This document shows positions 1-64,000 of a DNA stretch of 64,000 nt, in pieces; position 1 is the stretch's first letter; each line of letters opens with the position of its first letter. The stretch is taken from contig JAJEKV010000057.1 of the NCBI GenBank assembly GCA_021234155.1, forward strand, positions 5,115,821 to 5,179,820. The letters are read 5' to 3'. The notes beneath the pieces are model-generated. The model searched no databases. It worked only from the letters and a program-made list of their open reading frames with translations, and had not been told where the DNA came from. The position numbers and the translations under genes were made by a program. This DNA is from Isoetes taiwanensis. Its lineage: Eukaryota > Streptophyta > Lycopodiopsida > Isoetales > Isoetaceae.

Positions 1-1419
1 AGAATCCGCCCCTCAGTTGTCTTTCTGAATCCACGAATATAATCTTCTTCCATCCCTGTGCCCAATACATTCTTCCCTCCAGGCTTGCAATCTGGCCATG
101 GCTATGGCTTCCATTTTTCAATCTCTTGCCTCTGTGCATACAGAGCAAAACAATTAGGACCAAATTGCGGTGCTTAAAAATCCTTTCCATGTCTTGTGAT
201 CGGATCAATTCTCGGCGCATCCAGAAAATCGAGTAATGGCGATTGCTTGGGTTGATGCTTCACATCCCGACAGTACTTGGGTTGCTCCATGTTTTTGAAT
301 CCGAGATATGGCCTCACATTGGATCCAGTCCGGCGCCGGAAGCACCGCCTTACACACATCGCGTGTCCTCAGATGGTCGCGAAGAGAAATATGTGTCAAC
401 AATGAAAGAGTCTAGATTGCGGCGGAGAACCAGGAAAATAAAAAAAGAAAAAAGAAAAATGTGAAACACAATTACATATGAGTTGATAAGATTGTAAGGC
501 AAAGGCAGTTTGTTTGCTTCCACAAAAAGTAATGAACAATAAAAATGGATGGTAAACTCACCTAAAAAGCTCTTGCTGAATGTTGGCCAAATCTGCCTTG
601 GCTGAGTGTTGCCCGAATGAAGCAGGCAGATCTGTTTGCCAAATTTGCTGGCCGAATGAAGCTAGAATCTCTGAACATTAAATGCCACGCTCCCCAAGGT
701 CTTCATACTACTATGGGATGAAACCAGAAATAAAGTAGATGGGTTACGCTTTCGGGCTTCCCCAAAACAAAATGTTTGCAAGATCCTCCGAAGCTCTCGC
801 GTTGGATCCATGTATTGAATTTTTCATTCTCTCCTTCTACCCTAAAATAACCCTAAAAAGATGGCACGATGCTTGCTAGAAGAGATTTTGGTACTAAAAA
901 TAATATATAGATCCGGTATTCCTATGCTCACGTCTTCTAAGCGTATTTGCGAGAAATACGTCCACTTCCTATACCCCTTGCCGGACCAATGCCATAAAGC
1001 CCTAGAGAAAACAACCGGTTCCACGGTTTGGCATTCCACGGCAAACCCCCATTGCATGCACTTGGCTACTATGGCTGGAGGAATCATGGCAGCGAGAAAT
1101 CATGAACAAAAACATGGCAAATTCTCCCTCAAGGGCTTTCTGTTTTGTAACTCGCTGGCCGATTGTTGCTATACATAGAAGTGGGTCGAGCAAACAATTT
1201 TTATCACCTCTTTCGCGCCTCTCAAGCACCTCCACACGGTAAAAAACCAATTCCGTCCCTGCCATCAAGCTTGGCGATGTCGTAAAGGACAATAGAAGCT
1301 CCATCGGCCTCTCGTAAGCAAAAAACAGAGTGAGAATACGCAATCTTTTTTTTTCCTTTAGCTTTTTTTTTTTTTCAACCGTGAGATGGGCCAAACAAAT
1401 AGCGGCCATTGGATCTAGG
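1..1419. other. No supported gene
   Basis: Both strands carry only short open frames with no recognisable domain. On the minus strand a run near 560-700 ends in a splice-donor-like AG|GTGAGT, but no matching exon could be built. If the LTR element to the right is intact, gag-pol should lie here, yet no protease, reverse transcriptase or integrase motif is visible. The stretch is either strongly decayed element or a different sequence. Confidence 0.4.
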
Positions 1420-1937
1420 GCGTGGTCCATTACACAACATTATAATATAAGATTTCATCAAGCCACGCTTCTGCTTCCATTCCGGATCTGGTGTCTCCTG
1501 AGAACTGCTCGAGCTTTCTTGCTTTCCAGACATTGCTAAGCGCTGAGTCGACCTTCTTCTGATAATCAGATTGTGCCCTGCCCCTATTACGGTTTGGGTC
1601 GTCTCGTTGGTCCTGTCTCTCCACCTGCTCTTCCGATCCGGAATCAGAGTCTGAACTAGAGTCGGAGGAACCCGAGCTAGGGGAACTTCTTCTCCGGCTT
1701 CTCTTCCTTTGTTACCTTTGTTCAGCCCGGCCGGTGTTTTACGGCAATGGCACATTCGGTCTTGCCCCTCTGTTCTTTGCTGCTCTTGCCCGGCAATGCC
1801 CTTATCTCATGAATGTCGGATCGAATCTGTGATAGATCTTCCTCTGCTATCACTGCATCAAACTCTTGGCGTAGGTTTCTTGGCTGGAAACGCCATGGTG
1901 GAGTACGCTCTTGGTCATGATGTGCTTGTTGTTTAAG
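1420..1937 (-). pseudogene. gag: Decayed gag of a Ty3-like retrotransposon
   Basis: A minus-strand frame begins near 1937 with a stretch containing TPPWRFQPRNLRQEFDAV. It shifts frame near 1740 into an Arg/Ser/Asp-rich linker and ends in KARKLEQFSGDTRSGMEAEA followed by WLDEI. The pattern of a polar linker, then a phrase like 'F-x-G-D-...-A-E-x-W-L', is typical of the start of the capsid part of plant Ty3/gypsy gag. A TAA follows at once near 1428, and the rest of the capsid and any zinc knuckle are not visible. The assignment rests on this motif alone; another gag type is possible. Confidence 0.5.
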
Positions 1938-2146
1938 ATTTCTAGGTACTCTAGCTGCATATACACATTAGATTATACTCTGATGATTAGTTCATTGTTT
2001 TGTCATTGCATTGGTTGTTTGATGATATAATTGTGGGGACAAAATATATCAAGAGAACATAATTGAAATTACCATTTGCATTTATGAATATAATAACACT
2101 TATACGTTCAAGGAGTTAGTCATAAGGATTGAAAATATTTTTAATT

Positions 2147-3742
2147 TTATTCTTGAAATTTCTTCAAATATTTGGGGTTGTCCTCCAAAAATTTCTTGAC
2201 TTGGATTGTGCCGACTGTTTGGCCTAGGTTCCTGAGGATATTTGTGGCAGTGCCTCCTTGAAGTGCGGTCTCCAAGTCCTCGATCATCCTATCCGAAGTA
2301 TATGCTGCAGTCACTGCCAACCTGCCCTACCGTCTGTAGGGGACTGCGAAGTCGAAGATACTTAATGCTATCATTCTCTTGATAAGGACGACATGGTCGA
2401 TGTTTGGGGCCATCCGAGCATGACTTCCGAATCCTTCTTCACCCCGTGGGCTGAATTGGCGGTGTATAACCGCTATTCTTCCGTCTAGGAGTAATGGATG
2501 GTAGAACCTAAGGGTTTTATCATGCCCTGCTTCCTCACCAGATGTTAAGGCTGCCCTATATCTTCCTGCGTACTCGTCAATCTGCACATCCTCCATTTCT
2601 CTGAAGTCCCGGTACACTAATTTGCTCAGGTTGATGCTGCTTCCATGCTGCCCTGGTGCCGATGCCAATGTGCTAGGTAAGAGTGCTGATGTTGACTTTC
2701 CCTTGATGCCCATGCGCTCTTGGATTGCCAGGAACTCTTCTTCTGACGGCAATTCCCTCTCGGTCATCCTCTGTCTGATGCTGATGTAAGACGTGATGTC
2801 TGATGACGTCTCGCCGGTGTATGTCCTGGCTTTCCTTATGCTGATGGGGAAGTCTTGAGTTTCTCGATCGATGAAGTCGTCGAGATGTGGTTGTTGTCGT
2901 AGGAGATGCAGAATTTCATCTACTCTGTAGCCCCTGTCTCAGCATTCTGGGAGATTTTTAATATCATGGAGGCTTAAGTATGCCTCTCCTCCTATGAACA
3001 CTGGGGTCAAGCTTGTTATTCCTTGCCCAAGTGGTGGGGCTCTTCTTGTTGCTCTGAGTCCTTATTCAAAGCTTTGAAGCTGCTGCTCTACCTGCTGCCT
3101 CTCCTGTGCTAGGTCGATGTCTTCTGAATCCGACCCGCGTCCTTCTTTTTCTTCTTCCTCCTCCTCGTACTCGAGGCACATTCTCTCCTCTTCTGCTGGT
3201 GCCATGGCCATGGGTTCAACTTCTAAGGGCTGCACTGAGGGTTCTCCTATCTGGGTTTGGCCTCTCTGAGATAGGTAAATAGCTACTGCTGTTGTATAGG
3301 AAAAGTACCTCCTCCTATTGACAGAGATAGACATGTAATTGGGTAGGCGAACTGCTTTGTTCTCTAGGTACTTGTCTATGTTTGGGATGTCATGCAGAGC
3401 TGACTTAAGGGCCATGCTGGGGGCAAAATATCCTATAAAAGGTGGGAGTTCTACCAAGGATGGTCCTATCTTAGCATAGAACTCAGACATAATGTCCTGG
3501 TAAAAAGGGGTGGCATTGATGGTGGTTTCCACATCAAGCTCCTTCTGGAAGACAGCGAAGACGGAGTTGATGTCAGCTTCGGCCACATAAGATGTGGCGC
3601 TGTACCATCGCCTGAATGCAATCGTTGCGCAGCTGGGGATATCAAACAGATAGGCAAGCGCCTTAGGGGTCTGGAAAATCGGCTTGGAGTGAGGAGCAAA
3701 GGTCTTGGATGCAAATGGGGGTTGTAATCTACTTATAGGCAA
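2147..3742 (-). pseudogene. Unknown ~530-codon ORF broken only by three in-frame stops
   Basis: One frame stays open from a stop near 3787 to 2147, except for three single stop codons: TAA (3062-3064), TGA (2939-2941) and TAG (2327-2329). There is no frameshift. The N-terminal third is hydrophobic and aromatic (FYAKIGPSLVELPPFIGYF); then follow an acidic low-complexity segment rich in Glu and a polar C-terminal half ending in KKFLEDNPKYLKKFQE. No ATG lies at the N-terminus (the first possible starts are TTG), so translation may begin on a spliced or upstream segment. I do not recognise the family. Its place between the H3 frame and gag suggests a retrotransposon accessory protein. Confidence 0.55.
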
Positions 3743-3784
3743 AAACTCTAATTTTGGGAAATTTTTGGATAAGGGAAAATCTAG

Positions 3785-4532
3785 GATTCTAAGGTATTGC
3801 TAAGCAAAAGACAAGCTAATCATGCTAAAGAATACATTCTAAGGATCCTATTGCAACAAATTTCATCTAATTTGGAGAAAGTATGGACAAGTTAGGGCAA
3901 TTTTAGTGTGACCACTCACACAGTGCGCCAGGGTCGAATCGGTTTGCAAACCGATTTGGTCTAGGCGCACTCTGTGAGGGGTGGGGCCTTGTTTGGGTCA
4001 AAGATGATGCCAAACATGGAAACTAAGGATAAAATTCTGCATATCTCGTCGAGATAGGTCGGATTGAGCCCTTACTTGCCTCATTTGGACAAGTTTTGGC
4101 CTAGTTTTGGGGTCGACCACTCACACAGTGCGCCAGGGTCGAATCGGTTTGCAAACCGAATTGGTTTGGGCGCACTCTGTGAGGGGTGGGGCTCCATTTG
4201 AGTTAGGGTTGGCCAATTTCTACAAACTAGGGGTCAAAATCCTACTAATTAAGATGAGCTGAGTCGAATGGTGTACTTACTTTCTGCATTTGGACAAGTT
4301 TTGGCATCAAACCATGCTCGACCACTCACACAATGCGCCGGGGTCGAATCGGTTTGCAAACCGAATTGGTCTGGGCGCACTCTGTGAGGGGTGGGGCCAA
4401 AAACACTTGGTTTTAGTCCAAATTTGTTAATTCCAACTAGAGAACTTAGTACACATCCTACTTACACCTGATTTAATACATTGATTTATCCAAATTACAA
4501 ATTTGTATTAACAAAAATTGTTTACAACAGTC
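3785..4532. repeat. Three spaced copies of a 73-bp palindromic hairpin
   Basis: Copies lie at 3912-3984, 4117-4189 and 4322-4394, about 205 bp apart. Each has outer arms CCACTCACACAGTGCGCC and GGCGCACTCTGTGAGGGGTGG-like around an inner palindrome AATCGGTTTGCAAACCGATT. The spacers are much less similar, though they share scraps such as TTTGGACAAGTTTTGG. This looks like an old ~205-bp tandem repeat in which only the hairpin has been kept. It fills the gap between the H3 frame and the next ORF. No coding frame was seen here. Confidence 0.85.
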
Positions 4533-5753
4533 TTAATCAAATTCTTTCTTAATATATTTAGCTAACCTCATGTCTTTGGGCATACATGTCACCCTATTGG
4601 CATGAATTGCACACGCTACAGAGTCTTCAAAATGTTGGACTATATGTTGCTCGGTTGCCTCCTGGAGTGAGAGCAGCATATCGTCCGTGACTCTCTTCGA
4701 CTTGTCGAATTCCTGCAAAATTTCCCGTGTCAGCCTTGCGAAAGGAGCCCTGGGAATGAGGAGGCCATAGCTCCTCTGGAAATGCCGTCTCGGGAGGCTC
4801 TGGCAAAGTATGAGTCTGTCCTCCTCTTCGGGGGTTTCTTCGGTGGAGCAGGTCTCTCAGGTGGCGGCTTCAGAGTGTTCTTCTTAGTCGGCCAGCCTCC
4901 TTCGACAAACGTGACCTTGTGCTCGTCGTAATACTTAGAGTATTCTTCGTACATTTTCATGTACGAGTTATGCTCTTTCAGCTTCTTTTTATACTCAAGG
5001 CTCGTGCTTGAGTATATACGACTCCCTCTATGGCCTCGGCTTCTTGGGGCTGTTGCTGGGGTGCTTTGGCGACGGCCACTTAGGGTACGGGGGCACCCTT
5101 GCTGCTTGCTCCTCCTCCTCCTCTTCGGCTGGAGTCTGCCCTACAGTCGAGGGTCCTGAGCCTTCGGCTGGTGGGGGAACCCTTACTCCTTCATCTGACT
5201 CAGTGTCCGATGAAGACTGCCGCTCCTCTGGGTCTGGCTCCTGAATGACGACACCTTTTGCCGGGGTTGTCTTCAATTTCCGTTTGGTGTCCTTCAGTAG
5301 CGCAGGGGCTTTTACCTTGTCCGCTCTCTTCTTCATACGCTCCTCCCGTCGCCTCATCTTCTCCTCCCTCTTCTGTTTCTTCTCTTCCCTCCTTTTTCGG
5401 CGCTCCTCCTTCTCCCGTCGGCGGCTCCTTGCTCTTCTTGATGCCTGTTTCTTCGCCTTCCCGCTTTCTCTTCTTCTCCTTTTTTGGCTGTCGAGCTCCC
5501 TCTGGAGCTCCCTACTCAATATCTCTGCAGCTTCTTCTTCTGTAAGTTCTTCACCCCCCTCCTCAAGGTCTTGGGGCCGATCCTCCTCCTGGTGCTCAGG
5601 GGCCTCCTCTTGGGCATCTGGGTTGGGCTGAGCCTCCTGTTCCTGCTCGGCTCGCTCCTGAGCCTGTCGGGCCTTCTGTTGAGCGGCCCGCTCTTGGGCG
5701 CTCATATGTCCAGGGGGCACTAGAATTCGGGCGGTCTGTTTGGTGCGGGCCAT
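4533..5753 (-). pseudogene. Histone H3 tail + charged insert + H3 fold, retrotransposon-borne
   Basis: The frame starts at ATG 5753 with MARTKQTAR (5753-5727), identical to the first nine codons' product of histone H3. The tail then departs: K9, K14 and K27 are absent. A ~270-residue insert follows: Gln/Glu-rich, then strongly Lys/Arg-rich, then acidic and Pro-rich. The H3 core follows without gaps. KKPPKRR matches the alphaN entry KKPHRYR; RHFQRSYGLLIPRAPFARL matches RKYQKSTELLIRKLPFQRL; LQEATE, FED, then ACAIHANRVTCMPKDMRLAK matches [20 protein letters not shown]. From RHFQ to the stop I count 41 identities in 83. Loop 1 has canonical H3 length, so this is not CENH3-like. Two one-base frameshifts (about 5030-5060 and 4788-4797) break this copy. 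The insert is about twice the size of H3 itself (135 residues). Function is unknown; capture of a host H3 by the element is inferred. Confidence 0.85.
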
Positions 5754-6457
5754 GTTTTGATTTGAAGCGATTTGAGCTTTGGCGCCTAAAAATTGTTTTC
5801 TGAGATGAGCTGTTCTCCGAAGGCGCTGGGGACAAATGAGGAACCCTAATTTTCTATTTATAGGTAGGGGTAATTTAGGGTTTGAACCTGCAATTCCATA
5901 TTGGACCAATCTAGAAGGTATTAGTGAAGACATGAGGGGTACATTAGGTTTATTTAGCGAAAAAGCATCCACCACTCACACAGTGCGCCAGGGTCAAATC
6001 AGATACCAAACGGATTTGGTCTGGGCGCACTCTATGAGGGGTCACCTCTTTTTGGGTCTAATTTTCAATTTACAAGGGGTTTCTTAGTGTTATAACATGC
6101 AAAACTAGCTAGAATCAAGGAGATAAGTTGAACTTCACCATTAGTTTAGCTAAATTATACATCTAACTAGGTCCACATGGGTCCACCACTCACACAGTGT
6201 GCCAGGGTCGAATCAGTTTGCAAACCGATTTGGTCTGGGCGCACTCTGTGAGGGGTCACTTCTTTTTGGCCATTTTAGGTTGGGTTTCTGCTAAAACTTA
6301 TTATTAACTTAGCATTAACCTATTTACTATACTAGAATTGGAAAAACATTTTCAATTTTTCGAGGTTCCTGCTTGGGTGGCTATTTCCCAAGACTTGAGT
6401 CTACTATTAGTCCTATGGGAAAATGGTCAGTGCTCGATCTTGGTCTGCCAAGATCAT
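5754..6457. repeat. Retroelement leader with two more palindromic hairpins
   Basis: This stretch lies between the primer binding site and the H3 frame. It holds hairpin copies at 5972-6044 and 6186-6258, 214 bp apart, of the same family as those at 3912-4394. The 5972 copy has lost part of the inner palindrome; the 6186 copy keeps it almost intact. Right after the primer site is a small perfect hairpin, GATCTTGG-TCTG-CCAAGATC (6436-6455). The minus frame upstream of ATG 5753 is open to 5975 but has no recognisable content. Confidence 0.7.
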
Positions 6458-6469
6458 GCTCTGATACCA
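6458..6469 (-). promoter_or_regulatory. Primer binding site for initiator tRNA-Met
   Basis: On the minus strand the sequence TGGTATCAGAGC stands one base after the LTR end. This is the usual plant retrotransposon site complementary to the 3' end of initiator tRNA-Met. It fixes both the strand of the element and the 3' boundary of its 5' LTR. Confidence 0.93.
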
Positions 6470-6470
6470 C

Positions 6471-8066
6471 TGTGACATCCCCTGCTTCTTATACGATGCA
6501 CCATCGTATTCGAAGACGGAGCATTTCCCCTGACAGCCATCTGGCAGTGGCCATCCACCTGACTCCACTCCCAGTGGAATGAGCCAGCAAGGGAAGAGTG
6601 GATGTGTTATTCACCCGTCTTCCATCGGGTCGACCTATCTGCGGAAGCGTGAATACAATGAGCACATAACACAATATACAATACAATCACCCCGAAGGGG
6701 AAAACATCATATCATCATCAATATAACAACATCAACAGGAATATTGACAGTGCAAGGTAATCCTACCCAGGCTCAGACTCAAGGGGGTATGACTGACGGC
6801 TTGGGCCTCCAGAAGTCATTGCAGACAGAATTCATGGCACATGGATTTGGCTGGCATAAGAACATGGCTAAGGGTAGTCCACTTCATCCGCCCCTCCTGT
6901 GCACACTTTGCAGATTGGGTTGAAAAGCGTTGGGACCGGACCGTAGCCTGCCAGGTGCATAGCCGAAAGGGCTACTACTGGGTTGCATCTCCCCAGCCCT
7001 GATGAGGCCGGAAGAGAGTTGCCTCTCCTCCAGGGACTTCCATGCGCAACACAGGTGACTAGAGAACCACTGCCCTTATTCGACTTGAACCTATTGGAGA
7101 GTGACGCATCACTCCACGGGTGTCGAGCTCATGCCTTGCCCACACGCAGTGGCAAGCCATTAAGCCTAGTCCACAGGGATCCCTGATAGGCTTTACACAC
7201 CAGAGGGATCGTTCTGTGTTGGGACAAGTACCCCATTGTCTTGCCGGTCTAGCCCCTCAACCCACAACCTGGTGGGCTCCTGTGCACAGGCCGCAAGTAA
7301 CTGGAAACTAGAAGGTTGCCTAGAATCATCTGCTATACAGGCTTTAGGCCTCTACCCCCCTTCCCAATACATGGAGGTCATAGAATGAAATACCAACATC
7401 ATCATAGAACTGAAACGAAGAACATCATCTAATCTATCTACCTAAACATCCAGAGTTAGGTTCCTTAGTTAGGACTTATGATCTCGGGATCTGTAAGGCC
7501 TCTATGGCTGAATGAATATGCTAAACTACCTTACTGCCTAGCCCAAAGACGACTTTGCACAACAGAATGACTGATTACCTGCTCCTTGGCCCGCTTCAGA
7601 TCCTCGGAACGCATCCATGTCCCTGATCTTGCTGAAGATGGCTGCTACTCCACGAGCTGTTGTGCAAAGGCGGCTTTACGGAGCCTCGCAATGCGAATTT
7701 GGTTATGGCCAGAATGGCTCAAGAGAACCCTAAATGCGAAAAGGGAAAGGAGCTCTATGAAAACCCTTAAATGCAAAGAGAGGAAATGTTTTAGGGTTTA
7801 AGGGGAAACCCTTATATAGAAACCCTTAGGGTTAGGTTAGACATTGGCAAATGGGGTTTAGCCATTTGGCAATGGGGTCCATGGGGTTATTAATTGTGTA
7901 TGTTTATTTAACATGCACAATGTTCAAAGTTGCCCCCTAGGTGCAACCCTTGCCCCCTAAGTGCAAACCTACTACAACCACCAAGTACATGTCATCCGTG
8001 ACATGTACGGGTGACGTGGCAGTATAATATACGTATTTGGGGCGTATATTATGCTGGAACGTCACA
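6471..8066 (-). mobile_element. 5' LTR (1,596 bp)
   Basis: On the minus strand the LTR begins TGTGACGTTCC and ends GGATGTCACA, so its ends form the perfect inverted repeat TGTGAC...GTCACA with TG/CA termini. The primer binding site follows one base later. The U3 start holds two perfect 10-bp inverted repeats (7985-7994 with 7999-8008, and 8024-8033 with 8043-8052). A TATA box lies at 7811-7818. The five bases outside (GCAAA on the minus strand, 8067-8071) should recur beyond the 3' LTR. No second LTR copy is in the window. Small open frames inside are not genes. Confidence 0.9.
7811..7818 (-). promoter_or_regulatory. Probable TATA box of the LTR promoter
   Basis: The minus strand reads TATATAAG here, about 250 bp into the LTR, in a context of AAACCCTTA-like motifs on both strands (7740-7840) that resemble plant telo-boxes. 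The position suits a U3 promoter with U3 about 0.25 kb long and a long R/U5. The transcription start is not determined. Confidence 0.55.
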
Positions 8067-9557
8067 TTTGCACTCTCTTTTTTCCAGCTGTTTTGGCTTT
8101 AGCTTTGACCATAAATTTTTGTGTTGCCTTGGCTGCAATCTCCAAGGCTTCTTCAACATCATCTGGCTCCATTGAATCGTCGCAAGTCTCTAAAGTAAAG
8201 AAAGTGCTTCATTCTAATGTTTTGAAAGCAAGACAAAAAATGAAACACGTACCTGCCAAAGAACAAGACTTTTCCTCAACTTGAACTTCAACAGCAGCTT
8301 CAGGACTGTTTTCAGTGTCGTCACCAACATCTTCAGTAATTTTATCTGTAAACACGTCAACGTAAGTTTCAAAAAAAAAAAAAAAAAGAAACCCTGAAAA
8401 GGAGAAAGAATTACTTTCTGGGCTTTCAGCTTGTTGCTGCAATAGTAGTAGCTCAGCTTCAACAGCTGGGATCTCTTTTTGGAAAACAACCTCTGCTGCA
8501 AAATATTGATGTAATCAGACTGTAATCACCCTACCTTCCACAATTTCTGAAGTTTCTCCATGTACCCCTTGGTCTCTAAATCATGCACTGATTGCTTATG
8601 AGTTGTTGCAATTCTCAAAGGTGATGTAGATGTGGATGGACTTCCAACGTCGATAGCAGTAGCATGTTTTGTGCCAGGTTCAGCAACTGGGATGTCTGAG
8701 AATGGTAAATGCAACCCCTTCCCAACAACATCTTTCTTTTCACCTACAACATTAGATTTTGCTATATTCAAAACTTAAGCATAGTGCAAGAAACATGAAT
8801 TGTTTAGTTTACCTGCAGTTTTAGTTCTTGCTTTCTTGATACTACCCATATCTGCATTGACACAATTGGAATCATAAGCAAATAAGAAATATAAACACTT
8901 GATTGAGAATCAAGGGAGATGTAGAGTAGATAGAAGCAAAATCTGCAGAAAAAACAAGCAGATGCAAATCAAAACAGAACAAATGTTAAATAGATGCAAG
9001 TAGGTTTTTACTACAGGCAAACTTTCTGCTGATAATGTAACGACAAAATAGAAGTACATTAGTGTGCATAGCTATCAGAATGTAAAGGAAAACCAAATAC
9101 TAAATTCAAATGCATTTCAGAACATATGTAAAATGTAAAGAACAAAATATTTTATCAATACACCCTATCAAATACATCATTCAACATTAAATGTAAAGGA
9201 AAATCAAATACTAAATTCATATGCATTTCAGATCACATGTAAATGTAAAGTACAGTCATATGCAATACACCCTATCAATACACCCTGTAAAGGAATTCCA
9301 GAAAAGCACTTCATGGCACATGTAAATGTAAAGAACAGAAGCAAATACATTTCCTCTTTATAGTAAAGACAAAACCACGCCAAATCAAATGCTAACACAG
9401 TTATGTACATGATGGAAATTAACTACATCTAAGTACACTCAAACTAATTATGTAATGAAAATAGAAATAGATGTACCTTGAGAAGGGATTCCTAAGCAGT
9501 GCCGCAGGTCCTCGGACCATGAACAATCATGTACACATGTATTCGTCATTTGAAACC
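8067..9557 (-). pseudogene. Exon-like 3' part of a decayed gene, cut by the LTR element
   Basis: Six minus-strand segments have AG acceptors and GT donors: 9477-9557, 8813-8851 (MGSIKKARTKTA), 8535-8743 (EKKDVVGKGLHLPFSDIPV then a Ser/Thr-rich part), 8415-8495, 8253-8345 (acidic, NKITEDVGDDTENSPEA) and 8067-8189 (ETCDDSMEPDDVEEALE then a Lys-rich part). Most junctions keep one frame; the join between 8535 and 8495 does not, so a base is missing or the border is wrong. The last segment runs straight into the LTR end at 8066, so the retrotransposon interrupted this gene. The protein is charged and low in complexity; no family is recognised. The intron at 8852-9476 holds a ~110-bp imperfect direct repeat (9079-9187 and 9188-9300). 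Confidence 0.45.
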
Positions 9558-9611
9558 CTGAATACAAGACAAAATAGACAATATGTATGACCACAAAGTG
9601 GAGATATTACC

Positions 9612-10697
9612 ATGGTCGAGTCAAGGCAATCATTGCAGCTACTGCAAGTATTGGTAATATGTGAGGATGAAGCGCTCCGTTTTGCTGCGAGTATGGGAGC
9701 GGGCTACAGGCCTATCGGGTCTGATCTTTCCAAATGCTTAGTCATCTCCTTTATTCTATTCTCACAGTTGGAATTAACTTCCAAATCCTTGCTGATTTTT
9801 TCAATGGCAGCTTTTAATTCTTGCAAATCAGCCTTTAAAAAATCAATTGGAATCATTAGAGCATCTAAGTCAGCAATATAACTTGATTTCTCCTCCTCTA
9901 AGTGGGATGCCAAAGCCATTTGCAAATCAGTTGGCTTTCCGCTTGCTTTTAAACCTGCCATAATACTGAACTGCTCACATATTTGTCCATCTTTATTCTG
10001 CACAAATCTTGTTAAGAAGCTCTTATCACTCTCATGCTTCAATAGTTCAATTTCCATTGCTTTCCTTTTCTCTTTTAAAGTCTGTATTTCATCAAGCATG
10101 GAGGCAGAATCTAATGCTCTTCTTTCCCTTCACCTTTTCATCATTTCCAACTGCTGCCCCAATTCTACCAGAGGCATACGTTTAGTAGCTTTAACATTGG
10201 AAGATTTTACTGTAGCTAATTCTGTCAGATCATATTCTTTTGAGGGCCTTTTGAATGAAGACTTGCACTTGCTTTCACCTCATCCCAATCAATGCTTATT
10301 CCTTTGTAATGAAGTGCATATGCTCGGGCAAAATACAATGGAATGTGACGATTTGCAATGTCCTTCCTACAAAAAACGTGCTCATACACAGAAAAAAATC
10401 TGCCATCCAAATAGGCTTAATCCTGCACTCTTGATAACCCCTCACAGCAGGGGCTTCAAAACCTCAAACATCCTGCACTATTTGCACTAGCCCTGGAAAC
10501 ATGCTCTCAAAATTGTTGCTCCTAAGCTGTCTGATGCTTACTTTGTCAAACTCGGGCGGCAAGACCTCCCGATCTGAAGAAGACCCACTCTTGAGTTTTC
10601 GGGCGGCAGTTCTAGTGGGAGACCTTGGCATGGGCTTTATAGGTTTGTTGCGAGGAGATTTCCTTGGAGATGTCTTTGTTCCAAGCTGCTTCGTCAT
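9612..10697 (-). pseudogene. 5' part of the same decayed gene, or a transposon-like ORF
   Basis: It starts at ATG 10697 with a Lys/Arg/Ser/Pro-rich stretch (MTKQLGTKTSPRKSPRNKP), stops at 10464, and shifts frame into DGRFFSVYEHVFCRKDIANR and HIPLYFARAYALHYKG. It shifts again near 10255, stops once more near 10118, then continues as a heptad-rich, probably coiled-coil segment (10099-9704, for example LDEIQTLKEKRKAMEIELL). Two stops and two frameshifts make it a pseudogene. The order 'basic tail, globular block, coiled coil' resembles plant transposon accessory ORFs, but I cannot name a family. It may continue into the exon-like segments on its left. Confidence 0.45.
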
Positions 10698-11255
10698 GAT
10701 ATCTTCCCTGGTGCTTCAACTCTCTGAAAATGCAAGCTTTTGGCTATGGAGGTCCTGATCTTGGCTATGGAGGTTCGATTATGGATGTCAAGCTTTCGGC
10801 TATGGAGGTTCGAGCGGGAGGGAGGTTGAACAGAGAGCGGGAGGAGAGTTCAAAATTATTTCCCCTATTAATGATTCATTCCAAGAATAATTATTTCTGG
10901 GGGGAGGGATTTCCTTACATTTTGAATTTGTAAATGTAAAATACTGGCACTTTTTTTGCCCACCCTTTCATGCTTCTACCCATCCCTATGGCAGAAAAAG
11001 GTATGCACACTCAAATGATGATACCTTGAGTATTTTTAAACATTTCTGATTGATATTTGAAATGACTATCAGGAATAACTTATAGGAACATGTGGAAAGA
11101 AATTTGGCTTGATTTGAAACTAAGGTGATGGAGAGATACGTGTTCAAATTGGATAAAATTTTATGTCAATGAACTGTAAGAAACCAGCAAACAATTTTTT
11201 GGATCACGATTTCTATAAAGTTTTTGTTGTGTGCTTTCAACCATTGCAAGTCTAA
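10698..11255. other. Intergenic, short GGCTATGGAGGT repeats
   Basis: Three copies of GGCTATGGAGGT lie within 10740-10810 just upstream of the decayed minus-strand gene, so they may belong to its 5' leader. The rest is AT-rich and shows no gene. Confidence 0.5.
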
Positions 11256-11497
11256 ATGGGACCTGAGATCATATGCATATGCTCAAAAAATGGATTTGAG
11301 GCAAAAGGGCAAAACTCTCTGCAGACTAGTCTCTTAGATGTAGATAGTTTGCTACAGCAACTGCATAAATTGTACCATATGACAGGTTTACATGGGGGAA
11401 TGGACAGACAGGGCGATATCCTCACATTTTCAGAAACAGATGTATTTGAAGGGCTTAAATCACTATCTGTGGCAAGGCAGCTGATGCACTTGGGTTA

Positions 11498-12830
11498 ATG
11501 GCAGAAATGATAAAATGGGCTGGCCCAACTGTAGCCAGTACCATCACTAAAATGATGAATAGAGCATTAGTTGAAGGCTTCCCTCACACATGGCAAGTCA
11601 ATAGAGTGGTACCAATCCATAAAGCAGGCGATGTCAATGACCCAAGCAATTATAGAATGATCATGATAAGCAGTCTGTTCTCAAAATTATTTGCCAAGCT
11701 TATAGAGATGAAGCTAAGTGATTGGGCAGAGATGCATAATGTCAGAGCATCTAGGCAGGCAGGCTTTAGGCCTAACAGGTCCATAATAGACCACTTAATC
11801 ACTATGAGAGCAGTGAAAGATGTTGTGAAGAAAACTAAAAAGCCGCTCTTTGCTTGCTTTGTAGATCTCACTAAAGCTTTCGATATGCTAAGAAGAACGA
11901 ACATATGGGTGGATCACATTGGAGTGCCACAAGAGCTCAGGAACGCAATAGCAGTGCTATATGAGAATGTGTTGGTGAGTCTATCTTTCCCGCTAAATAA
12001 ATCCTGTAAAGCAGAGATAATTAGTAATATTGGAGTAAAGCAAGGATGCCCTTTATCCCCTACACTGTTTGGAATATATATAGATCAATTAGAGACGTGG
12101 ATGCAGAGACATGGTGGAGGGGGGACTACAATTGCAGGATACTTGCTTATTTTACTCTTATATGCAGATGATATTGTTATTCTTGCTCAGAATCACCATG
12201 ATATGCAGAGGCACTTGGATGCATTAGCCAACTTTTGTGACGCTACCGAAATGCAGGTGAATCTGAATAAGACTAAAATTCTCATTTTTGGGAAAAGAGT
12301 TCATAACTTCCACTTCTAATACAAGGGAGAAGAGGTGGAAATAACAGACACATATAAATATTTGGGACTTATAGTGGATCACACTTATGGGTAGAACAAA
12401 GCAGTTGGGCAACGTACTGATGCTGGGATCAAAGCGCTAAATGCAATGCAGCAGAAATGCAGAAAAGCGGGAATTGTAGATTGGAAACTGAAGAAAATGT
12501 TATATCAAACATTGGTTAGGATAGTTGTGCTATACAGATGTGAAGTATGGGGGCCTGGACTCTCCCAAGAAATGTGGAAAAGAGTTGAAAAAATCTAGAA
12601 AAAGTTCATTTTGACGGAATTAGGGGTAAAAATGCAAACCCCGTATCATATGATGCTAGCTGAAGCAGGAATGGAGATGTTAGAGGCTGAAGCATTATTT
12701 CTGACGCTCAAATATGTGCAAAGGGTCCATGACATGAATGCTGATAGGCTACCGAGACTTGCAATGATACAGAGTAGTCTCAAGGGATGGTATAATGATG
12801 TGAATAAATGGTTGGATAAAATGGGGAATG
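11498..12830 (+). pseudogene. LINE-A1 reverse transcriptase
   Basis: Reverse transcriptase motifs appear in order: GFPHTWQVNRVVPIHKAGD, QAGFRPNRSIIDHLITMRA, FACFVDLTKAFDM, NIGVKQGCPLSPTLFGIYID, the catalytic LLYADDIVIL (YADD at 12161-12172), LNKTKI, then the thumb/connection region. In-frame stops interrupt it after 12319, near 12392 and near 12596. It is homologous through its length to the enzyme at 18681-20189. It would copy the element RNA at a nicked target. The 5' part (endonuclease) is missing. Confidence 0.88.
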
Positions 12831-12835
12831 GGCAT

Positions 12836-14413
12836 TTTGCAGATGATACCTTCATCCTCTTATCCATGGACCTCCAGTCGATTAATCATGCCAAGGAGAT
12901 CTTAAATGCTTTTGATAACCTTTCTGGCTGCAAGATTAATCCCACAAAATCCAAGATTACCTCTCACAACCCGGATCTAGGAGCTCAGGTTGCCACTCTC
13001 CTTTAATGCAGTTTCAATCCCCCAAATGTTCATTCTAAGCTTCTAGGCATCCCTTTCGCCATCCGATCAAATGCTGCTGAATTATGGAATAACATCATCG
13101 AGAAATTCTACCACAAAGTCGACACTCTCAACTCAAAGTTCCTTTCTAAAGCTGGTCGGGCAATCCTTGCAAACTCGGTCATTGCCTCAACTCATGTGTA
13201 TCAATCCTCCTTCATTCTTGCTCCAAAATATGTATACAGGAAGCTACAAGGAATCCTTGGGAGATTTATCTCTTGTGGTAGCAACAGAAAATGCTGGACT
13301 CCAGTCTCCATGGAAGAGTGTTGCAAATCCAGGTCTATGGGAGGACTAGGCATCATCAACATTGAGAAGCATGCCATAGCCCTGGCAGCAAAGTATTTCT
13401 TCAGGGCCATTATCAACAAGATCCAGCATCCGGTTACAGTCCTCATCAAGCATTATATCCTCCAATGCAAGCCATATGGTTGGAACATCAAAATGTTGCT
13501 CCCTGACGCAGCCTTTTTTTATTTCCAGATCCCCAACAATTGTCCTCCCTTGATAAGGAAATGGATTATGGCTTGGAAGCAGGTAAAGGGAATGTATTCA
13601 TGGGAGAAAGGCATTTCCCTTTCTCAAAACATATTCTGGAATCCCTACCTCCTTGGTGAAAACAGCACCCATTGTCTCATCAGAAATTTCCCAGACCAAG
13701 CAAAACTTTGGCAAGAAAAAGGTTTAATTACAATTTCGGATTTATTCGATGCTAACGGTTCTATTCCTTTTGATTCCTCCATTATCAGGAATGAAGATGA
13801 CAACAGCAGATCCCTTTACAATGCCATCCTCAGCTATATTTCTCTAGCAGAATGGAATAACAGTGACATTACTTGGCAATACAAAGGGAAACTTCTCTTT
13901 AAAGTAAAGGAGGCATATAAGTATCTTATGAAAGATCAAGAGATGAGTATCCACCTCAAATGGGGAATATCCCAGGAATGTTGCAGATCCAATCTCATGC
14001 ACCTTTGGAAATCCCCAATCAATCCCAAAATCAAAGCATTCATTTGGCAATTATGGCATAAAAGCTTAGCCACAAATTGCAAGCGCTTCAGCTGTAACTT
14101 CTCGAATTCTAATATCTGCCCCAGGTGTCTCTCTCATGCAGAAAATGAAGACCATTTATTCAGATCCTGCTTTTGGTCCCAATGGACAATTGAGATCTCT
14201 TCAGAAGCCTTGCTACTAAATCTCTCTCTAGAGAGTCCTGAAGTCGACTTCTTTTTACCAAACTCTCCCAGACATTGGAGCTTCTATATCCTTCTCTGGA
14301 GAATTTGGAAAGGCAGAAACAAGCTGGTTTTCTGCAATGAAATAATATGGCCTCAAGCCATTCTCTCTCAAACCAACTATGATGTGTCTTGGATTTATAA
14401 AATTAACTCATAA
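12836..14413 (+). pseudogene. L1-type ORF2 C-terminal half with zf-RVT domain
   Basis: From FADDTFILL at the start, the frame runs 525 codons with a single internal stop (TAA, 13004-13006). Palm and thumb remnants (ILNAFDNLSGCKINPTKSKI; KLLGIPF) lead to a long connection and, near the end, the reverse transcriptase zinc-binding domain (zf-RVT): AFIWQLWHKSLATNCKR, then ICPRCLSHAENEDHLFRSC, a C-x2-C...H-x4-C pattern. The domain closes with FYILLWRIWKGRNKLVF. This layout is standard for plant L1 ORF2. Truncation leaves it without endonuclease and most of the palm. Confidence 0.88.
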
Positions 14414-14732
14414 GCTCACCTATTTTGCAGGAAAATTCTTTCTCATGAGTAGACGGATCTCCTTCCCAAACAAGAAGTACGAGGACATTCAGAAATGGGC
14501 AGCTGATTTCTTGACAGGCTGCTCCTTCCATCATTTCGAAGAAGACTGTGACTGCATTTGCTCGTGTGCCCTTCAGCCGGATTTGAAGAGAGAATTTATC
14601 TGTCAGGCTAGAGATGCAGCAGGAAAATACAATTTTGCTAAATCCAGAATCTGCCCATGTCTCTATTGCAAGATGACAATGATCACAAAAGGGCCGGACC
14701 CCCTAGACGATGCTGGCTACTCCTCTGGTTAG
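14379..14732 (+). CDS. Small Cys-rich ORF downstream of LINE-B ORF2
   Basis: A 117-residue frame overlaps the end of ORF2. Its C-terminal half reads LKREFICQARDAAGKYNFAK, then SRICPCLYCKM, then GPDPLDDAGYSSG. The other LINE-B copy keeps the same 53-residue end in frame (62303-62494, minus) with mostly conservative changes (I/M, K/R, D/E, Y/F). The C-x-C-x2-C cluster could bind metal. No family is recognised. Either it is a genuine third ORF of this LINE or both copies are simply young. Confidence 0.4.
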   Translation: MMCLGFIKLTHKLTYFAGKFFLMSRRISFPNKKYEDIQKWAADFLTGCSFHHFEEDCDCICSCALQPDLKREFICQARDAAGKYNFAKSRICPCLYCKMTMITKGPDPLDDAGYSSG

Positions 14733-15564
14733 ATTCAACGGACCTGTTGCAGTTGCTCGACATCCTGATGAAGACAACTCAAAACTCTGTTACACTCTGT
14801 TATCTTTATCTCAGAGCTTTCGATTTCAGTTTTACAACCTTTGTTTCAGAAAACTGTTATAGTTAATTCCTTTTTCTCCTATGACATCCTTCTATGGTGT
14901 CTTGGAAAATCGGATACACCTCTGTTTAAAAAGCCTCATTTTCTGGGAGGTTAGTTTTGGGTGGACACTCCCCATATAAGTGGTCATTTTTGTTCTCTTT
15001 TCAAAATTATAAATATAATACCATCCTTCAATCAAAAAAAGGTATTGGAAGATATGCCATTAGAGGAGGATGAGCTACGAGAGTGGGTCTACGCACATAT
15101 AAGGGAAACATCTTGGCATAATGTAGGCACAAAAATGGCTTTCTACAAAGAGGAAATTAATCCAGCACTTGGAGAAGCACCACATTTATCGGGTAAGTTG
15201 TCTTACTTTAAAAGACATTTATTTGCAGGTTAAGACTCAGTTCACATCACCTGGGAGTGGAGGTTGGTAGATGGGGAAATCTCCCTCGAAATCTGCATAC
15301 TTGTAAAACATGTGGAGCTGATGTCCTTGAAGATGAGGCACACCTTATTCTTCACTGTCCTGCATATGAGAATTTGAGAGATTGATGGGTATTCCTGCCG
15401 AGATCTCTTTATATGACTTCCTTGCGCTGCCAGTCGCAACTATTAGCGACTATTTGATAGATGTGATGAAAGTGAAAGATATGAGAAAGAGAGTAGTGAG
15501 ACTAATGATGCTCTGGTTGAGGGCATATTAGAGTACTGATATATATGTAAAATTGACTTGTACA

Positions 15565-15596
15565 ACGTCTTCTAGGCCTGATGGTCTCATAGACGT
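15565..15596 (+). promoter_or_regulatory. LINE-A1 3' stem-loop
   Basis: ACGTCT pairs with AGACGT, and inside it AGGCC pairs with GGTCT around a TGAT loop. The same two-tier hairpin stands just before the tail of every other LINE-A copy. It is a likely recognition site of the reverse transcriptase. Confidence 0.7.
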
Positions 15597-15612
15597 AATC
15601 TATAAAACATTT

Positions 15613-16593
<981 letters not shown>

Positions 16594-16652
16594 CCACAGG
16601 ACTGGGATGCAGTTCCAAACTGGGTGGGACTATTGCAGATTTTGATGGAGGC

Positions 16653-17605
16653 GTGGTGCGGGATGTTGTGCAGCAGGTGGGCAGCAGCAATCTCTGGATT
16701 TTGCAGCCCCTAAACGAGGGGGATTTTGGCAGCCCTAAGCGGGGGATGGTGGCAGCCCCTAAACAGGGGATTCGGCTTGGCTCTATTTCTACAATAGCTC
16801 ATGATATTGATCTAAAAGCGGTGGGTATTGTGGGTGGCCTGGATCCTTCTTCCATAGCTACCTATCAAGCTATGTTCATGGGAAATCTGAAACAAGAGTT
16901 ATTGGAAGCTATGCAAGGGACAATACAAGCCGCCATCAAATTTTGGTAGATTCGATTATCCAAGATCTCAAGAAGTCTTTCTTGGAGCAAATGAATGCGG
17001 AATTGGAGGCTTTCAAGAGTCAAATGAGGTCTGAATTTTCTGATTTTAAGGGGCAGATTCAAAATGAAATGGCACAGGTGCATAATGATGATGATTCCAG
17101 CACTGACGGAGAAGAAGATGATAGTACAGATCAATTGCAGCAGCAACTATCTTCGTTAATGGCAGCCCAAGAACAACACAATCAAACACTTGCAGCTTTC
17201 ATGGAGGAACAAGATAAGCGCAATCGAGCTCTAAATGTCCGTTTGGTGGGTCTTCCAGAAGAACCAAGGGAGAATACCGCATCCAAGGTGAGCGCTTTCT
17301 TTTTTGAAAAGATGCAATGTGAGGATTGTAGAATTTTGGAGGCATTCAGAGTTGGTAAGCCTACTGGAAATGCACGATGTATTGTGGTCAAATTTGCAAA
17401 TAGAGAGTCTAAGATGGAAATATGGAGGAAAAAAGCAATGTTAAAAGGAGAGGGAGTCTGGGTGAATGAAGATATGACAAAAGATCAATATGAAGAACAT
17501 AAAAGGGAACTTTTGAAATTCAAGGAAGCAAAAAAGAATGGTCGAGAGAAGGTGTTTTGGAGGAAGGGGCGAGTAGTAGTGGATGGTGATGGCACGAGGG
17601 CATAG
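16653..17605 (+). pseudogene. LINE-A3 ORF1 (L1 ORF1p-like)
   Basis: Two overlapping frames join at about 16943 by a frameshift. The first ends in a helix (YQAMFMGNLKQELLEAMQG); the second continues with a coiled-coil stretch rich in Gln, Glu and Lys (IIQDLKKSFLEQMNAELEAF). An RRM-like block follows, starting NVRLVGLPEE and including ILEAFRVGK and RCIVVKFANRE, then a basic C-terminal part (KDQYEEHKRELLKFKEAKK). This trimeric coiled-coil plus RRM plus CTD plan is that of L1-type ORF1 proteins, which coat the RNA. The product would be about 300 residues. Confidence 0.75.
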
Positions 17606-20359
17606 CATAGGAATTTGCCACCGCCGTGGTGATGTGTTGGAATATTAATACCGACACGGGGAAAAGATAACTACTATGAGTAGTATACTTGCAAATATAG
17701 ATATTGTTTTATTTCTTGAGACAGGTGAGCATGAGGAATCTGGTCTGCCTGAAATTAATGGTTTTAAGATGATGCATTCTGTTTGGCCCCCAAAAGGATG
17801 GAGATACAAGAGTTACGGTGGCATTGCATGCTTTGTTAGGCATGAATTTGTGCATTTAGTTACAATTCTTTTTCCAAAAGCAACTCTGCAGTGCATTTGG
17901 ATTAGTGTGCCAGGGCAATTTGGCAATGTATATATTGCTGGATGTTATTATCCACCGCGAGGGTCTCCGGTATATAATTCAAATGAAGTGGATAGAGATG
18001 ATCGTTTTGCACAGTTGGAGCAGGATGTTGTTTCCTTTTGTGATACAGGGGAGGTTTTATTGATGGGAGATTTCAATGGACGAACTTCACAGAGGCAGGC
18101 TGCCATGGTAAGTACGGAGGGAGAGCCAGAGTGGGTAGAAATGCTAGATGACACTGAATTGGCGGAAATTGGTTGAAGCAGGAAATCAGATGACAAAATT
18201 CGGTGGCCTTCCCCTGAGGGAAATCATGTTCTAACATTTTGTAGCGGGTTAAACCTGGTTATTTATAATGGCCTTGACAGGTTTCCAAGATCAGAAGCAC
18301 TTACACGCCGAGGGGCAAGTGTGGTGGATTATGTCTTAGCTAAGCCCTCTTTTGTTCAACAAGTTGTAAATTTTGCTATTGGGAAAGATAGTATTGAATC
18401 AGATCATGAGCCTCTTTTTCTTGACCTTTGCATTGCTGGTTTGCCTAAGCATAAGGTTGTGTCACAAGCACTCCTTAAACCTATTATGAGGTATGATAAA
18501 TCTGATATGTACAAAGCTTGTTGTGAGAAAAATGCTTCTACTATCACATGGGCAACTAATGCGACAGAACTCAGTCATGCCCTTACTCAGATGGTTCTTG
18601 AATCTGCTAATACATGTTTTGTGTCGCACAGGCAGAGAATGGGGTTGCCTTGCAAGGGTTGATTTGACCACAAATGCAGGATGCAAAGAAGACAATTTAA
18701 ATTAGCAAAGGGAGATGCGAAGGCCTTGGCAAGAAGGGACTACATCAGAATGGTTAAGAGGAAGAAACAGGCTTATTTGCGTAAGAAACATGAGCAAATG
18801 GTCACAGAATTATTGGCATATCCGAAGAAGTTTTGGAATAGATTGAAACCTTTCCAAAAAGCGAGTACAATGGTAGAGGTTGATGCTTTGATGAATCATA
18901 TTAAACATCTCTATCATGTGCCAGGTGTGGACACAAAAATGGATGGGGCATATGAGGAGGGCTTCTGTTTCTCCTTGGAGGACGTGCAGGATGGGCTCCA
19001 AAGATTATCCAATGGTAAGGCAGCAGATTCGGAAGGGCTTATAGCTGAAATGTTTAAATGGGCAGGTGATAATGTGGTAGAAGTCTTGGTAAAGTTGGGC
19101 AATGCTGTCTTGTTTGAAGGCTTCCCACACACATGGCAAGTGAATAGGGTGGTCCCTCTTCATAAGGCAGGTGATGAGTCTGATCCAAATAACTACCGTA
19201 TGATTATGATATGTAGTTTTTATGCCAAACTTTTTGTTAACATGCTGAACGCTAAAATAAGCACATGGTCCGAGGTTCATAATGTGAGAGCAACAGGGCA
19301 AGCTGGTTTTAGGGCGAGGAGGTCTACAACAGATCATTTGGTTACCATGAGAGCCATGATGGATTCGGTGGTTGGTAAGAAGAAACCTTTATATGCATTG
19401 TTTGTTGATTTCTCTAAAGCTTTTGATATGGTTGGGAGAGGACATTTGTGGGATAGAATGTCAGCTCTTGGTGTGCCTGTTGAGTATACGCATGCAGTGG
19501 CCAAACTTTATGATAAAGTATTGGTTCAGCTTTCTTTCCCATACATCAGTGATAAGTATGTTGAAAGCAATATGGGGGTTAAGCAGGGCTGCCCACTATC
19601 GCCCACACTTTTTGGTTTATTCATAGACCAACTGGAGGATTGGATCTGTCAAAATGGTGGTGATGGAATGCCTCTATATAGGTATGTTCTTCTGCTATTG
19701 TTGTATGCCGATGATGTTGTTCTATTATCTAGGAGTGTAGCGGGTCTACAAAAGCACTTGAATGCTCTTGAGGGATTTTGTGACATGAAAAGCATGCGGG
19801 TCAATATGGCTAAAACCAAGGTTGTAGTGTTTGGAGCTACCAAGGTAGATCATGTAAAGGTATTTTACAAAGGAGAGCATGTTGACATTGTGGATCGTTA
19901 TAAGTATCTTGGTCTAATTGTAGACAAAAGTCCCAACTGGAATATAGCGGCTGATCAAAAAGCGGATGGTGGGCTTAAGGCTCTCTATGCCATGCAACAC
20001 AGATGTAGGAAAGCAGACATATGGGATTTCAGCATGAAGAAGAAGTTGTATATTGTTTTGGTGCAATCAGTGGTGCTATATGGATGTGAGGTATGGGGGG
20101 CAGGTTTGGCGTTGGATAGATGGAAGAAAATTGAAAAAATACAGAAAAGATTCTTTCGTGCTGAGCTTGAAACTAAGGTGCAAACACCATCCTATATTAT
20201 AATGTTATAGGGTGTTGTATCCAGCCCTAGATCTAATGGCTGAGATTTTGCCATCCAATTAAAGGTCGAAGAAGTCCAGCCCTAAAAACTTTATGTTTAA
20301 ATCGCCTCTCTTGATGAGTTGTAGGGTTTCGCCTCAACGTTCTTCTGCAGCAGACACTG

Positions 20360-21800
20360 CAAAATCGACGCCACCAGTAGCGGGAAGATGAGAGTTTCTG
20401 GCCGAGCCGAGCAGGTAAATTCTGCTTTTGCACTATATCCAAGCTGAGTTAAGGGACAAGTCTCCCCTTCTGTAGGTGAATATTCATACGAATTGTTGGA
20501 GACGAATTGTTGAAGAGTGGCTGCACACATAAATTATAGGGTTTTCATATTAGGGTGCACTGATGGAATTATCACTGCCTTTGGTTTTGATCTGTGAGTT
20601 CTTCTGCTCTAGCTTTTCTAGCTGCCTTTGAAATCTGCAGGTGGCTAAGGAGGTGACTAGAGAGTTGCAAACAGGTGATAGAAGGGGATAGCAAGAAATT
20701 CCATCACAGCTTGCCTCTGTATATAGTTTGTCTATCAGAAGGAGATTGAGAGAGGTCTTTGTTAAACGTATTCTATGGTACAACTTATAAACATTACCTA
20801 TCCAAGCATTGTACAATGTGCGCGAAAATGACACAGGAAACCATGTCTGTCTGTCAAATTTGTTCTGACGATCAGCAAATTGTGGTCGTTGCTTGAAAGG
20901 GAGGGACTCGTGGCTGGAAAAGAACAAACAGCATCTGCAAGCGGTAAATCTAATTTGCATGTTGTTTTGTGAATATTCATTCCATTTCTTAAGTCTTCAA
21001 GTGTGGGCACAGCCCTCTTGGTGTCTGTTGTTGGGCTAGCAAGGGCACAAAAGTTCCATTTTGACGCCACCAGTAGCAGCAAGATGAGAGTTTCTTGCCG
21101 AACAGGTAAAATTTTGCTTTTGCACTATATTCAAGCTGAGTTAAGGGACAGGTCTCCCCTTCTGTAGGTGAATTTTCATACGAACTGTTGGAGACGAATT
21201 GTTGAAGAGTGGCTGCACACATAAGTTATAGGGTTTTCATATTAGGGTTCACTGATTTTGAGCCAATGCACTGATGGAATTATCACTATGTTTGCTACAT
21301 TTTGCCGGATTTGCTGCCTTTGGCTTTGATCTGTGAGTTCTTCTGCTCTAGCTTTTCTAGCTGCCTTTGAATTCTGCAGGCGACTAAGCAGGTGACTAGA
21401 GAGTTGCAAACAGGTGATAGAAGGGGATAGCAAGAAATTCCATCACAGCTTGCCTCTGTATATAGTTTGTCTATCAGAAGGAGATTGAGAGAGGTCTTTG
21501 TTAAACATATTCTATGGTACAACTTATAAACATTACCTGTCCAAGCATTGTACAATGTGCGCAAAAATGACACAGGAAACCCTGTCTGTCTGTCAAATTT
21601 GTTCTGATGATCAGCAAATTGTGGTCGTTGCTTGAAAGGGAGGGACTCGCGGCTGGAAAAGAACAAACAGCATCTGCAAGCGGTAAATCTAATTTGCATG
21701 TTGTTTTGTGAATATTCATTCCATTTCTTAAGTCTTCAAGTGTGGGCACAGCCCTCTTGGTGTCTGTTGTTGGGCTAGCAAGGGCACAAAAGTTCCATTT
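20360..21800 (+). repeat. Two tandem ~0.7-kb copies inside Helitron 1
   Basis: The phrase GACGCCACCAGTAGC recurs at about 20367 and 21062, and the sequence between recurs with few changes up to about 21800. Minus-strand frames of about 135 residues (20550-20960 and 21295-21699) are conserved between the copies but match nothing I know. Splice-like sites (CAGGTAAATT, GTAGGTGAAT, CAGGTGGCTA) on the plus strand suggest a captured gene piece. Confidence 0.75.
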
Positions 21801-22679
21801 TGATGCTTCATTCTCTCCTTAATGCTCCAATGCTGGTCGAATTTTAAGCAGCGTAGCAAAGCTGGACCACTGTATATATTTGTGATGCATCAATATATGC
21901 TAATTTTTACGGTTGTCCAAGCTTCCATGCTTAGTAGTAAAACATCAAGCAAACACATTCGAATAAGAAGATCTGTATTGTTTTAAAATTGTTAGGAGGA
22001 ACATATTGCCATGAGAGGGGAGAAAACACATGAACAAGCAAGGAATATTATCGAGATAAACAAGAATAATCACCTTCTCTCAAAGAATGCTTAATTTTTC
22101 CATACAACTTAAAGGACATTACCTCTTTCTTATCCCAATATTGTTTAAGAAAAGGAGATTTCAAGTCTGTTTCTATCCATTCACTAGGCTACCACAAGTT
22201 CTTTAAAACTAATTAGAAATATCCCTGGCTCTGCGATAAAAAAGCAAAAGCTCGATATAAAAATGCAGAAGCTCTATTCAGTTTTGCAATATAAAATACA
22301 TTGCAAAAGGAAGTGTTGTGAATATATTGCAAAAGGAAGTGTTGTGTTATGATGATATGGTTAATGTAAAAGGAAGTATTGTGTTATAATGAGATGGTGT
22401 GTCACTCAAACCTGAGAACATAATTTGATCTTGAAATTCAACTAACATTCTTCCATGCCATGTCTTTTGAGAACATAATTTAATGTGGAAATTCCACTGA
22501 TCTTCTATGCCATGTGTCCAAAGCGCTAAAACAAGATTTCTTTTTTATAAATTTAACACTAAAATACCATATGAACCCAGGAAGATATGTGGATTTGAGA
22601 CTTCTTAAAGAAGAATTGATCATATACTTTAGCAGACATACATGTAGAACAAAATGGAGCACTATAATTACAAACATGA

Positions 22680-22940
22680 ATGGAAGCGTCGGACAATGGT
22701 TTGCTCACCCTACCAGTTTGGCCCATCGTAACTATGAACGGGAATGGAAGCGTGGGATAATGGCTTGCTCACTCCTTTCCAGTTTGGCCCACAGTCGGAC
22801 AATGGATCACCATAACTACAAACATGAAAGGAAGCGTGGGATAAGGGCTTGCTCACTTCTTACCAGTTTGGCCCACTGTAACTATGAACGAGAATGGAAG
22901 CGTGGAAAATGGCTTGCTCACTTTTTATCAGTTTGGCCCA
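22680..22940 (+). repeat. ~80-bp minisatellite
   Basis: Three to four diverged units contain GGAAGCGTGGGATAATGGC, TTGCTCAC and CCAGTTTGGCCCA. The translated pattern EREWKRG is a product of the repeat, not evidence of a protein. Confidence 0.75.
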
Positions 22941-24396
22941 CAGGTTTGATAAAATTCTCTTTTTTTCTTTCCTTTCTTTGATTAAGACTAGACCATTGTT
23001 TTGCAACATACTTATTAATGGTTCAAAACACAGCTTCATGGATTTTCTTGAATATATGTATCCCATGTGTGCCTACTCTAATATTGTAGAGTCATGGATA
23101 CATGTTTCACATTTTATTTACACACACAATTAATAAGATCCAAGTAGATTTTAGGTAGCTCCAACTATAAGTGCAAAGTACTTTTAAAGGTAGCTATAAA
23201 TAAGGTGCAATACACAATGAAAAAATTGTCTAAGGTCACACTGAATAATGCAATGCCTTCAAACGGTATGGTGTTGTTCACAACACATCCATACTGGACC
23301 GCCTGAATCACACGAGTGAATGAAAGTCAAGTCCCCATTAGAATTGGATCTCACCTAAATCGCCCCATCTATTCCCCCCCTCCCCCCTCCCGGAAAGTTC
23401 GGTTTTTCAAGAACCGAAGGGGCATAGCCACAACACATCCACATTCATATACAAGCAGCAAGAGAGAGTGACTATATGAGATTCAATACACGACATCAAC
23501 ACCTCATACACATGGTCACTTGCAATCTACATGTTCTCAAAGTGATCCAATGGCCTAGAACTTATTCTATGCAAATGCGCAGTTACAATAGTCTAGAAGT
23601 TACTGTACGCAGTTTTCCAACACTTACAAGTTCAAAATTATACCCAGCAATGCTGGGCACCGTTACTAGTATGATATGTTGTTAGTGGAGTGTGGGATGC
23701 TCTCTTTGGAAGCGGAAGCACTTTGTAAGACTCTCCATTATGTGCATAAGGTGCTCTATGTCATGCCGAATGATAGTCTGCCAAGGTTGTCTTTGGAGGA
23801 GACACGCACAAAAGGATGGTTTGCGGACATAGAGGGGTGGCTAGCTAGATGGGGGATGCATATGGATGATTTAGAAAATTGTAAGGATAATATACGAGGT
23901 TGGGTTGTGGATAATGTAACCCGTGTGTGCTGGAGAGAAGGCGCGGTTAAGAAGGAGTTCTACAGGGTCCATATCAATCCCATGCTACAAGGGGCCAGTT
24001 ACTTACACGAACACATTTCTGTTAAACACAGATAGGCTATATGTAGGACGAGGTTAAGCTCACACAGGCTTGGGTGGAGTTGGGGAGATGGAGTGATATT
24101 CCACATGAGCTTAGGTCGTGCAAGTTGTGGGACTGTGGGACTCTTGAGGATGAGGCACATGTGCTACTTCACTGTTCATCATATGCCACATTGCATGCTA
24201 AACATGGTATGAAAGCTTATATACTTGCTGAATTGCCCTGGGGATGTGATTGGGGCGTATATACTTGCTATTTTGGACCATAAGGAAAGATGCTTGAAAG
24301 CAGAGGAGGACGAGGAAGAGATTGAGGGGGTTAATGCATTATTATCCGATGATGCATTAGATGAACTTTTCTATAATTACTAATGTACTGGTTTGG

Positions 24397-24452
24397 ACGT
24401 CTCATAGGCCTGGCGGTCTCACAGACGTAATAATACAATTTCATTTCATTTC

Positions 24453-24487
<35 letters not shown>
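24397..24487 (+). repeat. LINE-A3 3' stem-loop and TC tail
   Basis: The stem-loop is ACGTCT...AGGCC-TGGC-GGTCT...AGACGT (24397-24428). TTTCA repeats then run into a TC tract ending at 24487, where LINE-A copy 4 begins. Confidence 0.85.
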
Positions 24488-25206
24488 GAATGAAAGATGA
24501 TAGCCTTCCATATTTAGCATGACAAGACAATGAAACCAAGGGATGGTATGTGGAGGTGAAAAAGTGGGTTAACAAATGGGGAATGAACATCGAAAATATG
24601 CCCCATGGAAAAGATAAGATCAGAGAATGGGTTAGGATATGTATGCAGTATAAGTGCAGTATATGTGTGCAGTATATTTGGTCTTTCAGGTAGCCCATCG
24701 GCTCTAGATGGGACCTGAAAGACCAAATATCAATGAAAAAGAGAGATGCCATCTGTCGAATGCGAATGAGCTCACATCACTTAGGGGTTGAAGTTGGACG
24801 ATGGGGGGTTTCCTAGAGAATACCGCACTTGCAAGGTTTGTGGCGTGAGTGAGGTAGAAGATGAGGCACATTTTCTCTTATATTGCCCAACATATCAGAA
24901 TTTGCGGGATAAACTCGGACTAAAGGCTATGTCATTGCTAGACTTCTTCTCATATGCAAGCAACATAGTAGGAAAGTATATCATTGAGGCACAAGATTTG
25001 AGAGCAGTATCAATAAAAAATTACAAACAACTTCTAGATGATTTTAAGAGGAGTTTAGAGAGAGAGGCAGGTGATACCCCAATAGGGGGTACACTTTAGC
25101 ATGTATGTCTGAAAATATATGTACCTTTTTTGAAACATCTAATAGGCCTGATGGCTCATAGATGGAAATAAACAAATTTCTTTCTCCCCCCCCTCTCTCC
25201 TCCTCC

Positions 25207-25237
<31 letters not shown>

Positions 25238-25291
25238 CTCTCCCCCCCTCTCTCCCTCCCTCCCTCCTCCCTCCCTCCCTCTCTCTCTCTA
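24488..25291 (+). mobile_element. LINE-A copy 4, 3' fragment
   Basis: It starts just after the TC tail of copy 3, aligns with the C-terminal domain (TKGWYVEVKKWVNKWGMNIEN, shown in part), and continues with REYRTCKVCGVSEVEDEAHF and LLYCPTYQNLRDKLGL (24788-25099). The stem-loop keeps pairing by paired changes (CATCT with AGATG, 25136-25164). The tail is a C/T-rich tract with TC and TATC units (25170-25291). A hairpin at 24674-24730 interrupts the coding part. Confidence 0.83.
24674..24730. repeat. 57-nt near-perfect hairpin
   Basis: ATATTTGGTCTTTCAGGT is followed 20 bases later by its exact reverse complement, and CCCAT/ATGGG extend the stem inside. It lies within the LINE-A4 fragment, after three GTGCAGTATA-like repeats. 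It resembles a foldback or a small-RNA precursor; no expression evidence can be seen. Confidence 0.7.
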
Positions 25292-26720
25292 GAGGCCAAG
25301 CCCCAGGAGATGGACCCCAAAAATGTTCCTGAGGTAGCCTTTTCTGGCAACGCTCCTCTGGGAGGCCGTATGTTGATGCCTCCCCTCCCATAGCTCAATT
25401 TCCCTATCCGATCATTGAATCCACCTTCCAAGATCCTGCTTCGAGCAGGTGCAAAAGAATCCAAGATCGGTCTGATAAAACTTATCAAACCGCGAAAAGT
25501 TCTGCGGGCGATCATGTAGAAACCCGAGTATTTCATCGTTCGGGTAGTATAGAGGCTTCAGAATGGCGATTTGACTTTGCCATATCATCCGGAATGGCAA
25601 AATTACCCTAGGGACCAAGTTATATGTTCAGTTTTGGCAACGAAAGAAACACGAACACTCTACATGGCAGTATTCCGCAGCCACCTCCTAGGCCAATTGA
25701 CTACGAATGTGTTGAACATGAGCTACTTTGGTGCTTCTTAGAGAAGGAGTAGTCTTCCCCCACGAAACTTGGTCCCCATAGTAATGTCGACGTTCTGAGT
25801 CCATTGGCAGATCTAATTCACAGTTCGAGAGTGAAAAAAGTGCCCGTCCGGAGCCAGGAGCCTTTGGGAGAGGACCTTTGGGGCAAGCTGCTTCTGGGGG
25901 GTTTTAAGGGCCCTTCTTCTGGCATCAATGCTCGCCTCTACATGATGATACGGCACAAAGTTCTGTTCGAATCTGACTAGGATATGCCTCTGAAACATAA
26001 ACCCTGCGTGTTGCTAGGTTACTGTAGGATTTACGTTATGGAGGTCGAATTTTGGTCGTTTCCACTTGGGACATGATCGAGAAGTTGCAGTTGAAAATGC
26101 AAAGCAAGAGGAACTGATGGAATGGGGTTTGAATTTATCCTCCTCCCAATGTGGCAATTAGAAGTCAAGACTGCCTTTTGCAGTAGCAAGATTGTTTGGG
26201 ATTGTTCAGGATGACCGATAGATCCCAACTCTACTATTTCAGTTGCCATGGCTCTACATCCATGTTTAGAATTGATGCACCTAGTTATCTATGAAAACAA
26301 CTACGTTTCGGCCTCTAAAGTAAACGCTGTGTGTTGCAAGGTTATTGTAAAGTTTACATTATGGAGGTCGAGTTTTGGTTGTTTGCACTTGGATGTGGTC
26401 CAGAAGTTGTAGTTGAAGACGCGAAGCAATAGGAACTGACGGAATGGGGTTTGGATCCATTCTCCTCCCCCTGTGGCAATTAGAACTCAAGAGCTAATTG
26501 TATACATATTATCTTCAATAGAAGTATCCAAAAGACTAGGAATTATTGACCCTGCACGTGATCTAAGGCCCTATTCAGACTTGTGACAGTTGTAATCATG
26601 CAAAGAAACAGTTCGAGATCCAGAAAACAGTTGCTGGTTTTTTGTGACAGTTTGCTGACAGAATTTTGTTCCACTTTGAACTCGTTTTTCTCCATCATCC
26701 CAGTTCTAAATTAGGTCATA
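25292..26720. repeat. Dispersed repeats, inverted relative to 27.5-30.7 kb
   Basis: 25330-25990 is a diverged reverse-complement copy of the block repeated at 28.1-28.4, 29.2-29.5 and 30.4-30.7 kb. 26020-26230 and 26335-26470 are direct copies of a TTTACGTTATGGAGGTCGA-containing repeat whose reverse complement recurs at 27.7-28.1 kb. No gene was seen. Confidence 0.6.
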
Positions 26721-27484
26721 TCCTATATAATGTTTTAGCGTGTGTCCGTTTTCCATCAAGCCCTAAATCTAATGGTGTAGATTTGATTGACTTAATCGGA
26801 TGGTGATGATTTTATTGCAATATCGAAGATTAAGGAAAAGGGAGAATGAAAAAGGAAAAGTGAAGGGAAAAAGGCACGAGGGAAAGGGGAAGAGAGGAAA
26901 AGGGCATGGGAAAAGGGGGAAGAAGAAAATGGTGAGGAAAGGGAAAAGTGACATGGGAAAAGGGAACAAGAAAGGGAAAACAAAGAGGGGAGAGAGGAAT
27001 GGGAAGGGAGAAAGGGCAATAAGGAAAGAGTGGGGAAAGGAGGAAAAGGGAAGGGAAAAGGGGCATTGGAAAAGCCAAAGGGGAAGAAAAAAAGAAACAC
27101 GAAAAGTAAAAAGGGAAGGGAACTCCATATTCAAACCCCTACAATTTGGCGTATCAACCTTCAGTTATATGTAGAATCTTAGCCATAATTTTGTATACGA
27201 CAAGCAACCAATTGAACAAATACTTCTTTAGGTATTTTTACATCCTCGCCTACTAACATGCACCTAAGCCCCACCCATAGAACACTATTGCAAAAATCAC
27301 AACATACAAGCTTGCAAGGCATGAATGGTATTCATGTTTCTTTATACGTGAACTAGCAAGTCATTTCGTCATAGCTATGTGGCACTACTTTGTTATAGAG
27401 GCCGTGCCAAACCAATATCAACTTAAAATTCAGCCAGTGCTTGACTGGTACCTATGCCCGGCAACGTCGGGCACCCGTTACTAG
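26721..27484 (+). mobile_element. Helitron 2, 764 bp, non-autonomous
   Basis: It begins TCCTATATAATG, shares its first ~90 bp with Helitron 1 (including CCCTAAATCTAATGG), and ends with GCCCGGCAACGTCGGGC, then ACCCGTTACTAG. It is flanked by A (26720) and T (27485). Most of it is a purine tract (26828-27125). No protein is encoded. Confidence 0.9.
26828..27125 (+). repeat. ~300-bp polypurine tract
   Basis: The plus strand is almost only A and G (units such as GGGAAAAGG and AAGGGAA), with rare C/T. Frames on either strand here encode only Lys/Gly/Arg or Phe/Pro/Ser low complexity. A similar tract, inverted, lies at 61619-62005 next to another Helitron end of this family. Confidence 0.9.
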
Positions 27485-28137
27485 TTTTGTAAATTTTGCA
27501 TAAAGATTGGTTGTCTTAAGCAACCTGGAAGTTCTAGCAGAGCCATGGCAACTAAAAAAACGGAGTTTGGATCTATCGGCCATCCAGAACGATCCCAAAC
27601 AATGTCTAGCTACTGCAGAAGCAGCTCTTGACTTTTAATTGCCACATCGGGAGGAGGACAGATCCAAACTCCGTTCCGTCAGTTCCAATTGCTTTGCATT
27701 GTCAATTGCAACTTCTTGTCCACATCCCAAGTGTAACAGACCAAAACTCGACCTCCAAAATGTAAACCCTTCAAGAACCTAGCAAGACACAGGGTTTACG
27801 TTCTGGAGGCCGAAACGTGGTTGTTTTCTTGGATAACTCAGTTTAGACATGCATGTAGCATCATGACCAATGAAAAAATGGGGTTCGGATCTATCGTCGT
27901 CGAGAGTATCCCAAGCAATGTCTTGCCGCTGCAAAAGTGGCTCTTGACTTCTAATTATCACAGCAGAAGGATAATAGATCCAAGCCCCATTCCGTCAAAT
28001 TCCTATTGCTTCGCGTATTCAACTGCAACTTCTCGACCATGTCCCAAATGCAATCGACCAAAACTCGACCTCCATAATGTAAACCTTTCAATAACCTAGC
28101 AACACACAGGGTTTACGTTTCGGAGGCTATATCCTAG

Positions 28138-28407
28138 TCAGATTCGACCAGGATCTTGTATACTATCATCTTGAAGAGGGAGGGTGTTGATGCCAGAAGA
28201 CGGACCCTTAAAACCTTCTGGAAGCAGCTCGCCCCAAAAGTCCTCTCTTGAAGGCCCTTGGCCACGGACGGGCAATTGTCCCACTCCGGAACTGTGAACT
28301 GGCTTTGCCAATGGACTCAAAACTTTGACATTACCCTGGGGACCAAGTTTCGTGGGGAGAAGACCACCCCTTCTCCAAGAAGCGCCAAAGTAGCTCGTGT
28401 CTAACAC
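28138..28407 (-). pseudogene. Repeat-borne 89-residue frame, copy 1
   Basis: Open from MLDTSYFGASWRRGG to the stop, rich in Gly and Pro, with LPVRGQGPSREDFWGELLPE. The third unit keeps the same length without a stop (30386-30655), the second does not. It may be a fragment of a transposon protein; no function can be given. Confidence 0.25.
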
Positions 28408-30385
28408 ATTCAGGGATAGGTTCTGTACGTACGAAATCTAAATTCATGACGTATAAAGTTAAAAAATACGTATTTTTTTGAAAAAAACATATTTTACATA
28501 TTTTTTAGTCGCCGGCCGAAAAAAAAATTTGCGTACGCGAAACCTTCTAAACCACGTACGCGAAACAATGGAAACCGCGTACGCGAAAAAAGAGAGACAA
28601 AAAAGAAAATTGCTTTCGCGTACGCGCTTTATACTGTTTCAAATTTCAAATTGGTACACGATTTTTTTTTCGCGACGGCGCTTTATCTTTGTTCGCGTCT
28701 GCGATTTAGATGGTTTCGAGTACGCGAAATTCAAATTTCAAATTAAAAATAAATAAATAAAATTGCGTGCGCGGTTTTCACTGTTTCGCGTACATGAAAA
28801 AACTTTCACGTACGCGAAACAATATAAAGCGCGTACGCGAATTTTTTTCTTTAATTTTTTTTTTTTGCGTACACGGTTTTCACTGTTTTGCGTACACACT
28901 TTGGTTCTTTTCGTGTACGCGAAAATCTTCCAATGCCGGAATTGTTTTTTGCCATATTCTTTATGTATTATATGGCAAATCTGTGCCGTATCATACGAAT
29001 AATACGTACTGTGTATAAAATGTACGGAGTATTGAACCAATGTATTGAATAATACGTATTGCGTTGACTTCTAATTGTCACAGCAGGAGGAGAATAGATC
29101 CAAACCCCATTCCGTCAATTCCTATTGCTTCGCATCTTCAACTGCAACTTCTCGACCATGTCCCAAGTGCAACCGACCAAAACTCGATCTCCATAATGTA
29201 AACCCTTCAATAACCTAGCAACACAGAGGGTTTACGTTTCAGAGGCTATATCCTAGTCAGATTCGGCCAGGATCTTGCTGCATACTATCATCTTGAAGAG
29301 GGAGGTGGTTGATGCCAGAAGACGGACCCTTAAAACCTTCCGAAAATAGCTCGCCCCAAAAGTCCTCTCTTGAAGGCCCCTGGCCATGGACGGGCAATTG
29401 TCCCACTCCGGAACTGTGAACTGGCTTTGCCAATGGACTCAGAACATTGACATTACCCTGGGGACCAAGTTACACGGGGAGAAGACCACCCCTTTTCCAA
29501 GAAGCGCCAAAGTAGCTCATGTCTAAGACATTCAGAGATAGGTTCTGTACGTACGAAATCTAAATTCCTGATATATAAAGTTAAAAAATACGTATTTTTT
29601 TGAAAAAAACATATTTTACGTATTTTTTAGTGGCCGGCCCGGAAAACATTTCGCGTACGCAAAACCTTCTAAACCGGGTATGTGAAACAATGAAAACCGC
29701 GTACGCGGAAAAAGAGAGAGGAAAATAAAAAATAAAAAATGCTTTGGCGTACGCGCTTTATACTGTTTCAAATTCAAATTGGTACGCGAATATTTTTTTT
29801 TTTGCGTCGCGTTGATAATCTTTGTTTAGGTAATGCATGCGGTTTAGAAGGTTTAAGTCCAGCGAAATTCAAATTTCAAATATGTATTTGGAAAAAAAAA
29901 AAAACAAAAATCGCATACGCAGTTTTCACTATTTCGCGTGTGAAAAAATTTTCGCGTACGCGAAATAGTATAAAGCGCGTATGCGAATTTTTTTCTTTAA
30001 ATTTTTTTTTTCGCGTACGCGGTTTTCACTGTTTCACGTACGCGCTTTAGTTCTTTTTTCGTACGCGAAAATCTTTCGACGCTGGAATTGTTTTTTGCCA
30101 TATTTTTTATGTATTATACAGCAAATTTGTGCCATAATATATGAATAATACGTATTGCGTATAAAAGGTACGGAGTATTGAACCAACGTATTGAATAATA
30201 CGTATTGCGTCGACTTCTAATTGCACAGCGAGGAGAATAGATCCAAACCCCATTCTATCAATTCCTATTGCTTCGTGTCTTCAACTCCAACTTCGCGATC
30301 ATGTCCCAAGTGCAACCGACCAAAACTCGACCCCTTCAATAACCTAGTAACACACAGGGTTTGCGTTTTGGAGCCTATATCCTAG

Positions 30386-30655
30386 TCAGATTCGACTAGG
30401 ATCTTGCATATTGTCATCTTGAAGAGGGAGGGTGTTGATGCCAGAAGATGGACCCTTAAAACCTTCCGGAAGCAGCTTGCCCCAAAAGTCCTCTCTTGAA
30501 GGATCCTGGCCACGGACGGGAAATTGTCCCACTCCGAAATTGTGAACTGGCTTTGCCAATGGACTCAGAGCATTGACATTACCCTGGGGACCAAGTTTCG
30601 TGGGGAGAAGACCACCCCTTCTCCAAGAAGCACCAAAGTAGCTGATGTCTAACAC
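30386..30655 (-). pseudogene. Repeat-borne 89-residue frame, copy 3
   Basis: Homologous to the frame at 28138-28407, same length, about ten substitutions and no gap. Conservation may only reflect recent tandem duplication. Confidence 0.25.
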
Positions 30656-30658
30656 ATT

Positions 30659-31669
30659 CAGGGATAGGTTCTGTACGTACGAAATCTAAATTCCTGACGT
30701 ATAACGTTGAAAAATACGTATTTTTTTTGAAAAAAATGTATTTTTCGTATTTTTAGTCGCCCGGCGAGAAAAAATTTCGGACGTCAAACCTTCTAAAACT
30801 TCTAAACAGTATGTGAAACAATGAAAACCGTCAGACGCGTGAAAAAGAGAGAAATTTTTTTTGCTTTTCGGCGTCGGCGCTTTATCTGATTTCAAATTTC
30901 AAATTGGTACGCGAATATTTTTTTTTTTGCGTACGCGCTTTATATTGTTTCGCGTATATGGTTTAAAAGGTTTCGAGTACGCAAAATTCAAATTTCAAAT
31001 TTGTGCACGGAGGGATAGGTTCTGCACATACGAAATTATTTTTTTCTGGACGTATAAAGTCCAAAAATACGTATTTTTAGGTAAAATACGTATTTTTTGG
31101 TAAAATACGTAAAATACGTATTTTCCGTATTTTTCCCTCGTCGGCCGGAAAAAAAAATTTTCGCATAAGCTATTTCCCTTACGCGAAGATTTCAAAAAAA
31201 AAAAAAAATAAAAAATCGGCGTAAAGTTTAAACCTTACGAAACTTTTTTCACGTAAGGGAAACTGAACGTTTCGCTTATTTTTTTTTTTTTTTAGTTTCG
31301 CGTAAGCGAAAGTTAAGGTTTCGCTTACGCGAAAAAAGTTTCGCATAACGCTAAACGCGAAAAATTCTCGACGCCGGAATTTTTTTTTGCCGTAATTTTG
31401 ACGTATTATACGTCAAATTTGTGTCATATCATTCGAATAATACGTATTGAGTATAAAACGTATACAGTATTGAACCTATCCCTGGCGTACACGAAAGCAA
31501 CAAAAAAAAATTAACTTGTACGCGTACGCGGTTTAGATTTTTTCGCGTACGCGTAATTTTTTTTTCGGCCGACGACTAAAAAATACGTAAAATACGTTTT
31601 TTTTTAAATACATATTTTTTACTTTATACGTCAAGAATTTAAATTTCGTACATACAGAACCTATCTCTG
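30659..31669. mobile_element. Foldback hAT-like element with a nested relative
   Basis: The left end CAGGGATAGGTTCTGTACG (30659) and the right end, read in reverse CAGAGATAGGTTCTGTATG (31669), start inverted repeats of about 100 bp (30659-30758, 31570-31669). CAG...CTG-type ends suggest the hAT superfamily. Inside lies a second element, 31010-31484, with one end of the same type and one reading CAGGGATAGGTTCAATAC in reverse. The interiors are arrays of palindromes such as TTTCGCGTACGCGAAA and TTTCGCTTACGCGAAA. No transposase is encoded. Clear 8-bp target duplications were not found. Confidence 0.6.
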
Positions 31670-32460
31670 CCCTGTACTAGACCCACACGGTTGATGCAAA
31701 AGAAATAACACAACATTCAACCTCTGCCAAACATCGTCACCAAGAAAGACGGTCTCCAACCATGGCCTACAAAAAAAAGGGCGGATTCGGCCCTGCCTGG
31801 ACCTCTTTGAGATTCTGTAGGGATCGAAGCTCTGCCTTGCCACTGAAACTTTCCAACCCTGCCATCTACAAGTGGACCAACAAATGCATACAAAACAAGC
31901 TGCGGAGAAAACAAGGCTGAGAAGAAGAGCCATTGCGCCCCAATCGAGCTTCACAATCTACCAAAATCTTTTGTAAGAAGCAAATGACAAATCCAGATAT
32001 ACAACACAAGGAACAATGAAACCTACAACACAAAGGACAATGAAACCTACAGTGGGGCTTGAACCCACATAGCCCATGGATCTAGCAACAGAAAAATAGA
32101 GGGGTTCAAAAGCAACCCGTCGTAGCAGACCAGCAACATCTCCTCTACCATGAAACCACCCTGCCTGTTTCTTCAAAATAAGTAACCGTAGTAGACTCCG
32201 AGGATTCAGCATGCATGGAAGTTTGTGTCAAGAGCAGCCCACCTTTTACTTCTGACCGTATCAAATCTATTCCTTCTACAAAAACAACTCAAAAAACTTG
32301 AAAAGACTCGAGATTTTTCAAGATTTTAAGCACCTCTAAAATTAGCAATAAGAACCGCAAATTTGGTATTTATACAACCCAAAATACAATATTGCCTAAA
32401 AATCTTATGCCCAACTAATGCCTAAATACCCTCCAGCAATACACAAAGGATTAGGCAAAC
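31140..32460. repeat. Left copy of a 1.3-kb direct duplication
   Basis: The sequence from the AAGCTATTTCCCTTACG region through ATTAGGCAAAC recurs at 50910-54112 in the same orientation, minus a 1.9-kb LINE there. It includes a tRNA-like B-box on the minus strand (GGTTCAAGCCC, near 32050) and a minus frame of 97 residues present in both copies (31661-31954 and 53311-53604); neither is a convincing gene. Confidence 0.8.
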
Positions 32461-34598
32461 CTTATTTGAATTTGAATTTGGCGTACGCGAAACAGTATAA
32501 AGCGCGTACGCCAGGGATAGGTTCTGTACGTACGAAATTATTTTTCTCGACGTATAAAGTCCAAAAATACTTATTTTTAGGCAAAATACGTATTTTTCCC
32601 TCGCCGAGAAGAAAAAAAATTTCACAGACGAACTCTTTTCAAAAAAAGTTTAAACTGTCTGTGAAAAAAAAAAAAAAAAAAAAAATTAATAATAATAATA
32701 TTTTCGCGTAAGCGAAACCTTCACTTTCGCTTTAAAAAAAAAAAAGAAAAAAAAATCGGATTTTTCTTTCGCGTAAGCGAAAGCTCTGTTAATCATGACT
32801 TTTAATCGGACTTTTAATCATGACATGATCTTTGCAAGAACAAATCATGATTCAATAGGCAGCCCTAAGTACAATCAGGTGTAATTGTACTTAGGCCAAA
32901 GACGTGGTTATGAGAAAAGATATTCCATAAACAATTAATCTCAAGATAAATCATTATAAGTCACTCATCAGCTTTTAGAATTGCAAGTTCATATGAATAA
33001 AAATACCTTTCCAATTGTATTGTAGTAAAACAAACATGCTGCTCTCGTAAGTGGCAGAAATTTTTGAAGACCATGCATAGCATGCCGTCTTATCAAATGT
33101 CTTTTAAATGACTAGAATAGATTATGAAGTCTTGAGTAGCACCAGCTATCCCGAGCACATCATTAAACAAATGAACATCTTCATCAAAGAAATATAGCAA
33201 GGAGTAAAAGATCCTGTTATCTGCAGTAGAACCAGAGGACAGTTAGCCAAGAACATGGGTAAAAGCCTAAGCTACTAGCAGGCGTCATAAGGTCTTTTAA
33301 GTTTATCACCCTTCACCTTGCTTGTAACTAACAAAAACAAGGATCTAAGAGTAAAAACTATTCCCGAAGAACCTGGGCATAGTTCAACTAGAATGCCTCT
33401 AATTTCACTGTTCTAGGGAAGTTATTTTGCTGCACCAGCATTCTATAGAGGTCTGCACCACATAATTGCTTTAATGGTGGAGGAATACTGCAGACAAGTT
33501 ATACTGCAGACAAATCAAGCTTCGCCATATTCAAATAGTCTATGATACATTTGAGGATTTAAATGGTTTACTTTTGCCCTATGCTATTGCAGCTAAGAGC
33601 CAGGTTTGCTAAGATACTGTTAAAAGCTCCATGCCCTGCAATAAACTATGCAATCAGCTGCATATGACATGAATACTTATAACTTCATGCCTTAAGTTTA
33701 AACATCACATATCCACAACTACATGCAATAGCAAATATGAGGTGTAGATTTACAGCTACATATTAGTGCATATTTATACTGCTGCAATAAGCAATGCACA
33801 TATTAGATCTGCATGTGCCTCAAACAAGATAAAAATGCAACATGCAATTACGAATAAGAGGGGCAGATATATTCAGACCCATTTCTTAAGCCATGAGTGG
33901 CAGATATATAAGTGCATGGCTTTGCATGTTCCAGCTTACCATTCAGAAACCTTAAAAACAAAACTCAGTTATACTTTTAGCACAGCCAAAGCTCATCTAC
34001 ACTTGCAGTCTACTCTGTCCTGAGCTAGATAATGCAAAATTATTATCTGTGACTCTAATTAGGATATTACCATTGCCTTTCAAAAGCATGTTCACTTCAC
34101 AAATTATTCCAGCAACATGCACAAGCAATTAGTGATGTGCATTCGCTTTTATCCTAGTCCCTAGAGCATCCACTATGCAAATTTAAGCTTGTGCTCGGCT
34201 CATATGAACTTATCTAACCAGGCCAGGTTCATTGAACTACCATCATCTTCAACGGACTCTTTGAGATAAGAGAGCCCTTTTTAACTTCAAGCATTCAGAC
34301 AGTAAAGCAGCCAGTTTTGCTAAGACAATCCCAATAGCAACCACGTTTACACCATGCATAAACTATATTGCAATCGGCCGTCTCAAATCAATATATATTC
34401 ACAACCTCAAACAGCTTTTTTGAGCCAAATATGGTTTGACGACTTCATATAATGTCATCTAATAGCAGCGACACATGAAAACATGCAAATCAACATGTTT
34501 TATTTATAATAAAACATCAATTACTTTCAATTTTAGAAACATTTGGACCCCTTTATGCTAGAAAGTTAGGAAATGCGGTTCTGGCCTGGCGTAAAAAA
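32461..34598. other. hAT-like fragment, then AT-rich DNA without a gene
   Basis: 32512 starts another CAGGGATAGGTTCTGTACG end preceded by GCGTACGC; palindrome-type repeat continues to about 32780. From 32780 to 34598 the DNA is AT-rich. Faint similarity to the array unit (AGCTACTAGCAGG...CCCTTCACCT near 33270-33320) suggests a very old unit copy. No coding frame was supported. Confidence 0.45.
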
Positions 34599-34985
34599 CA
34601 GGGATAGGTTCAATACGCTGTACGTTTTATACGGAATACGTATGAATTGTATGATACGGCACATATTTGCCGTATAAAACGTAAAAAATACGGCAAAAAA
34701 ATACGGCGTCGGAAGATTTTCGCGTCTGCCGAAAACAACGCGGAAAGCGTCTGGCGAAAATTTTCGGCGTCGCGAAAGCGATGAAAACCGCTTCTGTGAG
34801 CGCCAAAAAAAAAAAAAAAAAAAACCTCAGATCGCTGCACGCGATACGGAAAAATTTTTTTCTGATTTAAAATTTTTTTCACAGACGCTGGAATTCTTTC
34901 AGATAAACGCGAAAATACTTTCGGCGTCGCTAAGCGATCTGAAAGGTTTCGCGTCTGTGAAAAAAAAAAAAAAAAAAAAACCCCC
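34599..34985. mobile_element. hAT-like fragment at the left edge of the array
   Basis: It begins CAGGGATAGGTTCAATACG and contains AAA-flanked CGC palindromes with a TCTG core (for example TTTCGCGTCTGTGAAA). It ends in an A-run directly before the first tandem unit. Confidence 0.55.
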
Positions 34986-35398
34986 GCCCAAACTAGCTTC
35001 AGACAAAAGCCATACTAGCATGACTATCTACCTCGGTCAATCCCTTGGTAGACTTATCCAGCCATACATGGACTAGGCTAATCCAAGATGGTACTCCATA
35101 TCCATGGTCCATGATACTTATCAAGACATACAAAACTAGCCTAATCTTATAAGTCTTGAACAACAAAAATGACTTTTATGAATCAAAAGACCAAAATACT
35201 AAATTTAATAAAGACCTTTGGCATGTTTTTACAGAACTGTGCCTGTTCATACAGGTCAATACATGTTTTAAACGATTTCTTCGCAAGTACATCATTAGCC
35301 CACAAACCATGCAGGCTTATCATTCCAGCATCAACCTACAAACTTATGCAAGCTAATCTGTTTACACACATCTCCAAGTTTTACTTCGATTGAATGCT

Positions 35399-36189
35399 AT
35401 TGATGGCTGCTGCACTCCCTGCAGTAGGAGAAGGCCCGCACTCCCTGTGGGTTGCTTATGGCACTCCAAGTGCTGAGATCAGCTCAGACCTGTTCTTTGC
35501 AGACCGACCTCTGTGCTGCTTGGTATGAATGCCTCTGGAGCAGAAATAAAGTCCTTCCCCTTTCCCAGCTAGGGGGAGATTAGGATCGAAGGACAAGTCA
35601 CAACTGGATAGTATGGGCTAAGGAAGAGATTAAACGAGGAAGTCCTTATCAGTTGCTCACTCATTCCATGTTCTTGCGTTCCAGGGGGAACCTGAACTAG
35701 GAACCTCGAGTGAGTTGATCTTCTTGAAGCTGGAGTATATGCGGGCAGGTGTAGCAGCACTGGAGAGTGAGTGGACACCCCTTCTGGGGCAGGCTTGTGT
35801 GATGTGCTTCTTTGCTAGAAGAAGGTGCAGACATCCGTAGTCTGAGAAATGGAAGGGAGAACCACTTATAGTATAGCAAGGTAGCATGATAGTCCATGCC
35901 AAGTTAACGCGCAGGATGAAATTCGCTTCTGGGTGCTCTTCAACTGTTTGTATCTGTCGGTTATGAGCTTCAGATGGCTTTAACTTCGGACCTTACAGTA
36001 ATCTTTTCCATTTGTCCAGCTGAAAGGAATGATACTTGTCCCTCGATCTGTAGTCTTGGATTAATGGGTAGACCATTGTATGTAAAGTTATATCCGGCCT
36101 ATTGTGGAGCCATTCCAATAAGGTCTTGTACCCCCCTTTTTTTTTCGGTTTAATAAAATCAAAATATCTTGCATCCAAAAAAAAAAAAA
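35399..36189 (+). mobile_element. Retroposed LINE 3' end with poly(A)
   Basis: A 791-bp insertion ends in GGTTTAATAAAATCAAAATA, then a short stretch and a run of 13 A residues. It is flanked by GAATGCT on both sides (35392-35398, 36190-36196). Units 2-4 have the empty site. The 3' end is typical of plant L1 elements; no ORF2 motif remains. Confidence 0.8.
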
Positions 36190-37217
36190 GAATGCTTTGT
36201 ATATATGGATAATCCAAAAAGGAAGGATCTCACCAATATGTAGACCTTCCTCAAAGTATAAGAGTGATTGTCTATAATCATATCTTCAAATCACCAATTC
36301 TGAAATAATACTTCTAAGAGATGAAGTCTTGGTTACCTGCAGCCAAACCAATTACAAGTTAGCCTGATAAGGGTAAATGTAAAGCAGCTAGCAGGTAAGC
36401 AATAAGACTTCATGGCTTTTCGCCCTTCACCTAGTTGTATTGTATCCATCTATTTTCAATAAAAAATGCTAAACAAAATGTGAATCTTTATGTTAGCATC
36501 ATCAATCCTCCAAATACTAGTGGATCATGATTTTTACATGAGCATCATTAAACAAGCCATAGACTTTGAGCATGCGTTAGTACTCAAATTACAATGCAAA
36601 TACTCAAAACTTGTTTAGAAAAGCTAATTACATACATTTCTTAAAGCTTATAAGTTCATATGCATATGAACTCATCAATCTTTACAAAAAACCAAATCTA
36701 GGTATGCCAAAAATACAAAGAAAGTACTTGCTGCCATAAAATTACAGCTCTTAGAAAAAATGGCATAACTCTCTGTAGGAAGCTCTGTTTTTCTATTATT
36801 TATATGTTTCGGAAACGGCAACATATGCTCTACCATTTCAAGTAAAAATCGTCTGATTTTAAAAAAAAATGCTGCATCAAAAATTGATTTCCGGAATCAG
36901 ACCTAAATGCCCTTACCGCTTTCAAATGAAAGTTTGTGATCCAAAAGTTTATTCTTAAGATCTGTAGCCACATAACAAGATGATTTAGGGAACAAAAGGC
37001 CACACCTAAGAAGTGTTCTTGATGTGGGCTTTGTCCAAAAAAAAGGCTGGTTTATATCGATCCATAGCGCCTCATCATGCTAAAGCTGCAGCTTTTGCTA
37101 TGCATCGGCAAGGTTTGTGCCATCCTGATCATAGTGCTTATGAAATGAAGCGGCAAGAAGGCGCTCTCCTTGTTTGCCATTGAAGAGAAGAAAGGATGCC
37201 ACAATGGTGATAACTAC

Positions 37218-37538
37218 GGGTAAAAGCATGTTAGGGTGTCCCTTAAAAAGTATTATTTAGTGACCAAAAAAGTACCTAAAAAGGTACCCAAGACTGGGTA
37301 CTGGGTACCTGTGTAATATCTCAATAAAAAGTACACTCTAGAACTTTTATATATATTCTGGTCTCCAGTAGCATTATCTTTATCTTAACTTTGAATATTA
37401 ATGCGTCCTTGACTTTTATTTTGGACTTTCGTACTAGTTTTAATGAAAATAAAAATGAGAAAGTACCCAGTTCTGAAGTACCTAGTGTATGTACTTTTGC
37501 AGGTTCCAAAAGTGGTACACCCTAACATGCTTTTACCC
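37218..37538. mobile_element. MITE with long terminal inverted repeats
   Basis: The 321-bp insertion has 22-bp perfect terminal inverted repeats starting GGGTAAAAGCATGTTAGGG. CTAC flanks both sides (37214-37217, 37539-37542), and sister units show the single CTAC empty site. The interior holds AAAGTACC/GGTACC repeats. The superfamily is unclear; the GGG ends recall PIF/Harbinger. Confidence 0.88.
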
Positions 37539-38741
37539 CTACCTCCATTATCAGCCATAAAATAGACATGTCTTTTTTATAATATAAATATAAAATTTCA
37601 AACCTACATGGTCCATTTTTTCAAATGACATTTGAGTCCCATAAAATACTCTAATTTTCTACAATTGAATGTGCTTTCTCTTGTGAAAATGAATGCATGC
37701 AACCATTTTCTAAAAGTGAGACACTTGGCAAACATGCCATGCCATCCCATAATTAAAAAGTAAGTGCTTTTCTATAAATTTGACATACCTTGTTCTAAGG
37801 TCTCATAAGATCAAACTGATGCGATCTATTAAGCAATAGGGTCAACATACAATGTTTTCAAATAGTAGTATCTATGTATTCCAATATTATTCCCAAACAT
37901 AAGAGAAATAAGAAAAGAATAACATTTTGGAGCCAAACGTGCACAACAAGTTTTGAAAATGTGCACAACAAGTTTTGTGAATATGGCACATGCTCCACCA
38001 CGTACCTGCTTGCACATGCATGTACCGTAGGATAGGACAAACCACTGCTTGTCATACTGTAATCATAGGGCGGACATGACCCTACTATTACAGCAGGGGT
38101 CATGTCTTACCCTATAATTACAATTAACTTAAATATGAATAATTGAAAAATGCACAAAAATACCTCTGTACATGTGCTTCGATTTCTTGTAACACTTCAT
38201 ATGCTCATTTAAGCTTTGAAGAATATTTGTTTGTACTCAGTTCCTGCTATTTAGAGCATGCTGAATTTTCCTGTAACTCGGTCCATAAATGGCAATTGAG
38301 AGTTTTAGGCCAAATGGCCTTAAAGGGAAATTATCCCTTGTATGTTTGAGCACTATGCTCTTGAGATTTTTTTCCACATGGCCTTAAAGGAAAATTATCC
38401 CATATATATATGAGCACTATGCTCTTGTTCATCATAATTCAAAAGATGTTCAAGAATGGAGGTCAAGTGTACATCATTACCAATGCCATTTTGGAACATT
38501 TGATTTACTCGAAATGAGGTCGAATGGCACTTCATTATGAAATATCATCTCAAGTATTTGATTTACCTGTACAAATGTAAATCCACAACATGCAAACATG
38601 TATGAGATATAAAATACTCAACATCTCAACTTTGTAGATCATAATATAGAGAAAGAATAAGAGTCTGATTGTTGTACCATTGACCAATGGATAAGAGCAA
38701 CATTGGTAAAACCAATGAATGGAAGTATCTAAAAAAAACCC

Positions 38742-41700
38742 GCCCAAACTAGCTTCAGACAAAAGCCATACTAGCATGACTATCTACCTCGGTCAATCCC
38801 TTGGTAGACTTATCCAGCCATACATGGACTAGGCTAATCCAAGATGGTACTCCATATCCATGGTCCATGATACTTATCAAGACATACAAAACTAGCCTAA
38901 TCTTATAAGTCTTGAACAGCAAAAATGACTTTTATGAATCAAAAGACCAAAATACTAAATTTAATAAAGACCTTTGGCATGTTTTTACAGAACTGTGCCT
39001 GTTCATACAGGTCAATACATGTTTTAAACGATTTCTTCGCAAGTACATCATTAGCCCACAAACCATGCAGGCTTATCATTCCAGCATCAACCTACAAACT
39101 GTTTACACACATCTCCAAGTTTTACTTCAATTGAATGCTTTGTATATATGGATAATCCAAAAAGGAAGGATCTCACCAATATGTAGATCTTCCTCAAAGT
39201 ATAAGAGTGATTGTCTATAATCATACCTTCAAGTCACCAATTCTGAAATAATACTTCTAAGAGATGAAGTCTTGGTTACCTGCAGCCAAACCAATTACAA
39301 GTTAGCCTGATAAGGGTAAATGTAAAGCAGGTAGCAGGTAAGCAATAAGACTTCATGGCTTTTCGCCCTTCACCTAGTTGTATTGTATCCATCTATTTTC
39401 AATAAAAAAATGCTAAACAAAATGTGAATCTCTATGTTAGCATCATCAAAAGTACTTGCTGCCATAAAATTACAGCTCTTAGAAAAAATGGCATAACTCT
39501 CTGTAGGAAGCTCTGTTTTTCTATTATTTATATGTTTCGGAAACGGCAACATATGCTCTACCATTTCAAGTAAAAACAGTCTGATTTTTAAAAAAAATGC
39601 TGCATAAAAAATTGATTTCCGGAATCAGACCTAAATGCCCTTACCTCTTTCAAATGAAAGTTTGTGATCCAAAAGTTTATTCTTAAGATCTGTAGCCACA
39701 TAACAAGATGATTTAGGGAACAAAAGGCCACACCTAAGAAGTGTTCTTGATGTGGGCTTTGTCCAAAAAAATGGCTGGTATATATCGATCCATAGCGCCT
39801 CATCATGTTAAAGCTGCAGCTTTTGCTATGCATCGGCAAGGTTTCTGCCATCCTGATCATAGTGCTTATGAAATGAAGCGGCAAGAAGGCGCTCTCCTTG
39901 TTTGCCATTGAAGAGAAGAAAGGATGCCACAATGGTGATAACTACCTCCATTATCAGCCATAAAATAGACATGTCTTTTTTATAATATAAATATAAAATT
40001 TCAAACCTACATGGTCCATTTTTGCAAATGACATTTGAGTCCCATAAAATATTCTAATTTTCTACAATTGAACGTGCTTTCTCTTGTGAAAATGAATGCA
40101 TGCAACCATTTTCTAAAAGTGAGACACTTGGCAAACATGCCATGCCATCCCATAATTAAAAAGTAAGTGCTTTTCTATAAATTTGACATACCTTGTTCTA
40201 AGGTCTCATAAGATCAAACTGATGCGATCTATTAAGCAATAGGGTCAACATACAATGTTTTCAAATAGTAGTATCTATGTATTCCAATATTATTCCCAAA
40301 CATAAGAGAAATAAGAAAAGAATAATATTTTGGAGCCAAAAGTGCACAACAAGTTTTGAAAATGTGCACAACAAGTTTTGTGAATATGGCACATGCTCCA
40401 CCACGTACCTGCTTGCACATGTATGTAGCCATCTTGGAATATCATTTAATCACAATTAAAAAAATCCTACCTCCAACCGTAGGATAGGACAGACCACTGC
40501 TTGTCATACTGTAATCATAGGGCGGACATGACCCTACTATTACAGCAGGGGTCATGTCTTACCCTATAATTACAATTAACTTAAATATGAATAATTGAAA
40601 AATGCACAAAAATACCTCTGTACATGTGCTTCGATTTCTTGTAACACTTCATATGCTCATTTAAGCTTTGAAGAATATTTGTTTGTACTCAGTTCCTGCT
40701 ATTTACACTACTAGAGGATGGGTTGTTTGCGACGTCAGTTTGCGACGTATATGAAACGTCCACGTCGCAAAAATCGCGTACGTTCCCATGACGTCGCACA
40801 AAATTTAAACGACGTCGCAGATAAAATGTCCCACGTCGCAGTTGGAACGTCTGGTCAGACGTCGCAATGGCAAAAATCGAGTACGTTCCTACGACATTGC
40901 ACAAAATTCAAACAACGTCGCAAATAGAACGTCAGACGTCACAGTTAGAACGTCTAGCCAGACGTCGCAATTGCCTACTACGTGCCACGTCCCATTAGCG
41001 ACGTACCACGTTGCAAGTGCAACGTCATTACAACGTAAAACGTAGCAATTGCAACGTCTCATTATGACTTAAAGAATAAATACAGAATAAATACAGAATA
41101 AATACAAATATGAGTTATTAAGGTGTTGGTAAGGCCTCAGGTTTGTTAGCCGAAGGTTAGGGGTTCAAGTCCACGAAAAAACATTTTGGGCGCACATATA
41201 TGTACGTCTTAGCAACATGTAAGCGACATATTTAGCGTATTTTTGTACGTATTTGGGACGTCCATGACGTCTCTAATACATTGCAAATGCGACGTGACGT
41301 CGCATATGCGACGTGACGTCGCGCTGCGACGAATCCACGGCGACGTCATTCGACGAATCCACGGCGACGTCATTTGCGATGAGCGGGAAACGTTATTAAA
41401 GCGTGTGCATGCGACGTTTGATGTCCTCGTTACGTCGCTAAGATGTCGCAAACGACGTCGCAAACTGCCTATTCTGTAATAGTGTTAGAGCATGCTGAAT
41501 TTTCCTGTAAGTCGGTCCATAAATGGCAATTGAGAGTTTTAGGCCAAATGGCCTTAAAGGGAAATTATCCCTTGTATGTTTGAGCACTATGCTCTTGAGA
41601 TTTTTTGCCACATGGCCTTAAAGGAAAATTATCCCATATATATATGAGCACTATGCTCTTGTTCATCATAATTCAAAAGATGTTCAAGAATGGAGGTCAA

Positions 41701-41975
41701 GAGTACATCATTACCAACGCCATTTTGGAACATTTGATTTACTCGAAATGAGGTCGAATGGCACTTCATTATGAAATATCATCTCAAGTATTTGATTTAC
41801 CTGTACAAATGTAAATCCACAACATGCAAACATGTATGAGATATAAAATACTCAACATCTCAACTTTGTAGATCATAATATAGAGAAAGAATAAGAGTCT
41901 GCTTGTTGTACCATTGACCAATGGATAAGAGCAACATTGGTAAAACCAATGAATGGAAGTATCTAAAAAAAACCC
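38742..41975. repeat. Array unit 2 (short type, CACTA insertion)
   Basis: Without the element at 40706-41484 it is about 2.45 kb. It lacks the ~210-bp segment kept in units 1 and 3. In its 3' half it shares small variants with unit 1 (GATCTATTAAGCAATAGG; GTGCTTCGATTTCTTG) rather than with units 3 and 4. Confidence 0.85.
40706..41484. mobile_element. Non-autonomous CACTA transposon
   Basis: Ends are CACTACTAGAGG and, in reverse, CACTATTACAGAA, with a 3-bp target duplication TTA (40703-40705, 41485-41487); unit 1 shows the empty site. Both subterminal regions are dense in GACGTC and GCGACGT. The middle has a tRNA-like B-box, GGTTCAAGTCC, with TGGTAAGGCC upstream (about 41112-41172). No transposase. 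Confidence 0.93.
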
Positions 41976-44900
41976 GCCCAAACTAGCTTTGGACAAAAAG
42001 CCATACTAGCATGACTATCTACCTCGGTCAATCCCTTGGTAGACTTATCCAGCCATACATGGACTAGGCTAATCCAAGATGGTACTCCATATCCATGGTC
42101 CATGATACTTATCAAGACATACAAAACTAGCCTAATCTTATAAGTCTTGAACAGCAGAAATGACTTTTATGAATCAAAAGACCAAAATACTAAATTTAAT
42201 AAAGACCTTTGGCATGTTTTTACAGAACTGTGCCTGTTCATACAGGTCAATACATGTTTTAAACGATTTCTTCTTAAGTACATCATTAGCCCACAAACCA
42301 TGCGGGGTGCTTATCATTCCAAAGATCAACCTACAAACTTATGCAAGCTAATCTGTTTACACACATCTCCAAGTTTTACTTCGATTGAATGCTTTGTATA
42401 TATGGATAATCCAAAAAGGAAGGATCTCACCAATATGTAGATCTTCCTCAAAGTATAAGAGTGATTGTCTATAATCATATCTTCAAGTCACCAATTCTGA
42501 AATAATACTTCTAAGAGATGAAGTCTTGGTTACCTGCAGCCAAACCAATTACAAGTTAGCCTGATAAGGGTAAATGTAAAGCGACTAGGTGTAAGCAATA
42601 AGACTTCATGGCTTTTCGCCCTTCACCTAGTTGTATTGTATCCATCTATTTTCAATAAAAAATGCTAAACAAAATGTGAATCTTTATGTTAGCATCATCA
42701 ATCCTCCAACTACTAGTCGATCATGATTTTTACATGAGCATCATTAAACAAGCCATAGACTTTGAGCATGCGTTAGTACTCAAATTACAATGCAAATACT
42801 CAAAACTTGTTTACAAAAGCTAATTACATACATTTCTTAAAGCTTATAAGTTCATATGCATATGAACTCATCAATCTTTACAAAAAACCAAATCTAGGTA
42901 TGCCAAAAATACAAAGAAAGTACTTGCTGCCATAAAATTACAGCTCTTAGAAAAAGTGGCATAACTCTCTGTAGGAAGCTCTGTTTTTCTATTATTTATA
43001 TGTTTCGGAAACGGCAACATATGCTCTACCATTTCAAGTAAAAACAGTCTGATTTTTAAAAAAAATGCTGCATCAAAAATTGATTTCCGGAATCAGACCT
43101 AAATGCCCTTACCGCTTTCAAATGAAAGTTTGTGATCCAAAAGTTTATTCTTAAGATCTGTAGCCACATAACAAGATGATTTAGGGAACAAAAGGCCACA
43201 CCTAAGAAGTGTTCTTGATGTGGGCTTTGTCCAAAAAAAAAGGCTGGTTTATATCGATCCATAGCGCCTCATCATGCTAAAGCTGCAGCTTTTGCTATGC
43301 ATCGGCAAGGTTTGTGCCATCCTGATCATAGTGCTTATGAAATGAAGCGGCAAGAAGGCGCTCTCCTTGTTTGCCGTTGAAGAGAAGAAAGGATGCCACA
43401 ATGGTGATAACTACCTCCATTATCAGCCATAAAATAGACATGTCTTTTTTATAATCTTCCTATATATATGATTACTATTTGGTTTTTGGAATTATAAATA
43501 TGTAACTTTCCGGCATGAAATTAGTGTGATTTTTAGTTTTTGGAATTACTGAGTTTTTAGAATGGTTTTTCCGGCATGTTTTTGCGTGAGTCGGTTCTAT
43601 CTATTTTTAACAAGCGCGCCCTCTGTTCCATGGCGATCTCTGCAAACACTGTGCCAGAGATCAAAATTGACAGAAAAAACCCGAAAGCAATCTCGAATTT
43701 TGGCGCCTATGTTGCTTTGGAAAAACGGGTAAAACAAAGGGCGCATCTCCGACGCTCCTGGCCTTGACTCCTAATTCGATCAGCTTGTTTCTAGATTTCT
43801 GTCTCAGATTCCAGGTTTATAGTTGCAACCCTTGCTGTAGCTCTATGGGTTTGTCACCAAAAATTGAAAACCCACCGGCGCCTATGGTAGGCGACTCGGC
43901 AATAGCTAGCCAAATTTGGAGATCTTAGGGAGCAACCCACTAATTCCTTCTGAGCACTGCCCAGGCCAGCATAAAATTCTTGAGCATGTTGATGCCAAAA
44001 AATTGATGTAGCTTAGGACATCCGATTTTGGACTCAGATGGGCGACCGCTCTTTTCAAAAATCTCTGTTCTTTCGAGCCTAAAAACAAATGAAATCCTCT
44101 GTTCAAATCCTAATTACAAAAAGATTTACAGTTACATGGACACTGTGAACGGATTTGTAGCCCATTTGATGCCGGAAGCCGTAGAGGCTGCATGCAATAG
44201 GCATGAGCCTTTCCGGGCCTGAGCCGTGCATTTTGCAGCAAGATAAGAATGCAGCTGCCTCAATTGCACAACTCAAAAGGCAATCCAGGCCATCGGAAAG
44301 CACAATTAGTTAAATCAAAATTAAAATGATCCAATCCAACTCCTTTTTCAGATGCCACAGTAAGAAGCTGATTTATGTCTTGGATCTCAAGCCTCTGGAT
44401 TGCAATAATAATCTGATGTGAAAGGGAAATTTAAGCCTATCATGAATTATGGCAAAGAAATTTGCAGTTCTTTGCGTTATTCTGTTTTACGCAACTCTAT
44501 AACATACGGACCCACAGAAAACTTAAGTTATGCCATGCAGGGGATCCAACTCAGTTGGATCCATTGTCAAGCTATAAAAACACCAAGAAGGGGACTACTA
44601 GAAGGACAATGTGTAACTTGGTATGGAAAATTCAATCTATTTTTCTTTCAATATTGCCATTGTTTCCTGCAATATGATTTTGCAAGGACAACACATGGAT
44701 TTTGCTATGGTGCAACGAGTGTTTTACTTTCATTAATCATTATATGTCATACATATCTTGGTGCAATTTTCGTACATTTGCAAGCATATTACATGGTGCT
44801 TCTTTAGGATGCAGAAAATTTTTTCTAGAAAGTAGTAAATGCTAATGCTAATGGTAAAGCGGTAAAGCCTTACCTCAACATGTACTTCCTAGGACCATTG

Positions 44901-47636
44901 CTTAAACAAATATCTACTTACTGACAATCACACCTAAATACTGGAAATAAACTCTATGTTACTTTTAAATCCAATTTTAACATCCACTTGCTCATTATGG
45001 AATGTTGGCTTTAAATACACATACTTGCCAATAGACACGCTTTAAATACACACACTTGCTAATAGACACAGGCATAACAAGTAATGCTTTGCCAGCCATC
45101 CCTTTATGTAACAAATGGAATATATGTGTTTTGTCTATCTTTGCCAGCAATTGAATATGTGTTTTGTATATCTAGCTAATAATGGTACACAGTGGTTGAC
45201 AGTATTGTAATGTTGATCAAAGTACACTTTTACTTTATATATTCAACAATAGTCCAAATATGACATCTAAACGAGTCTTCAAATTTGATATGAGGTGCAT
45301 GGTGAAATATTGTCCGACACAATTGCATACCATGATGTATGCTCGACATTGTTACTGAGGTTCTTTAATAGCAAGTGCTTTCAAGCACAAGGACTGTTGT
45401 ATACAATGTGGCATCGTCATTGATATAATTTTCCACTACTCTATCTATATTCTTCGACGTTTGTCACTGCACATAATTCTCAGCATTGTCGAGGATCTGT
45501 TTACCATCTAAAGAACTAGCAAACCCATTTACTACAATATATATCATAATGTATATACAATTATTCCATGGGAGGCATATGCGTAACATGGGGGGTCATA
45601 TAGATAGAGATTAATCCCATCCAACCAATCACGAAATGGATGGCCAAGATTTAACCTCCCAAGTGTTGGCATTTTGATATTGTTTTTCCGTGTAGCCAAA
45701 TTCGAGCTCTTCGCATTTGAGATTGCCAAAACCCCTGTGCAATTTACATGCTTGTGATCATATGGTGTTGCTAACCAAATATGTTGTCTCTATTGTGGAG
45801 TTCAAGCCCTTAATAATAATATGCAAGAATCTGCTATTTTGAAAAAAAAAAAAATTGGCATCAAAAGTTTCTTTACGTCCAATACATCTAGACAATGCAG
45901 GCTTTATCAACACATTAGGCACTTTCCAACATTTTTAATTGTGAGCAAGGGCCTTAATTGTGTGCACTTAATTTCAACACCTTTTTCGCATTGGAAGGCA
46001 TTCTCCCCTAATGAAAAAGGGATATGGGGAATCTAAACTTTGCGCAATCCCTCAAAGTACAATAATGCAAAATGAGGTGAAAGAGAACAACCAGACGACA
46101 TTGTGAGTTCAAGAGCTTGCGAAAAGCTTTCTCCTATTGATTCAAGAGCTAAATGGCATTATCACTTCCTTGGAAATTGATGCTCCCTCTACACCATGGG
46201 CGCCGCACCAAAGGTCACATCTGGGTTCGACTCCCAAGAGTGCATTAAAACGTAGCTACAAATACGAAGAAGAAATAAGAGAAAACGCAAATTGTCTTTA
46301 TCTACAACACGCTATATGCACCACTGCAATATATACACTACACTACGCACATGACCATTATCCAACTATTAATAACAAATACTTCCCATTGAGATTGTAT
46401 TATTAGATGCACAAGGCGCCGGCCCCGCCAGCGCCAAATTCTTGTATAAATATAAAATTTTAAACCTACATGGTCCATTTTTGCAAATGACATTTGAGTC
46501 CCATAAAATATTCTAATTTTCTACAATTGAACGTGCTTTCTCTTGTGAAAATGAATGCATGCAACCATTTTCTAAAAGTGAGACACTTGACAAACAAGCC
46601 ATGCCATCCCATAATTAAAAAGTAAGTGCTTTTCTATAAATTTGACATACCTTGTTCTAAGGTCTCATAAGATCAAACTGATGCGATCTAAGCAATAGGG
46701 TCAACATACAATGTTTTCAAATAGTAGTATCTATGTATTCCAATATTATTCCCAAACATAAGAGAAATAAGAAAAGAATAACATTTTGGAGCCAAACGTG
46801 CACAACAAGTTTTGAAAATGTGCACAACAAGTTTTGTGAATATGGCACATGCTCCACCACGTACCTGCTTGCGCATGCATGTAGCCATCTTGGAATATCA
46901 TTTAATCACAATAAAAAAAATCCTACCTCCAACCGTAGGATAGGACAGACCACTGCTTGTCATACTGTAATCATAGGGCGGACATGACCCTACTATTACA
47001 GCAGGGGTCATGTCTTACCCTATAATTACAATTAACTTAAATATGAATAATTGAAAAATGCACAAAAATACCTCTGTACATGTGTCTTGTAACACTTCAT
47101 ATGCTCATTTAAGCTTTGAAGAATATTTGTTTGTACTCAGTTCCTGCTATTTAGAGCATGCTGAATTTTCCTGTAACTCGGTCCATAAATGGCAATTGAG
47201 AGTTTTAGGCCAAATGGCCTTAAAGGGAAATTATCCCTTGTATGTTTGAGCACTATGCTCTTGAGATTTTTTTCCACATGGCCTTAAAGGAAAATTATCC
47301 CATATATATATGAGCACTATGCTCTTGTTCATCATAATTCAAAAGATGTTCAAGAATGGAGGTCAAGTGTACATCATTACCAACGCCATTTTGGAACATT
47401 TGATTTACTCGAAATGAGGTCGAATGGCACTTCATTATGAAATATCAAGTATTTGATTTACCTGTATAAATGTAAATCCACAACATGCAAACATGTATGA
47501 GATATAAAATACTCAACATCTCAACTTTGTAGATCATAATATAGAGAAAGAATAAGAGTCTGATTGTTGTACCATTGACCAATGGATAAGAGCAACATTG
47601 GTAAAACCAATGAATGGAAGTATCTAAAAAAAACCC
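41976..47636. repeat. Array unit 3 (long type, Helitron insertion)
   Basis: Without the insertion at 43455-46444 it is about 2.67 kb. It carries the ~210-bp segment like unit 1, but its 3' half has the deletions typical of unit 4 (GATCTAAGCAATAGG; GTGTCTTGTAACAC). Confidence 0.85.
43455..46444 (+). mobile_element. Helitron 3, 2,990 bp, ending CTTG
   Basis: Comparison with units 2 and 4 shows an insertion exactly between A (43454) and T (46445) with no target duplication. It begins TCTTCCTATATATATG and ends with a GC-rich hairpin (GGCGCCGG...GCCAGCGCC), then AAATTCTTG. The ending CTTG departs from the usual CTRR. Frames inside (43576-43767 and 44418-44807, plus) match nothing I recognise and may be captured pieces. 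No Rep/helicase. Confidence 0.75.
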
Positions 47637-50095
47637 GCCCAAACTAGCTTCAGACAAAAGCCATACTAGCATGACTATCTACCTCGGTCAATCCCTTGGT
47701 AGACTTATCCAGCCATACATGGACTAGGCTAATCCAAGATGGTACTCCATATCCATGGTCCATGATACTTATCAAGACATACAAAACTAGCCTAATCTTA
47801 TAAGTCTTGAACAGCAAAAATGACTTTTATGAATCAAAAGACCAAAATACTAAATTTAATAAAGACCTTTGGCATGTTTTACAGTAACATGCACATTGTT
47901 CATACAGGTCAATACATGTTTTAAATGATTTCTTCGCAAGTACATCATTATCCCACAAACCATGCAGGCTTATCATTCCAGCATCAACCTACAAACTTAT
48001 GCAAGCTAATCTGTTTACACACATCTCCAAGTTTTACTTCAATTGAATGCTTTGTATATATGGATAATCCAAAAAGGAAGGATCTCACCAATATGTAGAT
48101 CTTCCTCAAAGTATAAGAGTAATTGTCTATAATCATATCTTCAAGTCACCAATTCTGAAATAATACTTCTAAGAGATGAAGTCTTGGTTACCTGCAGCCA
48201 AACCAATTACAAGTTAGCCTGATAAGGGTAAATGTAAAGCAGCTAGCAGGTAAGCAATAAGACTTCATGGCTTTTCGCCCTTCACCTAGTTGTATTGTAT
48301 CCATCTATTTTCAATAAAAAAATGCTAAACAAAATGTGAATCTTTATGTTAGCATCATCAAAAGTACTTGCTGCCATAAAATTACAGCTCTTAGAAAAAA
48401 TGGCATAACTCTCTGTAGGAAGCTCTGTTTTTCTATTATTTATATGTTTCGGAAACGGCAACATATGCTCTACTATTTCAAGTAAAAACAGTCTGATTTT
48501 TAAAAAAAAGTGCTGCATAAAAAATTGATTTCCGGAATCAGACCTAAATGCCCTTACCCCTTTCAAATGAAAGTTTGTGATCCAAAAGTTTATTCTTAAG
48601 ATCTGTAGCCACATAACAAGATGATTTAGGGAACAAAAGGCCACACCTAAGAAGTGTTCTGGATGTGGGCTTTGTCCAAAAAAATGGCTGGTATATATCG
48701 ATCCATAGCGCCTCATCATGTTAAAGCTGCAGCTTTTGCTATGCATCGGCAAGGTTTCTGCCATCCTGATCATAGTGCTTATGAAATGAAGCGGCAAGAA
48801 GGCGCTCTCCTTGTTTGCCGTTGAAGAGAAGAAAGGATGCCACAATGGTGATAACTACCTCCATTATCAGCCATAAAATAGACATGTCTTTTTTATAATA
48901 TAAATATAAAATTTCAAACCTACATGGTCCATTTTTGCAAATGACATTTGAGTCCCATAAAATATTCTAATTTTCTACAATTGAACGTGCTTTCTCTTGT
49001 GAAAATGAATGCATGCAACCATTTTCTAAAAGTGAGATACTTGGCAAACATGCCATGCCATCCCATAATTAAAAAGTAAGTGCTTTTCTATAAATTTGAC
49101 ATACCTTGTTCTAAGGTCTCATAAGATCAAACTGATGCGATCTAAGCAATAGGGTCAACATACAATGTTTTCAAATAGTAGTATCTATGTATTCCAATAT
49201 TATTCCCAAACATAAGAGAAATAAGAAAAGAATAACATTTTGGAGCCAAACGTGCACAACAAGTTTTGAAAATGTGCACAACAAGTTTTGTGAATATGGC
49301 ACATGCTCCACCACGTACCTGCTTGCACATGCATGTAGCCATCTTGGAATATCATTTAATCACAATAAAAAAAATCCTACCTCCAACCGTAGGATAGGAC
49401 AGACCACTGCTTGTCATACTGTAATCATAGGGCGGACATGACCCTACTATTACAGCAGGGGTCATGTCTTACCCTATAATTACAATTAACTTAAATATGA
49501 ATAATTGAAAAATGCACAAAAATACCTCTGTACATGTGTCTTGTAACACTTCATATGCTCATTTAAGCTTTGAAGAATATTTGTTTGTACTCAGTTCCTG
49601 CTATTTAGAGCATGCTGAATTTTCCTGTAACTCGGTCCATAAATGGCAATTGAGAGTTTTAGGCCAAATGGCCTTAAAGGGAAATTATCCCTTGTACGTT
49701 TGAGCACTATGCTCTTGAGATTTTTTTCTACATGGCCTTAAAGGAAAATTATCCCATATATATATGAGCACTATGCTCTTGTTCATCATAATTCAAAAGA
49801 TGTTCAAGAATGGAGGTCAAGAGTACATCATTACCAATGCCATTTTGGAACATTTGATTTACTCGAAATGAGGTCGAATGGCACTTCATTATGAAATATC
49901 ATCTCAAGTATTTGATTTTTGCATACAAATGTAAATCCACAACATGCAAACATGTATGAGATATAAAATACTCAACATCTCAACTTTGTAGATCATAATA
50001 TAGAGAAAGATTAAGAGTCTGCTTGTTGTACCATTGACCAATGGATAAGAGCAACATTGGTAAAACCAATGAATGGAAGTATCTAAAAAAAACCC
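47637..50095. repeat. Array unit 4 (short type, no insertion)
   Basis: At 2,459 bp this is the cleanest unit and the empty-site reference for the others. A 187-residue minus frame (48282-48845) is interrupted in units 2 and 3, so I do not call it a gene. Confidence 0.88.
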
Positions 50096-50515
50096 GCCCA
50101 AACTAGCTTCAGACAAAAGCCATACTAGCATGACTATCTACCTCGGTCAATCCCTTGATAGACTTATCCAGCCATACATGGACTAGGCTAATCCAAGATG
50201 GTACTCCATATCCATGGTCCATGATACTTATCAAGACATACAAAACTAGCCTAATCTTATAAGTCTTGAACAACAAAAATGACTTTTATGAATCAAAAGA
50301 CCAAAATACTAAATTTAATAAAGACCTTTGGCATGTTTTTACAGAACTGTGCCTGTTCATACAGGTCAATACATGTTTTAAACGATTTCTTCGCAAGTAC
50401 ATCATTAGCCCACAAACCATGCAGGCTTATCATTCCAGCATCAACCTACAAACTTATGCAAGCTAATCTGTTTACACACATCTCCAAGTTTTACTTCGAT
50501 TGAATGCTTTGTAAT
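50096..50515. repeat. Array unit 5, partial
   Basis: The first ~420 bp of a unit, up to TTGAATGCTTTGTA; the array ends there. Confidence 0.85.
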
Positions 50516-50603
50516 TTTTGCTTCTTGTATCCAAAAGCATCTAAACCAGTAAAGGTTTACGGATATATCCAAGTGTAAATGCATTCCATCATTACTTATA
50601 AAA

Positions 50604-50651
<48 letters not shown>

Positions 50652-50956
50652 TTTACAGACGTTGAAAACCTTCATTTGCTTACGCGAAACTTTTTTTTCA
50701 AGGTAGTTTAAACTGAACGTTTTCGCTTATTTTTTTTTTTCGTGTAAGTTTAAAGTTAAGGTTTTTGAACGCTTTACGCCGAAAAAGCTCGACGCCGAAT
50801 TTTTTTTTTGCCGTGATTTTGACATATTATACGTCAAATTTATGCCGTATCATTCGAATAATACGTATTTGAGTATAAAACGCCTCTGATTGAACCTATC
50901 CCAGCGTGACGCTGCATTTTAAAAAAAAAATTTCGCGATAAGCTATTTCCCTTACG
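50516..50956. repeat. (TAA)n tract and hAT-like fragments
   Basis: A TAA trinucleotide tract (about 50588-50651) leads into DNA like the foldback elements, ending in the inverted CAGGGATAGG-type terminus TTGAACCTATCCCA (about 50890-50903). The right copy of the 1.3-kb duplication begins at about 50910. Confidence 0.65.
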
Positions 50957-53900
50957 TTATCGGCATTCTCGAAAAAGCCAGCTTGATCTACTGGCAGAGG
51001 CGGCTAGATGTCGAGGAAGCCCCTCACACAGCAGCTTTAGACCCCGCCACTCAACGATTGACCATATCTTTACATGCGGGCATCGATTGAAGACGGCCGG
51101 AATCATCTAAGTAGGACTTGTATTGTCGCTTTGTGGACTTCGAAGGCTTTTGATACAGTTCCCCGAAAAGTCGGGTGGGCTAGATCTGCGTCAACCGGGG
51201 CTCCCGCCTGTCCGTAATGCCATATACAAAGTTGTATGAGAGTTGTTTTGGCGGGGATCGTACCGACGGGCCAAGCATTCACCAAGAGGTATCGGGGTCC
51301 GACAGGGGTTGTCCCCTCTCGCCAACACTTTTTGGCCTCTACATTGATCGGGCTTAGAGCCCGGCTTCATCGAAAGCATGGGGGATGGCATACGCCTTTT
51401 GCACCACGCCATCCGGCCACCATCTATGCGACGATGTTGGCCCGGGCTGCCCACACCCCGAAGCTATGCAGCCTCACCTAGATGCCCTAGACACATTTTG
51501 TCGCTACGACATGGCGTTAATCCGCCAAGACGGTGGTTCTCATATCCTCTTCATCGTCACCCCATGCCTCCCCGCGACTCACATATCGGGGGGGGGCGGA
51601 CGCCACCCACCTACAAGTACCTAGGGGTGGAGTTCCCCCCTCCCTCGCCTCCTGGGAGGCGCTCTATCCGCTTGGGTGACCTTAGGCCGCCGCTTTATGC
51701 AATGCAGCAACAGCCACCACCAGCAGCTCTATGATTGGGGCCATCACCACATCCGCTCCTAATCGGTCGAAAGCCCGTCCTTCCAGACGGTCGAGGTTTG
51801 GGGCCCTACCGCCTTTGGCGACTTGGAATGACTGGGAGCAAGGTAAGGCATTCTGGCACCGCACTTGGGGTGAAACCTTCACCCCTATCGATTGGCCGCA
51901 GAAACTGGATTCTTTGCCGCGGGCTGGCAGCCTTTGATAGACACATCGCCTATTTTCAGAAAGTGGTTACTATGGGTGATGCTCGGCCCCGCGACCGGGC
52001 TTACATGCGGGCCATGGGTCCCGAAATGCTTAGGGCCTGTTGGAGGGGTAAAGAGATCGCTGGTTCGCCAGATGGAACGCGGTGAGCACGATGCATACAG
52101 TGGGCCACCCGGTGCCGATCGTGGACGACCGCGGGAGTACCTAGATGCTTGTTTCCTTGGCAAGCTCGGGAACCCCGGCGCTCTAGAGCAGTCAAAATGG
52201 CCCATTACAAGGAGCATATCAACCCGTGTGTTAGCCCCGGCCCACAACTCTACCCGTTCCCATTTTGCCCCGAAAAAGCGCCGGACTCATTACCTCCATT
52301 CGCGACAGGTGCCCACCATCTTCGCGATCGAGGCGGGCGGGGGTGGATTGGGGAGCCCCGCCAGACGGAGCTCTGCCGGCCGGTCAAACGGGTGCCATTG
52401 AGGATGAGTCTCACACTTTCCGAGTTGCCCGGCGTTCGATCCCCGGTCGGGCCGATCACGGCTCCCCTTAGTACCGGTAGGACTTGCCCTTGCATTTCTG
52501 GATGAACACACCATCAAGACGTGCCACGGGGTCGCATACATCGGGGAGGTCTTGGACTGTGAGGTCACCTTTGCCCCCGTTTTGCCGTGCGGTGATTAGG
52601 CACTCCACGGTGTGGTGCATGATCAGATATATTTGGGTGTTTTACGATTTTATATGTTAGGGCCTTTTTGTTAGGCTGATTGTCGCCACGGTTTTCCCTC
52701 GAAAACCCTTCGGAGGGGTTTTAATCCGGCGAAGAATCCGCTTGTCGCATTTTTTGTATTGGGTCCCATAGACCCCATTGGTCTCCGTGGGACGATAAAA
52801 GTACCTTCCTTCCTTCCCATACCTATTTCCCTTACGCCAAGAAAAAAAAAAAAAAATCCGGCCAGAAGCGAAAACTTTACGCCGAAACTTTTTTTCGTAA
52901 AGGGAAACCGAACGTTTCGCTTTATTTTTTTTAGTTTCACAGAAACGAAAGTTAAGGTTTCATTTACGCGAAAAAAGTTTCGCATAACGCTTACGCGAAA
53001 AAATCTCGACGCCGGAATTTTTTTTTGCCGTAATTTTGACGTATTATACGTCAAATTTGTGCCGTATCATTCGAATAATACGTATTGAGTATAAAACATA
53101 TACAGTATTGAACCTATCCCTGGCGTACGCGAAAGCAAAAAAAAAAAAAAAAAAAACCTTAAAACGCCAGACGCTGCGGTTTAGATTGTTCCAGATAATT
53201 TTTTTTTTTTTTCGGCCGACGACTAAAAAATACGTAAAATACGTTTCTTTTTTTTAAATATGTATTTTTTACTTTATACGTCAAGAATTTGAATTTCGCA
53301 CGTACAGAACCTATCTCTGCCCTGTACTAAACCCACACGGTTGATGCAAAAGAAATAACACAACATTCAACCTCTGCCAACCATCGTCACCAAGAAAGAC
53401 GGTCTCCAACCATGGCCTGCAAAAAAAAGGGCAGATTCGGCCCTGCCTGGACCTCTCTGAGATTCTGTAGGGATCGAAGCTCTGCCTTGCCACCGAAACT
53501 TTCCAACCCTGCCATCTACAAGTGGACCAACAAATGCATACAAAACAAGCTGCGGAGAAAACAAGGCTGAGAAGAAGAGTCATTGCGCCCCAACCTAGCT
53601 TCACAATCTACCAAAATCTTTAGTAAGAAGCAAATGACAAATCCAGACACACAACACAAGGAACAATGAAACCTACAACACAAAGGACAATGAAACCTAC
53701 AGTGGGGCTTGAACCCACATAGCCCATGGATCTAGCAACAGAAAAATAGAGAGGTTCAAAAGCAATCCGTCGTAGCAGACCAGCAGCATCTCCTCTACCA
53801 TGAAACCGCCCTGCTTGTTTCTTCAAAATAAGTAACTGTAGTAGACTCCGAGGATTCAGCATGCATGGAAGTTCGTGTCAAGAGCAGCCCACCTTCTACT

Positions 53901-54112
53901 TCTGGCCGTATCAAATCCATTCCTTCTACAAAAACAACTCGAAAAACTCGAAAAGGTTCAGGATTTTTCAAGATTTTAAGCACATCTAAAATTAGCAATA
54001 AGCACCTCAAATTTGGTATTTATACGACCCAAAATACAATATTGCCTAAAGATCTTATGTCCAACTAATGCCTGAATACCCTCCAGCAATACACAAAGGA
54101 TTAGGCAAACTT
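50910..54112. repeat. Right copy of the 1.3-kb direct duplication, with LINE-C inside
   Basis: Apart from LINE-C (50957-52822) it matches 31140-32460 from the AAGCTATTTCCC region through ATTAGGCAAAC. After that point the two copies part (54113 and 32461). Confidence 0.82.
50957..52822 (+). mobile_element. LINE-C: GC-rich, decayed LINE with 14-bp target duplication
   Basis: CTATTTCCCTTACG flanks it at 50943-50956 and 52823-52836, and the empty site exists at about 31160. Reverse transcriptase traces on the plus strand include RHSTIDHIFTCG, CRFVDFEGF, RGCPLSPTLFGLYID and YKYLGVEF, scattered over all three frames. Its 3' end has the same two-tier stem-loop as LINE-A (52763-52793) and a CTTC-repeat tail. 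It is far richer in GC than its surroundings. Confidence 0.82.
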
Positions 54113-54497
54113 TATCGGGGAGGTTTCCATGGAAATGCAACTCGAGCGCCAATCGGATTATGTCGGCAGTTAGGCTGGCGGATTAATTTTTTGGTGTATT
54201 GCTCTAAGCAAGCGAGACAGGAGACCATACCTAATGGGATAATCTACTTTGCCTCTATAAGCAGGGACGCTAGATGCCCTTATCTAGTACTATAAACAGC
54301 CATAGCTTCACTATACCTATATAATTGACGCTGAGAAGGCATTGGAGCTTTGAAAGTGTGACATGGTAGATGACATCATGTTGGTTGAAACCTCTAAAAG
54401 TTGGCTGCCATAATCATGGCCAGCTGTGATACTGGCAACAATGCACCAGTCTAGCACAAAGTTCTATTTTCTCAATGAAATGGATTGCATAGTTCTA
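54113..54497. other. Probable 3' UTR and downstream flank of the kinase gene
   Basis: AT-rich, no coding frame. It lies directly after the stop codon of the SnRK2 gene on the minus strand. A polyadenylation site could not be fixed. Confidence 0.4.
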
Positions 54498-56053
54498 TCA
54501 TAAGGCATAAACAAATTCGCCACTGCTGTCACCATCAACATCTGCATCGTTTTCCAGATCCATATCATCTAAAACCAGACCAGCATCACCAAGACTGGTA
54601 TTTGGAGGAGGTACTCTACCTTCTTGAATAATGCGCATTATCTCCTCTATGTTCTGGGGTAGATGGTTGGGATCATCAAGCTCATTACCCATATCAGCAC
54701 CTTCCATGAGATCAACAGGCAAATTCTTCAAAAACCACTCATGTTTCATAATATCTGGAATGGTGATTCGCTGCAAATAAAGAGAAGAGGTTGGCTTACA
54801 AAGAGTATGCTGCAAAAGCAAATGCTTACTCTTGCTGGGTTTGCAACAAAAATGTGTGAAAGAAGATTCTGTCCTTCAGCAGATATTTGTATGTTGTCTG
54901 GAACAGCATATTGCACACTCAATATCCTCTGCATGGCAAGAACATTGATATTTAAGATCAGAAATTTTTTACTGACTAATCAGAGTTGACAATAATGCTT
55001 TTCCTACTGCAATCGTTTTAGAAATATTAGTTGGGTCTTCTGGATCTTCAAATGGGTAAGCTCCTACAAGCATGACGTAGAGACTGACGCTACAGGACCA
55101 AACATCTGCAATCTGTAGGAAATGATCATTTGTGTTGTCTGGAATGAGAGTATCTTGAAGCACGCCCCCCCAATACATACCTTACCATCATACTCTTTCT
55201 GAGATAACACTTCTGGTGCTAGGTATGCTGGAGTGCCAACTCTTGATTTTGGCTGAGAATGCAGTAGAGAAGACTGCATACAGCAAGCAGACATGCACAT
55301 TATAAACACCACCTATCCAATAATATACTAGCAAAGTAGGAAGCAGATTACCTTTGAATAGCCAAAGTCACAAATTTTTAACCGAGGAGCAGGGCTTCCA
55401 TCTAGCAATTGGTTTTCCAACTTCAAATCTCGATGACAAATCCCCTGCAGGATCAGAGTTTAAATATAAGCATCCTCCATTGAGGCCATGTTGAGAGACA
55501 CTCACAGCTACATAGAAGTGGAGGGCGAATGCAATACCATTGAGTGGCAATAGCTGACCCCAGATATCAGTTGTTGAAAGAAAAATCTTGCCTGGTACAA
55601 AAGGAAAGAAGTAGTCAAACTAGCAGTAAAAGTGTAATGGATTTGAAGCCCTTGGAGACACAGACAATTGACACATGAAGAGAACCTAAGATACACAAGG
55701 TAACGCATCCTACAAGCACAGCAATCTTCTATATGAAAGGCAGAAGAAACCTCATCTTCACTGAAACGCCCCACATTAGACATTCGTGTGAAAAGCTCAC
55801 CACCTGCTGCATATTCCATGACTATGGCTAGGTGGGTTGGAGTCAATATAACCTGAAGCAGACACAGCAATTTCACATGCTCAAAATTAACGGAACACAA
55901 ATTGCACTGAAACATAAAGCTCAACTACATTTATCCTGCATGCTAAGGCAAATTCATTTTAAGGATCGTTCAACTTGCCTCTTTGAATCTCACAATATTA
56001 TGATGCCGTAGTGAACGATGGTTAATGATCTCCCTTTGCACATTTTCGTCAAT
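54498..56053 (-). CDS. SnRK2: SnRK2 protein kinase, subclass III (OST1-like), 5'-incomplete
   Basis: Serine/threonine kinase of the ABA and osmotic stress pathway. Eight exons join in frame (297 residues): 56053-55979 ([20 protein letters not shown]), 55852-55751 ([20 protein letters not shown]), 55591-55538, 55444-55352 ([15 protein letters not shown]), 55273-55181 (activation loop [18 protein letters not shown]), 55112-55008, 54928-54830, 54770-54498. All borders fall where I recall those of the Arabidopsis SnRK2 genes. HRD, DFG and APE motifs and both activation-loop serines are present. WSCSV has Ser where WSCGV is usual. The C-terminus has the SnRK2 box and the acidic ABA box ([17 protein letters not shown]), which marks subclass III. 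Exon 1 (glycine loop and catalytic Lys) is not found upstream, so the first intron exceeds 7.9 kb or the gene is truncated. No stop or frameshift in what is seen. Confidence 0.93.
55973..55978 (-). other. GC-AG splice donor in the kinase gene
   Basis: The exon ending ...RFKE reads AAAGAG|GCAAGT on the minus strand. The next exon begins at 55852 after CTTCAG. The conserved SnRK2 border falls exactly here, so the intron uses a GC donor in its typical AG|GCAAGT context. Confidence 0.8.
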
Positions 56054-56273
56054 CTGCAGCACCACAGCCGATCCCAGTAAATCTTGGCCACCGTCGTTCA
56101 ATCACGACGCTAAAACTGAAAAAAAATGCTGGAAAAAACCCGTGTGCTTTTTTCGTGGTTCAAACACGACAGTGATGGATATGCGACGGATATGCGGCAG
56201 GTTCAAACCCGAGTACGGCCAATAGCACCCGAGTTCATAAATCCTTCGAGCTCCTTAAAATGCAAGTAACATA
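56054..56273. other. Upstream intron or flank, no exon 1
   Basis: The stretch begins with the acceptor CTGCAG (minus). No glycine-rich loop of a kinase can be read in any frame. Confidence 0.5.
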
Positions 56274-56483
56274 CCTTATCGGACTCTTGTATGTAATGGG
56301 AGTGTAATTTTTTTTTGCTTATCCTCATTGGAGGTGTACTAATAATTAATTATCAGTACTGGAGGTGTACTGATAATTAATTATCAGTACACCTCCAGTA
56401 CTGATAATTAATTATTAGTACACCTCCAATGAGGATAAGCAAAAAAAAATTACACTCCCATTACATACAAGAGTCCGATAAGG
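56274..56483. repeat. Perfect 210-bp palindrome
   Basis: It runs from CCTTATCGGACTCTTG to CAAGAGTCCGATAAGG with two 105-bp arms and no spacer, centred on AATT near 56378/56379. The arms match base for base, including a run of nine T or A. Near the centre, units of GGAGGTGTACTGATAATTAA are nested, giving further inner palindromes. Confidence 0.9.
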
Positions 56484-56588
56484 AAAAAACCCCTGCTGTT
56501 AAGAATGCTCCGACCAAAAAACACAAAAGGCAAAAAGAAAAAAGACTGAAAAATATGTTGTTTTCGTTCACGTAAAATCAGGTTAAAC

Positions 56589-56634
56589 TGTGTTGCCTGC
56601 GCCAATCTCGCAAATTATTGGCCCAGGCAACACA
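56589..56634. repeat. Inverted repeat, 11-bp arms
   Basis: TGTGTTGCCTG and CAGGCAACACA around a 24-base loop. Confidence 0.65.
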
Positions 56635-56645
56635 ATGTTGTTTAG

Positions 56646-56889
56646 CTTTTAAAATTTGACCGCTATTTTTGAACGTCAAAAAGTAGCAAAAAATAATGGG
56701 CAGCAAAAATTTTGCCGTGCATACAAAGGGCATCAAACATTAAATAGTTAAGATGTCTATTTAAAATAGCTTTTAAAATTTGATGGTTATTTTGTCCGTC
56801 AAAACGGGTAGCAAAAAGTAGGAAAAAATAATGGGCAGGAAAAATTTTGCCGTGCATACAAAGGGCATCAAATACTTAAGATGTCTATC
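56646..56889. repeat. Two imperfect tandem ~120-bp copies
   Basis: GCTTTTAAAATTTGA opens both copies and TTAAGATGTCTAT closes them; AATTTTGCCGTGCATACAAA is identical in both. Confidence 0.8.
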
Positions 56890-57978
56890 GTACCCGGCGC
56901 TCCTGGCTACTGCCAGTGGCCAGCTCCCAGTCCAGAGCAGGAATTTGCTCATTGTTGCTACTCCACGACGTCAAGGTAAGCAGGGTGAAAGGGTTTTCAC
57001 GCAGTTGAGCTTCGGCAGATGATAAGCAGACCGGCTGTCTCATGTTCGTCAAGAATGATGTACCCATTTGTCCAATTCCGGTTCTATGAAGGCCACCCGG
57101 GCTGATCAGGCCCTGCAGCAAATACGGGCGGGGTAAGCCTCATGTGTACACACCCTCCTAGCCTAGAGGACCACTTCCAAGCCATGTAGCGCGACGAAGC
57201 ACCCTCGCTGGGGTGACAACGCCCGATGTCAAGAACGAGAACAACCGCGAGTCCAAGCCACTGCAAATGGACTCCGGCCCCGGAGAATATGCACTCATAT
57301 ATCAGCCAAGAACTTAGCATATGCCCCGCATGTCAGAGTTTAAACCATGTCTATCAGCATATGATCCAAGAATCAAGAGTCATAATTCACATACATTTCC
57401 TATACATTTACCAGGAACAACATAAGACAATGCCAACATTTGCAATGATATCATAGACATATCACATTCATGTTCTACCACATGATGTCAAATATTCAAC
57501 AAGTACATGCTAGCACAATGCAACCTTGACACATCACCATGGTATCCAAGCATTTAGCATGTCTAGATATATTATATAAGAACACATAAAAGGTCTAGCA
57601 TTTTCCTCCCTATAGGAAAAGCTTATTCTAGGATGTCATAATGTCCTATTCCTAAACAATCATGATATCCCTATATTTTACATCCATATAAGGTACAAGG
57701 ATCACCTAGCAACTACAGCATACTTTTACCGGTATGCTTCCCCAAAGTCACTCTCTCCATCAGGAGCGAACATTTTACAGAATACTCATATGCAATTCAA
57801 TATGTTAGATACTCAGAAGCCCCCATAAGCTTCTTTAGGCCGTTTCGGCATACATTCTCTTACTATCTAAGTGAAAGATTAATGTATCTCACATAACCTC
57901 CACGGTTGTTTCTTAGCAGTGCAATTCCCTATCATAGTTTATTTTAGCATCTTAACTTTAATCTAATCACCAAAGGTA
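56890..57978. other. No gene; possible old LTR-like DNA
   Basis: 56900-57300 is richer in GC and without an open frame of note. 57300-57978 is AT-rich. Its texture resembles retrotransposon LTR sequence, but no termini or primer site were found. Confidence 0.35.
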
Positions 57979-58016
57979 CTAGAAACGTGTGCCCGGCGAT
58001 GCCGGGCATTAGCTGC
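57979..58016 (-). mobile_element. Helitron 3' terminus (element extends to the right)
   Basis: On the minus strand GCCCGGCATCGCCGGGC is followed by ACACGTTTCTAG and then T. It is the same terminal plan as Helitrons 1 and 2. The 5' end was not located. GGAATGG-like repeats follow at 58030-58130. Confidence 0.7.
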
Positions 58017-58691
58017 AGACGTGCAGAACAGGCAGATGTGGATAGAATGTGTAGGTGGAATGGAATGGGATGTGGATAGAATGTAATAGTTGGATAGAAG
58101 GGAATGGGAGGATTGGAATAGATAGGTGAAATGCAATAAATAGATAGATATGATGGAATAGATCGATATCATGGAGCGTGTAGATAAAATAGAGTACATA
58201 GGTTATTCGATTAGGAATTGGAAATGATGGTAGTGGTTTCTTATCTACTTGGCCCTTTGGCATTGTTGAAATCAATAGATGTAACTAAAGTGTAGGGCAA
58301 CGTTTTTGTATTTATAGATATCTGTAATAGGGAAGTGAAAGATGAATAAAGATATAGACTATGAAGGCATGCAACATTTATAGCAATACATGTGAAGATG
58401 AGAAACATATATTATTGTTGAAGCCTAAATGCTAATGAACTATAGCTCCATAGGCTGAGGCTGCAAGCAAATAGGACAGCACCGCAAAAAGCTTTAAAGA
58501 TGCAAACGAAGATGACATGAAAGATGCAAATGAAAGCGACATATTATTCACTTGTACTCTTTTTGAAGGGAATTTGTTCACAAAAAAGATATAATAATTC
58601 CTAAAAAGAAAAGCTATACATCAAAAAGGAAATAGAAAATGCAAAGATTTGAAATTATGTGCATGCTTGCAAAACCACAATCCTATATCCT

Positions 58692-58725
58692 CTAGACGTG
58701 TGCCCGGCAATGCCGGGCATTTCTC
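58692..58725 (-). mobile_element. Second Helitron 3' terminus of the same subfamily
   Basis: On the minus strand GCCCGGCATTGCCGGGC is followed by ACACGTCTAG. The next base is A rather than T, so the flank is atypical. The 5' end was not located. Confidence 0.6.
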
Positions 58726-60165
58726 GAGAGCGTGAGAATGGGTCTAGTTTTGCAATAGACTTTATAGAATCTATGTAGGTGATATGAGCAGAAAGGCATG
58801 TTGCGTGATTGTAGTTGAATAGAAATAGGAAACACACCTGCATGATGAGAACATATCTTATTCTTAAATGTAAACACACTATTATCCAATCTTGTACGGA
58901 ACATGTATGCTTCCTGAAGAAACGATCCTTAAAAGCAACAAAGTATATGAAACAGTGACAAAGGTTGATACATATGAATGATTCATCTTATGTCTATCTG
59001 TTATCAAAGTTCATAAAGAAAATCATTGTATTAGATTTCTTTTAAACAAATGGTTCATTAGCAAGTTCAAAGATCCATAAGGACCTTTGAAGGAAAAATA
59101 ATCATTCGCATTAACATTATCTACAATGAATAGATGTAGCCCATTATTGTTTTTTTTCTATGTTGGCAATTTTGTGGCAACTTATGGTTTAGGGTTTAGG
59201 ATTTAAGTGAAAAATTATACTATATGAAACCTAAACTACATTACCCTAAATCTTGAACCCTACATGTCAAAGATGTGTAACACAACCTTCAAAAATTGTT
59301 AAATACCATAATTTATTAAATTATGAGCTGAAGAAATTAGCAGACAAAATGTCTAAGGAACAATATGGACGAAAAGACTACTTTACCCTAAATCTTGAAC
59401 TCTACATGTCAAAGATTGTGTAACACAACCTTAAAAAACTAAATACAATAATTTATTAAATTATGAGCTGAAGAAATTAGCCATTAAGGAACAATATATG
59501 GATAAAAAGAATTACAATTGTTAAGTAGACTCCTTAAGTAGATGTATCAATTATAGATGTTAACCACTTGGACTCCTTGCTCACTTACAAATATAGAAGT
59601 GATGGCACTTTGATGGAAAACCAATTCATGGGTTACAAAGCAAGATAAAGGAATCCCAAAGTAAATTGAACAAAGTAATGATAGAGTAAGTTGAAGAAAG
59701 TAATGTGGTCATTCTAATGCAAAAAGCTTTGGCAGTTAAGCATAAACTAAATCATAGCGAAGACCTAGATTAATAGAAGATAGCATTTGTGAGCATTACG
59801 TACTTCAAATATAATATAGAATTAAGTATTTACATAAGAACATCATACCTTGTAGCATGGCAAAGGACCTCATCAGTAGCGTAATACCAAATAACTTACA
59901 GTCTCCTTATAAATTGCAGATGTCTCACCTAATATTTTCGTATAGTAAAATGGTCATAAATTTGAATCTATCGCCATTGTAGGTTCCATTTATGTTTGAA
60001 ACTGATGCCTTACATGACTTCATTTTTACCATGCATCCAAAGGAGGATGGTGACAGAAGTGACAAAAATCAGTAATCGATTGTAATAGAATACCTTGGAT
60101 AATCTCTCTTCACTTGCTGCAAAACATTGAATACCATCAGCACATAATCTTATCTATTTGGACAT
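58726..60165. other. AT-rich, no gene seen
   Basis: It includes a diverged direct repeat (TACCCTAAATCTTGAAC...AATTTATTAAATTATGAGCTG at about 59243-59340 and 59385-59475). No coding frame was supported. Confidence 0.5.
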
Positions 60166-60170
60166 GAAAC

Positions 60171-60507
60171 TGTTGGAATATAAATATGCTGACTAAGCAT
60201 AATGTGCTGAAACAGCAGTGGTTCAGCACTTAGCACATAGGTGCTGAAATGTACAGAAGGCAGCACTTTGTCAGCACTGAGCACCGACCCTAAATCAGTG
60301 CCGTAATTAGTGGGCGGTGGTTAAACGGTAAACTACTATTCTTAGTCTCACCGGTTGTATATATTGATTGTACGTTATGTACTATGCAATGCTCAGAAGT
60401 AGAGATTGTATTTCCTATTGCTTTTCTCAATAGATTTGTTCTTGTCTTCTATTCTATCTCTTGAGTCGATCTTGCGTGTTTGTGCTGGTTTTGCACTAGT
60501 TCTATCA
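60171..60507. mobile_element. Solo LTR, 337 bp
   Basis: It begins TGTTGGAATATAAATATG and ends CACTAGTTCTATCA, with TG/CA termini. GAAAC is duplicated on both sides (60166-60170, 60508-60512). Size and start recall Ty1/copia LTRs. No internal region remains, so it arose by LTR-LTR recombination. Confidence 0.88.
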
Positions 60508-60512
60508 GAAAC

Positions 60513-61561
60513 CACATCATCGTACATCTCCTTATAGATTGAGATTCACAAAGGTGGGCATTGTTAAAATGCGGATCTGGGAGCTTGAACACTAACAAAT
60601 GGTGCCTACTATAACATATAAAACAGAAAGAAGATGAGAATGTTCAGATTCATATTATTGATCAAGGCATTATGGAAGGAAACAATAGTTAAAAAGACAG
60701 GGCAGAATGGAGTTAGTTCTCACTGAATTGCGTTTCCAGTTCGACACAACAGACTCAAATTTCAAAACAAAGAAAATGAGTGCTGTTAGAACCTTTGCAA
60801 ATATAGGCAATTTTCATGTATAGAAGGAATTTGAATACGTTAAAAGCAATAGAAAGTAAATGCAAACATCTACTACATAAATCATCTACTACATAAATCA
60901 TGGCTGCACAGTAAGATGACTCCTCTCCCTGTTCCTGCCAAAGAAAGAAATGATTAGCAGTTCGAAATGGACCCTGATATGGTAAATAGGAGGAACATAC
61001 GATTATAGCTGGGAAGATGGGCTACGCAGCAAGTTGCCTCCTGTTGCTGTTTCTGCACCAAATTTATAAAAGATGAAAAAAGACAGTGCAATTTAGATCG
61101 ATTCATATTAGCAAAAAAATGCTCTTATGAGCTTCAATGCGCGGCATATTACAGAACATTACAACTTCTACCTTTTCATGAACACTCTAGAAGCCAAAAT
61201 TTGATTTTTAGAAGTTGCAAGCGATCCTGAAAAATAAAACAATCGTAATATTACTTCTTGCATCACGTTTTGCATTTCAAGCTCTTCAATCCTACTCACG
61301 GTCATGCACATGCCACAGCTAAGCTCAAGAGCGACGCAACTGGAAGAGAAAATTTCATAGGGGAGGCAGCGAAGAATCTTACGGAGCGGAGGACATTTTG
61401 CACCGTGCTGTTGCCATTGAATGACAATGGCCAGTTCAAACTTTGGCATTCAATGCCGCACCCCGCGAGGAGACCGAATGGGGAGAGAGGGAACGCCGCA
61501 TGCGGCGTTACATGCGGCGTTCCATGCACATTTCCCAACCCCTTGCCATTTTAAAAAAGAA
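60513..61561. other. No firm gene; a few exon-like pieces on the minus strand
   Basis: Minus-strand AG...GT-bounded pieces near 60905-60950, 61005-61050 and 61174-61228 might be exons, and a 78-residue minus frame starts at ATG 61538. They do not join into a recognisable protein, and none contains the missing SnRK2 exon 1. Confidence 0.3.
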
Positions 61562-62005
61562 CTAGTAATGGTGCCCAGCATTTCTGGGCATAAGTTCGGA
61601 ACCTGTGTGGACGAAACCTGTTCTTCTTTTCCCTTTTTTCTATTTTTTTTACTCGTCTTCTTTATCCTTTTTTTTCTTTTTTTAACCTCCCCTTCCATTC
61701 CTTTCCCTTTTTCCTTTTCCTTTTTCCCTTTCTCTTTTTCTGATAGACTTTTTCCCTTCCCTTTTCAGTCTTTCCGCTTTCTTCCTAATTTTCCCGTGCC
61801 CTTTTTTCCTTTCCCTTTCCTCTTCCTTTTCCTTTCTTCTTTCCCAGGCCCTTTTCTTGTTTCCTTTTCCCGTCTTTTTCATGTGCCCCTTTTCTTCCTT
61901 TCCCACTCTTCCTCTTTATCTCATGCCGTCCGTTTTCTAATTTCTCTCTCCCCTTTTTCTTGTACCCTTTTGCATTTTCCTCCCCCTTTTCCATCTCTTC
62001 TTTCC
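61562..62005 (-). mobile_element. Helitron 3' part with pyrimidine tract (plus strand)
   Basis: On the minus strand GCCCAGAAATGCTGGGC is followed by ACCATTACTAG and T. The body (61619-62005) is an almost pure C/T tract on the plus strand, that is A/G on the element strand, as in Helitron 2. The tract is cut off by the A-tail of LINE-B copy 2; the Helitron's 5' part was not found beyond the LINE. Confidence 0.75.
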
Positions 62006-63513
62006 TTTTTTTTGATTGAAGGATGGTATTATATTTATGTTTAGAAAGGAGAACAAAATTGACTACTTATATGGGGAGTGTCCACCCGGGTTAGCCCTCA
62101 TACTTGAAGGCTTTAAAAAAACTAGATAAACCATTACCAAGGCAGAAAGTGCCATATGGTAAATGGGCATGATTTAAAATGTTTAACTGTTGAAAATAGT
62201 AGTTCTAGAACTGAAAACCAGACTTTAAAAACTCTGCACATAGGTGACAGAGATTAACAAAATTTTTAGTTAACTTCATCGTCTTGTCGGGTTTCCCAAA
62301 GGTCAATCAGAAGAGAAGCCAGCTTCGTCCAAGGGATCCGGTCCCCTTGTGATTATGGTCATTTTACAGTAAAGACATGGACAGATCCTTGATTTGGCAA
62401 AATTGTATTTCCCAGCTGCATCCGTGGCCTGACATGTAAATTCCCTTTTCAGATCAGGTTCAAGAGAGCGCACGAAGCAAGCATGATGTCGCAATCTTCT
62501 TCAAAGTGATGCGCGGGGCAGACTGTCGAAAAGTCGCTGCCCATTTTCGGATGTCTTCATACTTTTTATTTGGAAAGGTGATCAAATGCGCGCTCATGAG
62601 AAAGAATTTTCGCAAGATAGAAGAACTTATGAGTTGATTTTGTAAATCCAAGAGACATCATAGTTGGTTTGAGAGAGTATGGCTTGTGGCCATATTATTT
62701 CATTGCAGAACACCAGCTTGTTTCTGCCTTTCCATATTCTCCAAAGAAGAATGTAAAAGCTCCAATGTTTGGGGAGGGGGTATAAAGAAGTAAACCCCGA
62801 AGCTGTCCAAAGATAGATTGAGCTGAAGAGCTTCGGATGCAATTTCGATTGTCCATTGGGACCAGAAACATGATCTGAATAAATGGTCTTCATTTTCTGC
62901 ATAAGAGAGGCACCTCGGACAAATGTTAGTAGTTGAGAAGTTGCAGTTAAAGCGCTTGCAGTTGGTGGCTAAACTTTTATGCCACAATTGCCAAATGAAG
63001 GCTTTGATTTTTGGATTAATTGGAGACTTCCAGAGGTGTTTGAGATTGGATCTGCAACGTTCATAAGATAGCCCCCATTTAAGGTGGATATTCATTGTTT
63101 GATTTCTCAATAAGTATTTATAGGCATCCTTGACTTTGAAGAGGAGTCTCCCTTTAAACTGCCAAGTGATGTCACTATTGTTCCAATCTGCTTGAGCAAT
63201 ATAGCTAAGAATAGCATTATACAGAGCTCTGCTGCTTTCATCTTCATATTTAATGATTGACAAATCAAAAGGAATAGGACCATTATCATCAAACAGATCT
63301 GAGATTTTAATCAAACCTTTATCTTGCCATAATTTCGCTTGATCTGGAAAATTCCTGATAAGACAATGTATGCTGTTTTCTCCAAGGAGGTAAGGATTCC
63401 AAAAAATGTATTGAGAGGGAGAGATACCTTTCTTCCAAGAAAACATGCCATTTACCTGCTGCCAAGCCTTTAACCATTTTCGGATTAAAGGAGGAGTGTT
63501 GGTGGGGATCTTT
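62006..63513 (-). mobile_element. LINE-B copy 2 (L1-type), 5'-truncated
   Basis: It matches LINE-B copy 1 from the connection region (TPPLIRKWLKAWQQVNGMFSW, in part) to the poly(A) (62006-62013). It includes zf-RVT (NICPRCLSYAENEDHLFRSC), the small Cys-rich ORF (62303-62494) and the 3' UTR. Its main frame is open from about 63513 to 62790, then shifts. It abuts the ATT-repeat tail of LINE-A copy 5. Confidence 0.88.
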
Positions 63514-64000
63514 AAATAATAATAATAAATAATAAATAAATTTGTATTATCACGCCCATTTTGGACCTTGAAGGTCATTGAGCGAACAGTTACAATCATG
63601 TTTTCAACTTCAATAACAGGGTTCTATGCAAATCGATTTCACGAAGAAAGCGTCCAAGCTTCAAGAAATTAGTTCCCATAAGAGAATCAAAGTCCTGAGT
63701 ATTAATCCCAAATCTCAATCTAATATCGTCGTACGCGGGACAACGTAATAGTGCATGGACCTCATCCTCAATCTGATTCTGATCACAAAAGGAGCATAAT
63801 CTGAGCTCCCTTGGGGTACCTGACCATCTGCCTGTCTCACAATGTAACCGGTGAGAGCTAGTTCGGAACCTCGCAATTATCTGCTTGAGGTCCTTAGGTA
63901 TACCAGATTTCAAATAGTCAGCTTCCGCATAAACTAACATTGGATTTATCAATTCCTTATAAACTGTCATTCGCGAACCTTTATCCTCCCATATCTTAGC
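63514..64000 (-). mobile_element. LINE-A copy 5, 3' end, running off the window
   Basis: The minus frame 63970-63596 reads YKELINPMLVYAEADYL and then SHRLHCETGRWSGTPRELRL with CSFCDQNQIEDEVHALLRC, the C-terminal finger-like block of this family. The stem-loop at 63553-63584 (CGCTCA with TGGGCG, inner GACC with GGTC) precedes a TTA/TTTA-repeat tail (63512-63543). Confidence 0.82.

Follow-up and report, generated by a model that had tools for sequence, protein, structure and literature searches.

Ty3/gypsy retrotransposons of Isoetes taiwanensis encode, upstream of gag, a protein ending in a histone H3 core

Introduction

Can an LTR retrotransposon carry a histone of its own, and has selection kept it there? 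The question is raised by a minus-strand reading frame (ORF1) in the window, by which we mean the whole stretch of 64,000 nucleotides of DNA from Isoetes taiwanensis, a quillwort and thus a lycophyte rather than a fern, that was analysed. The original prediction, made from the letters of this stretch, was that ORF1 is a histone H3 captured by an LTR element, with an exact H3 N-terminus, a long charged insert and a complete core. We compared ORF1 with its relatives throughout the genome and found that Ty3/gypsy elements of this plant encode, 5′ of gag, an ORF1 that ends in an H3 core.

Results

Layout and state of the window copy

The window element runs from high to low coordinates, starting with the 5′ LTR and the primer binding site (PBS), followed by two hairpin units, ORF1, three hairpin units, a remnant of a second frame (ORF2) and the start of gag. 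Its features are:

6471..8066, minus strand: 5′ LTR, TGTGACG...GTCACA, 1596 bp, both ends read
6458..6469, minus strand: primer binding site, TGGTATCAGAGC
5970..6257, minus strand: two ~72-nt hairpin (palindromic) units between PBS and ORF1, spacing 214 nt
4533..5753, minus strand: ORF1 (H3 tail, charged insert, H3 core) with two frame breaks, ATG at 5753 and last stop at 4533
5727..5753, minus strand: exact H3 N-terminus, MARTKQTAR
4545..4787, minus strand: H3 core (alpha-N to alpha-3)
3910..4398, minus strand: three ~72-nt hairpin units between ORF1 and ORF2, spacing 205 nt
2150..3628, minus strand: ORF2 remnant, 78% identical to the 504-aa ORF2 of copy A
1430..1967, minus strand: N-terminal part of gag, broken near 1440 (frames compared with the gag of copy A)

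The TGTGACG start and GTCACA end recur in the 5′ LTRs of two further copies (B and C, described below), where they are followed by a sequence identical to the PBS, which we take to be of the tRNA-iMet type. An ungapped repeat search of window positions 1–9000 revealed no second LTR. As predicted, ORF1 opens with MARTKQTAR and closes with an ungapped H3 core, which matches Pfam Histone above the cut-off (E = 1.1e-20) and PDB H3 at E = 7e-20 over 82 residues, 41 of them identical by count from the alignment. The two frameshifts that had been proposed are seen as two breaks between three open segments (5975–5028, 5140–4730 and 4856–4533), and because of them this copy is dead. The predicted position between PBS and gag is correct as to order, except that a whole additional ORF, ORF2, intervenes before gag. 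Elsewhere in the window (11459–14413), frames for reverse transcriptase and zf-RVT resemble a non-LTR (LINE-like) element.

The window element belongs to a chromovirus family

A genome search with the core of the window's own family (family 1) gave 7,952 first-look candidates, from which the best 150 matches were scored, and six neighbourhoods of 30 kb each (copies A–F) were read. Paired LTRs flank copy A (96.4% alike), copy B (94.2% alike, with the PBS and a 5-bp target-site duplication, AAGTA) and copy C (~1,597 bp, 99.25% alike, the 3′ LTR differing at its end and no target-site duplication seen). Pfam identifies Retrotrans_gag and Ty3_capsid in the gag of copy A and, in order, RVT_1, RNaseH, Integrase_H2C2 and rve in the pol of copy C, whose integrase carries a C-terminal chromodomain (PF00385, 4.9e-10, residues 784–833 of an 858-aa frame). 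The family-1 element is a chromodomain-bearing Ty3/gypsy element, that is, a chromovirus. Copy A has, in each of its two 2.4-kb LTRs, an antisense fragment that matches the H3 core towards its C-terminus (L010:3547–3663 and L011:5914–6030).

Fourteen family-1 copies were read, the window copy (L001) among them. MARTKQTAR is exact in ten, reads MARTKQTVR in one and is changed or disrupted in three. The full H3 tail is absent from the family: the match stops at residue 8 or 9, where an insert rich in acidic and basic residues begins, about 300 residues long (~270 in the original prediction for the window copy). That prediction held that K4 is kept and K9, K14 and K27 are lost. For family 1 this is right as to K4, K14 and K27; the loss of K9 applies to the window copy (I9) and not to the family as a whole, since position 9 is K in 5 of the 14 copies (A, B, C, D and F) and I in 6. 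Within the core, the conserved R63 is replaced by P or S and R129 by Y or F (H in L005). An alignment of 14 core sequences shows no change at R69, R83, C110, R116, T118 and L126 and very little at R72 and H113 (H3 numbering).

At least three families carry the H3 core

The best 150 matches to a canonical H3 query comprise 15 full-length host genes (96–98%) followed by 135 sequences at 71–86%, ten of which (L042–L051) were read as copies of a second family. The family-2 frame opens with MA-x-TK in eight of the nine copies whose start was recovered and with MANIK in the ninth. It continues with an unrelated N-terminal region, without the canonical tail past MA-x-TK, and from about residue 37 on forms an H3 core that shares about 90% of its residues with host H3 (Pfam Histone down to 2.6e-41); the canonical tail is thus not essential in every family. 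One family-2 copy, followed 5 kb downstream of its H3 (L052), has ORF2, Ty3 gag, protease and a fragment of rve (integrase). With one copy per family compared, families 1 and 2 are 64% identical in gag and 50% in the H3 core. The DNA pattern for IMPKDLALAR has 579 genome matches (309 + 270; control 0).

A third family of the same plan is represented by L054 (MARTKQTARK, a similar linker and an H3 core) and part of L021, both with stops. Its C-terminus as a query scored 89–100% over the best 150 matches, and four family-3 matches, L054 included, have MARTKQTA 1.2 kb upstream (51 pattern places compared). At least three element families therefore bear H3, and families 1 and 2 have been read into gag; an unaltered H3 N-terminus, set apart from the core by a long charged insert, is found in most family-1 copies and, where the start is seen, in family 3. 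A degraded frame at G000:C35:87270-88669 (L053) starts with MARTKQTARI and ends in H3-like fragments. It is perhaps a fourth family, and its tail variant recurs among the pattern places listed.

Genome-wide, the MARTKQTA[R/S] DNA pattern has 1,888 matches (904 + 984; reversed control 0), a figure that includes host genes and dead copies and is not divided by family, versus 15 full-length host H3 genes. A general amplification of histone sequences is not supported, as H4, the histone used as control, is without such an expansion: a search with H4 yielded 69 first-look candidates, compared with about 7,200–9,000 for each of four H3 queries, and 43 matches, 16 of them full length at 99–100%. A single H4-like match (G000:C1029:13340930-13341205) is 58% identical and lies in a frame of 176 aa that is interrupted by one stop. 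Among 176 IMG/VR stretches matching a peptide pattern, no relative of ORF1 was found.

Position of H3 relative to gag

The distance and orientation of H3 relative to gag are consistent among the matches listed, where H3 is upstream on gag's strand, mostly at 3.0–4.4 kb, and never downstream of gag or on the other strand. At least 17 of the best 150 family-1 gag matches have a family-1 H3 upstream within 12 kb (14 of these at 3.3–4.1 kb), and 10 others (at least 10 of the 150) have a family-3 H3 at 3.06–3.43 kb; for the best 150 family-2 gag matches, at least 29 have a family-2 H3 at 3.0–4.4 kb. No H3 is among the matches listed for 123 of the 150 family-1 and 121 of the 150 family-2 gag matches. 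Where the motif list is complete, the exact family-2 motif stands upstream of 4 of 11 gag matches on contigs below C907 and of 6 of 9 on C907, so that a good part of the family-2 gag copies is without the exact motif, through decay, truncation or a different 5′ end.

ORF2 and the hairpin units

ORF2 spans ~430–504 aa between the H3 frame and gag (2150–3628 in the window, L009:7586-9097 and L042:2118-3407), and its family-1 and family-2 versions are homologous (BLASTP E = 7e-8, 25% over 244 positions). The ORF2 of copy A has no Pfam or PDB match, and that of family 2 has no Pfam match. The ~72-nt palindromic units flank family-1 ORF1 at like positions, with at least one unit in all 14 copies. 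In an alignment of 26 units from seven sources, standard pairs occupy 89.1% of the pair cells, and the covariation score, which kinship of the sequences and gene conversion can inflate, is 0.094; shuffles give 0.047, none of the 500 attaining the observed value, and the score does not exceed 0.059 when slid. In the apical stem, six pairs are altered on both sides in a compensatory manner, a number reached by 53 of 500 shuffles. BLAST with one unit gave no match in the family-2 loci examined.

The H3 core is old and under purifying selection

We estimated dN/dS (NG86, pooled over pairs) from 14 family-1 and 10 family-2 copies. Family-1 values, approximate like all those given here because synonymous sites are saturated, are 0.043 for the H3 core, 0.30 for the insert and 0.19 for the linker (91 pairs each) and 0.26 for residues 1–32 (78 pairs). 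The five long-frame family-1 copies give 0.067, 0.25, 0.11 and 0.15, respectively (10 pairs each), and family 2 gives 0.029 for the core and 0.43 for the middle (45 pairs each) and 0.14 for the N-terminal 170 residues (36 pairs). In three pairs for which gag was also measured, gag values of 0.096, 0.048 and 0.049 correspond to H3 values of 0.28, 0.036 and 0.060. The value of 0.28 comes from the close family-1 pair A–B, which has few changes, and constraint on the H3 core is similar to that on gag in two of the three pairs. The comparison across copies that the original prediction called for has thus revealed strong purifying selection on the core.

Synonymous divergence from host H3 is saturated in both families, with pS of 0.73–1.02 and a nonsynonymous difference of about 35% for family 1 (210 pairs), and pS of 0.81–1.05 and pN of about 0.10 for family 2 (150 pairs); host H3 genes differ from one another by pS of up to 0.87. 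This divergence rules out a recent host H3 pseudogene, a possibility raised together with the original prediction, and since other copies also carry the frame, the H3 part is not a pseudogene inserted by chance. Stop-free frames at least as long as ORF1, counted without regard to a start codon, occur in 19 of 150 family-1 and 48 of 135 family-2 sequences among the best matches. The element H3 core is old and has been kept by purifying selection.

These figures also bear on whether H3 could be a functionless passenger, captured from the host and amplified by hitchhiking. Such an account would fit the broken state of the window copy and many others, and is contradicted by the substitution pattern (core dN/dS of 0.03–0.04 at or near synonymous saturation), by the many long open frames and by the ORF1–ORF2–gag order common to two diverged families. 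We regard it as scarcely credible.

Origin of the element H3

In a tree, the element cores fall into two groups, families 1 and 3 (support 96/94) and family 2 (95/92); a tree without family 3 likewise keeps families 1 and 2 apart. Families 1 and 3 lie with two plant CENH3 sequences on one side of a branch supported at 94/86, below the tool's mark. Placing every element core in one clade is marginally rejected (p-AU 0.044), and the data do not reject a clade that unites all of them with canonical H3 and leaves out CENH3 and CENP-A (p-AU 0.071). The tree is built on 99 columns with long branches, with provisional CENH3, CENP-A, human and yeast reference sequences that do not include an Isoetes CENH3. 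There may have been a single capture with fast change in families 1 and 3, or two captures.

A second capture, from a CENH3 gene, could have given rise to the H3 of families 1 and 3 and would steer the element to centromeric chromatin. The CENH3 branch, the marginal rejection of one clade uniting families 1 and 3 with family 2, and a shared LLIP-x-A-x-F-like motif, as seen by eye, speak for this origin. It is nonetheless improbable: the branch support is below the mark and comes from few columns, long branches and provisional references, the canonical clade that shuts out CENH3 and CENP-A is compatible with the data, and the element matches are spread over many scaffolds. Furthermore, loop 1 is longer in CENH3 than in H3, whereas the element loop 1 has the length of that in H3, to which it aligns without a gap.

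Discussion

What might an element do with such a protein? In the reading that we favour, with a probability of about one half, the element makes an old, selected H3 variant that would be expressed, pair with host H4 and be loaded into nucleosomes, altering chromatin. Pairing with host H4 is itself probable. Residues 86, 87 and 89, presumably the patch read by chaperones, differ from host H3 in both families; this altered patch and a tail reduced to K4 (no K14 or K27 and, in some copies, no K9) would change how the chromatin is read. The benefit would be greatest on the element's own new DNA, as an escape from silencing or as integration into suitable chromatin. AlphaFold monomer models of ORF1 from family 2 and of the core are poor (mean pLDDT 40.8 and 51.7). 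Foldseek with the core model gave 268 matches at E ≤ 10, of which the 50 listed are nucleosome, octamer and other histone-containing entries with a TM by query of about 0.37, which adds little to the sequence evidence. Counting against an H3 variant are the loss of conserved core residues in family 1, the missing canonical tail of family 2, the many gag copies with no H3 among the matches listed and, on few changes, the H3 dN/dS of 0.28 in the close pair A–B.

The tail suggests a different use, in which ORF1 acts outside nucleosomes as a histone mimic or decoy, its free H3 tail and surface titrating readers, writers and chaperones and so blunting silencing. The exact MARTKQTAR in most family-1 copies next to a variable insert is in keeping with a decoy, as is the genome-wide abundance of the tail pattern, host genes and dead copies counted in. 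A decoy would not, however, need such strict upkeep of the whole core, and family 2 has no canonical tail while its core is still about 90% identical to that of the host; we consider a decoy unlikely. ORF1 might instead serve integration or packaging, condensing cDNA together with H4 or tethering the pre-integration complex in concert with the integrase chromodomain. One element encodes both ORF1 and a chromodomain integrase, the insert has many acidic and basic residues, and core dN/dS is near that of gag in two of three pairs, yet no domain ties ORF1 to gag or integrase, and we rate this role as unlikely, slightly more so than the decoy.

A more elaborate form of the H3-variant reading would have ORF1 replace host H3 on element DNA and the integrase chromodomain recognise it, so that new copies land in, and are shielded by, a chromatin of the element's own. 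We think this improbable. The element chromodomain lacks the first aromatic cage residue, as judged by eye against HP1. In a plant chromovirus survey, type II chromodomains are described as missing the first cage residue, and usually the last as well, and as having no known partner (PMC6317226). A link between the element H3 and this partnerless plant type, which the element chromodomain resembles, would be a guess from sequence.

Several mobile or viral elements with histone sequences provide comparisons. In the fungus Pyrenophora tritici-repentis, an H3-like gene (H3L) resides in a hAT DNA transposon with 26 very similar copies, a recent expansion (PMC3538342). There, too, a transposon carries and multiplies an H3-like gene; in contrast, the Isoetes element is an LTR retrotransposon with diverged old families and measured purifying selection, and in family 1 a long insert separates tail and core, unlike in H3L. 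The bracovirus H4 proteins CpBV-H4 and CvBV-H4 are reported to join host nucleosomes (PMC9145170; PMC5423620) and similarly exemplify a viral or mobile element that encodes one host-like core histone with an odd N-terminal part, although they are H4 proteins of wasp polydnaviruses with reported nucleosome joining, whereas the Isoetes H3 is known from sequence. A Culex Helentron likewise holds histone sequence within a transposable element, in this case broken fragments of the H4 and H15 superfamilies with stops and frameshifts in 8 copies (PMC4067079).

The Isoetes element shares with plant chromoviruses the gag-PR-RT-RH-INT-chromodomain arrangement and LTRs (PMC6317226) and differs from them in having two further ORFs before gag, one of which ends in an H3 core. 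In the text of that survey, 'histone' occurs once, concerning chromodomain targets (PMC6317226), and it has no occurrence in the main texts of the I. taiwanensis (PMC8566536) and I. sinensis genome papers. The original prediction knew of no described LTR retrotransposon with a histone, in agreement with our literature search, which covered mostly openly available journal papers and found no such report; the fungal hAT element shows that a transposon-borne H3 as such is known.

Here, then, selection has maintained the frame of a histone that a mobile element encodes, and the element H3 explains why H3-like matches are so numerous in this genome. The families offer a natural test of which H3 residues are required, one having kept about 90% of the core and another having its tail cut at residue 9. 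Retrotransposons are usually silenced by host chromatin, and in Isoetes a successful lineage has itself long encoded a core histone under selection, which makes it testable here whether an element can alter the chromatin it lives in. A selected element H3 suggests that elements alter or exploit plant chromatin.
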